53,198 nt of DNA from Desulfobulbaceae bacterium. GTDB taxonomy: Bacteria > Desulfobacterota > Desulfobulbia > Desulfobulbales > Desulfocapsaceae. A program made the position numbers and the translations under genes. Location of the stretch: NCBI GenBank assembly GCA_019163335.1, contig JAFLKM010000009.1, forward strand, positions 1 to 53,198. Direction: 5' to 3'. The notes beneath the pieces were generated by a model. The model was not told the DNA's origin and did no database searches. It worked only from the letters and a program-made list of their open reading frames with translations. Shown here in pieces: positions 1 through 53,198 of the stretch (the stretch's first letter is position 1; the number at the start of each line of letters is the position of its first letter).

Positions 1-378
1 TAATTTACGGCAAGTTATATGGTGCTCTGTTCCAAACGTTGGGACACTAGTGATTGCTGAATATCTATAACTGGAGCATCAGCCTGTTCTTTTTTCTGAA
101 GTTTTTTTCCCCAGAACATTGCCCAAACTCCCCCCCGCGATAAATGAAACTAGACTTATCGCTTCCTTTCCACATGAACACAATTTAGATCACATAAACA
201 TTGCATCTTATAGAAGATGGACGCCTTGACCCCTCCGGCAAAGTTATGTCATTCCCGGAATCAAGCCCTCTTTTCTAGAGCAGAAAAAACATTCATGCCT
301 TCTTTGCATTCAGTTATTTTCTTTCAAACCGATTCAAGACAGGCAACACGAGCAGTCCCCAAATCAAAAGGAGTTTTA
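1..378. other. Non-coding leader upstream of the RNA helicase gene
   Basis: No convincing gene is visible. An open frame continues upstream of the helicase start from 217, but its 54 extra residues do not resemble the family and the ribosome binding site lies at about 369-373. Long upstream regions are common for cold-inducible helicases, so this may be a 5' leader; that part is inference. Confidence 0.4.
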
Positions 379-1638
379 ATGAGTTTTTCAGTCTTTAATT
401 TTCACCCGCACATCGCCGCAGCTATCCAGGAATCTGGCTATACCGTACCAACCCCCATTCAACTCCAGGCAATCCCACCTGTTCTCGAAGGCCGTGACCT
501 TCTAGGCCTAGCCCAAACTGGAACCGGCAAGACAGCTGCTTTTGTACTACCAACCCTGCAACGCCTGCTGAATGGCCCGAGAAAATGCATCCGGGCCTTG
601 ATCATGGCCCCAACTCGCGAACTTGCCGAGCAGATCCATGAATATTTTGAGAAAATGGCGCACATGACCAACCTCCGCAGCGCCGTGATTTATGGCGGAG
701 TCAGCAAACAGAATCAAGCCAGAAATATCCGGAACGGGGTGGAAATTATTGTCGCTTGCCCTGGACGTCTTCTTGATCACCTGAATGACAGGACAGTCAA
801 TCTGTCTAAAGTTGAGATACTCATTCTCGACGAGGCCGATCACATGTTTGACAAAGGGTTCTTGCCAGACATTCGTCGAATATTAAAGTCTGTCCCCGCA
901 AAACGACAGTCTCTGGTCTTTTCAGCAACGATGCCCAGTGAAATTCGGCACCTTGCGGAGGATATTCTCAACAATCCTGCGACTGTACAGATTAATCATA
1001 CCCAACCGGCGGCATCCATCTCCCACGCCTTGATTCCCGTTGAACAAAAACGCAAAACTGATTTGCTCAAGAATATCCTAACGCAAAAAGAAATGACAAC
1101 AACTCTCGTTTTTACCAAAACAAAATATAAAGCTAAAAATGTCGCCCAACAACTGGAGAATTCTGGTTTTCGTGCAACATCTTTACAGGGTAATCTGTCT
1201 CAGAACAAACGACAGCAAGCCTTAGATGGATTCAAAAGCGGCACCTATAATATTCTGGTGGCAACGGATATTGCCGCCCGCGGGATCGATGTCTCCGGAA
1301 TCTCGCATGTTATTAATTACGACGTTCCCGATACTGCTGAGGCCTATACCCATCGAACCGGCCGGACTGGTCGGGCTGCCTGTACCGGAGAAGCGTTCAC
1401 CTTCATGACCTCCGCTGACAACAGAATGATCAAACTTATCGAGCAGACCCTTGGGAAAAAGATCCCCCGTGAAACGGTATCCGGCTTTAACCTCGATGCC
1501 CAAGACTTAATCGTTGCTGAGAAGGAATTGTCAGCTAGATCGGGACAAAAAAGAAAGCCATCGACAACATCAGATGCCGCAAAGTATAAACGCCCTAAAA
1601 CAGTCGATTACAGTAAACGAACATTTTTAAAACGTTAA
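379..1638 (+). CDS. rhlE: DEAD-box ATP-dependent RNA helicase, RhlE-like
   Basis: This 419-residue protein unwinds structured RNA using ATP in the cytoplasm, probably in ribosome assembly or RNA turnover. It shows a Q-motif (GYTVPTPIQ, residues 20-28), Walker A AQTGTGKT (45-52), PTRELA (about 78-83), DEAD (151-154), SAT (182-184) and the helicase motifs VATDIAARGID and HRTGRTGR. Motif Ib is CPGR where TPGR is usual. The C-terminus is a short Lys/Arg-rich tail typical of the RhlE/CsdA group. The start at 379 is chosen because AGGAG sits a few bases upstream and the fold begins there; an in-frame upstream start would add 54 unlikely residues. A cold-shock gene lies downstream, fitting a cold-adaptation context. 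The exact subfamily (RhlE or CsdA/DeaD) cannot be fixed by eye. Confidence 0.93.
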   Translation: MSFSVFNFHPHIAAAIQESGYTVPTPIQLQAIPPVLEGRDLLGLAQTGTGKTAAFVLPTLQRLLNGPRKCIRALIMAPTRELAEQIHEYFEKMAHMTNLRSAVIYGGVSKQNQARNIRNGVEIIVACPGRLLDHLNDRTVNLSKVEILILDEADHMFDKGFLPDIRRILKSVPAKRQSLVFSATMPSEIRHLAEDILNNPATVQINHTQPAASISHALIPVEQKRKTDLLKNILTQKEMTTTLVFTKTKYKAKNVAQQLENSGFRATSLQGNLSQNKRQQALDGFKSGTYNILVATDIAARGIDVSGISHVINYDVPDTAEAYTHRTGRTGRAACTGEAFTFMTSADNRMIKLIEQTLGKKIPRETVSGFNLDAQDLIVAEKELSARSGQKRKPSTTSDAAKYKRPKTVDYSKRTFLKR

Positions 1639-1790
1639 TTTTGTTCTTTCTTTTCAAAGAAAGGACATCTTTCAAGAACAACATTACCATTAGCCAAACA
1701 CGATTCTATTTAAATATTTCACAAAGATCTCGCAATTATCTGGCTTTTCTGAAATAATGTCAGTATATATAAATAGTTTGGTTTTCATTA

Positions 1791-1819
1791 TTGAATGTTA
1801 GAGATCCATTCGTTAAAAA
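1791..1819 (+). promoter_or_regulatory. Candidate sigma-70 promoter of the cold-shock gene
   Basis: TTGAAT (1791-1796), a 17-base spacer and TAAAAA (1814-1819) make a moderate match. Transcription would begin near 1826 and give a leader of roughly 110 nt, as expected for cspA-type genes. Confidence 0.4.
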
Positions 1820-1826
1820 TTAATTA

Positions 1827-1851
1827 TTGAGTTACTCAAGAATATCTTGAG
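1827..1851 (+). promoter_or_regulatory. Overlapping inverted repeats in the cold-shock leader
   Basis: TTGAG-N3-CTCAA (1827-1839) overlaps CTCAAG-N5-CTTGAG (1835-1851). The middle CTCAA can pair with either flank but not both, so the RNA could switch between two hairpins. A DNA-level operator with three half-sites is the alternative. A further palindrome, TTCCATATGGAA, lies just before the ribosome binding site. Confidence 0.4.
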
Positions 1852-1936
1852 GCAAGCACGCCAGGCTCGTCATTATGTGTCTGGTGTTATTAGAAAAAGG
1901 TTTCCATATGGAAGCACGTACAAAGGAGTAGTAAAA

Positions 1937-2137
1937 ATGGCAGAAGGTACAGTAAAATGGTTTAATGATTCTAAAGGTTTTGGTTTTATTGAGCAGGATG
2001 GTGGAAAGGACGTTTTTGTTCACCACTCAGCTATTCAGGGCGACGGTTTCAAGTCCCTGGATGAAGGCGCGCGCGTCAAATTTGACGTCGTTGCCGGCGC
2101 TAAAGGACCAGCCGCTGAAAACGTTGTTAAACTGTAA
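1937..2137 (+). CDS. CspA-family cold-shock protein
   Basis: The 66-residue product is a single cold-shock domain, a five-stranded OB-fold that binds single-stranded RNA/DNA and melts RNA structure. It begins [11 protein letters not shown] and carries RNP1 KGFGFI and RNP2 VFVHH, the nucleic-acid-binding aromatic patches. Length equals the family norm. AAAGGAG lies 8 bases before the ATG. Upstream is a leader of about 110 nt with overlapping hairpins and downstream a strong terminator, so the gene is probably monocistronic. Which csp paralogue it is cannot be told from sequence. Confidence 0.96.
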
Positions 2138-2150
2138 TACGCAATAAATA

Positions 2151-2196
2151 AAAAAAAGCCCCGTATCCTTCATAAGGATACGGGGCTTTTTTTTTT
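2151..2196 (+). terminator. Rho-independent terminator of the cold-shock gene
   Basis: A perfect 14-bp stem (2157-2170 with 2174-2187, loop CAT) is followed by a T-run. The A-run on the 5' side makes it potentially bidirectional. Confidence 0.95.
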
Positions 2197-2344
2197 GCAC
2201 TCAAAGCCCCCCAAAGGGCAATTTTTACAGTAGGCATTACTTGTAGCAACAAACACTCCCTCGTAATCAACAACCAATAAATTCTGGTTGTTGTGCAATA
2301 ACCACTTAAAGACCACACAAGATTTTTTTTCACAGGAGATTATT

Positions 2345-2509
2345 TTGGCTAAACGAACAAATTATCAGGGTGAGAAGAGAAGCAAGGAATTAAATCGATT
2401 AAAGAAGCAGGAAGAAAAGAAAGAACGGAAGAAAAATCCTGAAAACGAACCATCAGATGATACGCTCCAGCCTGAAACCCAGATACCATCAGAAGATGGT
2501 ATCGTTTAA
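2345..2509 (+). CDS. Small highly charged hypothetical protein, TTG start
   Basis: A 54-residue Lys/Glu-rich protein beginning (M)AKRTNYQGEKRSKELNRLKK, with a basic helix followed by an acidic tail. AGGAG at 2334-2338 is six bases from TTG 2345, which decides the start; an in-frame start at 2288 lacks a ribosome binding site. Similar short proteins beginning AKR-NYQGEKR-KE are, as I recall, common conserved hypotheticals in Desulfobacterota, with no established function. Charge and size suggest nucleic-acid or ribosome association, but that is a guess. The stop codon lies inside the hairpin at 2501-2532. Confidence 0.7.
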   Translation: MAKRTNYQGEKRSKELNRLKKQEEKKERKKNPENEPSDDTLQPETQIPSEDGIV

Positions 2510-2532
2510 GCTGGCGCTATAGCTTAAACGAT
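2482..2532. terminator. Two overlapping hairpins between convergent genes
   Basis: GATACCATC (2482-2490) pairs with GATGGTATC (2495-2503); ATCGTTTAAGCT (2501-2512) pairs with AGCTTAAACGAT (2521-2532). They share 2501-2503, so the two are nearly exclusive. Neither has a good T-run. Their position between the small gene (+) and polA (-) suggests a weak bidirectional terminator or 3'-end stabiliser. Confidence 0.45.
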
Positions 2533-2576
2533 AATTGCATCGCTTAAAATAACTACACCATCCTATTATTAAAATC

Positions 2577-5252
2577 TCACCCTGCTTTGGCCAAGCTTGT
2601 TCCTGTATTAAAGTTTACCACCAGTGGTACATCAAGGGCCAGGACATCTTCCATCGCCGGCTTGACAATTCTTATCGTCTCTTCTCTCTCTGTTTCAGGC
2701 AATTCAAAAACTAACTCATCATGGATCTGAAGGAGCAGTCGAGCTCGAAGTCCTTCTTTAGCCAAAGCTGCAGCAACTCGGATCATGGCCAGTTTCATAA
2801 TATCGGCTGCTGTTCCCTGAATTGGGGTATTGATGGCAGTACGTTCCGCAAATTCTCGATCCGCCCTATTCTTTGCCTGAATCTCCGGCAACATCCGACG
2901 CCGATTCAGTAATGTTGTGACAAAACCATCCATCCGCGCCTTTTCCACGATGTCAGACATAAATCGCTTCACCCCATGATATAACTGGAAATAGCGATCA
3001 ATAAAGCTCTGGGCCTCCTTACGGCTGATATTGAGCTGACTGGCTAAACCAAAGCTGCTCATCCCGTAAACGATACCAAAGTTAATTGTCTTGGCGACCC
3101 TTCTCATTTCTGAGGTAAGCAGTAATGGTGAGATACAAAAAAGCTGGGCGGCGGTTCGGGCATGGATATCGCCTCCGGTGCGAAAGGCCTCAAGCAGGAC
3201 GGGGTCCTGCGAATAATGGGCAAGTACCCGCAGATCAATCTGTGAATAATCCGCTGACAAAAAAATCAACCCGTCAGCTGGCACAAAGGCCTGGCGAATA
3301 CGGTTACCCTCCTCCGAACGAATGGGGATGTTCTGGAGGTTAGGATTACTTGAGGAAAGTCGGCCGGTTGCGGTAACCGTCTGATTATAGGATGTGTGCA
3401 CCCGGCCCGTCAACGGATCAATCAGCTCCCGTAATTTATCGACATAGGTTGACTGGAGTTTGGAAAGATTACGAAAATCAATAATCATCGCCGGTAATGC
3501 GTGACTGGCAGCCAATTTCTCTAGGACCTTCATATCCGTTGAATAGCCAGTCTTGGTCTTACGACCGTAGGGAAGATGCAGCTCGTCAAAGAGGATCTCT
3601 CCCAATTGCTTAGGGGACTGGATATTAAATTCCCTGCCGGCCTGTCCGTAAATCTGAATTTCCAGGAGCCGCAATTTTTCTTTAAACTCGACCGACAGGG
3701 TGTCAAGCATTTCTGTGGAGACACAGATGCCGGCAAGCTCCATTTCAGCCAAGATTGGTATCAGAGGAATCTCTACATCAAAAAAGAGCGAGCCCAACTC
3801 CAGTTTCTGCAGTTCAGGCTCAAAGTCCTGCCACAGACGAAGAGCCCCATACACATCTTCACAACTGTAATTTTTCGCGGTCTCCATTTCCACAAAGGTA
3901 AAGGCATCTTCACGGGTGTCACCTTTCACAACTTCGGAAAAAGAAGTGAGGAGGAGCCCGGCTTTCAGGCACAAATCATCCAGCTTATATGACCGCCGTG
4001 TGGGCTCAATGAGATAAGCGGCAATCATGGTATCAAGGAGCCGGCCCTGCAGACGAATGCCGAAATTTTGCAGAATCACGGCATAGTCATATTTGACATT
4101 ATGTCCAAGTTTCGGCAGATTTTTGTCTTCAAGGAAAGGGCGCAGTCTCTCGGCAACCAAGGTAGAATCCAGCTGACCTGAAATCTGGACTCCCTCCGCA
4201 TTTTGGTGATGCAGCGGAATGTACCAGGCCTTTCCCAGATCAACGCAAAGGGAAATGCCAACAAGCCTCGCCGTCCGGCTGCATATCGAAGTAGTCTCCG
4301 TATCAATGACCATAAGGGCTGCCCCGGCTAAAACATGCTCAACCTCCCGCAACTGTTCCTCGGTCTGGACAAGAAAAAATCCATCGGTTTCGATGCGATC
4401 CCCCGCAATTTTCTCCTCAATCAAACTGGAAAATTCAAGGATTTTATACAGACTCTGAAGCTGTTCAAGATCAGGCGGTGGAAGTTTATAAGCATCTAGA
4501 CTCTGCGGAAGGTCAAGATCTTCCTTAAGACGAATCAATTCACGGGACAGGAATGCAGCATCCCGGTTGTCGAGTAGCCGCTCCCGCATTTTTGATTTTT
4601 TCATGCCCTCAACATGGGCATAAATCCCCTCAAGATTCTCATATTGATTAATCAGGATCTCTGCCGTTTTAGGCCCAATTCCAGAAACCCCGGGGATATT
4701 ATCAGAACTGTCACCAATCAGGGCAAAACACTCCAGAAGCCGTTCCGGACCTACATTATACTTCTCAAGCACCGCCTGACAGTCCATAACCCTGTCTTTC
4801 ATGGGCTCCCATACAACAACCTGATCGTCAACCAGTTGCAGGAGATCCTTGTCGCCCGAGACAATTATAACCCTGTGTCCCTGCCGACTCAATTGCTTAG
4901 CCGCTGAAGCAATGATATCATCGGCCTCAACCCCGGGGATTTCAAAAGAAGGGATATTAAAGGCCCGCACCAGGTCTTTAATATAGGGAATCTGCACCTG
5001 CAGATCTTCGGGCATGGCAACTCTGTTCGCCTTGTAGGCGTCATACATAGCATGCCGAAAGACTGGCCCCCGACTATCATAGGCCACCGCCAGATATTCT
5101 GGATTCTTCTCCCGCAGGATACGGCGGAGAATGTTAAAAAATCCGAATACCGCATGGGTCGGCAGCCCATGACTGTTGGACAAAGGGGCTATGGCATGAT
5201 AGGCCCGATAAATATAGGCACTACCATCAATGAGATAAACGTCGTTATTCAC
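2577..5252 (-). CDS. polA: DNA polymerase I
   Basis: This 891-residue enzyme does Okazaki-fragment processing and repair synthesis. The N-terminal 5'-3' exonuclease (about 1-280) includes the GDSSDNIPGVSGIGPKTA segment. The middle 3'-5' exonuclease keeps its metal ligands (DTET, GHNVKYD, YSCED), so proofreading is probably active. The C-terminal polymerase has motif A DYSQIDLRVLAH, the O-helix RRVAKTINFGIVYG and motif C QIHDELVFE. Length is normal. It follows nadA by 31 bp on the same strand, so the two are probably co-transcribed. The ATG start gives MNNDVYLIDGSAYIYRA, the usual family N-terminus. Confidence 0.98.
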   Translation of the reverse strand: MNNDVYLIDGSAYIYRAYHAIAPLSNSHGLPTHAVFGFFNILRRILREKNPEYLAVAYDSRGPVFRHAMYDAYKANRVAMPEDLQVQIPYIKDLVRAFNIPSFEIPGVEADDIIASAAKQLSRQGHRVIIVSGDKDLLQLVDDQVVVWEPMKDRVMDCQAVLEKYNVGPERLLECFALIGDSSDNIPGVSGIGPKTAEILINQYENLEGIYAHVEGMKKSKMRERLLDNRDAAFLSRELIRLKEDLDLPQSLDAYKLPPPDLEQLQSLYKILEFSSLIEEKIAGDRIETDGFFLVQTEEQLREVEHVLAGAALMVIDTETTSICSRTARLVGISLCVDLGKAWYIPLHHQNAEGVQISGQLDSTLVAERLRPFLEDKNLPKLGHNVKYDYAVILQNFGIRLQGRLLDTMIAAYLIEPTRRSYKLDDLCLKAGLLLTSFSEVVKGDTREDAFTFVEMETAKNYSCEDVYGALRLWQDFEPELQKLELGSLFFDVEIPLIPILAEMELAGICVSTEMLDTLSVEFKEKLRLLEIQIYGQAGREFNIQSPKQLGEILFDELHLPYGRKTKTGYSTDMKVLEKLAASHALPAMIIDFRNLSKLQSTYVDKLRELIDPLTGRVHTSYNQTVTATGRLSSSNPNLQNIPIRSEEGNRIRQAFVPADGLIFLSADYSQIDLRVLAHYSQDPVLLEAFRTGGDIHARTAAQLFCISPLLLTSEMRRVAKTINFGIVYGMSSFGLASQLNISRKEAQSFIDRYFQLYHGVKRFMSDIVEKARMDGFVTTLLNRRRMLPEIQAKNRADREFAERTAINTPIQGTAADIMKLAMIRVAAALAKEGLRARLLLQIHDELVFELPETEREETIRIVKPAMEDVLALDVPLVVNFNTGTSLAKAG

Positions 5253-5283
5253 ACGATGCTCCAGAAGACAAAAACGAAACGGC

Positions 5284-6384
5284 TTAAATGCTCAACATCT
5301 GCTCAAGGGACTTCAGAGCCTTCTCAGCTACCTCAGAGGGCACCTTAACCTGATTGACGACTATGCCGGCAGCCAGATTATCAAGCAGCCAGAGCAAATT
5401 CACCGGCTGATTACGATCCATGGTTGTACACTGACAAGGGATTGGTGCAAGAAGATGAATTTCTTTATCCGGATACTGTCTCTGCAAACGACTGACCAGA
5501 TTGATTTCCGTGCCTATTGCCCATTTACTGCCAGCGGCCGACTCTTTGACTGCGGTAATAATTGCCTCCGTTGAACCATACCGATCAGCAATTCCAACGA
5601 CTTCAGCACTACACTCTGGATGAACCATGATTTGAATTTCTGGCACACGCAGCCGAAACTGGCGTACATGCTCGGGAAGAAACCGCATATGCACTTCACA
5701 ATATCCATCCCAGAGCAGCACCCTGGCCTTTCGTAACTGCTCAATGCTGTTTCCGCCTAGTAGTTCACCCCGGTGCCAGACGCAGATCTGCTCTGGTGGA
5801 ACTCCCAAGGCTATTGCCGAATTGCGTCCCAGATGCTCATCGGGAAAGAAGAAGACCCTCTCTCCTTTTTTCAAAGCCCAGGCCAAAACACGCTGGGCAT
5901 TGGAAGAGGTGCACACCGAACCTCCACGCTCACCCACAAAGGCCTTGACAGCTGCCGAGGAATTCACATATGTCACTGGAACAACCGTTAATTCATCTTT
6001 GGTAACTCCAGCCTGCATCAGATTCTTGTATGCCATGGCAACAGCCCCCGCCGTCGCCATATCCGCCATGGGGCAGCCGGCAAATAGATGCGGAAGCATT
6101 ACTTTTTGATGTTTCTGAGCCAAGATATCAGCAGACTCTGCCATAAAATGGACCCCGCAAAAAATTATAAATTCCGGGCCATGCATGGATGCCGCTTCAC
6201 GGGCAAGTTTCAAAGAATCGCCCACAAGATCAGCAAACTGAAATAAACCGTCCTGCTGATAATGATGGCAGAGAATGAGAAGCCGTCCAGCCAACTCTTT
6301 CTTCCGCTCTAAAATTCTCGAGAATACCTCCGACTCTGTCAGACGAAAATATTCTTCCTCAATGTCCGGTTGCAGTAATGGCAT
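5284..6384 (-). CDS. nadA: Quinolinate synthase A
   Basis: NadA condenses iminoaspartate with dihydroxyacetone phosphate to quinolinate in de novo NAD synthesis, using an oxygen-sensitive [4Fe-4S] cluster. The 366-residue protein has family segments FCGVHFMAESADILA, YVNSSAAVKA, MVHPECSAEVV and IGTEINLVSRL, and a C-terminal CQC pair; three Cys (near FAGCPMADMA or FCGVHF, HPEC, and CQC) are the likely cluster ligands. The partner genes nadB and nadC are not in this window. It lies directly upstream of polA. Confidence 0.95.
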   Translation of the reverse strand: MPLLQPDIEEEYFRLTESEVFSRILERKKELAGRLLILCHHYQQDGLFQFADLVGDSLKLAREAASMHGPEFIIFCGVHFMAESADILAQKHQKVMLPHLFAGCPMADMATAGAVAMAYKNLMQAGVTKDELTVVPVTYVNSSAAVKAFVGERGGSVCTSSNAQRVLAWALKKGERVFFFPDEHLGRNSAIALGVPPEQICVWHRGELLGGNSIEQLRKARVLLWDGYCEVHMRFLPEHVRQFRLRVPEIQIMVHPECSAEVVGIADRYGSTEAIITAVKESAAGSKWAIGTEINLVSRLQRQYPDKEIHLLAPIPCQCTTMDRNQPVNLLWLLDNLAAGIVVNQVKVPSEVAEKALKSLEQMLSI

Positions 6385-6550
6385 AAAAACTCTCTTCTAT
6401 AATTTTAAACAAAATAAATATTTTGCAAGCATCGCACGACAAGGTCATATTGAATGATAAGAAACAATGCAAGTCCATGACAGCTCATGAAAAATGCCTT
6501 CTACCACTGACATCCATATCTGGCAAGGAGAATGAAATTCCCGCCCGCAA

Positions 6551-6589
6551 AAGAAAAGGCCCTGCACAGAACTTAATCCATGCAGGGCC
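6551..6589 (-). terminator. Terminator of the S30AE/cold-shock fusion gene
   Basis: Read on the minus strand, the arms GGCCCTGCA and TGCAGGGCC (9 bp, 14-base loop) are followed by TTTTCTTTT. It sits 24 bp after the stop codon of the gene ending at 6613. Confidence 0.85.
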
Positions 6590-6612
6590 ACTGATCTTCT
6601 TTTGATCTCCAG

Positions 6613-7146
6613 CTATCTGGCTACTCGTACCCAGGAGGCTTGTGGGCCCTTATCACCTATGGTTTCACCGTAAGAGACCTCATCTCCTTCCACTAACTGA
6701 TCCAGCGGGATATCTTTCAACGCATTCTCATGAAAATAAATCTCTCGCTCGTCTGGGGTGACGATAAAGCCATAGGACTCAAAAGGCGATACTTTACGCA
6801 CTACCCCAAAACTTGCGGTCTCCATTTCACCGTCAATTGACTTCTGGTCTTTTCGCTTTTTTCGCAGGATCTCTTTTAATTGCAGTGACAAAACATCAAA
6901 GGCCTCAACAAGCAGCGCCCCCATATTTTCACCCTTTCTGGAAACCACCACGGTATCATTGGGCACAGAGGCTACAACCTTCAACTCATAGCCTTTCTCT
7001 TTGTGATGCTTGGTTTCCTCAATTGAAACACGAAGATGAAGGACAAAGTTTGCATAATGACGAATTAACTTTTCCTTTTCTTCGTCTATTCTCTCCTGCC
7101 AACCTTTCCGCAACTCTACGTTCCTGGTTTCGATCTTCAGTTCCAT
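6613..7146 (-). CDS. S30AE (HPF/RaiA-like) protein fused to a cold-shock domain
   Basis: A 177-residue cytoplasmic protein. Residues about 1-100 resemble the ribosome hibernation/S30AE fold (MELKIETRNVELRKGW..., SIEETKHHKEKGYELKVV, GALLVEAFDVLSLQLKE). Residues about 108-177 form a cold-shock-like OB domain (GVVRKVSPFESYGFI, EREIYFHENAL, GDKGPQASWVRV). The predicted role is binding the small ribosomal subunit under stress, with the OB domain adding RNA contact; the architecture is known but its function is little studied. GGAGG five to nine bases before ATG 7146 fixes this start; a TTG 24 bases further upstream would lie before that ribosome binding site. A structured 5' leader precedes it. 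Confidence 0.9.
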   Translation of the reverse strand: MELKIETRNVELRKGWQERIDEEKEKLIRHYANFVLHLRVSIEETKHHKEKGYELKVVASVPNDTVVVSRKGENMGALLVEAFDVLSLQLKEILRKKRKDQKSIDGEMETASFGVVRKVSPFESYGFIVTPDEREIYFHENALKDIPLDQLVEGDEVSYGETIGDKGPQASWVRVAR

Positions 7147-7168
7147 ACAGTTCCTCCAGTTAATCTCC

Positions 7169-7259
7169 AATGACGATTACCAACTCGTCATTCTAACAAC
7201 GTACCTCAAGGTACATTCCCTGGCAGGTTGTGGTTCAACTTAACCATCAACAACCTGCC
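7169..7259 (-). promoter_or_regulatory. Three tandem hairpins in the S30AE/cold-shock leader
   Basis: AATGACG/CGTCATT (7169-7175 and 7186-7192), GTACCT/AGGTAC (7201-7214) and GGCAGGTTGT/ACAACCTGCC (7222-7231 and 7250-7259, with an inner TGGTT/AACCA stem) occur in series between rodA and the fusion gene. The innermost lies just upstream of the ribosome binding site. They could form a structured RNA leader. No known riboswitch class is recognised. Confidence 0.45.
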
Positions 7260-7363
7260 TTCACTTTCATTATATTCCCCTCAACCTGATGCGCAAGTCT
7301 TAGATGAGGCATTCCGTAAAAAAACTCTTTCTTTCCTCACATCTCCCTGAGACCTGATCATTC

Positions 7364-8494
7364 TTAACCGTCACAACCTTCAAGGGTGGATTCGGTCTGA
7401 AAACGCCGCATCCGGACATTGAGCAATATTCCCATCCCCAGTAAAGTGGTCAAAAGAGAAGAACCGCCGTAACTGAACATTGGCAAAGGGACCCCAACCA
7501 CCGGCAGAAATCCAAGGATCATCAACAAATTTATGACCGCCTGCCAGAAAATAAGAGCCACCACCCCAAAAGCCAGAAACAGCCCAAACCGATCCTTGGC
7601 TGACATCGCCGCGTGCAGCCCCCAGATCAGCATAAAAAAATAAACCAGTAAAAAAAAGAGGCTCCCGGTAAACCCCCACTCTTCACACCAGACTGAAAAC
7701 GCAAAATCGGTATGTCTTTCCGGCAGAAAATGAAGATGTCCTTGTGTTCCCTCCATGTATCCTTTTCCAAAGAGTCCACCACTGCCAATGGCAATCTTGG
7801 ACTGAAGGATTTGATATCCTTCTTCCATGGCATTATGGGCGGGGTTAAACAAGGTTTCCACCCTTTGCTTCTGATACGGCTTTAAGACATAACACCAGCC
7901 AAGCACGATCATAACAATCCCGCTCACCCCCAAAGTAATATAAGTTGACCAGCGCAATTTAGCTAAAACCGTCATCGAAATGAAAATGATAACAAACATC
8001 AAGGCAGTGCCAAGATCCGGTTGAATCAGGATCAAAACAAATGGAATGGCCATGAGAATGATGGGAAGGATTAACTCCTGCAACGAATATCCAACCACCG
8101 TTTCCTTACGGGAATAATAACTGGCCAGAGAAATAACCATCATCAATTTGGCAGGCTCAGAGGGCTGCAACTGAAAAAATCCAAGATTAATCCAGCGCTG
8201 GGCCCCGCCGGCACTGTTACCGACAAAAATGACAAGCGCGAGCAATATAATCGTAAAAACATAAATGGGATAATTCCATAAATGGAGCTCTTTGTAATCA
8301 AAGCTGATAATAAAAAGAATCCCAGCGACACCCATTAGTAAGAGATAGCCTTGTTTCAAATATGGCGGCATCCCCCCAGAAGACGGGTAAGTGGCACTGT
8401 ACAGATTCAGATACGCCATGCCGCAAACAAGAACCAATAAAAAAAGGAGCACCCAGTCAAAGCTTGCTAAAAACCGTCGATCCATGCGTAACAT
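7364..8494 (-). CDS. rodA: Rod shape-determining peptidoglycan polymerase RodA
   Basis: RodA is the SEDS-family glycosyltransferase that elongates glycan strands from lipid II in the lateral wall. The 376-residue protein has about ten hydrophobic segments and typical SEDS stretches: WINLGFFQLQPSEPAK, LIQPDLGTALMF, LPERHTDFAFSVWCEEWGF, GVPLPMFSYGGSS. It follows mrdA (PBP2) by 49 bp, its obligate transpeptidase partner, and is the last gene of the mre operon. ATG 8494 is the first start; an ATG at codon 4 is also possible. Confidence 0.97.
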   Translation of the reverse strand: MLRMDRRFLASFDWVLLFLLVLVCGMAYLNLYSATYPSSGGMPPYLKQGYLLLMGVAGILFIISFDYKELHLWNYPIYVFTIILLALVIFVGNSAGGAQRWINLGFFQLQPSEPAKLMMVISLASYYSRKETVVGYSLQELILPIILMAIPFVLILIQPDLGTALMFVIIFISMTVLAKLRWSTYITLGVSGIVMIVLGWCYVLKPYQKQRVETLFNPAHNAMEEGYQILQSKIAIGSGGLFGKGYMEGTQGHLHFLPERHTDFAFSVWCEEWGFTGSLFFLLVYFFMLIWGLHAAMSAKDRFGLFLAFGVVALIFWQAVINLLMILGFLPVVGVPLPMFSYGGSSLLTTLLGMGILLNVRMRRFQTESTLEGCDG

Positions 8495-8543
8495 TTATTT
8501 CCCTACTATAAGTAATCGAAATCTTTTGACAAAGGCAACTTTC

Positions 8544-10460
8544 TCATTGCATAACAGCCTGCTTAATGGCCTCCACAGCTATGCGATCGGCAAAATATTT
8601 CTGCATAACGGCCTTGGCAACCGGCCCTGCTCCAGAACCGCCATGCAAGCCATGCTCCACCAGAACCGTCACGGCAATTTCCGGGTCTTCGGCCGGGGCG
8701 TAACAAGTAAACCAGGCATGATCCCGATATTTATAAGGGATATCCTCTTCGCGAAGATGCTTATACTGTTCCAGCCGCACTACTTGTGCTGTGCCGGTCT
8801 TCCCCGCAATAGTTACCCCTGGGATACGAACCGTTCGGGCCGTTCCCCTGGCACCCTGGACAACATCAACCATCCCCGCACGGATCCATCCCAGATATTT
8901 TTTTTCATCCGCCTGAAGCTCACCCACCAGCTTCGGAGTAAACGACTCCAGGACTTTTCCATCCGCATCCGTAACACTTTCAATAAGCTGAGGAAGATAT
9001 CTCTTTCCCCCGTTAGCTATAGTGGCCGTCATTTGACAAAGCTGGAGAGGAGTAACCAAATTGAATCCCTGACCAATGGCCAGTGACAAGGTCTCTCCAT
9101 CCTGCCATTTCACCCCTTTCGCTTTTCTCTTCCACTCCTTGGTAGGGATGAGTCCGGCTTTTTCATGTTCTATCTCTGCCTGGGTCTTGATTCCCAGCCC
9201 AAGCTTATTGGCATACTCCGCCAAAACATCCACCCCAACCCGCATTCCGACCTGATAAAAATAGACATCACAGGACTCACTAATGGCCCGATGCAAGTCC
9301 ACCGTCCCGTGGCCTCCCTTTTTCCAGCAATTATAATCTCGATTCCCAAAGTTAATATGACCAGGGCAGAAAAAAGTCGTGTCTCTAGTGATCACTCCAC
9401 GCGCCAAACCGGCAAGAGCAGTCACCATTTTATAGGTTGAACCAGGCGGATACATGGCTTGAAATGCTTTATTAATAAGCGGATGTTTGGGATTATCCAG
9501 AAGAGCGTTCCAATTTTTCGTTGATATTCCTCCTTCAAAGTCTGCCAGATGCAGACGCGGGGTTGAGGCCAGCACTAACAACCTTCCGGTTTTCACCTCC
9601 AAGACCACCACCGCCCCGGATCGCTCATCTTTATCCATGGCTTCTTCCGCCGCCTGTTGCAGATTGATGTCGAGGGTCAGACGAACCTCATTGCCAGGAA
9701 TCGGTTCCGTATGGGCTAACAGCTGCTGTTCAAACCCCCGCGCGTTCACCTCGGAAGAATCACTCCCTTTATCGCCACGCAACTCATTTTCTCTAAGCTT
9801 CTCAAGCCCCATCTTACCGACGAGGTCTCCTCCCCGGTAAAAATCATCCTCTGCTTTTTCAAGCTCACTTTTACTGATTTCGCCGAGATAGCCAATGATA
9901 TGTGCTGCCATATCCCCGTAATGATATAATCGACTGGGAAAGACCTCAATGCGGATTCCTGGAAAATCCTTATTATGGGTTTCCAGATAGGCCAGAGTGT
10001 CCCAGCTCAGATTCTCCTTTAAGCGGATGGGAATATGTCTCTGTTTGCTCTCCGCGTCTCTGATCCGTTCCCAGAGAACCGACACATCTTCTTTCAATAT
10101 CACTGACAGACGTTTCAAAAGATCATCAACATCATTGGAGTCCTCACGCACTAAAACCACATTAAAGGACGGGTGGTTTGTCACGAGTTCCTTGCCATGA
10201 CGATCCAGAATGTCACCACGAGGAGGTGCCACTTCTCGAATACGTACACGATTATTGTCGGCCCTGTTTTTATACTCTTCTCCTTTATGAATCTGCAAAA
10301 ACCAGAGACGCAGGATAATGATCCCCATAAACAAAAGAACAATCAGGCCAACACTTAAGATCCGCCTTCTCAGGGAATCCAAGCCAGCCTGATCATACTC
10401 GGAGATTTCACCGAGTTCTTTTAAAAATTTACTTTTAATCAATTCTCTAAAACCCCACAT
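8544..10460 (-). CDS. mrdA: Penicillin-binding protein 2, elongasome transpeptidase
   Basis: This 638-residue class B PBP cross-links peptidoglycan during elongation with RodA. One N-terminal membrane anchor (about 33-56) is followed by the pedestal domain and the transpeptidase. The catalytic motifs are STYK (Ser341), SCD (396-398, the usual PBP2 form of SxN) and KTGT (554-557). The APPRGDILDRHG segment near residue 78 is typical of class B PBPs. It sits between mreD and rodA as in many mre operons. Confidence 0.97.
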   Translation of the reverse strand: MWGFRELIKSKFLKELGEISEYDQAGLDSLRRRILSVGLIVLLFMGIIILRLWFLQIHKGEEYKNRADNNRVRIREVAPPRGDILDRHGKELVTNHPSFNVVLVREDSNDVDDLLKRLSVILKEDVSVLWERIRDAESKQRHIPIRLKENLSWDTLAYLETHNKDFPGIRIEVFPSRLYHYGDMAAHIIGYLGEISKSELEKAEDDFYRGGDLVGKMGLEKLRENELRGDKGSDSSEVNARGFEQQLLAHTEPIPGNEVRLTLDINLQQAAEEAMDKDERSGAVVVLEVKTGRLLVLASTPRLHLADFEGGISTKNWNALLDNPKHPLINKAFQAMYPPGSTYKMVTALAGLARGVITRDTTFFCPGHINFGNRDYNCWKKGGHGTVDLHRAISESCDVYFYQVGMRVGVDVLAEYANKLGLGIKTQAEIEHEKAGLIPTKEWKRKAKGVKWQDGETLSLAIGQGFNLVTPLQLCQMTATIANGGKRYLPQLIESVTDADGKVLESFTPKLVGELQADEKKYLGWIRAGMVDVVQGARGTARTVRIPGVTIAGKTGTAQVVRLEQYKHLREEDIPYKYRDHAWFTCYAPAEDPEIAVTVLVEHGLHGGSGAGPVAKAVMQKYFADRIAVEAIKQAVMQ

Positions 10461-10490
10461 TCATATCATCCTGGCAACTTGTCATCCATT

Positions 10491-11048
10491 TCAACGAAAA
10501 TAATTGCCGGAACGCTTCCGCAGAATACGAGGACGGATGAAACGACGTTTGGATATCTGCTCAAACAGTTTATTGTACAAAAGAAAACAAGGAATTGAGG
10601 CCACAACCAGGAGCAATGTCTGCCGTACCATGGTAATCCATGACCACTCAGGCAGCACCTCTGGCAAGGCTATAAAATAGAAACTATAAAGACAGGAGTG
10701 ACCAACAAGATACGCAACGCCAACCAGAGGAATCTGGTAGACAGCTTCTTTCACCGGGCTATTTTCCTTTAGCATCTTAAGGAAAATAAAAAGGAAGAGA
10801 TACAGCAATGGATAGGTCCCCAGGTAAAGACCGGAAGCTACATCCATGATCCAACCAAAGGCAAGGACCAGCAACAACCCGCTCAACCAGTCGAAACGAT
10901 AGGCAAGGAAGGTTATCAGGACAAAAACAAGATCTGGAGTTCCCATCCAGGAAGGGAGGAAATACAAGACTGAAGACTGGCAGACAATAAGGACGAATCC
11001 AACCAACAAAAAGCTAAGTATCAGCATACGTATCCGGCCCCCAGGCAC
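10491..11048 (-). CDS. mreD: Rod shape-determining membrane protein MreD
   Basis: A 185-residue, strongly hydrophobic protein with five to six membrane segments, between mreC and mrdA. MreD is a poorly conserved inner-membrane member of the elongasome; the pattern of a short N-terminus, then QSSVLYFLPSWMGTPDLVFVL and DVASGLYLGTYPLLYL, matches the family. Two starts are plausible: GTG 11048, with no clear ribosome binding site but adding a basic RIR before the first helix, and ATG 11027, preceded by a G-rich run. Upstream lies an unusually wide gap for this operon (11,049-11,216). Confidence 0.88.
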   Translation of the reverse strand: MPGGRIRMLILSFLLVGFVLIVCQSSVLYFLPSWMGTPDLVFVLITFLAYRFDWLSGLLLVLAFGWIMDVASGLYLGTYPLLYLFLFIFLKMLKENSPVKEAVYQIPLVGVAYLVGHSCLYSFYFIALPEVLPEWSWITMVRQTLLLVVASIPCFLLYNKLFEQISKRRFIRPRILRKRSGNYFR

Positions 11049-11224
11049 TGCATGGAAAGCCTGCTCAAGATCCGCCAGTCCTCATTACGGATCATCCCCA
11101 TAATCCTCTTATAGGCCGAGAACACAGATGGAATCTGCTTCCCATGCCGTTCCCGGAGAGCGACTAAATGACACCGGTGGGGCGATATTTGCGTGTAAGA
11201 TGACAATTTCTGAATTTTAATCAA
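11021..11224 (-). CDS. Possible 67-codon reading frame between mreC and mreD
   Basis: A frame starting TTG at 11224 overlaps the mreC stop in a TTGATTAA arrangement and ends within the 5' end of mreD, exactly filling the only large gap of the operon. The product would be basic and Cys/His-containing, beginning (M)IKIQKLSSYTQISPHRC. No ribosome binding site and no recognised domain are seen. It may be chance; it is listed because of its fit to the gap. Confidence 0.2.
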   Translation of the reverse strand: MIKIQKLSSYTQISPHRCHLVALRERHGKQIPSVFSAYKRIMGMIRNEDWRILSRLSMQCLGAGYVC

Positions 11225-12104
11225 CAGCAGGTGGTACTGTTATTCCCATCTCTTCAGCAATTTTCTGTCTTTCGGAGAGATCAATAAAAACCATCTCCAG
11301 TCTTCCAAAATCAACAACGGGTGCAACTTCGATCTCCTGAAACATTCCACGCCGCTTTGAACGTACCTCCGAGACCGTCCCCAAGGGAATGCCTGATGGA
11401 AAAACCCCACCGACACCGGCTGTCACAACCCGATCACCGACCTCAACTTCAGCATTTTTCAAGACATAATAGAGGACATATCCTTTATCAGCCGCTCCTT
11501 TTAAAATACCACGCACCCGATTCTTCTGAATCATGGCATCAACGGCGCTGCTCGGGGCATTGGTCAAAAGAATCTTGGCATAATTATCAGAAACCTGAAT
11601 GACCTGGCCCACAACCCCTAAAGAAGTCCGAGCCACCATCCCCTTAATCACACCATCATTTTTCCCTCTGTCCACAATCAAGGTCTTAAACCAGAAGGAT
11701 GGATCTTTTCCAACCACTCGCGCGGTTAGAGCAGGAAAGTTTTCCACTTTTTTAAAGGCAAGCTCATTCTCCAGATAGCGATTGCGCGCATAGGCCTCGC
11801 GCAGCTGATCCAACTGCTGCTGATAATCAACAATCTTCAAGCGTAACTGCTTATTATCATCCCTGATATTCCACAAGGCAAGATAATCACCGGCAAAGGC
11901 CTGGAAAGAGTTCGTCAATTTCGAAGCTCCACCCTGAATTGGCCCCAAACTTTGCATGATCATCTGCTGAACCACCCCGAATTGGCCACCAACAGTGGAT
12001 CCAAAGAGAAAAAGGGCCAGTGTGAGCAATACCCCGCAAAGAACAAGCAGCCTCGCCGTTACAAAACGAGACTGCGTCTTTTTAACATTTGTCGGTTTCT
12101 TCAA
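11217..12104 (-). CDS. mreC: Rod shape-determining protein MreC
   Basis: MreC is a bitopic periplasmic scaffold that connects MreB and PBP2. The 295 residues have a basic cytoplasmic N-terminus (KKPTNVKKTQSRFVTAR), one membrane helix (about 18-37), a coiled coil (about 75-120) and the beta-barrel core with FWFKTLIVDRGKNDGV, GVVGQV and LLTNAPSSAVDAMI. Length is typical. It follows mreB by 94 bp. Confidence 0.97.
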   Translation of the reverse strand: MKKPTNVKKTQSRFVTARLLVLCGVLLTLALFLFGSTVGGQFGVVQQMIMQSLGPIQGGASKLTNSFQAFAGDYLALWNIRDDNKQLRLKIVDYQQQLDQLREAYARNRYLENELAFKKVENFPALTARVVGKDPSFWFKTLIVDRGKNDGVIKGMVARTSLGVVGQVIQVSDNYAKILLTNAPSSAVDAMIQKNRVRGILKGAADKGYVLYYVLKNAEVEVGDRVVTAGVGGVFPSGIPLGTVSEVRSKRRGMFQEIEVAPVVDFGRLEMVFIDLSERQKIAEEMGITVPPAVD

Positions 12105-12198
12105 AACTCTTTATTCATCAATGATGACCACCAGAAATAACAATCCATGAAAAGCATTATTCCTCACAGTCAGACCTGGAAAAATTTGAAACAACGCC

Positions 12199-13239
<1,041 letters not shown>

Positions 13240-13302
13240 TCATCCCTTATAAAAAAACATACACTGACATTCGAGACATTATTTACAATTAAAAAGTCTA
13301 AT

Positions 13303-13331
13303 ATTTTACCAAAACGCCTTACTATAAGCAA
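13303..13331 (-). promoter_or_regulatory. Candidate sigma-70 promoter of the mre operon
   Basis: On the minus strand, TTGCTT (13331-13326), 17 bases and TAAAAT (13308-13303) lie about 60 bp before the expected end of the mreB leader. Confidence 0.5.
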
Positions 13332-13383
13332 TAAATATACCCCTATCCCCAACGAAACAAAAGAAAAAAACAAGAAAAAGAAT

Positions 13384-13412
13384 TTGACATCATCAAAATT
13401 TCCTGGTATTAA
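13384..13412 (+). promoter_or_regulatory. Promoter of tRNA-Ala
   Basis: Consensus TTGACA (13384-13389), a 17-base spacer and TATTAA (13407-13412) place the start about 20 nt before the tRNA. The flanks are very AT-rich. Confidence 0.7.
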
Positions 13413-13440
13413 AATTTTGTTTTTTAAAATATAAAAAATT

Positions 13441-13516
<76 letters not shown>

Positions 13517-13528
13517 TTACGACATTTT

Positions 13529-13566
13529 AGGCCGGTTTCAGGTTCATCCTGGAGCTGGCCTTTTTT
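13529..13566 (+). terminator. Terminator of tRNA-Ala
   Basis: Arms AGGCC (13529-13533) and GGCCT (13557-13561) with an inner CAGG/CCTG stem, followed by six T. A close relative of this hairpin occurs upstream of serS at 14146-14184. Confidence 0.8.
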
Positions 13567-14145
13567 GTTTCCAGCATCATCCAATGCCGTCCAAATTATT
13601 CATAAAAACATTGTAATTCAAGACAGATAAACTTAAAAAAATGCACGTCTAATTATCTCAACAAGCCCCTCTTTCCCTTCTCTTTTGTCCGAAAAATCCA
13701 TCAGTGTACATTGTAAGCTAATCGTTTTTTGGGGCCTTCTATATGCCAAAAGGCCCCAAAAAACTAACCGGAGACGCCCAAAAGAAGAAAATCCACATGA
13801 CTACGAGGATCGCGCCGTTTACGAATCTCTGAAATTCTTGCCTAAGCAATCAGAACTGATGATTTCTCAAGATTGGGGACAAATATGAATTACTCTCACC
13901 GTTCTTATAAAAATTTCAAAACGCCGGTTGATAAAACAGCATCAAAATGACTCTTTGATCAGGTAAAAAAGATGGACTGGAACTAGATTCAGTGCTATTT
14001 TTGAGAACATCAAAAAAATAGTTTCTCATGAGACGTTAAGCTTTCAGGAGGCTTTTAAGGGGGCTCTGTATTTTTTCAAAAAAAGTAAAACTAGCCATTT
14101 CATTGAGTTACGCCATCTGTTCGAGCGAGCGTAACATATGATTAA
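13567..14145. other. Gene-free stretch between tRNA-Ala and serS
   Basis: I see no gene with a supported start or family. It holds a perfect 15-bp palindrome at 13724-13764 and, at its right end, a short copy of the tRNA-Ala T-arm (14119-14133). A 67-codon frame at 13685-13888 runs through the palindrome and is not believed. The stretch looks like decayed or relic DNA. Confidence 0.5.
13724..13764. terminator. Orphan bidirectional terminator-like palindrome
   Basis: GTTTTTTGGGGCCTT (13724-13738) is the exact reverse complement of AAGGCCCCAAAAAAC (13750-13764), with an 11-base loop. GC core plus outer T/A runs give a terminator on either strand, yet no gene ends beside it. Confidence 0.6.
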
Positions 14146-14184
14146 GGCCAGCTTTTAGGGTTATCCTGAGACTGGCTTTTTTTT
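14146..14184 (+). terminator. Terminator-like hairpin just upstream of serS (attenuator candidate)
   Basis: GCCAG (14147-14151) pairs with CTGGC (14172-14176), with an inner AGG/CCT stem, followed by eight T. The serS ATG follows after only about 33 bp, too little for a separate promoter and leader, so serS transcription probably passes through this hairpin. No T-box specifier or antiterminator sequence is recognised. It may instead be a relic of a tRNA terminator. Confidence 0.55.
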
Positions 14185-14217
14185 CGCCAATAACATAACC
14201 CCATACCGAATCCCATT

Positions 14218-15495
14218 ATGCTTGAACTCCGATTTATCCGAGAAAATCTGGAACTGGTTAAGGAAAAAACGGCCAAACGCGGCCTGAGCATAGACAAGCT
14301 AACTGACTTCGCAATTGTTGATCAGGAAAGGCTCGCCCTCCTTTCAGAAGCAGAGGCACTGAAGAACAAACGTAATATCGTATCAAAAGAAATCGCCATT
14401 CTCAAAAAGGGCAGCCCCGAAGACAATGCCTTGGCCGAGCCCATGGTCATAGAAATGCGCAAAACCTCAGACCGGATAAAAGAGTTGGATGATCAACTGA
14501 CAGACATCCAAGCCCGTCTCCAGGAAATTGTCATGGCCATCCCCAATCTGTGCAGTGATTCGGTACCCAGTGGCCAGAGCGATCAGGACAATATCGAGAT
14601 CAGACAATGGGGAAGCAAGCCCACTTTTCCCTTCCAACCCAAGCCCCACTGGGAAGTTGGCGAAGCCCTGAAAATCCTCGATTTTGAACGGGCAGCCAAG
14701 ATTACCGGTGCCAGATTTTCCCTGCTCAGGGGTATTGCCTCAAGGCTTGAACGGGCGCTGATCAACTTCATGCTCGATCTGCACACGCAGCGTCATGGCT
14801 ATGAAGAAATTCTACCGCCATTCCTGGTAAATTCGGCATCCATGACCGCCACCGGCCAGTTGCCAAAATTTGAAGAAGACCTGTTCCGCATCAAGGACTG
14901 GGATCTCTACCTGATCCCCACGGCCGAGGTGCCGGTCACCAACATCTACCGCGACGAGACTCTGGAAGAAAACATTCTTCCCCTTAAATTAACCGCCTAT
15001 ACCCCCTGTTTCCGCTCTGAGGCTGGTTCCCATGGCCGTGACACAAGGGGATTAATCCGACAGCATCAGTTTGACAAGGTTGAACTAGTCAAGTTCACAC
15101 GACCGGAAGAATCCGCCCAAGAACTTGAACTGCTCCTGGCTGACGCTGAAGAAGTCCTGCAACTCCTTGGTCTGCACTACCGGGTTGTCAAGCTTTGCAG
15201 CGGCGACCTTGGCTTCTCAGCCACTCAGACCTACGACATCGAGGTCTGGCTGCCAGGCCAGGAAACCTACCGGGAGATTTCCTCCTGCTCGAACTTTCTT
15301 GACTTTCAGGCTCGCCGCGGAGGCATCCGCTACCGCCCCAATGGCCAGAAAAAAAGCCGTCTGGTGCATACCCTCAACGGCTCAGGACTCGCTGTGGGAC
15401 GTACCCTTCTGGCTATTCTGGAAAACTATCAGCAGGAAGACGGGACGCTCAAAATTCCAGAGATACTTGCCCCGTATTTCAAAAACCGATTTTAA
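14218..15495 (+). CDS. serS: Seryl-tRNA synthetase
   Basis: A 425-residue class II synthetase that charges tRNA-Ser (and tRNA-Sec). It has the N-terminal antiparallel coiled-coil arm (about 1-110) that grips the long variable arm, then the catalytic domain with motif 2 [24 protein letters not shown]-like region (about 261-284) and motif 3 with [11 protein letters not shown]. The start is certain from family alignment ([17 protein letters not shown]), but no Shine-Dalgarno sequence precedes it, and a terminator-like hairpin lies immediately upstream. Confidence 0.98.
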
Positions 15496-15521
15496 GGCAA
15501 CCTTTTTTTACTCTTTCTTCA

Positions 15522-15550
15522 TTGTAACAGAGAGGCAAACAGGCTATAAT
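15522..15550 (+). promoter_or_regulatory. Candidate promoter of tRNA-Pro
   Basis: TTGTAA (15522-15527), 17 bases and a perfect TATAAT (15545-15550) lie between serS and tRNA-Pro, giving a precursor leader of about 80 nt. The -10 lies in an AT palindrome. Confidence 0.5.
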
Positions 15551-15635
15551 TTTCAAAATTATAAAAAAAAACTAACATGCTTTAAAGACAAACGTATCCA
15601 TTAGAATGGGGTACACCAAATAAATTGAAGCACAT

Positions 15636-15712
15636 CGGGGAGTGGCTCAGTCTGGTAGAGCGCAGCGTTCGGGACGCTGAGGCCGGAGGTTCGAATCCTC
15701 TCTTCCCGACCA
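15636..15712 (+). tRNA. tRNA-Pro (anticodon CGG), integration target
   Basis: A complete 77-nt tRNA: acceptor CGGGGAG with CTTCCCG, D-arm GCTC/GAGC, anticodon stem CAGCG/CGCTG with loop TTCGGGA (anticodon CGG), T-arm GGAGG/CCTCT, discriminator A and encoded CCA. Its last 17 nt recur as a direct repeat at 36401-36417, so it marks the left end of an integrated island. Confidence 0.98.
15696..15712 (+). repeat. Left attachment repeat (attL core)
   Basis: TCCTCTCTTCCCGACCA forms the 3' end of tRNA-Pro and is identical to 36401-36417. Tyrosine integrases commonly recombine in tRNA 3' ends and rebuild the tRNA, as seen here. Confidence 0.85.
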
Positions 15713-15723
15713 TTTACAAATTA

Positions 15724-15765
15724 GTCCAGCAATTTCAACATATTGCTGGACTTTTGTTTTTTTTT
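15724..15765 (+). terminator. Terminator after tRNA-Pro, island-derived
   Basis: GTCCAGCAA (15724-15732) pairs with TTGCTGGAC (15743-15751), followed by TTTTG and nine T. As it lies inside the island boundary, it has replaced the tRNA's original terminator (see 36412-36437). Confidence 0.9.
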
Positions 15766-15827
15766 CATTCCGGTTAATCGGCATTGCTTTTGAGAGCTTT
15801 CTCGACGGGGCAATCCTGGCTGAGTTG

Positions 15828-18065
15828 CTAACATAACCTTGTTGGACCAGCTTCGTGCACATCATGCCCCCCCCACTTCTCCAACACCGCCGCCAGTTCA
15901 TCCTTCCTTACCGGTTTGGACAGATAATCATCCATGCCGGCCTTAACACACCGCTCCCGGTCGCCCGTCATGGCGTTAGCGGTCATGGCGATGATCGGCA
16001 CCTTATGATTCAACACCTTTGATTCCGGATTACGGATCTTACTGGTCGCTTCAAAACCATCCATCTCCGGCATCATGCAGTCCATAAGAACAATATCGTA
16101 ATCGATCAGCTCCAGTGCCTGAACTGCTTCAAGTCCATTAGCCGCAACATCCGCCTTATACCCCAATTTGCCAAGGATGCCCTGCGCCACCTTCAGGTTG
16201 AAACTATTATCCTCAGCCAGAAGGATACGGATGCGGCGAGTTGCCACTTCTGCAACTGATTGCTGAAAAGCTGCCGCCTGTGAGGTTATCTGGTTTTGAT
16301 CTCTTAATCCCAGCATCTGGGCAATACATTCATGCAGCTGTGTTTGTCGCACCGGTTTGGGGACATATCCGACAATCCCCAAATCCTTGAGCTGCGGCGC
16401 AATGCCTTGATGACCAGGAGTGGTCACCATTATCAGCAGGGTACTTTCAAGCGATGGATCCTCTTTGATGCGGCGACTTAGCTCAAGACCGTCCATCCCC
16501 GGCATCTTCTGGTCAATCAGGGCAACACGAAATGGCTCTCCAACGTCAAACGCTTCCCGCATGAGTGCCAGGGCTGATACACCATCAACAGCCGTCTCGG
16601 ATTTGCAACCCCAGAGGCTCAACAGGGTAATCATCAACCTCCGATGGGTGGCATTATCGTCAACCACGAGAACCTTTGTGCCGGTTATGTCCTGTTCGGA
16701 TGAAACCCCAGCACTTTGTGATGTATCAGGATTTCCTTTTCCAAAGCACACCGTGAACCAGAAGGTCGAGCCTATCCCCTTCTCGCTCTCAATGCCTATC
16801 TCGCCCCCCATAAGTTCCGTCAACTGCTTACAGATAGCCAAGCCCAAACCGGTGCCGCCGTATTTGCGGGTGGTGGAACCATCCACCTGAGTAAAGGGAC
16901 TGAAGATGGCAGCACGCCTATCCTCCGGTATGCCAATGCCGGTATCCGTTATCTCAAAGCGGATAACAACAGTCTCTTCACTTTCTAATGCAAGCCGTGC
17001 GCCGATAACAATTTCACCCTTGTGGGTAAACTTGATGGAATTTCCGGCCAAATTGGTAATGATCTGACGCAACCGGCCGGGATCGCCCTTCAGATTGGTC
17101 GGCACATCAGGATCAATCCGGCAGATCAGCTCTAAACCCGCCTGTGATGCTCGCGTTGCCAGCATTTCAGCGGTATCTTCCATGGTCGTTCTGAGGTCGA
17201 AATTAAGTAGTTCAATATCCAGCTTGCCTGCTTCAATCTTGGAAAAATCAAGGATATCGTTGATCAGTCCCAGCAGGTTCTCGCCGCTTTTATTAACTAT
17301 CTCAACATAGCCGCGCTGTTCTTCGGTCAGTTCAGTTTCAAGCAGAAGACCGGTCATGCCGATGACACCATTCATCGGCGTGCGGATTTCATGGCTCATG
17401 GTTGCAAGGAATTCGGATTTAACACGGTTGGCTGCCTCAGCCATTTCCACTGCAGACTGAAGGGCCCGGGTCCTCTCAAACACCCGCTCTTCCAATGTAG
17501 AAAGATTGTAGCGCAGCTGATTCTGATATGCCAGACTTTCTAATGCATATGCTGTTGTATAGAGAATAATCGTTAATACGTTCTGCAGAGATGCATCCAG
17601 ATGCTCAGCGTTATCCGTCATTATTCCTATAAACATGCCCAGGATACGTTTACGGGTGGAAATAGAATGGAGTATTACCACATACCCATTTCCGGCAGAA
17701 GCAACCATTGGCTGATTCCTGTTCAACGCCCACGAAAAAGTTCCGTCCAGTACGGTATGCTCAAACAGAGTATTCAGGACGAGACAGGACTTAGATGGAT
17801 TGCACGCAACAAGCTCAAAAGAACCGTCATCACAACTTTCAAAACACCCAACTGCCTGCAGAGGCATTAATCTTCTGATCTGGGACAGTGTTGCTACATA
17901 CACATCTTTTTCAGATTCGGCTTTTCCAAGATCATTCTGAAATTCTCCATTGGATGCCAGTGTATCCAGTAACGAAACGTACTGCCTGTTAGCCTCCTCC
18001 AAATAAGTGTTGCGTTCCTCTAAAGATAACTCCAGCTCAGAGTATGCTTCGCCCTTCGGTTTCAT
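15828..18065 (-). CDS. Cytoplasmic hybrid histidine kinase with two receivers
   Basis: A 745-residue sensor with no membrane segment. An N-terminal coiled coil (about 10-55) leads to a GAF-like region (about 55-185), then HisKA with SHEIRTP (His225), HATPase ([23 protein letters not shown]), receiver 1 (Asp518) and receiver 2 (Asp662, [11 protein letters not shown]). There is no HPt domain, so phosphate must pass to a separate HPt such as that at 21125-21463. The start overlaps the HDOD gene's stop by four bases, so the two are translationally coupled. From the H box onward it is nearly identical to the kinase at 21536-25051. Confidence 0.95.
15866..17412 (-). repeat. Kinase/receiver duplication, copy 1
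   Basis: About 1.55 kb encoding HisKA-HATPase-REC-REC matches 21567-23112 in the same orientation at high nucleotide identity, by eye close to 90%. Similarity ends sharply at the H box; the sensor regions are unrelated. Confidence 0.85.
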
Positions 18066-18931
18066 ACTGCCTCCGACAATATTGCACAGGACTCTTCTAT
18101 CTGTGTCTCAGACTGTTTAATAATTGTATCAAGCTGACTTACCGGAATACCAAGCATTTCCCATGCGGTATTGTTGATCGGCGGCACGAGCCAGTCCTCG
18201 GTCTGGCTATATCCCATTGTATGACACATGATATCCGCAAGGTGAATGGTTGCAGCTTCCAGGGGATACCGTGACGCAGACGCAGGAGAATGGTGGAACG
18301 CAATCGGTTCTGAAATATTAAGAGGAATCCCCCAACTGGCCATGAGAGTGCTCCCCACAGTGCTATGCTCAAAACCAAGGTGTTTTTGCTCTGTACTATA
18401 ATAGAGCTCGTTACTGTTTGTTCTGTCCTGAAGAATTTCCTTAACGTTCTCAGGTATTGCACTGCACATCACCAAAAAACCTATATCATGCAACATGCCT
18501 GCTACAAAAAGGCGTTCCTGATTTACGTCTCTCCGATACGTTGAGATGCTTCGCGACAAAATACCGCAGGCGATATTATGTTTCCAAAATGACTTCATAT
18601 TTAACATATCGTTCGGGATACCGCTAAAAGATCCCATGACGGATACAGCCAGGGCCAGATCCCGCAACTGCTGGATACCAATCAAGGTCAAAGCCTTGGT
18701 GACCGAATCAATATGAGCGTGATATCCAAAAAGAGGACTGTTCGCGAGTTTTAGAAGCCGTAACGTTAACCCCTGATCTTCGTTGATTATCCGTCCAATG
18801 TCGGCGAGGGAACTCCGAGGATGATTGATCTTTTCATTCAGGCGATCATAAAAAAAAGGCAGAGAATATACCGTTTGTGTCTGTTCGACTATGCTTTCAA
18901 TTGTTGGTGTTTTAGAGTTACTGTTGATCAT
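18062..18931 (-). CDS. HDOD domain protein
   Basis: A 289-residue HDOD protein, a degenerate HD-phosphohydrolase fold used as a signalling module. Visible segments are [24 protein letters not shown], with LRDLALAVS, and [11 protein letters not shown], which keeps an His-Asp pair; most HDOD proteins lack full metal ligands and no enzyme activity is claimed. It overlaps the small upstream gene by 14 bp and the downstream hybrid kinase by 4 bp, so the three form a tightly coupled unit. Confidence 0.92.
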
Positions 18932-19250
18932 GTTGTACCTTCCGTATCACAGCCAGACGAAAAAGTTCGCAGATGGCAGGATGCTCGATATCTGTTCTGC
19001 AATACTTTGAAAGCAATGTGTTCCTTGCCTGATCCAATTTTTCCTGAGTAATGTTATCCATCAGAACGTTTTCGACAGCACCATCCAGACCGACGATATC
19101 AGCCTCGGCAATTCCCCAGGTGCGAAAGATGAAAAGATGTTTTGCCTCAAGTTCAACCCCCTCAGCAAGAAGAAGTCTACCGCTTTTGTCGCATACCTTG
19201 GCAGCCAGAATCATACCTGGCTCAAGATTTTCAAGTGTTACCATTGACAT
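18918..19250 (-). CDS. Small HDOD-associated protein (DUF3391-like)
   Basis: A 110-residue protein beginning MSMVTLENLEPGMILAAKV and continuing with RLLLAEGVELEAKHLFIFRTWGI. This pattern resembles the small N-terminal domain found before HD-GYP or beside HDOD proteins. The function is unknown. GAGG precedes the ATG, and it overlaps the HDOD gene, suggesting the products interact. Confidence 0.8.
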   Translation of the reverse strand: MSMVTLENLEPGMILAAKVCDKSGRLLLAEGVELEAKHLFIFRTWGIAEADIVGLDGAVENVLMDNITQEKLDQARNTLLSKYCRTDIEHPAICELFRLAVIRKVQHDQQ

Positions 19251-19304
19251 TAAAACGCCTCATGTTTTTCTGGTTAATGCTTTCGTCATAGGAAATTGCA
19301 TCCG

Positions 19305-20219
19305 TTACCCCAATACCACCCGGTTGCGCCCTTCATCCTTGGCGCGATATAAGGCACGGTCTGCCCGTTTGATTAGCGCTTCAGCATCTTCACCATCTTT
19401 CAGTTCAACTACTCCCAAACTGACCGTAACCGCAATTGACATGATGCGCAGACATTCGGATTCCACCGTACTCCTCGCCCGCTCTGCCATTACAGCCGCC
19501 CCCTCACTGGATGTGTGCGGAAGCAGAATGATAAACTCCTCTCCTCCCCAACGTGCAGAGATGTCTTCTGTTCTGGCATGGTTCCGCAGGATGTGAGCAA
19601 ATGTCTTCAACACCTGATCACCGGCGGAATGTCCATAGGTATCATTCACGGCTTTAAACTTATCAACATCAGCCATAATGAGCGAAAGAGGAAAATTGTA
19701 GCGTCGAGCTGCGCTTAATGATTTGGTAAAGTTTTCGTTAAAGAATCGGCGGTTGTAGAGTCCGGTCAGTTCATCAGTCGCCGCCTGATGCGAAATAGTT
19801 GCATGCGCCTCCTCAAGTAGGCGCATTTTTTCTGATAATATTTCATGCAGGCTGACAATTCGCTTTCCGACATTAGCCCGTGATCGTAACGCATCCACAT
19901 GATACGGTTTCGAGACAAATCCATCTGCGCCGCCATCAAGCGCAAAGCTTATATCGGCCGGTGTATCAAGACTGGTGAGGATGATAATATAATAGGTATG
20001 GCCATCGGGTCGTTGCCGCAGACGTTGGACGATTTCAACACCGGTAAGGCCGGGCATCATCCAGTCAAGAACAAGCAGATGGGGATGACCAGGCTCCTCC
20101 AGAATCCGCCACGCTTCATCACCATCAGAGGCAACGACGACCTGGTAGTCATGTCCGGAAAATACTTTTTTCAGCATTCTACGGGATATTTTGTCATCTT
20201 CAGCGATAAGAATTTTCAA
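19305..20219 (-). CDS. Response regulator with GGDEF output (diguanylate cyclase)
   Basis: A 304-residue protein with an N-terminal receiver (EDD 7-9, phospho-acceptor Asp52 in LDWMMPG, Lys104), a short coiled coil (about 122-142) and a GGDEF domain with active site GGEEF (225-229). An RTED product-inhibition I-site (216-219) lies five residues before it, so feedback by c-di-GMP is expected. It probably converts phosphorelay input into c-di-GMP and is the only clear second-messenger output of the island. Confidence 0.95.
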   Translation of the reverse strand: MKILIAEDDKISRRMLKKVFSGHDYQVVVASDGDEAWRILEEPGHPHLLVLDWMMPGLTGVEIVQRLRQRPDGHTYYIIILTSLDTPADISFALDGGADGFVSKPYHVDALRSRANVGKRIVSLHEILSEKMRLLEEAHATISHQAATDELTGLYNRRFFNENFTKSLSAARRYNFPLSLIMADVDKFKAVNDTYGHSAGDQVLKTFAHILRNHARTEDISARWGGEEFIILLPHTSSEGAAVMAERARSTVESECLRIMSIAVTVSLGVVELKDGEDAEALIKRADRALYRAKDEGRNRVVLG

Positions 20220-20319
20220 TGATTATTCCTGTCCTTCATTTCAAATCTCCCTGCAGCAAGAACCTGTTTCCAGCAACGCGAAGGAATTGAGGGGTTGGGC
20301 GCAACCGGCAGTGAAGTAG

Positions 20320-20958
20320 TTATCTCTTCTTCCATTCCATATTTTCGATTATTTTCATTTGTTGACTGGCGCATTCCGGACATATATCGTGACTGAAAAG
20401 AGCTTCAGAATGGGCGCTGATATACTCTTCCAGTTTCTTCCAGTCATCCTTGTCCGTTCGTATTTTATGACAATATGAGCAGATTGTGATGATCCCTTCC
20501 AACAGTTTTACCCTGGCCAACATTGACTCAAGTTCCCTGTTCAATGCCTGGAGTTCTTTGCTGCGCTGCTCAAGGAGATTGCGAGCCTGACTGAAAGCAA
20601 GGTGATTTTTAACCCGGAGACGAACCAGGTCAGCCACAAAGGGCTTATGGACGAAATCACTGGCTCCCATTTTAAGTCCATGCGCTTCACATTCAATACT
20701 CTCAAGCATGGTGATAAAAATCACCGGTATTGCATCAAGCGACGGGTCATTTCTGATTTGTCTATAGACCTCATACCCATCCATTTCCGGCATGATAAGA
20801 TCCAGAAGAATAATATCAGGAGCCTTAAGGGATATTATTTCCAAGGCTTCTCGCCCGCTTTGCGCTAGAACTGTCTTGTAATCATCTTCAAGAGAATGAC
20901 AGAGTATCTTGACGCTCAACGGTTCATCATCAACGATAAGTACAGTTTTAGGCTCCAC
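20320..20958 (-). CDS. Response regulator with coiled coil and Cys-rich tail
   Basis: A 212-residue protein. The receiver (Asp53, LLDLIMPEMDG, Lys105) is followed by a coiled coil (about 120-155) and a C-terminal region with two Cys pairs, C160/C163 and C193/C196, around KIRTDKDDWKKLEEYI. This tail is a recurrent domain on hybrid kinases and receivers in this phylum; the paired Cys suggest a metal site. The output is unknown. It has no DNA-binding domain. Confidence 0.9.
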   Translation of the reverse strand: MEPKTVLIVDDEPLSVKILCHSLEDDYKTVLAQSGREALEIISLKAPDIILLDLIMPEMDGYEVYRQIRNDPSLDAIPVIFITMLESIECEAHGLKMGASDFVHKPFVADLVRLRVKNHLAFSQARNLLEQRSKELQALNRELESMLARVKLLEGIITICSYCHKIRTDKDDWKKLEEYISAHSEALFSHDICPECASQQMKIIENMEWKKR

Positions 20959-21124
20959 TTTTCATCTCCATAGCTACAATCATCTTCACCAATCACACCA
21001 ACCAACCCCCCAGGATTGTTGAATTTATGTAGAAATCCGGTATAAGGACTATGTATAAAAATGTTTTCTACCAACTCAACGTCGCAAGTGCTGCAGATGA
21101 TCATCGGCAGCACTTGGATCTATT

Positions 21125-21463
21125 CTATGGAGTTTTTATCGCCTCAATCGTCATCAGCATCGTTTGTTCAAGTTCAGGTAAAAATGTCCGAGCGGATTTC
21201 AGATCATTATCTTTTGCGGCAGTTTCAATTTTCAGGCAAATATCCTTCAACTTCGATGCGCACAAATTGGCCGCCATGCCTTTGACAGTGTGGGCATGCA
21301 GGTGGATTATCTGAGAATCATCTCCCTTGCAAAGCTCTTGTAATTTCACAACCTCTTGAGGAATTTCTATTAAGGCATCTCCCATAAGACTTTCTGCAAA
21401 CTCTACATCTCCATCTAAGTTGTCTATCAGTTGCGATTTATTAAACAGTTGCGTACTTGTCAT
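21125..21463 (-). CDS. Stand-alone HPt phosphotransfer protein
   Basis: A 112-residue helical protein with the HPt signature HLHAHTVKGMAAN, phospho-acceptor His58 in the AHxxKG motif. It lies directly downstream of a hybrid kinase without an HPt and is the obvious relay between the two HisKA-REC-REC kinases and the receivers at 20320 and 19305. Confidence 0.9.
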   Translation of the reverse strand: MTSTQLFNKSQLIDNLDGDVEFAESLMGDALIEIPQEVVKLQELCKGDDSQIIHLHAHTVKGMAANLCASKLKDICLKIETAAKDNDLKSARTFLPELEQTMLMTIEAIKTP

Positions 21464-21535
21464 TTTTTTCTCCTTTGACTGGTATGGACTCGGTACGATC
21501 TTTAATTAAAACTTACACAAACCGGCTGTTACCTT

Positions 21536-24500
21536 TCATTCTTCAACATTCATAGTTGTCTTCTCCCCCCACTTCTCCAAAAGCGCCGCCAGTTCATTCT
21601 TCCTCACCGGTTTGGACAGATAATCATCCATGCCGGCATTAAGACAACGCTCCCGGTCGCCCGTCATGGCATTCGCAGTCATGGCGATGATCGGAACCTT
21701 ATGATTCAACACCCTTGACTCCGGATTACGGATCTTGGTGGTCGCTTCAAAACCATCCATCTCCGGCATCATGCAGTCCATAAGAACAATATCGTAATCG
21801 ATCAGCTCCAGTGCCTGAACTGCTTCAAGGCCATTCGCCGCAACATCCGACTTATACCCCAATTTGCCAAGGATGCCCTGCGCCACCTTCAGGTTAAAAC
21901 TATTATCTTCAGCCACAAGGATGCGGATGGAGCGAGCTGCAACTTCTGCTACGGGCTGCTCTAAGGCTGCCATCTCTGGAATCATCCGGCTTTGATCTCC
22001 TAATCCCAGCGTCTGGGCAATAGATGCATGCAGTTGTGTTTGTCGTACCGGTTTCGGGACATATCCGACAAACCCTACTCCCTTGAGTTGCGCTGCAATG
22101 CCTCGATTACAATGAGCGGTCACCATTATCAGCAGGGTCCTTTCAAGTGCGGGCTCTGCCTTGATGCGGCGACCAAGTTCAAGACCGTCCATCCCCGGCA
22201 TCATCTGGTCAATCAGGGCAACACGAAAGGGCTCTCCGCCGTCAACCGCCTCGCGCATGAGTGCCAGGGCTGATACAGCATCAACAGCCGTCTCGGATTT
22301 GCAACCCCAGAGGCTCAACAGGGTCACCATCAACCTCCGATGGCTGGCATTATCGTCAACCACAAGAACCTTTGTGCCGGTTATGTCCGGTGCGGATACA
22401 ACCTCAGCAGTTTGTGGTATATCGGGATTTCCTTTGCCAAAGCACACCGTAAACCAGAAGGTCGAGCCCATGCCCTTCTCGCTCTCAATGCCTATCTCGC
22501 CCCCCATCAGTTCCGTCAACTGTTTACAGATAGCCAGGCCCAAACCGGTGCCGCCGTATTTGCGGGTGGTGGAACCATCCACCTGGGTAAAGGGACTAAA
22601 AATGGCAGCACGCCTATCCTCCGGTATGCCGATGCCGGTATCCATTATCTCAAAGCAAATAACAACGGATTCTTCACTTTCAGATGCAAGCCGTGCGGCG
22701 ATAACAATTTCACCATCGTGGGTAAACTTGATGGAATTACCAGTCAAGTTGGTAATGATCTGACGCAGCCTGCCCGGATCACCCTTCAGATTTGTCGGCA
22801 CGTCAGGATCAATCCGGCAGATCAGCTCCAATCCAGACTGCGATGCCCGAACAGAAAGCATCTCAGCGATATCTTCCATGGTCGTTCTGAGGTCGAAATC
22901 AAGTATTTCAATATCCAGTTTGCCCGCTTCAATCTTCGAAAAATCGAGAATGTCATTGATCAGCCCGAGCAGGCTTTCTCCGCTTTTATTCACTATCTCA
23001 ACATAGCCGCGCTGTTCTTCGGTCAGTTCAGTTTCAAGCAGCAGACCGGTCATACCAATGACACCATTCATCGGCGTTCGGATTTCATGGCTCATGGTGG
23101 CAAGGAAGATGCTCTTGGCTTGCGTCGCCTCCTCGGCTTTTTTCAGCGCAGCACTCAGTTCAGCATTCCGTTGCTCCATCATCGCTGCAAAAGAAGCCAG
23201 CTTCTCTGAGGCCAGCTTCCTTGCTGTGATATCCTGCATCGTACCCTGCATGAGCAGTGGTTTTCCATCTTCCGTCCACCTGGTAACCTTGCCTTTGTTG
23301 ACAATCCAGACCCAGTCGCCGTTCCTGTGTTTCACACGCATTTCCAACTCGTAGTGGGGAAGTTCACCCCGGCAATGCTTTTTCCTCTGCTCCTGGCATT
23401 TAACAAGGTCGTCCGGATAAACCAGTTGCATCCAGGAATCAATGGTACCGGGTGATATCTCCTCCAGCTTACGGCCGATGATTTTTGCCGACTGGGTATT
23501 AAAAATCGTCTGCGTTGTCTGAATATTCCACTCCCACGTTCCTGCATTCGTCGCCTCGATGACACCAGCCAGAAGTTGACGCTCATCCTCCAGCATTTTT
23601 TCAGAACGAATTCGGTCGGTTATGTCATGAACAATGGAATACAGGAGAATAGAGTCACCTTCGCCTATTGGTGTTGAATGAACTTCCACCGTTCTGAGAG
23701 AACCATCGGCAAGACGATGCGGAAACACGAAAAAGTTTTCCACACGAAACGCTGAATGTTTCAGTTCCATAGCCAGAAGGTCGGGGGGAAGTTGATTGAG
23801 GTCTGAAATATTCATGCTCCGAAGCTGTTCAAGGGAATAACCGTAAAAATTTGCTGCGGAATTGTTGGCATTGACAATACGGCCCGATTGCGGCTCAATC
23901 ATCAGCATTATGGCGCTGTGTCCCTCAAACATCTGCCGGAAGTGAGCTTCTCTCTCTCTTATTTCTTGCTCTTGCTGTTGCACCTCATCCAGCAGCTTGT
24001 TGAATGCAACAGCCAACTGCCCCAATTCATCCGTGCGATTTTCGTCAAGTCGCTGCGCTCTATCTGAACCTGGTTGCCCCAGCATGGTAAGTCGTTCGAT
24101 GATCCCTGTCAGCGGTCTGGTAACCCCAGTGCCAAGTCGCCATGCCATTGCAATTGCGGCCAGCATTGCAGCGATAATGGCCGGCACAAAATAGTCTCTA
24201 AAAAGGGTGATCGGTTGATAGGCTTCGGCTATTGGATAGTTGGCTGCCAGAATCCAGTTGGTACTTTGCAGTTGCTTGAATGACACCAGAAAATGCTGCC
24301 CCTTGGAGTTAATAGTTTCACCAGAGCCCTCAAACCCCTCCAAAGCCAAGTCGAACATCTTGTTTGCCCCCGGTTTAACATCCTGCTTCATGATGCGGGA
24401 CAGGTCAGGATGCATGATCATGGTGCGATCGTGAGCGAACAGATAAAAATAACCATTTTCCCCCACTTTCTGGGTGATCAGCGAATGAAACATATTATTT

Positions 24501-25051
24501 TCATCCAGAAGATCCATGGCACCACCCAGGATAAAAATTAATTGCTCATTGGCATCAAAAACAGGAGCAGTCATCATGATGGAGGGACTACCATTTCTGG
24601 ACGAGGCATAGGGATTGGAAATCTGAGGCTTGCCGGTAGCAACCGTTTTCTTATAATAGTCGCGGAAAGAAAAATCCTTGCCACGTCGAGAGGGCAACTC
24701 CGGTACCTCCGCTAAAAGCTTTCCATCCGGCAAAAACAGGAAGACACCGCCTAAGAAAATGGACTTTATACCGGGTCGGTTTTCCAGCCACCTTTGTGCA
24801 GCATCCGGGTCAGTGAGAACATGTGGCGGCATAGCAGAAGCAACCTTGGTCAGCGTTGTATGCGCCGTAGCGATTGAGGTGTCTAGATTGACGGCAATGC
24901 TTGAAATCTGAGAAAACTGCTGGTTAGAAATCAGATTTTTAGTCGAATTCCTGAAATAGGTATAGATTCCGACTGCTATCACTAACAGTATAACTGTGAT
25001 AAACAAGCTGATAGCAAGCACAAGCTTGTGTCTGATGCTGTTGAGTTTCAT
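21536..25051 (-). CDS. Membrane hybrid histidine kinase: dCache-HAMP-PAS-PAS-HisKA-HATPase-REC-REC
   Basis: A 1171-residue receptor kinase. Two membrane helices (about 12-34 and 288-310) flank a periplasmic double-Cache domain ([17 protein letters not shown], with [12 protein letters not shown], is typical ligand-pocket sequence). HAMP, two PAS domains (about 370-490 and 495-615), HisKA (SHEIRTP, His655), HATPase and two receivers (Asp948, Asp1092) follow. ATG 25051 is preferred; an in-frame GTG at 25075 adds eight residues but has no ribosome binding site. The last 516 residues nearly duplicate the kinase at 15828-18065. The ligand is unknown; dCache domains usually bind small organic molecules. 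Confidence 0.95.
21567..23112 (-). repeat. Kinase/receiver duplication, copy 2
   Basis: Partner of 15866-17412. Same orientation, 5.7 kb apart; recombination between the copies would delete the intervening HPt, receiver, GGDEF, HDOD and sensor sequences. Confidence 0.85.
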
Positions 25052-25089
25052 AGGGATTTCTCTGAGAAATATCACAAATATTAAATTCC

Positions 25090-25156
25090 ACGCATATACG
25101 CGGGAATGACATTATTGATATACTGCGTCATTTCCGCGCAGGCAGGAATCTATAGC
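25090..25156. repeat. REP-like inverted repeat
   Basis: CGCGGGAATGAC is followed about 16 bases later by GTCATTTCCGCG, then CAGGCAGGAATC. This resembles the widespread 'gtcattcccgcgnaggcgggaatc' intergenic repeat of proteobacteria, often associated with REP-type mobile elements. It is the only copy in the window and separates the CheD operon from the dCache kinase gene. Confidence 0.55.
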
Positions 25157-25332
25157 GATGATTACTGAGTTTCATACATAGGGGACTCGCTGAGGCACTT
25201 GGACATAAAAAAGAATAATCCATTGAACTTTGGCATTAGAATAACTCCAAAAGATTCTGGGGTGTCTTGAAAAGTCAGTTTTTCATTCCAAAGCAGGGAA
25301 TCAAAAAAAGTTTACCGTGGCTGATAGTTACT

Positions 25333-25731
25333 TCAGCCAATAAGCCGCATTTTTTGCAGTTCGCTCAGCAGCTTCTGCTTGGTAACCGGTTTTACCAGAA
25401 ATGCCGCAGCACCACCTGCATAGAACGAAGTCATGACTGTCTTGGGATCATTCAGTGACGTAGTCATAATGACCTTCACCTCTTCAGGCGGGGTAACTTT
25501 CATTTCGCGCTCGAACTCCCGTATAAGGCGCAGAGCCTGTTGCCCATCCATGTTTGGCATCATAATGTCCATACATACGAGATCATACGGCTGCTTGTCT
25601 TCAAATTCCTGCCGAAATGCCAAGACTGCCTCTTCACCGTTGACTGCAATGTCGCACTCAAAATGCTCTGCCAAAAACTTGTTCAAAATACGCCGCGACA
25701 TAAAATCATCCTCTACTATCAGGCACTTCAT
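25333..25731 (-). CDS. Single-domain response regulator
   Basis: A 132-residue receiver: acidic pair EDD (7-9), Asp55 in MDIMMPNMDG, Thr near 83-85 (MTTS) and Lys in LVKP. AAAGGAGGAG seven bases upstream selects ATG 25731; a longer frame to 25800 adds 23 Cys-rich residues unlike a receiver. The sequence between acidic residues and Asp is longer than in CheY, as in stand-alone regulators of chemosensory arrays. The output partner is unknown. Confidence 0.92.
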   Translation of the reverse strand: MKCLIVEDDFMSRRILNKFLAEHFECDIAVNGEEAVLAFRQEFEDKQPYDLVCMDIMMPNMDGQQALRLIREFEREMKVTPPEEVKVIMTTSLNDPKTVMTSFYAGGAAAFLVKPVTKQKLLSELQKMRLIG

Positions 25732-25831
25732 GTGTTTCTCCTCCTTTAGATTATTCCAACAACAACCCCTACCTGCACAATAGCAACCCCTCGGCTGCAA
25801 TCTTCAGCAATGACATTGCCTTGTTCACTAC

Positions 25832-26311
25832 TCATCCCTCAGATCTTCTTCCTTTGCCAACCAGAACGACCCCGGTTTCTGTATTCATAATAATCTTCCT
25901 GCCAACCCGTCCACCCACATCTTTGGCTATCACCGGAACCCGGAATCCTTCCAGCATCTGAAAAACGAGGGTAATATTGCGGTCTCCGATCATGAATAAT
26001 TCCAGACCTGTTCCAGCAATATTGGCCCCGCCGAATACTTTTGCAACCAGATGCTCTTGCCGACAGCCGATCGACAATACCTTGTTCAACAGCTTATCCA
26101 TTGCGATATTACCATATCTTGGCGTTGCCAACCCCTCCCCATTCCAAAGCGGCAACATGATATGGTTCATTCCTCCCCTGCGGGCCACCTTATCCCACAA
26201 GCAGACGGAAACGCAGGAGCCAAGCACGGTACTGATGGCATATTCCTCCGGCTCGGCGAAAAGAGTGCCGGGATAGAGAAAGTGCTTGTTAATCGGCTCA
26301 ACTGAATTCAC
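25832..26311 (-). CDS. cheD: CheD-like chemoreceptor glutamine deamidase
   Basis: A 159-residue CheD. The family core GSCVSVCLWD gives nucleophile Cys33, and GGMNHIMLP gives His50, spaced 17 residues as in characterised CheD; Ser27/Thr28 sits where the third residue (Thr) is expected. CheD deamidates receptor glutamines and normally works with CheC or the CheR/CheB methylation system, none of which is encoded here. It starts two bases after the stop of the kinase-like gene upstream. Confidence 0.93.
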   Translation of the reverse strand: MNSVEPINKHFLYPGTLFAEPEEYAISTVLGSCVSVCLWDKVARRGGMNHIMLPLWNGEGLATPRYGNIAMDKLLNKVLSIGCRQEHLVAKVFGGANIAGTGLELFMIGDRNITLVFQMLEGFRVPVIAKDVGGRVGRKIIMNTETGVVLVGKGRRSEG

Positions 26312-26313
26312 CG

Positions 26314-27207
26314 TTATTCTGCCTCATTCATATCATCAAAGAGAAACAGATTGCCGGCTTCCGAGAATGAATCCTGGTCATCCGAAATTGAGCAGGGGGG
26401 AATCGTTACTATAAACCGAGTTCCCTCGCTCGTAGAACTGGTCAAACTGATATTTCCCTGCATAAGCTCCACAAGAGCTTTAGTAATGCTCAGCCCCAGG
26501 CCATGCCCCAGATGAGAGCGGGTTGTTCCGGTATCGAGCTGCACGAAGCGATCAAAGATGCGCTGTTGATCTTCCGGTGCAATCCCAACGCCATGATCAT
26601 GAACAACAATTTGCAGAGTACCTTTCTCGTCAACGGATAATGAAACTTCCACAATACCGCCATTGAGACTGTATTCGATCGCATTAGCCAGCAAGTTGGA
26701 GATAATAAGCTGAAATTTTTCAGCATCGACGGCAACAATGCAGTCGTCCTGACTGGCTGAATACACCAGTTGAACCGATACATTTTTTTTGGCAGCAGTA
26801 TGATAAAAAGAATCTACCTGGTTACGCAAGGCTGATGCAATATGAATATTTACACAATTCAGAGTCACCTCACCCGCTTCCAGTTCAGCCGCCATAAAAA
26901 TGTTCCGCAATTGAAAATCAAGGGTATTGGCCTCAGCTCCAATCAATGAAGCAAGGGAAACAAGTTCCTCGTTTTCAGCACCGACAAGAGCTAACTGCCC
27001 TGCCAATCCCATGATCGCGGTGAGAGGATTATTGATTTCATTGCGGATATTTGACAGGAAGTTGCTTTTGAGCGATTCAGAACGTTTCAGGCGTTCGTTC
27101 ATTTCCAGCAGTTTTCGGTTCGCCACACTTAAATCAGAAAAAGCCTTGCGACTTTGGGCAAAACGAGTTGACAATTCTTCAATCAAAGCATCATCGGTAA
27201 TATTCAT
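26314..27207 (-). CDS. Histidine-kinase-like protein lacking the phosphoacceptor His
   Basis: A 297-residue soluble protein: a coiled coil (about 10-48), a HisKA-like helix and a complete-looking HATPase domain (NLLANAIEYS, DHGVGIAPED, GHGLGLSI). At the H box the expected SHE is RNE (residues 55-57), so the phosphoacceptor is Asn56, codon AAT at 27042-27040. A single base change would restore His (CAT). It could be a non-phosphorylating ATP-binding partner, a cross-phosphorylating kinase, or a recent mutant. It is coupled to cheD (2-bp gap). Confidence 0.88.
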   Translation of the reverse strand: MNITDDALIEELSTRFAQSRKAFSDLSVANRKLLEMNERLKRSESLKSNFLSNIRNEINNPLTAIMGLAGQLALVGAENEELVSLASLIGAEANTLDFQLRNIFMAAELEAGEVTLNCVNIHIASALRNQVDSFYHTAAKKNVSVQLVYSASQDDCIVAVDAEKFQLIISNLLANAIEYSLNGGIVEVSLSVDEKGTLQIVVHDHGVGIAPEDQQRIFDRFVQLDTGTTRSHLGHGLGLSITKALVELMQGNISLTSSTSEGTRFIVTIPPCSISDDQDSFSEAGNLFLFDDMNEAE

Positions 27208-27240
27208 GAATGACTCATCCCTCCTTTTTTTCGTTATTAA

Positions 27241-28164
27241 TCAGGCTTCGATGAGACCAAAAATTTCCTTGGAGAGAGAATCCGGATCAAATTTTGCCAC
27301 AAACTTGTTGGCACCGGCCTGTTCTGCTTTCAGGATGTTGGTCGGGTTACTCATCGAGCTGTGAAGGATGATTTTCAAATGTTGGTAATTGGCATGCGCT
27401 CGCAATGTGCGGCAAAAGGTAAAACCATCCATTCCCGGCATTTCAATATCCGAGATCACCAGATCAACTTGTTCATGTTCTTTTTCGAGATACTCAAGTG
27501 CTTTATCGGCGGACATTACAGCAGTATTGGTGAAACCGATTCTGTCCAGTACCGATTGCAGCAGCATGATTGCGGTACGGGAATCATCAACGACAAGAAT
27601 ATGATGTCCATCGCCTTTTCCTTCATTCTCAGTCATGGCAGCGCTGGAAAAGTCCTTTCCTATGCCGACAATATTGGAAAGAATGGTTTCAATATCCAGC
27701 AGCAGTATCGCTTCACCACCCTCTGCATAGGCGATTGCAATCAATGACGGGGCATTCACACCCTCCGGCTTGTGGATATCAGACCAGCTCCGCGTCAGAA
27801 GTGTATCCGGAGCATGAACAATAAAAGCTGTCAGACTGCGGTTGTATTCACAGATGATGATGTAGCCCAACTCTTCACGGAACTCCTTGGAGGGGAGGCC
27901 TATTGCCTCGGAGAGGTCGATAACCACCAGGGCGCTGCCTCGAAAATCAAGCGCTCCCTTAACTGCCGGATGTGAATTGGGCATGCGGTCAATCCTGCGA
28001 GGACATTCTAATATTTCAATAATCTTGAAAACGTTGATGCCGTAGAGCTGTTTGTCCGTTAGCCGGAAGGTCAGCATCTCCAATTGATTTGATTGGGAAA
28101 GGCTGGTACGTTGCAGTGCTTCGTCAAGTGATGATGCCATTTTAGACTCCCGGTTCGTATTCAT
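27241..28164 (-). CDS. cheV: CheV-type coupling protein (CheW-REC)
   Basis: A 307-residue protein with an N-terminal CheW-like domain (about 28-170; FRLTDKQLYGINVFKIIEI, FRGSALVVIDLSEAI) and a C-terminal receiver (about 190-305; VVDDSR, acceptor Asp in ISDIEMPGMDG, Lys in KFVAKF). CheV links receptors to CheA and adjusts kinase output when phosphorylated. In a cluster without CheR/CheB it could provide the adaptation step. Confidence 0.94.
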   Translation of the reverse strand: MNTNRESKMASSLDEALQRTSLSQSNQLEMLTFRLTDKQLYGINVFKIIEILECPRRIDRMPNSHPAVKGALDFRGSALVVIDLSEAIGLPSKEFREELGYIIICEYNRSLTAFIVHAPDTLLTRSWSDIHKPEGVNAPSLIAIAYAEGGEAILLLDIETILSNIVGIGKDFSSAAMTENEGKGDGHHILVVDDSRTAIMLLQSVLDRIGFTNTAVMSADKALEYLEKEHEQVDLVISDIEMPGMDGFTFCRTLRAHANYQHLKIILHSSMSNPTNILKAEQAGANKFVAKFDPDSLSKEIFGLIEA

Positions 28165-28444
28165 CTACACAGCCTCAACACATCGGCCGTGATATTCTGC
28201 AACGGCATCACTTTGTCCCAGTAATGTCCGGTTGAGAAGTTGCACAGAAGTTTCTATCCCCATTATCATTTACAATCCGGCTAATTTTATCACGCCTTTC
28301 ACCCATGCTGTCCCCATCAACATTGCCAGCACACCAAGTTCGAGCCCTAAGCTTTTGCCGATTTTCATAGCAGCGATAACATGCTCCTCTTTTAGGTAAA
28401 TTGAGTGGGTCTGTTGTGTCCTTTTCCCGCAAGGGGAGCGGGAG

Positions 28445-28924
28445 TTATAAACTCTGCCCCTGCAACGCTGCCAGATCTGCGCTGGAAAAAACATTGTCAA
28501 TATCCAGAATCATCACAAACCGCCCATCATATTTTCCCATCCCTTTGAGAAAATCAGAGTTTAGAGAGGTGCCGCTTTGAGGCGCAGCCACGATCTGCTC
28601 CGAGGCCATATCAACCACCTCCTGAACCGAATCTGCAAGAGCGCCAACCACCATCTTCTCGCCAGCCATCACTATCTCAACCACAATGATACAGGTATTA
28701 ACTGTCTGCTCAGATTCCATCATCCCGAATTTAAGCCGCATGTCGATTACCGGCACGACACTTCCGCGCAGGTTAATCACCCCGCGCATAAAATTGGGCG
28801 TCTGCGGAACCTTGGTGATGGAAGTCATCTCCAGAATTTCCCGTACTCTCTCGACATCGATTGCAAACACTTCTTCTGCCAATCTAAAGGTCAAATACTG
28901 AGTTGTTTCCAGTTTCTCCTCCAT
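28445..28924 (-). CDS. cheW: CheW chemosensory coupling protein
   Basis: A 159-residue CheW: EETTQ-like N-terminus, YLTFRLAEEVFAIDVERVREILEM, then MRGVINLRGSVVPVIDMRLKFGM, all typical of the SH3-like adaptor that joins receptors and CheA. GGAGGG nine bases before ATG 28924 selects this start over ATG 28933, which abuts the ribosome binding site. The 280 bp between cheW and cheV hold only unsupported short frames. Confidence 0.95.
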   Translation of the reverse strand: MEEKLETTQYLTFRLAEEVFAIDVERVREILEMTSITKVPQTPNFMRGVINLRGSVVPVIDMRLKFGMMESEQTVNTCIIVVEIVMAGEKMVVGALADSVQEVVDMASEQIVAAPQSGTSLNSDFLKGMGKYDGRFVMILDIDNVFSSADLAALQGQSL

Positions 28925-28996
28925 AAAGAGCATCCCTCCTTCATTTAGTGTGCATTCTGCAAATGCTCAAATATCACCACTAACAAACTTCCAATC

Positions 28997-31156
28997 TTAC
29001 TTATGAATGGGCGCAAGCCTTTCCAGTCCAACCCAGTCAAGCTGCTCGAGCGCCTCTTTCAGGGCAGCCGCCTCTGCCTTCACAAGCGGTGACCATAGAC
29101 CGCTGTCAGGCTTCTTGCCTTCGTGGCAAAGATTCTGAATACGGTTAGCAGCGGCCGCCAATCGCAGGCCGCCAATGTTGGCGACAATTCCTTTCAGGCC
29201 ATGGGCGCACCCCATAATATCCTTGAGATCATCACTCACGAGTTTTTCGACAAGTTGATCGCCAACAGTGGCATAGCCGGTCAAATACATATCGATCAGC
29301 TCACGGTAAATATTCAGATCATAATCAAAATTTTCTAGAACCGAGCCTGGCTCTAACACTGGTAATTCACCCAGCTCTGATTTATTCACATCTGTTTGAG
29401 CGGATAACTCCTGGTGCTTGCTGAGGCGTTGCAGTGCTTCCAGTAGTTTGTTTTTTGCTACCGGTTTTGCGAGATACCCATTCATACCGACACTGACGCA
29501 TTTTTCCTGAATCGCCTTAAGTGAATAGGAAGTCAGCGCTATTACCGGAACAGTGCCGCCGGTGACACGTTCTTTCTCGCGAATCAAGCGGGTTGCTTCA
29601 AATCCGTCCAGCACCGGCATCAAAATATCCATCAAGACGACATCAAATTCACCATCATCAAATTCGTCTACTGCTTCCTTGCCGTTACCGACTAAAACAA
29701 CCTGGCAGCCGATGTCTTCCAAAAGATGTTTCAGGGCGATCTGCTGCAGCAGGTTGTCTTCGGCCACCAGTACTTTAAGCGTTGGCAGCGGGGTGGGGGC
29801 TTCATCCAGCACAAGATTAACATCTGCTGAAGAGGCGTCGGTTTCCGGAAGCAACGACACCGTACAACAGACTGTGCGTCCCCGCCCACGCTCTGAACGA
29901 ATCAACAATGTTCCGTTTAACTGTTTAATAAGTATCGCGGCCAGGCCCAATCCGGTTGTGAAGTCTGCTCTTTCACCAACGGTGGCAAGATAATCGGAAA
30001 TCCCCTGGTAACTGTCATTAGGGATGGCACTGTTTTCCACACGGATATTAAACTGGATCGCCATTTTGAACGGGGTACGCTCCTTTATGACAACGGAAAG
30101 ATGCGCCAATCCTTCTCCAAATCGGCAACTGCCATCAAAAACTGCTTTCAGCGCGTAGCCAAGCTTTCTGACATCACCACGAAAATACTTCGGCAGATAG
30201 TCAGGAATGGTTAAGTTTGTAGTGGCCGTAACGGATTCCAGCAGAGTGTGGACAGAAAAAACTTCTTGAACCAGCGGAGTACGGGAATCATGAGTAAATA
30301 CGTGCATCTGTTCAATGATGGTTTCTGATTCGGGAAAGAGCATCTGGACATCGCGTGCAGCCTGAAGTGTAATGCGAAGTTGCGCCTGTTCTGCCTGCAC
30401 TTTTGTGATGTCGTGGAGTACGAGAAGCGTCCCAAACATTCCGTCTTTAAGAGTCATCGGCACACAAATAACACGATAGATTCTTGATGATGTGTCCGGC
30501 AATAATCCTGTCAAAATGCCATTCCAGGGGGTTTGATCCTGTACGGCTTTTTCAATCTCCTGGGGATACGTTAAGCCCTGGGGAGCAAAGAAACGTCTGG
30601 AAATAATACTGAATTCAGGGGCGGAAGAATTCTCGATCCCCATAATTTTAGCCGCTTCATCATTTACAAAAGTCACAATGCCGTCAGCATTCACAAACAA
30701 ATGACTAAACGGCGACTGCATAAAGAGCTCCGACCGGTCATTGTTCTGCTGCTGTTTCAGGGTTTCCAACCTCAACGCCTGCACAACTTGGCAACATTTT
30801 TTGAAAGCCAGGATAAAGGATTGCTCGCTAAAAGGTGGCTCCAGAACGGCAAGCGCGCCAACAGTCAGCGCAGCCTTAATCGTCTCTAAATTCCCGGCGG
30901 CCAGAAATACCAACGGTACGACAGGAGAGAACTCTCGTATTTTTTCAGCCGCGGCAATGCCGTCAATACTTCCAGGGCGATGACAGATAAAGATCACCTC
31001 CGGCTTCGCCGTCGGCGGCAGCGACAGCATTTCTTCCACAGTATCAGACACAGTCAGACAATCAGTCTGTGCAAATAGCAGCGGCATAATCGCTTCACGC
31101 CAGTCATCTGACCCACCGGAAAGCAGCGCGACCCTGTAGTTTTTTGATTCGCTCAT
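28997..31156 (-). CDS. Degenerate hybrid kinase: pseudo-REC, PAS, pseudo-HATPase, REC, HPt
   Basis: A 719-residue protein. Residues 1-125 look like a receiver without the phosphorylatable Asp (FICHRPG in place of the Asp motif). A PAS domain (about 145-255) follows. The kinase region is eroded: THDSRTPL (His289) recalls an H box, but the N-box Asn and DxGxG are missing, although GLGLA remains (402-406). The C-terminal receiver (Asp510) and HPt domain (AHGLKG, His652) appear intact. It may accept phosphate from CheA on its receiver or pass it on by its HPt, without kinase activity of its own. Confidence 0.88.
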   Translation of the reverse strand: MSESKNYRVALLSGGSDDWREAIMPLLFAQTDCLTVSDTVEEMLSLPPTAKPEVIFICHRPGSIDGIAAAEKIREFSPVVPLVFLAAGNLETIKAALTVGALAVLEPPFSEQSFILAFKKCCQVVQALRLETLKQQQNNDRSELFMQSPFSHLFVNADGIVTFVNDEAAKIMGIENSSAPEFSIISRRFFAPQGLTYPQEIEKAVQDQTPWNGILTGLLPDTSSRIYRVICVPMTLKDGMFGTLLVLHDITKVQAEQAQLRITLQAARDVQMLFPESETIIEQMHVFTHDSRTPLVQEVFSVHTLLESVTATTNLTIPDYLPKYFRGDVRKLGYALKAVFDGSCRFGEGLAHLSVVIKERTPFKMAIQFNIRVENSAIPNDSYQGISDYLATVGERADFTTGLGLAAILIKQLNGTLLIRSERGRGRTVCCTVSLLPETDASSADVNLVLDEAPTPLPTLKVLVAEDNLLQQIALKHLLEDIGCQVVLVGNGKEAVDEFDDGEFDVVLMDILMPVLDGFEATRLIREKERVTGGTVPVIALTSYSLKAIQEKCVSVGMNGYLAKPVAKNKLLEALQRLSKHQELSAQTDVNKSELGELPVLEPGSVLENFDYDLNIYRELIDMYLTGYATVGDQLVEKLVSDDLKDIMGCAHGLKGIVANIGGLRLAAAANRIQNLCHEGKKPDSGLWSPLVKAEAAALKEALEQLDWVGLERLAPIHK

Positions 31157-31255
31157 ATTGCGGCCCCCTTCATAAACACGCTGAATACCATATTATTTTC
31201 CATTACCGATCGGCCTTTTTTGCTTCAGCATCTCTCCCCTTGCGGGATGGAGACT

Positions 31256-32530
31256 TCAAAATAACTCAATAGCAGGCAATCCCGCGCCGGTGGATTGAGC
31301 GGTACCAGTCGCCCTGGCATGAACTCGACGTTGGTCTTCCATAACATATTGATCAAACACGTTCTCAACTTCAAACAACTTCTCTTTCATCAAGACGCTG
31401 TCATAATTGCCGGAGGAGATGACCGTGTTTATTTCCTCAATATTCCTGGAGAGCACCGCCATGATTCCAATCACCCGCTCAATTTTCTGCCGACCAATAT
31501 CCTGAAACTGGATACTCCCCATGGCATCCATCACCATTGAATCAATACTCTCCACATGACTGCGAAGGGCACCAACCGTCGACATAACCAAATCCTGCAA
31601 CTGATTCATGGTTGAACCGAGTGCCAAGAGCTGTTTTTTGAAGGCATCCAGCCGTTCGCTTTCCAGCTGCATCTCAACAACGGCGTCTCTATCCGAGAAT
31701 TCGCGGTTAATCAGCTCTGCCATATCCGTTATCCCTTTACCGACCTGGGTGGCCGTTTCATCAACAGATTTGGAGAGGCGCCGCACTTCATCGGCAACAA
31801 CGGCAAAACCACGTCCAGATTCACCAGCTCGGGCTGCTTCAATGGTAGCGTTCAGGGCCAGCAGGTTCGTCTGAACGCTAATATCCCGGATCTGATTTAC
31901 CAGCTCGCTTAACTGCTTAACACTGTCGACGATTGACTTGACCCGCTGCCGTTCCTGTTCAAGTTCAGCTCCACGCCCCTGCAAGCGATCATCTATGGCT
32001 AAAACCATGCTGGTATTGGACTCCATCAATTCGTTTGAACGATCCAGCGTGGCAGAGGTTTCTTTGACGAAAGAATCCATCTCATCGCCTAAGCCATTGA
32101 CGTTACCGTCAATGGACTGCAACATCATTACCAACCCTTCGGCGGCCTGACAGGTATCAGAAACGATGTCATCGAGATGACCACGATTGAGCGTAACGGT
32201 TTTCTGGATTGTCTTACTACAGTCAGCTATGACTTCAGAAAACTGCTCATTAATCAAAGAGGCGGCCCCGGAAAGGTTTTCACAAGTAAGTTCGAAGTGC
32301 TCCTGCAACTGCTTCAGCGCGACCATACCAAGCCAGAATATCAACGTTGTAACCGTTGCCGCTAGACCGGACAGCAGAGCAAGAGCAATGAAAGATGTAC
32401 CATTTACAACAAGCCAGGCAGCACCCAAAATGACGAAGAACGATCCGAGCCATACTATCGGGGCGATAATCAACCTCTTAGTGGTCAGCCAGAGTGGCAG
32501 CGCGGGAATTTTCTCAGTTTTAACGTGCAT
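31256..32530 (-). CDS. Methyl-accepting chemotaxis protein without a ligand domain
   Basis: A 424-residue receptor. Two adjacent membrane helices (about 20-45 and 48-72) have almost no periplasmic loop, so it must sense from the membrane or cytoplasm or act with another sensor. The long coiled-coil signalling domain has the conserved tip [18 protein letters not shown], with [15 protein letters not shown] following. No C-terminal CheR-docking pentapeptide is seen. It is the only receptor in the island and lies between cheY and the degenerate hybrid kinase. Confidence 0.94.
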
Positions 32531-32536
32531 TAGATC

Positions 32537-32905
32537 TCATGCCCCTGGGAGAAGTTTTTTGAGTATCGCCATTAAATCTTCATGTTTAACCGGCTTAACC
32601 AACCACCCTGTAGCACCAGCAGCACGGGCCTCGTTGCGTTTTTCCTGCTGTGATTCGGTGGTCATCATCAGAACCGGCATAAAGCGGAACGCCTTGTCCT
32701 TCTTGACCTCTTTGATAAGGGTGATGCCATCCATCCCAGGCATGTTAAGATCGGTAATAAGAATGTTGGGTTTGATCGTTGCCAGTTTTTTAAGGGCAGC
32801 ATCACCACCTGTGGCAGTTTCAACGGCATACCCTCCCTTCTCCAAAATGGCCTTCATACTCATTAACAGCGTGGTTGAATCATCTACCAGTAATACAGTC
32901 TTCAT
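32537..32905 (-). CDS. cheY: CheY-like response regulator
   Basis: A 122-residue single receiver. DD 8-9, Asp52 in TDLNMPGMDG, Thr82/Thr83 and Lys104 form the full phospho-switch set. It lies between the STAS gene and the MCP and is the most direct CheA target. Whether it acts on a flagellar motor, a pilus motor or another receiver cannot be told; no motility gene is in the window. Confidence 0.95.
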   Translation of the reverse strand: MKTVLLVDDSTTLLMSMKAILEKGGYAVETATGGDAALKKLATIKPNILITDLNMPGMDGITLIKEVKKDKAFRFMPVLMMTTESQQEKRNEARAAGATGWLVKPVKHEDLMAILKKLLPGA

Positions 32906-32984
32906 TATGTCTTCCTCCTGTTATTTTATTATTTAAAATCAACACATTAGATTATTTCCAGATTATCCCACCTTTCTTTTGATT

Positions 32985-33254
32985 TCAACCAATCTCCCGT
33001 AAGGGGAAGGGTGCAGTGGTCACCTCAAAGCACATCATCCAAAATCTATCCTCCGGCCAAGCCACAACCGGAACATTTGCGGTCAGTAATATTTGCAGCA
33101 ATGCAGTGTGCAGGTGCTCTAATCCAGAAAGATCAACCGAGCCCCCAGGGTTTTCAAGCAACATCGCCAACAGCTTATCCCCTTCATCCGGAGAAGTTAC
33201 GCCGCTGATATGAATAACTGCGGTACCTCCTGAATTATCAAGGCTGATTGGCAT
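32985..33254 (-). CDS. STAS-like small protein coupled to CheA
   Basis: An 89-residue alpha/beta protein with HISGVTSPDEGDKLLAML and VDLSGLEHLHTALLQILL, resembling STAS domains (anti-sigma-factor antagonist fold) that accompany chemosensory clusters in related bacteria. The usual phosphorylatable Ser/Thr of the STAS signature is not obvious. Its start overlaps the cheA stop by 17 bp, indicating translational coupling. The role is probably as an assembly or scaffold component, by inference. Confidence 0.8.
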   Translation of the reverse strand: MPISLDNSGGTAVIHISGVTSPDEGDKLLAMLLENPGGSVDLSGLEHLHTALLQILLTANVPVVAWPEDRFWMMCFEVTTAPFPLREIG

Positions 33255-35382
33255 TTCTTATAACCTCCTGCATATTAAGTATAAAAGTGATCGAGCCATC
33301 ACCCAGAATGGTAGTACCATTGTAATAAAGATGATTATGCAGCAGACTGGCCAACGGTTTGACAACGACATCACTTATGCCTTGAAAAGAATCTACGATA
33401 AGCGCCACTATGTCACCCTGCACATTGACCACAACCGCCGAGAATCCCGCTTTGGGGGCTCTTTCTTCTTCAATGGCGAGCTGCGCGGCCAGAGAGTAGA
33501 GCGGCAAAAGTTTACCGCGCACCTCTAGACTTGGCCAGGTGTTGCCAGCTGTTACCCGTGAAAGAGGGACGGACACCATGCTTTCAACGACATCATCGGC
33601 AGGAATGCCATAGGTGCATTCACCCAGGCGAACAACAAGAATCTTGGAGATCGCCATACTCATCGGAAGTGTCAGGCGCATTCGGCTTCCTTGGCCTGGA
33701 GTGCTAAAGGCACGGACACTCCCACCGAGAGAATTAACCATGCTCAACACAACATCCATGCCAACGCCCCGTCCGGAGAGGTCGGTAACGGTATCATTGG
33801 TGGAAAATCCGGGCGCCATTATTAGCTGCACGGCCTCTTCATCACTCATGGCGGCGGCGGTTTCGGCGCTGACAACACCTTTTTCTATGGCTTTTCGTCG
33901 TATTCTGGCAGGATCAATTCCCCGGCCATCATCCTCAACTTCGACAACAATGTTGGATTTATCCTGAAACGCCTGCAGGGTGATGATGGCCGTTTCCGGT
34001 TTACCAGCCGCAACCCGCTCTGCTGGCGTTTCGACGCCGTGATCAAGGCTGTTGCGCACCATATGGACGAGAGGATCACCAAGCAGGTCAATAACATCTT
34101 TGTCGGCCAGTGTTTCTTCACCCACCATGACCAGGGAGACTTTTTTATCCAGCTTCCTGGAAATGTCCCGGACTAACCGAGGAAAACGCTCAAACACTCG
34201 TGAAGCCGGTAACATGCGCATTTCCAAGGCGATATCCTGAAGTCCGGAAACGATATTGCTGATGGTGCCATGCCGGAGGTCGATTTCTTCGGCCAGTTTC
34301 GGAACTCCATAAATCGTAGAAGCTCGCTCTCCCAGGTAGGGCAGGCTGTTCTTGGCAATAATTATCTCGCCGACCAGATTCATCAGCGTGTTGATATGCT
34401 CCTGATTGACCCTGATGTAAGTAGTTTTTTTGGTGCTGGTTTCTGCAGTAATTGCAGGTTCCGGTTCGGCTTCGGTCAGAGTGGAGACGGGCTCACCAAC
34501 GGGTATATTTAGGGTTGCAGGAGTTTGCACTGCTTCCAACAGGTCTGGCGAAAAAGGGAGCGACACAATTTGATCCTCGACATAGGCAAACACATCCCGG
34601 ATCACCTCATCGACAGCAGTAGCAACAGCAAAAAAACTCAGGTCACAGACAAACGGATCATAGCCGTCATCAAACGGTACCTCTGACTGCTTGACCACAT
34701 CAAGCAGCACTAAGCCGGGAATGGTGTGGATCAGGCTGATCGGATCATCACCAAAGAAGAAAGCGTCAGGAACGGGGGTGTAACAGAATGCTGTCAGGAC
34801 ATCATCAGATGAGGAGGTGGCAAGAAATTCTTTATGTGAAGAATCAAGACTGATCAGCCAGGCGCGCAGAATTGGTTCAAGGTGGTTAACTTCCACCACT
34901 TCTGTCACAAGTTCTAACTTACTGACGCATTCGGCCCCCGATCCGTCTTTCATTCCTTTCAGAGCAGTTATCAATGGAGCAGATTCGTCCTGAGCACCGC
35001 TGGGAATTGCCCCGGTAGATTCGACGATGTCCAGCCAGCTACCAACCTGATCAAGCACTGCCAGAAAAAGGTCGGTCATCTCTGAATCGATGGCCTTCTC
35101 GCCGTTTCTGATCAGCCCCATCAAATCTTCGGCGGCATGGGTCAGAGTAGTAATGGCTGCATATTCCGGAAATATCCCGGAGGTGCCTTTAAGGGTATGA
35201 AAAGAGCGGAAAATTGAGTTGATAACTTCCGGATCGTGGGATTTCTTTTCAAGATCAAGCAGCCCTCGTGCGGCCAGTTCACAATGGTCGCGTCCTTCAA
35301 GTACAAATTGTATTGCAAGAGACGATAAACCCAAAAGCGAATCTCCTTCTTTTTTCTTGGCTGATTCAATATTGAAGTGCAA
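33238..35382 (-). CDS. cheA: Chemosensory histidine kinase CheA
   Basis: A 714-residue CheA, first gene of the island operon. P1 carries His62 in FHTLKGTSG. A divergent region (about 180-290; YTPVPDAFFFGDDPISLIHT, TPG-like) replaces the classic P2. P3 dimerisation (INTLMNLVGEIIIAKN), the P4 ATPase (HMVRNSLDHGVE, DDGRGID, GRGVGMDV) and P5 CheW-like domain follow. The start is TTG 35382 with an in-frame stop six bases upstream and no clear ribosome binding site. Insertion-sequence debris begins only 36 bp upstream, so the original promoter or leader may have been lost or replaced. Confidence 0.94.
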   Translation of the reverse strand: MHFNIESAKKKEGDSLLGLSSLAIQFVLEGRDHCELAARGLLDLEKKSHDPEVINSIFRSFHTLKGTSGIFPEYAAITTLTHAAEDLMGLIRNGEKAIDSEMTDLFLAVLDQVGSWLDIVESTGAIPSGAQDESAPLITALKGMKDGSGAECVSKLELVTEVVEVNHLEPILRAWLISLDSSHKEFLATSSSDDVLTAFCYTPVPDAFFFGDDPISLIHTIPGLVLLDVVKQSEVPFDDGYDPFVCDLSFFAVATAVDEVIRDVFAYVEDQIVSLPFSPDLLEAVQTPATLNIPVGEPVSTLTEAEPEPAITAETSTKKTTYIRVNQEHINTLMNLVGEIIIAKNSLPYLGERASTIYGVPKLAEEIDLRHGTISNIVSGLQDIALEMRMLPASRVFERFPRLVRDISRKLDKKVSLVMVGEETLADKDVIDLLGDPLVHMVRNSLDHGVETPAERVAAGKPETAIITLQAFQDKSNIVVEVEDDGRGIDPARIRRKAIEKGVVSAETAAAMSDEEAVQLIMAPGFSTNDTVTDLSGRGVGMDVVLSMVNSLGGSVRAFSTPGQGSRMRLTLPMSMAISKILVVRLGECTYGIPADDVVESMVSVPLSRVTAGNTWPSLEVRGKLLPLYSLAAQLAIEEERAPKAGFSAVVVNVQGDIVALIVDSFQGISDVVVKPLASLLHNHLYYNGTTILGDGSITFILNMQEVIRNANQP

Positions 35383-35417
35383 CTTTTAAAGGATTTCAAG
35401 AAGTGACCTTACTCTGT

Positions 35418-35790
35418 TTATTTTACCAGTTCAAGGTTAATGATTTCGGCTTGTTGCTTGAGAAAAACCTCAGTTGAAGATTCTTCCGGTGTCATATCCT
35501 TGAAAAAGCTGTGAGGCCGATTCGTAATATAATCCTGGCGCCACAATTCAATAACCTACTGTGCATTCCTTAAAGAAAAAAGATATGCTTATTGAGACAT
35601 TCGTCCCGAAGTCTGCCATTAGAACTTTCTATAAAAGCATTTTGAACCGGTTTTCCCGGGGCAATAAAGCGGCGTATGACTTTGTTCTCAATCGCCCAGA
35701 GGCCAAGAGCCTTGCAGATAAAGTCCGGGCCATTATCTACTATTGTTACCTGTGGTAGACCTCAAACCAAGGAATACGATCAACTACCTT
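35418..35790 (-). pseudogene. IS3-family transposase OrfB remnant
   Basis: Minus-strand translation gives [13 protein letters not shown], then [20 protein letters not shown], then [10 protein letters not shown] and, after a frameshift and a stop, ELWRQDYITNRPHSFF with KDMTPEE. These are the last two catalytic acidic motifs and the C-terminus of an IS3-family DDE transposase (IS407-like). The N-terminal half is absent. The stop codon at 35418-35420 is 36 bp from cheA. Confidence 0.85.
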
Positions 35791-35833
35791 AGCTACCCGT
35801 TATCAGGGGAGAGAATGCTCAGCCTCCATCACT

Positions 35834-35987
35834 GATCATCACGGCCAACCTGACTTTTGGGGAATGGTCCCAGATGTTCGGCGACGGCAAGATGACTACT
35901 CCCCTGCTGGACAGGGTTGCACATCACTGCGAAATAGTCGAGAGAGGCAACGAAAGTTGGAAAATTAAATCAAGAATCAATAACTGA
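35834..35987 (+). pseudogene. IS21-family IstB C-terminal remnant
   Basis: Plus-strand translation gives [20 protein letters not shown], then [20 protein letters not shown] and WKIKSR before a stop. This is the C-terminus of the IstB AAA+ helper ATPase. Nothing of IstA or the IstB Walker motifs is present. Confidence 0.85.
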
Positions 35988-35999
35988 AAAAAGTGTATG

Positions 36000-36052
36000 A
36001 GGTGGTCAATTTTGGACGCTGATGGTGGGTCATTTTTCGATGCCGATTGACA
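36000..36052 (+). repeat. IS21-type terminal repeats
   Basis: Two adjacent related units, GGTGGTCAATTTTGGACGCT and GGTGGGTCATTTTTCGATGC, end in GATTGACA. Multiple terminal repeats of this form follow istB in IS21-family elements. Its end marks the right end of the old insertion. Confidence 0.7.
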
Positions 36053-36076
36053 GCTTAAGGAGGATCCCAAATGTGC

Positions 36077-36247
36077 CTTCCATACAAAAGCTGGGCTTAA
36101 CGACCTTAGAAACCACGATATCCTGAACACTTATGCAGCCGGGTATTTTCTAAAGATGCAAACATCGGATATATCAGTCGTCAGCTCGGACACAAAAACA
36201 TTCAGAATCCAGTTGATATCTATACCCACTGGATTCCATCCGGGTAA
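36077..36247 (+). pseudogene. Tyrosine integrase C-terminal remnant
   Basis: The frame KAGLNDLRNHDILNTYAAGY continues, after a one-base frameshift, as SKDANIGYISRQLGHKNIQ, then PVDIYTHWIPSG and stop. This matches the C-terminal catalytic region of phage/island tyrosine recombinases: the LGH motif and Tyr nucleophile (DIYTHW) remain, but the box II Arg (HDLRH expected, HDILN present) is lost. It lies 153 bp from the right att repeat, where an island integrase is expected. Confidence 0.8.
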
Positions 36248-36400
36248 GGAAGACCCGCAAATATGCTTGACCGGACAAAAAAGAAAGTGGTATGATTATC
36301 TCAGATTGTTCCGGTATGTTCCGGTTTATGATGGCAGGAAACAGGAATATTCAACATCCAAACATATGCAATTTCAGTATGTTATGCCATGCTGACAGAT

Positions 36401-36417
36401 TCCTCTCTTCCCGACCA
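36401..36417 (+). repeat. Right attachment repeat (attR core)
   Basis: An exact 17-bp direct copy of the tRNA-Pro 3' end (15696-15712), including CCA, with no tRNA body in front. Confidence 0.85.
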
Positions 36418-36437
36418 CTTAAATGGTCGTTTTTGTT
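36412..36437 (+). terminator. Ancestral tRNA-Pro terminator using the tRNA 3' end
   Basis: CGACCA (36412-36417), the last bases of the tRNA relic, pairs with TGGTCG (36424-36429), followed by five T. Before island insertion, this hairpin would have followed tRNA-Pro directly, with the tRNA's own 3' end as one arm. Confidence 0.65.
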
Positions 36438-36682
36438 AATTTTTTATTAGCAGCACCTGCTGCGCCAACGCATTCATTAGACAAAACGAACATCCCTTGA
36501 GTGCCACAATTCGTAGGAATGCAAAGCTGGCCTCTCTGCGTGAATGTCCAGACGATTCAATCCATAGGTTCAAATCCACCAAGAATTCTCCCTCAACAGA
36601 TTCCTGCTTTAAACAAAAAGATCAAAAAATCATACCGGACAACGCCATTACAATTCTTTCCCGTTTATCAGAAGGACACCTC

Positions 36683-36961
36683 ATGAATAAGCTCAGCGTA
36701 TTTACTATTTACACATTTTTGGCCGTTACCCTCGCTGGCTGCAGTGCCGCCACGATTAAACCCAACTACACCACAACCCATACAGATCTGATTCGCATCG
36801 GTGGAGACGCTCCGCAAAACAAGGATCCGGAAATCCTGAATACAGGATCTTTCTGCCTCCAGGTTATTGATAAGTGGAAAACCGATGGCAAAACCCCAGA
36901 TGGCCAGGCGATCTGGACGAAAGACAGCTTTCGCAAAGTTGTTCCTTGCCGGAAAGAGTAA
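36683..36961 (+). CDS. Small lipoprotein of unknown function
   Basis: A 92-residue protein with a signal peptide (MNKLSVFTIYTFLAVTLAGC) whose LAGC lipobox puts the lipidated Cys at residue 20. The mature part has a Cys pair-like pattern (FCLQ near 65, VPCRKE at the end). GAAGGA precedes ATG 36683. It is the first gene outside the island. No family is recognised. Confidence 0.75.
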   Translation: MNKLSVFTIYTFLAVTLAGCSAATIKPNYTTTHTDLIRIGGDAPQNKDPEILNTGSFCLQVIDKWKTDGKTPDGQAIWTKDSFRKVVPCRKE

Positions 36962-37122
36962 CGTTGTGGAACAGGGAGGCGGTGTCGATCTGCTTGTCTA
37001 ACAAGCCGCCAAAGCATAAAACATTGGCTGGGAACAGAACTCTGCAGTCAAGGATGTCGAGTCAGATAGCGGCAGCGACACGAGGCAGCAGATCTCCTTC
37101 TTTTACATCCCTCAACTCTCCT

Positions 37123-38064
37123 TCACTTCTCCATAGCCAGCTCGATCAACCTTTCCAGCAATGCTTGAAACTCAAGCCCATAGACAGCGGCTGCCTGCGG
37201 GAGAAGGCTGGTGGGAGTCATGCCAGGGATGGTATTAGTTTCCAGAAGCGTGATATCGCCTTCGTCGGTGACGATCATATCGGTGCGGGAATATCCCCGT
37301 AACTGCAAGGCCCGATGGGCATCCAAGGCAAATTGCTGCGCCTTTGCAGTCAATTCTGCATCGATGGGGGCCGGGCAGAGTTCCCGCGAGGCACCGGCCT
37401 GATACTTGGCGGTATAATCAAAGAAGAGGAATTCCTTGTTGGGGATAATCTCCACCAGCGGCAGGGCGACCAACTCGTCATTGCCCAGAACCCCGGCAGT
37501 AATCTCCCGCCCCCTCACAAACTGCTCAACCATGACCTGCGAATCTTGTTCATAGGCACCCCTGATCCCTTCCCCCAACTCCTCCTCAGTAGTAGCAATA
37601 GACATTCCTATACTGGATCCTGCCCGTACCGGCTTGATGACCAGGGGCAAATGCAGGCGCTCCAGCAGCCGAGCCGGCGTCTGAGCATCCTGCGGCCTGG
37701 CCATCTCCCAATCGGCCACAGGCAGGCCATGCAGCCGATACATAATCTTGGCCAGGTTCTTGTCCATGGCCATGGCACTGCCCAAAACTCCGGCTCCCTG
37801 ATAGGGAATCCCCAGCAGATCAAGAAAACCCTGCACCGTTCCATCCTCACCATACAACCCATGCAGGAGAATAAAGGCCACATCAATGGACGACGCATCT
37901 TGGGCAAGGGCCGCCAGATCCGTTGCCGGGTCATAGCGCTTGACCAGAAACTTTCCAGGATCAAGGGCCTTCTCCACCCCAAGCGCCCCCTTTAATGATA
38001 CCTCCCGTTCACTCGAACGACCACCAGCCAGCAACGCAACCCGTATTCGTGTCTCTTCCTTCAC
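37123..38064 (-). CDS. ddl: D-alanine--D-alanine ligase
   Basis: A 313-residue ATP-grasp enzyme that makes D-Ala-D-Ala for peptidoglycan precursors. It has LAGGRSSEREVSLKGA, LHGLYGEDGTVQGFLDLLGI, PYQGAGVLGSAMAMDK, the VIKPVRAGSSIGMS loop and LLETNTIPGMTPTSLLP with metal ligands. Length is normal. Divergent from the FAD oxidase gene, sharing a 106-bp intergenic region. The YxG loop (here LYGEDG) fits a D-Ala-specific rather than D-Lac ligase, by family knowledge. Confidence 0.96.
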   Translation of the reverse strand: MKEETRIRVALLAGGRSSEREVSLKGALGVEKALDPGKFLVKRYDPATDLAALAQDASSIDVAFILLHGLYGEDGTVQGFLDLLGIPYQGAGVLGSAMAMDKNLAKIMYRLHGLPVADWEMARPQDAQTPARLLERLHLPLVIKPVRAGSSIGMSIATTEEELGEGIRGAYEQDSQVMVEQFVRGREITAGVLGNDELVALPLVEIIPNKEFLFFDYTAKYQAGASRELCPAPIDAELTAKAQQFALDAHRALQLRGYSRTDMIVTDEGDITLLETNTIPGMTPTSLLPQAAAVYGLEFQALLERLIELAMEK

Positions 38065-38170
38065 CCTCTCTCTCCTTGCATGATTCGTTAAACCCTTTTA
38101 GTCATTACACCCTTTTCTTCCTGCCGGAAATGCCCTTTCATTTTTCCACGACTCGATTATTATACCCCAT

Positions 38171-39595
38171 ATGGATAAAGATATTATCAAAAAAGTGGCA
38201 GAAGAAATTGCCCATATTGTTGGCCGGAAGCACTGCACCACCCGCTTGGAGGATCTCCATTGCTACTCCTACGATGGCACCGGCAAAACCTTTCTCCCGG
38301 ATATCGTCGCTTTTCCTGACTCCACCTCCCAGGTAGCCGGATTGCTCCGCCTGGCGGGCACGTACAACCTGCCGGTGGTGGCCAGGGGGGCCGGAACCGG
38401 CATGACCGGCGGCTCTCTTCCCGTTCAAGGCGGACTGGTACTGGCACTCTCCCGCCTGAACCGGATTCTCGAGATCGATCGGGACAACCAAATTGCCATC
38501 GTTGAACCGGGGGTTATTACCGGGGAATTTCAGAAGGCTGTGCAAGAGGTGGGGCTGTTTTACCCGCCTGATCCGGCCAGTCTCAAGTTCTGCACCATGG
38601 GCGGCAATGCCGCCGAATGCGCCGGTGGCCCTTCAGCAGTCAAATATGGAGTAACTAAAGATTTTATTATAGGCTTGGAGGTAGTGCTGGCCAATGGTGA
38701 AATCCTGACCACCGGCACCCGGACCGAGAAAGGGGTGGTCGGCTATGATCTCACCCGGCTTTTCATCGGCTCGGAAGGAACCTTGGGCATCATCACCAAG
38801 ATTATCACCCGCCTCATTCCCCTTCCGGAACGCAAAGCGACCTTTTTAATCAGTTCAAACTCCCTGCCGCAAGCAACAATCCTGGTAACCGATATCCTCA
38901 ATCACAATATCCGCCCCTGTACCCTCGAGTACATGGATAAAACCGCCCTGAGCGTGGTCGCAGAACTGCTCCCCAACCCACCCGCCCCGGATCTTGAAGC
39001 CATGCTCCTGCTCGAACTGGACGGCAGTCGAAGTGAGGTGCACGACCAGACAGAACGGCTGCATACTCTCTTAAACAATGACACCCATCACAACCACTGC
39101 ACCATTCGGCAGGCAGCTACTGACGCCGAAAAAAAGGAGCTCTGGCTGGCCAGACGTTCCATCTCACCGGCCACCTTCCAACTCAGCCCCCACAAAATCA
39201 GCGAAGATGTGGTTGTACCCCGCAGTCGTATCCCGGAACTTGTCCATTTTACTGAAAACCTGGCGCAGGAGCTGAACCTGACCATCCTCACCTTTGGCCA
39301 TGCCGGGGATGGCAATATCCATGTCAATATCATGCTGGATCGAGACCAGGAGGAACAGCGCCGCAAGGGTGCTCTTGCCAAGGAACGCCTTTTCCGTCAG
39401 GTCGTTTCCCTTGGCGGAACCCTGTCCGGAGAACACGGCATCGGCATCACCAAATCCACATTCCTGCCCCTTGAACTGGACGCAACGACCATGAATACCA
39501 TGAAAAAGCTGAAGAACTTGTTTGATCCGCAAGGTATCCTCAATCCAGGAAAGATCTTCCCCTCCGAGAGTTCCAGATCCTCACTGCCGGACTGA
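38171..39595 (+). CDS. glcD: GlcD-type FAD-linked 2-hydroxyacid oxidase
   Basis: A 474-residue VAO/PCMH flavoprotein. FAD-binding segments are ARGAGTGMTGG, GVITGEFQKAVQEVGLFYPPDP, GGNAAECAGG and SEGTLGIITK; the C-terminal oxidase region has FGHAGDGNIHVN and SGEHGIGITK. Such subunits oxidise glycolate or D-lactate and pass electrons to the quinone pool or an iron-sulfur partner (GlcF). No glcE/glcF is adjacent, so the substrate and electron acceptor are uncertain. Confidence 0.93.
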   Translation: MDKDIIKKVAEEIAHIVGRKHCTTRLEDLHCYSYDGTGKTFLPDIVAFPDSTSQVAGLLRLAGTYNLPVVARGAGTGMTGGSLPVQGGLVLALSRLNRILEIDRDNQIAIVEPGVITGEFQKAVQEVGLFYPPDPASLKFCTMGGNAAECAGGPSAVKYGVTKDFIIGLEVVLANGEILTTGTRTEKGVVGYDLTRLFIGSEGTLGIITKIITRLIPLPERKATFLISSNSLPQATILVTDILNHNIRPCTLEYMDKTALSVVAELLPNPPAPDLEAMLLLELDGSRSEVHDQTERLHTLLNNDTHHNHCTIRQAATDAEKKELWLARRSISPATFQLSPHKISEDVVVPRSRIPELVHFTENLAQELNLTILTFGHAGDGNIHVNIMLDRDQEEQRRKGALAKERLFRQVVSLGGTLSGEHGIGITKSTFLPLELDATTMNTMKKLKNLFDPQGILNPGKIFPSESSRSSLPD

Positions 39596-39622
39596 AAAAA
39601 TCCACGATGATGGAAAAATCCA

Positions 39623-39651
39623 TTGACAGACGAAGAAGTTCTTTTTATAAA
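39623..39651 (+). promoter_or_regulatory. Sigma-70 promoter of rpsU
   Basis: Perfect TTGACA (39623-39628), a 17-base spacer and TATAAA (39646-39651). It starts a leader of roughly 105 nt before rpsU. Confidence 0.8.
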
Positions 39652-39762
39652 TACGGATTCTTTTTTCAAAAGAATTGCTATTTTTATTTGTTAACATAGA
39701 CCTTTTCAAGGGAGACGCCACTGTCGGCTCCTTCCGAATCCCAAGATACACTGGAGTCCTAA

Positions 39763-39954
39763 ATGATAGAAGTTGAAGTTCGGGGAGACATTGAATACGC
39801 CATCAGACAACTCAAAAAAAAGCTGCAGATTGACGGGATCAAACGAGAGCTGAAACGCCGTGAATGCTATGAAAAACCAAGCATCATGAAACGCCGGAAA
39901 CAGGCTGAAGCCCGCAGAAAACTCCGAAAATTCAACCGAACCCGAAAGGCGTAA
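39763..39954 (+). CDS. rpsU: Small ribosomal subunit protein bS21
   Basis: A 63-residue, very basic protein: MIEVEVRGDIEYAIRQLKKK, ELKRRECYEKPSIMKRRKQ and a terminal RKLRKFNRTRKA, the S21 signature. It helps mRNA selection on the 30S subunit. GGAG lies eight bases before the ATG. Downstream, a CCTGGAG/CTCCAGG hairpin (39974-39999) without a clean T-run may attenuate read-through into the recombinase gene. Confidence 0.96.
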   Translation: MIEVEVRGDIEYAIRQLKKKLQIDGIKRELKRRECYEKPSIMKRRKQAEARRKLRKFNRTRKA

Positions 39955-40123
39955 GGTTTCAGGAGACAGGACACCTGGAGTTGATCCTTTCGCTCCAGGC
40001 GTTCAATCCTCTCTTTTCTGACACCTTACGACACATCATCTGATCACTCTTTCTCGCTCTCTCCCCCAGCAATTCATCTCCGCAAGATCACTTTATCTTC
40101 GTTATCTGATCACAGAGAAGCGC

Positions 40124-40960
40124 TTGGCGAATAATACCGTCCAGGCCTATCACGCTGATATTAATATTTTTTTCAGATTCCTTCGGCAGCAAAAAATTCT
40201 GAAGTTAGAAGAAGTTGAGAGCAGTACGGTGCATATCTTCCTCGAACATTGCGGAAGACAGAAGCTTTCCCATCGCAGTAACGCCAGAAGAATATCCGCC
40301 CTCAAAAGTTTTTTTGGCTTCTTGCTGACTAACACCACCGTCAGCCACAATCCCCTTGCCGCCATCGACCTTCCACGTACCGGCAGCCGACTCCCAAAAG
40401 CCCTCACTATCAGCGAGGTGACCAGTCTTCTGACTCCACCCACCGTTATCACCCCCCAGATTCAGAGAAACTACACCATGCTGCATCTTCTCTACGCTAC
40501 CGGCATCAGGGTTTCAGAGCTGATCTCTATCCCCCTTGCTGCGTGCAATCTCACCTCCTGTTTCATCAGGGTCATTGGTAAGGGCAACAAGGAACGACTT
40601 ATCCCCTTTGGCGTTCCGGCTCGGGAAATCATCGAACACTACCTTCAGACCGCCCGTCCCCTGATTCTTAAAGGCCGGCGCAGCAACATCCTTTTTGTCA
40701 GCAACCGCGGCCATGCCATGACCAGACTCCGTTTCTGGCAGATCGTCAAGGAGGCGGCCCGAGCAGCAAATATCAGCAAGGCCATTTCGCCGCACATGCT
40801 GCGCCACTCGTTTGCCACCCATCTCCTGACCCATGGAGCCGACCTGCGCTCCGTGCAACTCATGCTCGGCCATGCTGACATTGCCACCACCCAGATTTAC
40901 ACCCACATCGACCAGGACAGGCTCAAGGATATCCATAAAAAATTTCACCCTCGCGGATGA
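40124..40960 (+). CDS. Xer-type tyrosine recombinase
   Basis: A 278-residue site-specific recombinase of the XerC/XerD type, which resolves chromosome dimers. The catalytic set is complete: Arg in TGIRVSEL, Lys in GKGNKER, HMLRHSF, LGHADI and Tyr in TQIYTHID. The TTG 40124 start cuts the normal N-terminal domain short: the frame stays open back to 40022 and encodes FISARSLYLRYLITEKRLAN, which matches the usual XerD N-terminus, but contains no ATG, GTG or other TTG. Real translation may begin at CTG 40040 or another unusual codon, or the protein is shortened. XerC versus XerD cannot be decided. Confidence 0.9.
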   Translation: MANNTVQAYHADINIFFRFLRQQKILKLEEVESSTVHIFLEHCGRQKLSHRSNARRISALKSFFGFLLTNTTVSHNPLAAIDLPRTGSRLPKALTISEVTSLLTPPTVITPQIQRNYTMLHLLYATGIRVSELISIPLAACNLTSCFIRVIGKGNKERLIPFGVPAREIIEHYLQTARPLILKGRRSNILFVSNRGHAMTRLRFWQIVKEAARAANISKAISPHMLRHSFATHLLTHGADLRSVQLMLGHADIATTQIYTHIDQDRLKDIHKKFHPRG

Positions 40961-41125
40961 GAGGTTGCCGGATCAATGTGATTCAACGTATACTAATATC
41001 AATTCAGAGGAAGAGGTTCAGCCTGAATCCTGAAGACGCAACACAAAAAAATGATCCTTCAGCACTGACAAGTGTTTGAAATCCATCACTCTCCCCATCG
41101 ATAGAGCAACGAAAAGGAAAGGCCC

Positions 41126-41611
41126 ATGCGCATCGCAACCATTATCTACCAACTTGCCCTCACTTTCTGGGTAGGCGGAGCGGCTCTTTTCACCTTTACC
41201 CTGACTCCGACCCTCTTCAGATCCTATTCCCGGGACATGGCAGGCGGGATCGTCGGGGTGCTCATCCCCGGTTATTTTTACTGGGGACTGGCCTGCGGCT
41301 TCATCGCGCTCCTCTGCCTTTTCTTGACTCGATCTCAGGGCCGGCAGGTCAGGGCTGCCTCGATTCTTCTTGCCATTATGGTCAGCCTGACAGCGGCCCA
41401 GGCCTTTATCATCGTTCCACGCGCTGCCGCCCTGAAAAAGGACATTCCCTCTTTTGATACAACCCCGCCTGATCATCCAGTCCGGGTTCAGTTTAGAAAA
41501 CTCCATGGGATTTCGGCTGTGGCCAATCTGGCGGTGATAGCCGGCGGCATATTTCTGGTCATCGTTTCCGCCCCGAAAACCCGAGATCAAGACACAATCC
41601 CGGCCCCCTGA
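41126..41611 (+). CDS. DUF4149 integral membrane protein
   Basis: A 161-residue protein with four predicted membrane helices (about 5-26, 45-66, 75-97 and 128-150). The pattern of FWVGGAALFTFTLTPTLF near the N-terminus and FRKLHGISAVANLAVI near the C-terminus fits the DUF4149 (TMEM205-like) family, whose function is unknown. AAAGGAAAGG precedes the ATG. It ends 18 bp before the tRNA nucleotidyltransferase gene, so the two are probably co-transcribed. Confidence 0.85.
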   Translation: MRIATIIYQLALTFWVGGAALFTFTLTPTLFRSYSRDMAGGIVGVLIPGYFYWGLACGFIALLCLFLTRSQGRQVRAASILLAIMVSLTAAQAFIIVPRAAALKKDIPSFDTTPPDHPVRVQFRKLHGISAVANLAVIAGGIFLVIVSAPKTRDQDTIPAP

Positions 41612-41629
41612 TTTCTCCTTTCCCCGGCA

Positions 41630-44374
41630 ATGCAAGTCATCACCACCCATCTCAATGCCGACTTTGACGGCCTGGCCTCCATGATTGCCGCTCAGAAGCT
41701 TTACCCGGAGGCGGTTATGGCCTTTTCCGGATCACAGGAAAAAAATCTCCGGGACTTCATCCATGAGATTCTGGAAGATCAGTATTCCTTTGCCAGGCTT
41801 AAACATATCGATCTCAAGGCAGTTACCCAGCTCATCGTCGTGGACACCAGGATTGCCAGGCGAATCGGCCCTTTTGCCGCCTGCTTGAACAACCCGGGCC
41901 TGTCACTCCACCTCTATGACCATCACCCGAACAGCCCGGATGACATGAAGGGGGAGCTGGAGATCGTCGACATTGTCGGCTCCACCACCACCCTTTTCAC
42001 CCGCATCCTTCAACAGCGCAACATCGCCATTTCTTCCGCCGAGGCCACCATATTCGGTCTTGGCATCTACGAAGACACCGGCTCTCTCACCCACCTGACT
42101 ACCCGTCCTGCCGATCTGCAGGCCGCTGCGTGGCTCCTTGAAGAAGGGGCACAACTTGAAATCATCTCTCAGTTTATCACCTACGATCTCAGCGCCCATC
42201 AGGTAGAACTCCTGCACAACCTGATGGAGACAGCCCACAGCTACAGCATCCAAGGCGTCGAGATTGTCGTGGTCAGCCTCACCCTCCCTGAATATTCCGA
42301 CGACTTTGCCCTGATCGTGCGCCGCTTCATGCTGATGGAAAACCTGGACGCAATCTTTGCCATTGTTTCCATGGACGGACGGATCTACCTGATCGGCAGA
42401 AGCTGTCTCGCAGAAGTCAACAGTGGCGAGATAGCACGGGAGTTTGGCGGTGGCGGCCATGCCACTGCGGCCTCGGCCACAATTCACGACATGACCCTCA
42501 TAGAAGCCGAGGACAAACTGATCCGTGCCCTGCACCGGCATATCCATCCACAGTCCGTTGCCAAAGAGATGTTATCCCAGCCCGTTATCAGTGTTCCTGC
42601 CGAAACGAGCCTCCTCCAGGCGAATACTCTCCTCACCCGCTACAACATCACGGCACTGCCGGTCGTCGCCACTGAGGCCACGGGTGTTAGAACACCCGGC
42701 CTGACTTCCGACCAGACCCAGGCCAGACCGCCATCCACCCGGGTCGTGGGTATCATCACACGGCGGATCACGGAAAAATCCATTCACCACGGACTTGGTC
42801 ATCTGCCAGTGAGTGAATATATGACAAGCGACATTGAGATCCTCCCCTTGAGTGCCACCCTTGCAGATATCGAAGCCCTGATCATCGAGCGCCGACAACG
42901 ACTGGTTCCCATAGTTCATGATGGCCAGCTGACAGGGGTTATCACTCGCACCGATCTTTTGAACATGCTGGTGGGCGACCCGGCCCATCTGCCGAAAAGC
43001 CTGATGCACGAGAGTCAACCTTTCCAGGAAAAAACTCGAAACCTGAAAGCTCTGATCGTGGAAAGCCTCGATAATGAGTTTATCACCCTGCTCAAAACTA
43101 TTGGCGAGGTAGGGGATACCCTTGGCTTTCGAGTCTTTACCGTGGGTGGTTTTGTACGTGATCTGCTTCTGCAGAACAGGAATCTGGATTTAGATATTGT
43201 GGTGGAGGGAGATGGGATTGCCTTTGCAAGGAAACTGGCCGAGAAACTTGGCGGCCAGGTCAAGGCGCACGAACGGTTTTTCACCGCCATGATTTTACTG
43301 CCGGCTCAGAGTTTCAATGGCCTCAAGATCGACGTGGCCACAGCCAGGCTTGAATATTACGACTACCCGGCAGCCTTGCCCACCGTTGAACTTTCATCCA
43401 TCAAGCTTGATCTCTACCGCCGTGATTTTACCATCAATGCCATGGCCATTCAGCTCAACCCGGCTCAATTCGGCATCCTGTTCGATTTTTTCAACTGCCA
43501 GAATGACCTGAAAAGCAAAATCATCCGGGTCCTGCACAACCTCAGCTTTGTCGAAGATCCCACCCGCATCTTCCGAGCCATCCGTTTTGAACAACGGATG
43601 GAGTTTAGAATCGACGGCCACACCTGCCGCCTGCTCCAGAGTGCAGTTAAAATGCAACTCTTCGGTAAGGCCAACGATCCCCGTTTCTTCACTGAGCTCC
43701 AGCTTATCTTTGCCGAAGACAATCCACTCCCGGCCATCAACCGTCTGGCTGAGTTCAAACTCTTTCAATTTTTATGGCCGGAGCTGAAGCCCAACCTAAA
43801 GATTGACCGACGTTTTAACCACATCCTGACCCAGGCCGGGCAGGCCTTGTCCTGGTTTCACCTGCTCTATCTGGAAGAGCCGCCTCCGGCCTGGCAGGTT
43901 TACCTTCTGGCAATCATGGGCCGCTCAAAAGCCCCTGAACTCTCTGCCTTTTGCCACCGGTTTGCCCTCTCGTCAAGGATCTGCGACTTCCTTCTTCAAC
44001 AGAAAGTCACCGCCGACAAGATCGCCCAGATCCTCTACCGCCGAACAACCATCAGCAGATCAGCCCTCTACTGGCTTCTCCGGGAACTCGCAAACGTCGG
44101 CCTGCTTTACCTCATGGCCATCGCCAGAAAAAATGAAATCAAGCAGGGTGTTTCTCTCTATGTCACCGACCTGCGAAAAATCAAACCCGAGATCACCGGT
44201 TCCCACCTCAAGGCCATGGGATATTCTCCCGGACCGGAATTCAAAACCATGCTGCACGAGCTCTTGACTGCCCGTCTTGACAGGGTTCTCCATACCCGGC
44301 AGGAGGAAGAGGCGTTCATCAGGAGCCATTTCCCACTGCCGAAAAGCCCTTCTTTCCCTGATCCAACAAACTGA
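41630..44374 (+). CDS. tRNA nucleotidyltransferase fused to DHH phosphoesterase and CBS domains
   Basis: A 914-residue multidomain enzyme. Residues 1-300 are a DHH/DHHA1 phosphoesterase (NADFDGLAS, YDHHPN, FGGGGHATAAS). Residues about 305-455 form a CBS pair with a low-similarity insert. Residues about 480-610 are the class II nucleotidyltransferase head (GGFVRDLLL, LDLDIVVEGDG, RRDFTINAMAIQ) followed by the RNA-binding region (DPTRIFRAIRFEQRM). In relatives this architecture is a CCA- or A-adding enzyme for tRNA 3' ends; a phosphoesterase may trim RNA ends. Both tRNAs here encode CCA, so it may mainly repair ends. Confidence 0.94.
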   Translation: MQVITTHLNADFDGLASMIAAQKLYPEAVMAFSGSQEKNLRDFIHEILEDQYSFARLKHIDLKAVTQLIVVDTRIARRIGPFAACLNNPGLSLHLYDHHPNSPDDMKGELEIVDIVGSTTTLFTRILQQRNIAISSAEATIFGLGIYEDTGSLTHLTTRPADLQAAAWLLEEGAQLEIISQFITYDLSAHQVELLHNLMETAHSYSIQGVEIVVVSLTLPEYSDDFALIVRRFMLMENLDAIFAIVSMDGRIYLIGRSCLAEVNSGEIAREFGGGGHATAASATIHDMTLIEAEDKLIRALHRHIHPQSVAKEMLSQPVISVPAETSLLQANTLLTRYNITALPVVATEATGVRTPGLTSDQTQARPPSTRVVGIITRRITEKSIHHGLGHLPVSEYMTSDIEILPLSATLADIEALIIERRQRLVPIVHDGQLTGVITRTDLLNMLVGDPAHLPKSLMHESQPFQEKTRNLKALIVESLDNEFITLLKTIGEVGDTLGFRVFTVGGFVRDLLLQNRNLDLDIVVEGDGIAFARKLAEKLGGQVKAHERFFTAMILLPAQSFNGLKIDVATARLEYYDYPAALPTVELSSIKLDLYRRDFTINAMAIQLNPAQFGILFDFFNCQNDLKSKIIRVLHNLSFVEDPTRIFRAIRFEQRMEFRIDGHTCRLLQSAVKMQLFGKANDPRFFTELQLIFAEDNPLPAINRLAEFKLFQFLWPELKPNLKIDRRFNHILTQAGQALSWFHLLYLEEPPPAWQVYLLAIMGRSKAPELSAFCHRFALSSRICDFLLQQKVTADKIAQILYRRTTISRSALYWLLRELANVGLLYLMAIARKNEIKQGVSLYVTDLRKIKPEITGSHLKAMGYSPGPEFKTMLHELLTARLDRVLHTRQEEEAFIRSHFPLPKSPSFPDPTN

Positions 44375-44404
44375 CCACTCTTTATCGGTCGCTTGAAATA
44401 CCGC

Positions 44405-45016
44405 CTAAACCGTCAATTTTTTCGCAATTTTGGCAACGTGCTCACCCTGAAAACGGGCTCCGGCCAATTCATTGGCACTGGGAGACAGGCTGCCTTCAGC
44501 ACCGGCTATGGTTGAGGCCCCGTAAGGAGAACAGCCGGTGATTTCAGAAGTGTTCATCTGACCTGCAAAGGTGTATGGCAGCCCTACCACCACCATTCCA
44601 TGGTGGAGCAGGGTAATATGAAAGCTCAAAATAGTCGACTCCTGGCCGCCGTGCTGGGTATTGCTACTGGTAAAGACACTGCCTGCCTTGCCTGCCAACG
44701 CCCCGGTCTTCCACAACTGCCCGGTACCATCGAGAAACTGACGCATCTGGCCGCACATGTTCCCAAAACGGGTAGGAGTCCCGAAGATCACAGCATCCGC
44801 TTCTCCAAGCTCTTCCACCGTACACACCGGAACCGACCCCTGTGCACTCTGAACTGCCAGGGCACCCATCTTCTCCAGCACTTCCTGAGACAGAGTCTCC
44901 GGCACCCGCCGCAATACGACCTCAGCCCCTTGCACACTCCGCGCACCCTCTGCCACAGCCTCTGCCATCTTGCCGATATGTCCGTACATGGAATAATACA
45001 CTATTAATATTTTCAT
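44405..45016 (-). CDS. wrbA: WrbA-type NAD(P)H:quinone oxidoreductase
   Basis: A 203-residue flavodoxin-like protein that binds FMN and reduces quinones by two electrons. The FMN phosphate loop is [36 protein letters not shown] and [14 protein letters not shown] are WrbA signatures. Length is typical. Convergent with the tRNA nucleotidyltransferase gene (30 bp apart). Confidence 0.96.
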
Positions 45017-45082
45017 CTTCGGCTCCCTTTTTTACAAAAATTCACCTCAACAACAGGACATTGAGAAACAACCCGAGAACTC

Positions 45083-45847
45083 TCATCCTGCCAACTTTTT
45101 CTCAATCAACTGCAAATCATTCCAGGTCTCCTTTTTCATCTCTTCCGCCTGGAGCAAATAGGAAGGATGGTAAGTGGGCATCACCGGGATCTCCCTGCCG
45201 TTGACTGAATACCGGTGAAAACGGCCGCGCAGTTGCGACAGGGACTGCGGCAGATCAAGTAGGGCCCTGGTGGCAATAATCCCCATGGTACAGATTACCT
45301 CCGGCGCAATCACCGCAATCTGCCGCCGCAGATAGGCAAGACAACACTGGATATGATCTGCCACTGGTTGGCAGGAGACCGGAAACGCACACTTCAGGAT
45401 GTTGGTAACAAAGGCATCTTGCGGGTCAATATGAATAGCCGAAAGCATCCGCGCCACCATCCTGTCCTCCTCAAGACCAAACAGAAACTCAGAGGAAGCC
45501 GTCGGCTGCTCCCCAGGAAGGTTCAGCCAGCCGCCGATAATCAGCAGTCTGGCCTTTGAGTTGCCCCGACCGGCTACCGGCGCTACTCTCCTCGCATGCA
45601 GCTCACAGTTCCGGCACCCTTGAATTTCTCTGCCAATATTGCCAAGTGTTTCTGCAACAGAATCCGCTGATTTCGGCAGGATTTCAGGCTGTGATTTCAC
45701 CATCTCCACCCTGACCGAGGGCTCAAACGCAGCGTCAACAAGACGCAAACGCCCTGCCTCCTGAGGATAGGCGTCAACCCCAAGAACCTGATGGTAGGCG
45801 AGCAACGCTCGAACGTCTTCTATCACCTTAAACTGCTGCGAATTCAT
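45083..45847 (-). CDS. Divergent family-4 uracil-DNA glycosylase
   Basis: A 254-residue protein similar to iron-sulfur uracil-DNA glycosylases. Possible cluster Cys are in CRNCELH, KCAFPVSC and HIQCCLAYL. HPSYLL near the end is the usual motif B. Motif A, normally GExPGxxED with a following PF, is changed to GGWLNLPGEQPTASSEFLFG, so uracil excision is uncertain; a related activity or a DNA-polymerase-associated role is possible. About 70 residues precede the core and have no recognised domain. It is 66 bp upstream of wrbA. Confidence 0.82.
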   Translation of the reverse strand: MNSQQFKVIEDVRALLAYHQVLGVDAYPQEAGRLRLVDAAFEPSVRVEMVKSQPEILPKSADSVAETLGNIGREIQGCRNCELHARRVAPVAGRGNSKARLLIIGGWLNLPGEQPTASSEFLFGLEEDRMVARMLSAIHIDPQDAFVTNILKCAFPVSCQPVADHIQCCLAYLRRQIAVIAPEVICTMGIIATRALLDLPQSLSQLRGRFHRYSVNGREIPVMPTYHPSYLLQAEEMKKETWNDLQLIEKKLAG

Positions 45848-46149
45848 AGCCCCTGTTCCGGTACATTCTTTTCATTGAAGCGAAGACTTCCCTGACGGGA
45901 ACATAACTGACAATGGCACAAATTATGCCCCTCACGCCTTGACAAAATCCAAGGACGACAAACTGTAATTTTATTAAAGCAAAAGAGAATTTTGTGCCTT
46001 ACAGATTGTTTTCTTGTTTATTTACAAGTAAATGATCGGCGCAAGGCAGTTATCCCGTTTATCGGGGGTACTCAGGGCCCTGCACTCAAAAAAAACCTGA
46101 ACACTTCTCGGGCCACTATATTATCCATACTTAACAAGAGGGAATACCC
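45848..46149. other. Intergenic region between the glycosylase and fmdB genes
   Basis: No gene is seen. TTGACA (45939-45944) and TGTAAT (45964-45969) are 19 bases apart, a weak promoter candidate for the plus-strand zinc ribbon gene. A 47-codon-plus frame here overlaps that gene out of frame and is not credible. Confidence 0.35.
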
Positions 46150-46362
46150 ATGCCAATCTATGAATTCAAGTGTAATGACTGCGATAAAACCTTCGAGAGC
46201 CTGGTGCTCATCGCCTCCGCCGTTGACAGTATCCGTTGTAAACATTGCCAGAGCGCCAACATCAAAAAAATACTGTCGGCCACCAGCGGCAAACCAGCAA
46301 AAGATTCACCCATTCCAGCCGGAGCCCTCTCCGGCTGCTCTTCAAGGTCCGGGTTTTCCTGA
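46150..46362 (+). CDS. FmdB-family zinc ribbon protein
   Basis: A 70-residue protein starting MPIYEFKCNDCDKTFE with a second Cys pair, CKHC, making a zinc ribbon, then a low-complexity tail. This matches the FmdB putative regulatory family, common in anaerobes, with no proven role. AAGAGGG lies upstream of the ATG. Confidence 0.92.
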   Translation: MPIYEFKCNDCDKTFESLVLIASAVDSIRCKHCQSANIKKILSATSGKPAKDSPIPAGALSGCSSRSGFS

Positions 46363-46405
46363 GCATAGAAGCAACAAGGGAGCCGGGTGCTCCCTGAGCA
46401 GACAC

Positions 46406-46451
46406 GACAGCAGATAGCGTCCTCACAAGAGAATCACCGCTATTTGCTGTC
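46406..46451. terminator. Inverted repeat between convergent fmdB and ftsB-like genes
   Basis: GACAGCAGATAGCG (46406-46419) and CGCTATTTGCTGTC (46438-46451) pair at 13 of 14 positions. It abuts the stop codon of the minus-strand gene, and T-rich sequence follows on the plus strand. Confidence 0.5.
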
Positions 46452-46790
46452 CTATTCTTTCCGATCTTTTTTTGGTTCTTTCGGTGAAAAATCAAAGACC
46501 TGTTCATCTTTTTTCAACAAGCCATGCTGATCCCTTGCCACTTCCTCAAGATACCGTTCATCGGTTTTTAACCGTTTGATCTCTTCGCTCAGGGCATTAT
46601 TTTTTTCTATCATAGCCCGCTTGTCCTCATTTATTTCGGCAACCCGCAGCTTCTCCTTCCGGAGAAAATAAAGTCCCTTTCCCGGGGCAAAAAAGAGAGC
46701 CAGCAGGAGAATGACTACGAGCAGCAGCGAGACGCGCAGCAACTTTTTCTGCTGCAATGGCGTCAAGGATGTTTTATATGTCTTCTTCAT
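46452..46790 (-). CDS. FtsB/DivIC-like septum formation protein
   Basis: A 112-residue bitopic protein: basic N-terminus, one membrane helix (about 20-38) and a coiled coil (about 45-85) ending with YLEEVARDQHGLLKKDEQV, the FtsB/DivIC signature. It would form the FtsQBL divisome link. GAGGAG six bases before ATG 46790 selects that start over ATG 46796, which abuts the ribosome binding site. Its C-terminal Lys/Glu tail is short. Confidence 0.88.
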   Translation of the reverse strand: MKKTYKTSLTPLQQKKLLRVSLLLVVILLLALFFAPGKGLYFLRKEKLRVAEINEDKRAMIEKNNALSEEIKRLKTDERYLEEVARDQHGLLKKDEQVFDFSPKEPKKDRKE

Positions 46791-46861
46791 CAACATCTCC
46801 TCAAAAGACTCCGCTGGAGTGACAACACCCCAACAGACATCAACTCTTTTTCTGGCCTGTC

Positions 46862-47281
46862 ATGCCCACACAACACCCCCCGATTTATCTGGTCAGCGCC
46901 TGTCTTGTCGGATTGTGCAGCCGTTATGACGGTCAGATTAAGCCTATTCCTGAATGCCGCCAATATCTGAAAAATGGCATATGGATTCCCTTCTGTCCAG
47001 AACAGATGGGCGGCCTCTCGACCCCAAGAACCTCGGCTGACTTGACCGATGGTGACGGCCACGCTGTCCTCTCAGGAAAAGCCAGGGTGATTAACCGGGA
47101 CGGAACGGATGTCAGCCGGCAATTCATCAAAGGGGCCGAGCAGACTCTCTTGCTTGCCCGGAGCCAAACGGTAACATCCATTTTTTTAAAGAGCGGCAGC
47201 CCCTCCTGCGGAGTTTCAGGAGTGATCGGAGTTACGGCCGCTCTTCTGCTGCAACATGGCTTTCGTTTGACTGAATTTTAA
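46862..47281 (+). CDS. DUF523 (TudS-like) protein
   Basis: A 139-residue protein with three conserved Cys: SACLVG, PFCPEQMGGLSTPR and SGSPSCG. In DUF523 members such as the thiouracil desulfidase TudS, these bind a [4Fe-4S] cluster that accepts sulfur. The substrate here is unknown. It is divergent from the FtsB-like gene by 71 bp. Confidence 0.9.
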   Translation: MPTQHPPIYLVSACLVGLCSRYDGQIKPIPECRQYLKNGIWIPFCPEQMGGLSTPRTSADLTDGDGHAVLSGKARVINRDGTDVSRQFIKGAEQTLLLARSQTVTSIFLKSGSPSCGVSGVIGVTAALLLQHGFRLTEF

Positions 47282-47310
47282 AAGCCCCTGGGACGCACAT
47301 CGTTCTCTTT

Positions 47311-48012
47311 TTATTTTACCCGCATCAGCAAGAGGATAACAATACCGGATTCATAGAGCAGATACAGTGGCCCACCCATGAGCAGCATATTAACAACATC
47401 AGGGGTCGGGGTCAGCATGGCGGCAATAATAGCGATAAGTAAGAGGGCATACCTCCGGTTTTTTTGAAAAAAACCTCGGGAACAGAGCCCGACCCGGGCG
47501 AGAAAGACCATAAAGACAGGAAGTTCGAAGATGGCGCCAAATGCAAGGATAAAGAGGGTAACAAAGTTGACAAAACGACTGATGGAGATGACCGGACGAA
47601 GCTGTTCCGAACTGAATCCAAGGAGGAATTTAATCCCGAAAGGCAGGGTCACCATATAACAGAACAAGGTTCCCGCATAAAAAAGAAGGGTGGTAAAGAG
47701 AACAAAAAAGAAGACCTGCCACCCCTCTACCCCAAACGGCTTTCCCATAGCCCGCCAAAACACCGCCATCATCCATGGCATGAGGACATACAAGGCAGCA
47801 AAGGCGGCCAGTTTCACGTGGGCGAGAAACGGGCCGGCCACGGTAAAGAAATAGAGCTTATCCGCCAGATGATGCTGAACAATGCGCAACAGATCGGGGG
47901 TAAGAAAAAAAATGACCGCCGTGGTGACAACAATCCCTATCCCCAGCGAGCGCAAGGATTTGCGCATTTCGCCAATAAAAATTACGGCCTTTCTGCTCCC
48001 ACTATTCAACAT
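47311..48012 (-). CDS. tatC: Twin-arginine translocase subunit TatC
   Basis: A 233-residue inner-membrane protein with six predicted helices. TatC recognises twin-arginine signal peptides and forms the core of the Tat translocon. Family features are the FGAIFELPVFMVFLARVG stretch with its conserved Glu and LTPTPDVVNMLLMGGPLYLLYE near the end. The N-terminal segment (GEMRKSLRSLGIG) corresponds to the HLxELRxR signal-peptide-binding motif but is divergent. TatA/B are not in the window. Confidence 0.93.
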   Translation of the reverse strand: MLNSGSRKAVIFIGEMRKSLRSLGIGIVVTTAVIFFLTPDLLRIVQHHLADKLYFFTVAGPFLAHVKLAAFAALYVLMPWMMAVFWRAMGKPFGVEGWQVFFFVLFTTLLFYAGTLFCYMVTLPFGIKFLLGFSSEQLRPVISISRFVNFVTLFILAFGAIFELPVFMVFLARVGLCSRGFFQKNRRYALLLIAIIAAMLTPTPDVVNMLLMGGPLYLLYESGIVILLLMRVK

Positions 48013-48057
48013 TACGGCGCCTTCACCCTTTAAGCTACCCTTGATGGCGTCGCAAAA

Positions 48058-50334
48058 TCATCCTTCCTGAGTCTGCCGCTCTTTTGCTTCCTTGTGGAAA
48101 TTGATCTCATGATCGGCCGGTTTTAAAGAAGGATCTGCAATGATATCGACCGTAATGTGATGCTTTTTTTCCAGGTCAATCAACTCATGCCGCTTATTGT
48201 TAAGTAGATAATGGGCAACATCAAGGGGGAAGCGACATTCCACCTGATCCACAATCTTCCGGCTGGCTCCGGTCTGGATCCGGCGCAGGTAAAAGAGGGC
48301 CAGGGTTTCCACCGACCGCACCACTCCCCGCCCCAGACAATGCGGACAGACCTGATAGTTCAGGGCTTCGACGGGAGCACCAAGCTTTTGCCGCGAAATC
48401 TGCATCAACCCGAACTTGGAGATGCGGCTGATATCGGCTTTCGCCTTATCGCGTTTCATGGCAATTTTCACCTGCCGTTCAACCTCACGGATATTTTTCT
48501 GACTGCGCATATCAATAAAATCAACGACAATCAGGCCACCCAGATCGCGCAGTCGCAGCTGCCTGGTCAGTTCAGTGGCCGCCTCCATATTGGCCTTAAA
48601 GATAGCGTCCTCAAAATTCTGGCCCTTGCCGGTGGAACCGGAGTTGACATCAATGGCCACCAGGGCTTCGGTGGGGTCAATGACAATGGAACCGCCGGAT
48701 GGCAGAAACACTTGGGGCTGATAGATTGACTCAATCTGATCTTCAACATTATACTGATTGAAAATCGGTCGAGCCCCCTTGTGCAGTCTGACCTTGGTAT
48801 GCTTTTGTTTGTCAGGCAGCAGATCAATAAAATCCTGCACCTTTTCCATGGCAGCCAGATCATCCACCAGGATTTCCTTGATCTCCGGATCAAAATGCTC
48901 CCGAAGGAAGCGAAGGACACAGTCATGATCCTGATAAACCAGTCCGACCCCTTCCATGGCATGGGCCTTTGCCAGGATTTCATTCCACAACTTGGACAGA
49001 TAAATGACATCTTTGGACAAAGAGGCCTCGGTCAGGTCGCTGCTCGCTGTCCGGACAATCCAGCCAATCCCCTCCGGAATCGCCAAGCCATCCATGATCT
49101 CACGCAATTGGGAGCGTCGCTCTTCGCCGGTAATTTTCCTTGATATGCCGGATGAATCCGAACCGGGCATAAGCACCACACAGCGGCCAGGCAGCGAAAG
49201 ATAGGTGGTCATATTGGCCCCTTTATTACCCACCTCTTCCTTCACAACCTGGACCAGCAGCTCCTGTCCTCTTTCCAGCACCTCGTTGATATTCAGCTTT
49301 TTCCACTGATGCTGCTCAACGAGCTGCAGTGTTTTTTCACTGACATCGTGCCGGTAATACTCGGGATGGATCTCGCTGAAAGGGAGAAATCCGTTTTTTT
49401 CCGGCCCGTAATCAACAAAGGCTGCTTGCAGATTTGATTCCACCGCCACGATCCGGGCCTTATAGATATTGCTTTTCGTATGTTCCCGAGCCACAGTTGA
49501 GACGTGAAGGGATTCCAGGCGGCCATCTTCAAGCAGGGCAATTCGACACTCCTCCGGCTCCTCCGCATTAATCAGCAACCGGCAGTTTGTACATTTGCTC
49601 ACCTTTTCTTCTTCAACCTCAGGCACCTCATCGCTCTCATCTTCGGGCATGTCGAGAGAATCTGATGTCGGCTTTTTCCTCCCCCGTGACCGCGATGGTC
49701 GCCTGACTGGCTCAGCGGACGATTCCGGCTTTCCACCATCCGGGACTACTTCCTGGCCTTGCCCTGAAACTGACAGGATATCACTGTCACCAGTGTCCGG
49801 GCTTCCAGAATCCACCGTCCCCTCTGACGGCAAGGCAGCCATGGCTTGTGAGACACCCCCGGCATCAATCTCTCCGGTGGCTGGAACATCCTCGGTTGTT
49901 TTTTTCCTCGATCGGGCCGGTCGACGGCTCCTCTTTTTCGGAGCAGGACTCGTCTCGGTATCAGTAGCACCGACACCATCCTCCTTCGTCGACGCCTCAA
50001 CCTGGCTGGAAGGCGCTTTCTCTTTTTCTCCCCTTACAGGCTCTTCTGCTGCAGCCGCCGGCAGAGATTCCGGCAACTCCGCATTGGTCTCAGGCTTCTT
50101 CCGCCTTGGCCGGGCTGGTCTTTTGCGCCCTGTCTTTTCGGGCTGCACGGACTCCGCAATCTCGACTGCAACCTCAGTGACAGCCACCTGCGGCTGATCA
50201 GCGGCCTTCTCGACGATTTCTCCCTCAACCACAGAAGTGGAACTCTTCCACCAGGCTCCGGTGGTTGCCTTGATCTTTTTTTCTTTCTGTGCTTGACCAG
50301 CTTCCTGCTCAAGATTTGTTTTCTTTTCAGTCAT
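48058..50334 (-). CDS. rng: Ribonuclease E/G with a long basic N-terminal extension
   Basis: A 758-residue endoribonuclease for rRNA, tRNA and mRNA processing. The core (about 240-758) has an S1-like domain (IYKARIVAVESNLQAAFVDYGPEKNGFLPFSEI), the DNase-I-like site with DVNSGSTGKGQNFED and FIDMRSQKNI, and the CPHCLGRG zinc link. The first 240 residues are predicted disordered, with three related basic patches (RKRPARPRRKKP, KKRSRRPARSRKKT, RRPSRSRGRKKP) between acidic stretches. RNase E scaffolds are usually C-terminal, so this placement is unusual. AAGGAAGA just before ATG 50334 decides the start. Confidence 0.95.
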   Translation of the reverse strand: MTEKKTNLEQEAGQAQKEKKIKATTGAWWKSSTSVVEGEIVEKAADQPQVAVTEVAVEIAESVQPEKTGRKRPARPRRKKPETNAELPESLPAAAAEEPVRGEKEKAPSSQVEASTKEDGVGATDTETSPAPKKRSRRPARSRKKTTEDVPATGEIDAGGVSQAMAALPSEGTVDSGSPDTGDSDILSVSGQGQEVVPDGGKPESSAEPVRRPSRSRGRKKPTSDSLDMPEDESDEVPEVEEEKVSKCTNCRLLINAEEPEECRIALLEDGRLESLHVSTVAREHTKSNIYKARIVAVESNLQAAFVDYGPEKNGFLPFSEIHPEYYRHDVSEKTLQLVEQHQWKKLNINEVLERGQELLVQVVKEEVGNKGANMTTYLSLPGRCVVLMPGSDSSGISRKITGEERRSQLREIMDGLAIPEGIGWIVRTASSDLTEASLSKDVIYLSKLWNEILAKAHAMEGVGLVYQDHDCVLRFLREHFDPEIKEILVDDLAAMEKVQDFIDLLPDKQKHTKVRLHKGARPIFNQYNVEDQIESIYQPQVFLPSGGSIVIDPTEALVAIDVNSGSTGKGQNFEDAIFKANMEAATELTRQLRLRDLGGLIVVDFIDMRSQKNIREVERQVKIAMKRDKAKADISRISKFGLMQISRQKLGAPVEALNYQVCPHCLGRGVVRSVETLALFYLRRIQTGASRKIVDQVECRFPLDVAHYLLNNKRHELIDLEKKHHITVDIIADPSLKPADHEINFHKEAKERQTQEG

Positions 50335-50446
50335 TCTTCCTTTCCTTAGTCCAGACACAGCTTTGCCTGACAGACAAAATAATGCCGGATAGAATAGACA
50401 CCTTGCAGGACATTCTTTTGCTGCAAGACATCGTAAAATATTAAAA

Positions 50447-50467
50447 GCCGGTGGCTAATTAACCGGC
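50447..50467 (-). terminator. Terminator downstream of the radical SAM gene
   Basis: GCCGGT (50447-50452) and ACCGGC (50462-50467) pair; on the minus strand the hairpin is followed by TTTTAATATTTT. A second hairpin (50534-50544 with 50557-50567, 11 bp) encloses the stop codon of the radical SAM gene. Confidence 0.65.
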
Positions 50468-50550
50468 ACACTCCTTGGGACCGGCCCCGGAAAACCCGCC
50501 GCCATCCCGTTACAATTCATCAACGACACGCTAAACGTCTTGAAAAAGAC

Positions 50551-51528
50551 TTACTCTTCAAGACGTTGTATAGAGTGATAAAACTCTTTATCACTATGGA
50601 TAATCTTTTCAATTCTGGCTGCTGCAACCAGTCTCTGAACGCACTCACGGGTCAGTTCCAGATCCTGAATATGCAGGGCCTTGTCAATTTCTTCAAGGGG
50701 ACACGGACGTCGCTGAAGCATTGCCGCGATCTCCTCCATAAGGAGTTCCGGCAACTGTTTTTCACTCCCATCCTTTTTCTTTTCCAGGGCCTGAAAGTCG
50801 ACAAGATTATCAACCGGTCCGGCAAAACCATCAGACAATATTGCCACGGCCTGCGCCATTTTTTCCGGGGTCACAGGCTGGGCCAGACCATCCATGGGCG
50901 GCCTGGCCACAGTATTCAACTGAATCCGGGTCGGCTGGATCTTTCGCACAGCCTGCTGCAGGGCAATAAGATCCTCTAAACTGTCATTAAGCCCTTTGAC
51001 CAGGAGAATTTCAAGCCACACCTCTCCTCGAAATTCACGACTAAAAAGAACAAGACCCTCAATAATCTGTTCAAGATTCAACGCCTTCGCCGGTTGATTC
51101 ACCCTTTCAAAACTCTCCTGTCTGGCCGCGTCAAGGGAGGGAATAACAATATCCGCCCCAGACAAATCGGCCCGAACCTGTGGGTCAAAAAAAAGAGTTC
51201 CATTGGTTAAAACAGCCACGGGCTTATCCGTCTTTGCCTTTAAATGGGCAATAATCTTCCCTAAACCGCTATGCAGGGTGGGCTCACCCATGGCGGTCAA
51301 AGTGAAGACATCAATGGGGCGTCCACCCGCACTGGTGGCAAGAACCTGATCAATTTCTTGAATGATCTCTTCTGTGGGGACGTATTCTTTTCGCTCACAG
51401 GTCAACTCAGTGGTTGGCCCGACTTCGCAATAGACGCAGTTGAGAGAACAGATTTTGGGGGGAAGCAGATCAATGCCCAGAGAATGACCAAGGCGCCTTG
51501 AATAAACCGGACCAAATAGATATTTCAT
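50551..51528 (-). CDS. Radical SAM protein
   Basis: A 325-residue enzyme with CSLNCVYCEVG, the CxxxCxxC [4Fe-4S]/SAM motif, preceded by FGPVYSRRLGHSLGIDLLP and followed by TLTAMGEPTLHSGL. This resembles the COG0731 group (wyosine-synthesis-like Fe-S oxidoreductases) of unknown substrate. A C-terminal region of about 80 residues (EIAAMLQRRPCPLEEIDKAL) looks like a winged-helix segment. It lies upstream of the RNase gene, separated by a terminator. Confidence 0.9.
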   Translation of the reverse strand: MKYLFGPVYSRRLGHSLGIDLLPPKICSLNCVYCEVGPTTELTCERKEYVPTEEIIQEIDQVLATSAGGRPIDVFTLTAMGEPTLHSGLGKIIAHLKAKTDKPVAVLTNGTLFFDPQVRADLSGADIVIPSLDAARQESFERVNQPAKALNLEQIIEGLVLFSREFRGEVWLEILLVKGLNDSLEDLIALQQAVRKIQPTRIQLNTVARPPMDGLAQPVTPEKMAQAVAILSDGFAGPVDNLVDFQALEKKKDGSEKQLPELLMEEIAAMLQRRPCPLEEIDKALHIQDLELTRECVQRLVAAARIEKIIHSDKEFYHSIQRLEE

Positions 51529-52108
51529 TGCTGAATCACGATCAATACGTCTCTCTGCATACGTCGTAGTACCTGAAAAAGAAATCTTTCGACAGAAATC
51601 ATGCTATGCAAATGAAAGAAAAGTAAAACAATCCCCCTGCATTATCAAGGAAATTCGTTGCACCTCCCACAACCTGCCAACGAATAATCCGGCCTAATCA
51701 AGCTTGAATGCAACGCCGCTTGTCCTTTCTCATCAAGATCTCGACGTCCCTTCACAAGGGGAGTGAAGGTCTGCAGAATCCATTGCGCTGCCTTTAAAAA
51801 GTGAGCTGAAGCTCCCTTCTGCGACCAGTTAAAATTTGAGACAGCCAAGATTGCGCCTGCAATGAATTACACATGTCTCGATATTTTAAGCACGAATCAC
51901 TTGAAACATTTAATCTGATTAAGTAAACTCCTTTTGAATAATCATTTTTTCGTTATTATTCTGGTTATTCCGTCATAAATTTTGCTGTCTTTTCTGACTC
52001 TCTTTCGCTCACCCCAGGAAACAGAATTCGATTTAAACCCTGGCTTGAATCGATACTCTGAGAATCCGGCCGGCTTGAAGTTCCAAAACATATGCCATCT
52101 CTTCCTCC
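51529..52108. other. Gene-poor region upstream of lptD
   Basis: No recognised gene. A 67-codon minus-strand frame (51645-51848) has no ribosome binding site or known family. A weak promoter for lptD can be drawn at TTGAAA (51901-51906), 17 bases, TAAACT (51924-51929). Confidence 0.4.
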
Positions 52109-53198
52109 ATGGAATTTACCTTGATAAAGCGCTTCGCCCTTCCCCGTGCCGGTCATCTGTTCTGCCTGACATCTCTGATCAGCTTGTCCCTTGCCGCAGG
52201 CACTGGCCTGGCCGAGAGCGTCAGCACCGAAGAATGGCAGATAGAAGCCGACAAGATCACCCGCTTTGAAAGCCCCAGATCAATCGTTGCAACCGGCAAT
52301 GTAGTGATTACCAAGCTTGAACAACTCCCTCCCGAGCCGTCGAAAAAACAGCAGCATGACCAGAAATGGGCAATTCTTCTGGAGGAAACACCCCCTTCGC
52401 CGGAGGCCACAACCGGCGAAATACTGGAAAGCAAAACTGCTCCCCGCTATAAAACCAGCGTCACCATTCAGGCAGACTGGATAACCTATGATGTGGAGAA
52501 CGGCTCCATCAACGCGCGCGGCAATGTTAACATCAAAGGATCTGACGACGAACTCAGGGCGGATGAAGGGGTGGTTGATCTAGCGAAAGAGACCGGCACC
52601 TTCACCAATGCCACCATTCTACGAAAGTCCCTTGACCTCCATCTGGAAGGTCAGACCGTAGAAAAAACAGGGTTTAACACCTACCACATCAAAGATGGCT
52701 GGATTATAACCTGTAAACTGGAAGAGAACGAGACTCCACCGTGGAGCTTTGCCAGCACCGATACCACCATCACCGAAGGTGGTTATGCGCTCTTGAAGAA
52801 TGCAACCTTTCGCATCAAGGATGTCCCGGTTCTCTACAGCCCCTGGATGATTGTTCCAGCGAAAAACAAACGCCAGACCGGTCTGCTGCTTCCCGAGCTT
52901 TCCCTCTCTGACCGCAATGGCTTTGGGTTTGATCTGCCTCTTTTTGTAAATCTCTCCGACTCCACCGACCTGACCATCTTTCCCCAATACTACGCCAATC
53001 GAGGGTTCATGCCGGCAACGGAATTCCGATATGTCCTCGGAGAGTCCCAAAAAGGAACCTTGATGGGCAATTTTCTTCAGGACAAGCTCTCCGACCCATC
53101 TGAAACCGACTACTATCAGGATACCGGATATACCCATGGCAACGAAGACAGGTACTGGTTCCGGGGCAAGATCGACCATGATCTTCCCAATAACCTGT
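52109..53198 (+). CDS. lptD: LPS-assembly outer-membrane protein LptD (5' part)
   Basis: The first 363 codons of a larger gene cut by the window edge. A signal peptide (about 1-35, FCLTSLISLSLAAGTGLAES) leads to an OstA/jellyroll domain (SIVATGNVVITK, INARGNVNIKG, ELRADEGVVD) and the start of the beta-barrel region (PVLYSPWMIVPAKNKRQTGLL). TCKLEENETPPWSF is the conserved Cys/PPW segment of LptD. It inserts LPS into the outer membrane, showing a diderm cell. The start lacks a good Shine-Dalgarno sequence. The protein carries an insert rich in Pro, Glu and Gln (about residues 73-110). Confidence 0.93.
   Translation, partial: MEFTLIKRFALPRAGHLFCLTSLISLSLAAGTGLAESVSTEEWQIEADKITRFESPRSIVATGNVVITKLEQLPPEPSKKQQHDQKWAILLEETPPSPEATTGEILESKTAPRYKTSVTIQADWITYDVENGSINARGNVNIKGSDDELRADEGVVDLAKETGTFTNATILRKSLDLHLEGQTVEKTGFNTYHIKDGWIITCKLEENETPPWSFASTDTTITEGGYALLKNATFRIKDVPVLYSPWMIVPAKNKRQTGLLLPELSLSDRNGFGFDLPLFVNLSDSTDLTIFPQYYANRGFMPATEFRYVLGESQKGTLMGNFLQDKLSDPSETDYYQDTGYTHGNEDRYWFRGKIDHDLPNNL

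Follow-up and report, generated by a model that had tools for sequence, protein, structure and literature searches.

NRII H139N is reportedly a phosphatase-only mutant. In the bifunctional HisKA kinase CrdS, replacement of the phosphoacceptor His by Ala (H371A) removes kinase activity while phosphatase activity remains, though reduced (the half-life of CrdA~P is 2.6 min with the mutant, 53.5 min alone and 0.7 min with the wild type), and Ala in place of the Asn at the +4 position (Asn375Ala) nearly abolishes phosphatase activity (CrdA~P half-life of 47.6 min) and spares the kinase (available excerpts of PMC3510030). The phosphatase does not survive loss of the His in every case, as shown in the same excerpts by PleC H610A, in which both activities are lost, and by the reduced activity of CrdS H371A. 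DivL is a HisKA-HATPase_c protein in which the phosphoacceptor is replaced by Tyr; it carries PAS sensor domains, has a role in the cell cycle, binds DivK~P and can act without kinase activity, and the available text of its source describes it as having no phosphatase activity either (PMC4211667). Among chemotaxis proteins, CheC of Bacillus subtilis is a reader and weak phosphatase of CheY~P that also binds CheD (PMC3513319, in part), and the related CheX carries an acid-amide pair spaced ExxN (PMC3510030, in part). The available text of Tran et al. 2008 reports three Geobacter genomes without CheZ and Geobacter Type 2 clusters that contain cheD together with ORFs of unknown or other assigned function, and that text holds no description of the ORF discussed here (PMC2577667).

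Here we describe a pseudo-histidine kinase tied to chemotaxis adaptation, which we call NKIN. We know of no answer to the question of what controls CheD if its gene has no neighbour encoding a CheC partner, and a conserved kinase-dead kinase tied to CheD provides a concrete gene for that question. NKIN is encoded by an ORF of 297 aa with an ATG start (26314..27207) in the window, i.e., the whole stretch of 53,198 nucleotides that was analysed; this ORF and all other features located below lie on the minus strand. Its H box reads FLSNIRNEINNPL. The preliminary description of this DNA had reported Asn instead of the phosphoacceptor His in a kinase-like ORF beside cheD, and this is confirmed: the codon AAT at 27040..27042 (plus-strand bases ATT) encodes Asn56, which falls on the HisKA phosphoacceptor position because the Pfam HisKA domain (PF00512, E 4.1e-7) covers residues 47-112. 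The modified H box R-N-E-I-N-N-P (residues 55-61; 27025..27045) keeps both E57 at +1 and N60 at +4, the latter being the HisKA phosphatase position (PMC3510030, in part). The HATPase_c domain (PF02518, E 9.9e-30) covers residues 161-270, and residues 2-45 (27073..27204) form an N-terminal helical part with conserved positions, as judged from sequence, Pfam and the structural model. The ATPase motifs had also been described as intact. This is true of the N-box Asn pair (171, 175), of D204/G206/G208 and of glycines 234/236/238, all of which are invariant in the first 81 members of the family, but not of the N-box Lys: in the N box NLLANAIEYS (residues 171-180; 26668..26697) this position is Glu178, a swap directly visible in the alignment with GacS (7z8n) from the PDB search. 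The N-box Lys has a functional role (PhoQ K392).

NKIN therefore has the HisKA dimerisation domain and HATPase_c of an active HisKA kinase (by Pfam and predicted fold) without the phosphoacceptor His or the N-box Lys, the second of which is usual but not universal in such kinases. Like the pseudo-histidine kinases of the DivL kind, it combines the histidine kinase fold with a phosphoacceptor that is replaced across orthologues, but it differs from DivL in having Asn at that position, in lacking any sensor domain recognised by Pfam, and in its pairing with cheD. With bifunctional HisKA kinases of the CrdS type and HK853 of T. maritima it has in common the DHp and ATPase domains, the +1 Glu and the +4 Asn/Thr; however, CrdS H371A was engineered, whereas the His of NKIN was lost by evolution across the whole family, usually along with the N-box Lys. 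CheA resembles NKIN in having a kinase-type ATPase domain encoded in che clusters, but its Hpt, H-kinase_dim and CheW-like domains are absent from NKIN (no Pfam match at E 0.001). The action of CheC with CheD and its reading of CheY~P are what we propose, by analogy, for NKIN, although the fold of NKIN is different and no CheC/CheX domain (PF04509/PF13690) is matched at E 0.001. Likewise, the pair E57-x-x-N60 resembles the ExxN pair of CheC, CheX and FliY in possible working only, and we treat the likeness as analogy because the NKIN pair sits in a HisKA helix. No description of the family was found among the papers listed in searches of the open-licence literature, and NKIN reached no curated NCBIfam cut-off among the best 25 of 82 families.

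The preliminary description had left a choice between a functional pseudokinase and a recent inactivating mutation. Inspection of orthologues beside cheD supports the former: the phosphoacceptor column is Asn in 108/108 distinct NKIN members (157 member sequences), the most divergent included, and these members span Geobacteraceae-type bacteria, Nitrospirota, Bacteroidota and others. The same column is His in each of the 110 distinct other kinases that are not gapped here, and a further 27 have a gap. The codon AAT is one base from CAT, as would be expected if an ordinary kinase had recently been inactivated or misread by sequencing; however, with Asn shared by every distinct member across phyla and a single change on the tree, both the mutation and the sequencing error are refuted, and we give such an explanation practically no credence. 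An alternative conserved His that might serve as acceptor is likewise lacking at the H box, where one member alone (L204, IHNEINNPL) has His one position ahead of the Asn. Arg or Lys precedes the Asn in 107/108 members, and 93 of the 108 other kinases that are not gapped at that position have Ser; the family can be recognised by SNI[RK]NE with an adjacent cheD. The +1 Glu is kept in 106/108 members, the +4 position is Asn in 102, Asp in 3 and Ser in 3, and at the N-box Lys position 94 members have Glu, 8 have Gln and 6 have Lys, as compared with Lys in 91/112 other kinases with a residue there. As Asn occurs in every member read, we regard NKIN, from its sequences, as an old specialised non-kinase; that the family is kinase-dead is well supported. 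The divergent Nitrospirota members L196 and L197 read NQVNSP, having lost both the +1 Glu and the +4 Asn, and retain cheD.

Members are clearly separated by score, the lowest reaching 271 bits and the highest non-member 208 (211 in another search). No His-bearing orthologue beside cheD that could represent the ancestor was found, the next-best kinases scoring at most 208 bits (211 in the other search) and carrying His where they have a residue at the phosphoacceptor column. In a quick tree from which the H-box columns had been removed, the NKIN family lies on one side of a branch with SH-aLRT support of 100, and a single change of state is enough to account for the His/Asn column, such that the family is apparently of single origin. 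It should be noted that this tree samples 88 of the 108 members and, from the 108 other kinases that were eligible, the 40 with the highest scores, and that the program warned of long branches meeting, those of L196 and a second sequence with the outgroup side. The initial contig scan started from six seed peptides, and of the 192 loci obtained the best 80 were retained, a set that favours Asn because one of the six, NIRNEINN, contained Asn. An NKIN profile built from 37 members (the window and initial-scan loci) retrieved a check set of 76 members from Geobacterales and Nitrospirota, and all 74 of those read (L145-L218) have Asn, the two others being one of two copies in G350 and the member in G398. 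The 108 distinct members consist of 81 from the window and initial-scan loci and 27 new ones, the two sets overlapping.

Linkage to cheD is as constant as the Asn. In 108/108 distinct members cheD lies immediately downstream on the same strand, the gap between NKIN and the CheD domain being 5-203 bases (median of 30). In the window, CheD (25832..26311, GTG start; Pfam and subtype profile) begins 2 bases after the NKIN stop and belongs to a CheD subtype linked to NKIN. Among 141 genomes of the order examined, this subtype occurs in 53, namely all 51 genomes with NKIN and 2 others (Fisher p 1.7e-36, with relatedness ignored), and it forms a separate score class of at least 164 bits, the next CheD reaching 95 apart from fragments. 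In the two exceptions (G273 and G274), the NKIN profile has no match at E 0.001 within ~4.5 kb of cheD; in G273 an ORF reading as an MCP comes after cheD. The Cys and His of the CheD motif, which have a functional role, are conserved in 106/106 segments of partner CheDs complete enough to be counted, and Trp51 and Asn52 (profile numbering) are each found in 106/106 partner CheDs as against 3/31 other CheDs read. NKIN and the CheD subtype thus form a two-gene module, a CheD partnership that is well supported. No NKIN-CheD fusion occurs among the loci read, and direct binding between the two proteins, as suggested by their linkage, is in our view about as likely as not.

Around this module the window encodes a chemotaxis cluster consisting of CheA (33238..35382), a short ORF weakly matching STAS, a CheY-like receiver (32537..32905, an ORF with similarity to the receiver parts of CheV and CheB queries), an MCP-signalling-domain receptor (31256..32530), a REC-PAS-REC-Hpt protein, CheW (28445..28933), a CheV-like CheW-REC protein (27241..28164), NKIN, CheD and a single-domain response regulator downstream of cheD (25333..25731), all other assignments with coordinates being from Pfam. 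The stop of the CheV-like gene is separated from the NKIN start by 33 bases. The CheY-like receiver is a possible substrate of NKIN. With one CheR and one CheB of L104 as queries, the window (1-53198) showed no CheR, and CheB similarity only at the receiver level. The REC-PAS-REC-Hpt protein (28997-31156), in which an ATPase domain can hardly be made out (HATPase_c at E 0.019, which is below the cut-off), is perhaps a second degenerate kinase. Elsewhere in the window, a response regulator (20320-20958) has a C-terminal part with a CSYC...CPEC cysteine pattern and weak Pfam matches only.

Across the family, 85 loci are flanked by 3.5 kb or more, and in 60 of them other che genes are near NKIN, mostly CheB (55) and CheR (51). 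The remaining 25 have cheD adjacent, and their flanks gave no match to CheA/W/R/B/V or MCP at the chosen thresholds; this count is a maximum because L095 and L100 have MCP-like neighbours by looser comparison. The suggestion in the preliminary description that the protein is specialised for the array therefore holds in part: cheD is its constant partner, but up to 25/85 loci are without other che genes. These neighbourhoods also bear on the possibility that NKIN acts as a dominant partner of another kinase, through mixed dimers with a true HisKA kinase or by docking on CheA. The HisKA dimerisation domain recognised by Pfam and present in the model, together with the che genes at the 60 loci, would suit such a role, but the constant neighbour is cheD and not a kinase, as many as 25 loci offer no other che gene within reach, and CheA has a different dimerisation domain (H-kinase_dim). 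We consider this explanation quite improbable. In favour of the partnership with CheD, the NKIN-cheD pair is retained outside che clusters, as it is between dnaN and gyrB in five Nitrospirota loci (L073, L077, L079, L086 and L087), all belonging to the 25 without another che gene; the flanks were scanned by Pfam in L079, and DnaN and GyrB were matched nearby in the other four.

The reading that we tentatively favour, somewhat short of an even chance, is that NKIN is a kinase-dead phospho-receiver reader, and perhaps phosphatase, that works with CheD in the manner of CheC. The change from His to Asn, usually accompanied by that from N-box Lys to Glu, would make NKIN unable to autophosphorylate at the normal site, while the receiver-gripping half of a bifunctional HisKA kinase would be retained. 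The DHp domain would bind a phospho-receiver such as CheY~P, the +4 Asn would position a water for removal of the phosphate, and the nucleotide-bound ATPase domain would set the conformation of the protein. NKIN would bind CheD or let it go depending on whether the receiver is phosphorylated, and would in this way tune receptor deamidation and array activity, a job with CheD equivalent to that of CheC with CheD in Bacillus subtilis. With the His change fixed and the +4 Asn kept, a kinase-dead phosphatase or phospho-receiver reader is what analogy with the mutants predicts; if this is true, NKIN is a natural case of the mutant result, a bifunctional HisKA protein without its His and with its phosphatase kept. 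Binding of a receiver is the more secure part and is probable, while phosphatase activity may well be present, though we hold it slightly doubtful. It is unlikely to be a universal role of NKIN because 6/108 members are without the +4 Asn, two of them also without the +1 Glu, and all six keep cheD.

The predicted single-chain model shows a DHp-ATPase core (mean pLDDT of 80.6), for which complexes of HK853 with its regulator (Z 22.5-23.3, rmsd 5.7-7.4, 214-221 aligned), DivL (Z 23.0, rmsd 6.4, 225 aligned) and ZraS (Z 22.5, rmsd 7.9, 231 aligned) tie as best matches; hence, the fold is silent on the choice between a phosphatase and a sensor like DivL. On this second possibility, NKIN would have no phosphatase activity and would only sense phospho-receivers: it would bind CheY~P or CheV~P and, through contact alone, alter how active CheD or a partner kinase is or where it is located. 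DivL sets a precedent for such a protein and is among the tied fold matches, members with Asp or Ser at +4 still adjoin cheD, and in the available account of Bacillus subtilis CheC its binding to CheD outweighs its phosphatase activity (PMC3513319). However, Asn at +4 in 102/108 members is seemingly more than a docking surface needs, and we regard the pure sensor as a credible but doubtful explanation.

Against the favoured reading stands the presence of other proteins of this kind in a majority of the genomes with NKIN. At least one match to CheX, CheC or CheZ was obtained in 37 of the 50 NKIN genomes searched at E 0.001, some of them below the family cut-off: CheX in 32 genomes (23 over the cut-off), CheC in 30 (30) and CheZ in 8 (5). 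All three were absent at this threshold in 13/50 genomes, six of which are Bacteroidota. Among these six, G262 has a CheC-like gene in its NKIN operon (L084) that was missed by the genome search, and L102 and L106 have, by reading, a similar protein; both Bacteroidota operons scanned (L084 and L104) encode a CheC-like protein. NKIN is the sole candidate among CheC/CheX/CheZ-like kinds in 7 non-Bacteroidota genomes. A general replacement of CheC, CheX and CheZ by NKIN is not supported, in view of the 37 genomes with at least one match and the CheC-like genes of the L084 and L104 operons. The CheC-like proteins in these and similar Bacteroidota loci (L104:8628-9236, L084:7951-8589) are 203-213 aa long and encoded downstream of a cheY-like gene, that of L104 giving a CheX match below the cut-off and that of L084 a CheC match; the L104 type, read by eye, seems to have lost the Glu of its first ExxN-like site.

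The distribution of NKIN is uneven. Profile searches found it in 1 of 257 genomes of the window's own class, the window's own, in 51/141 genomes of the order of a Geobacteraceae relative (taken as Geobacterales), in 23/245 genomes of the phylum of a Nitrospirota relative, and in 1/395 genomes of the phylum of a Bacteroidota relative, this one being the genome on which the search was centred, such that Bacteroidota are rare carriers. The window's NKIN nests among Geobacteraceae-type sequences in the quick tree. A mis-binned contig is judged the less likely explanation, since the tetranucleotide composition of the window is closer to ~96 kb from other contigs of the same genome (r 0.97) than to pooled loci of five Geobacteraceae relatives (r 0.89), a comparison of stretches of unequal length that is not proof. 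The block at 20-30 kb that holds NKIN and cheD has a lower r of 0.87. The region was likely acquired by horizontal transfer rather than contamination. On a broader and rather unlikely view, a single evolutionary conversion turned a histidine kinase into a CheY~P reader/phosphatase that is kinase-dead and that became, with a co-evolved CheD subtype, a portable module passed between phyla as a second, independent counterpart of CheC-CheD.

Finally, a C-terminal tail motif GNxFxF (residues 285-290; 26338..26355) is present in 92/108 members and lies where the model has low confidence and the chain is probably disordered (pLDDT below 50 at residues 282-296). Conservation in such a part suggests that the tail is a docking peptide, perhaps a CheD pseudo-substrate, a CheY-binding peptide or a CheR/CheB-tethering peptide.
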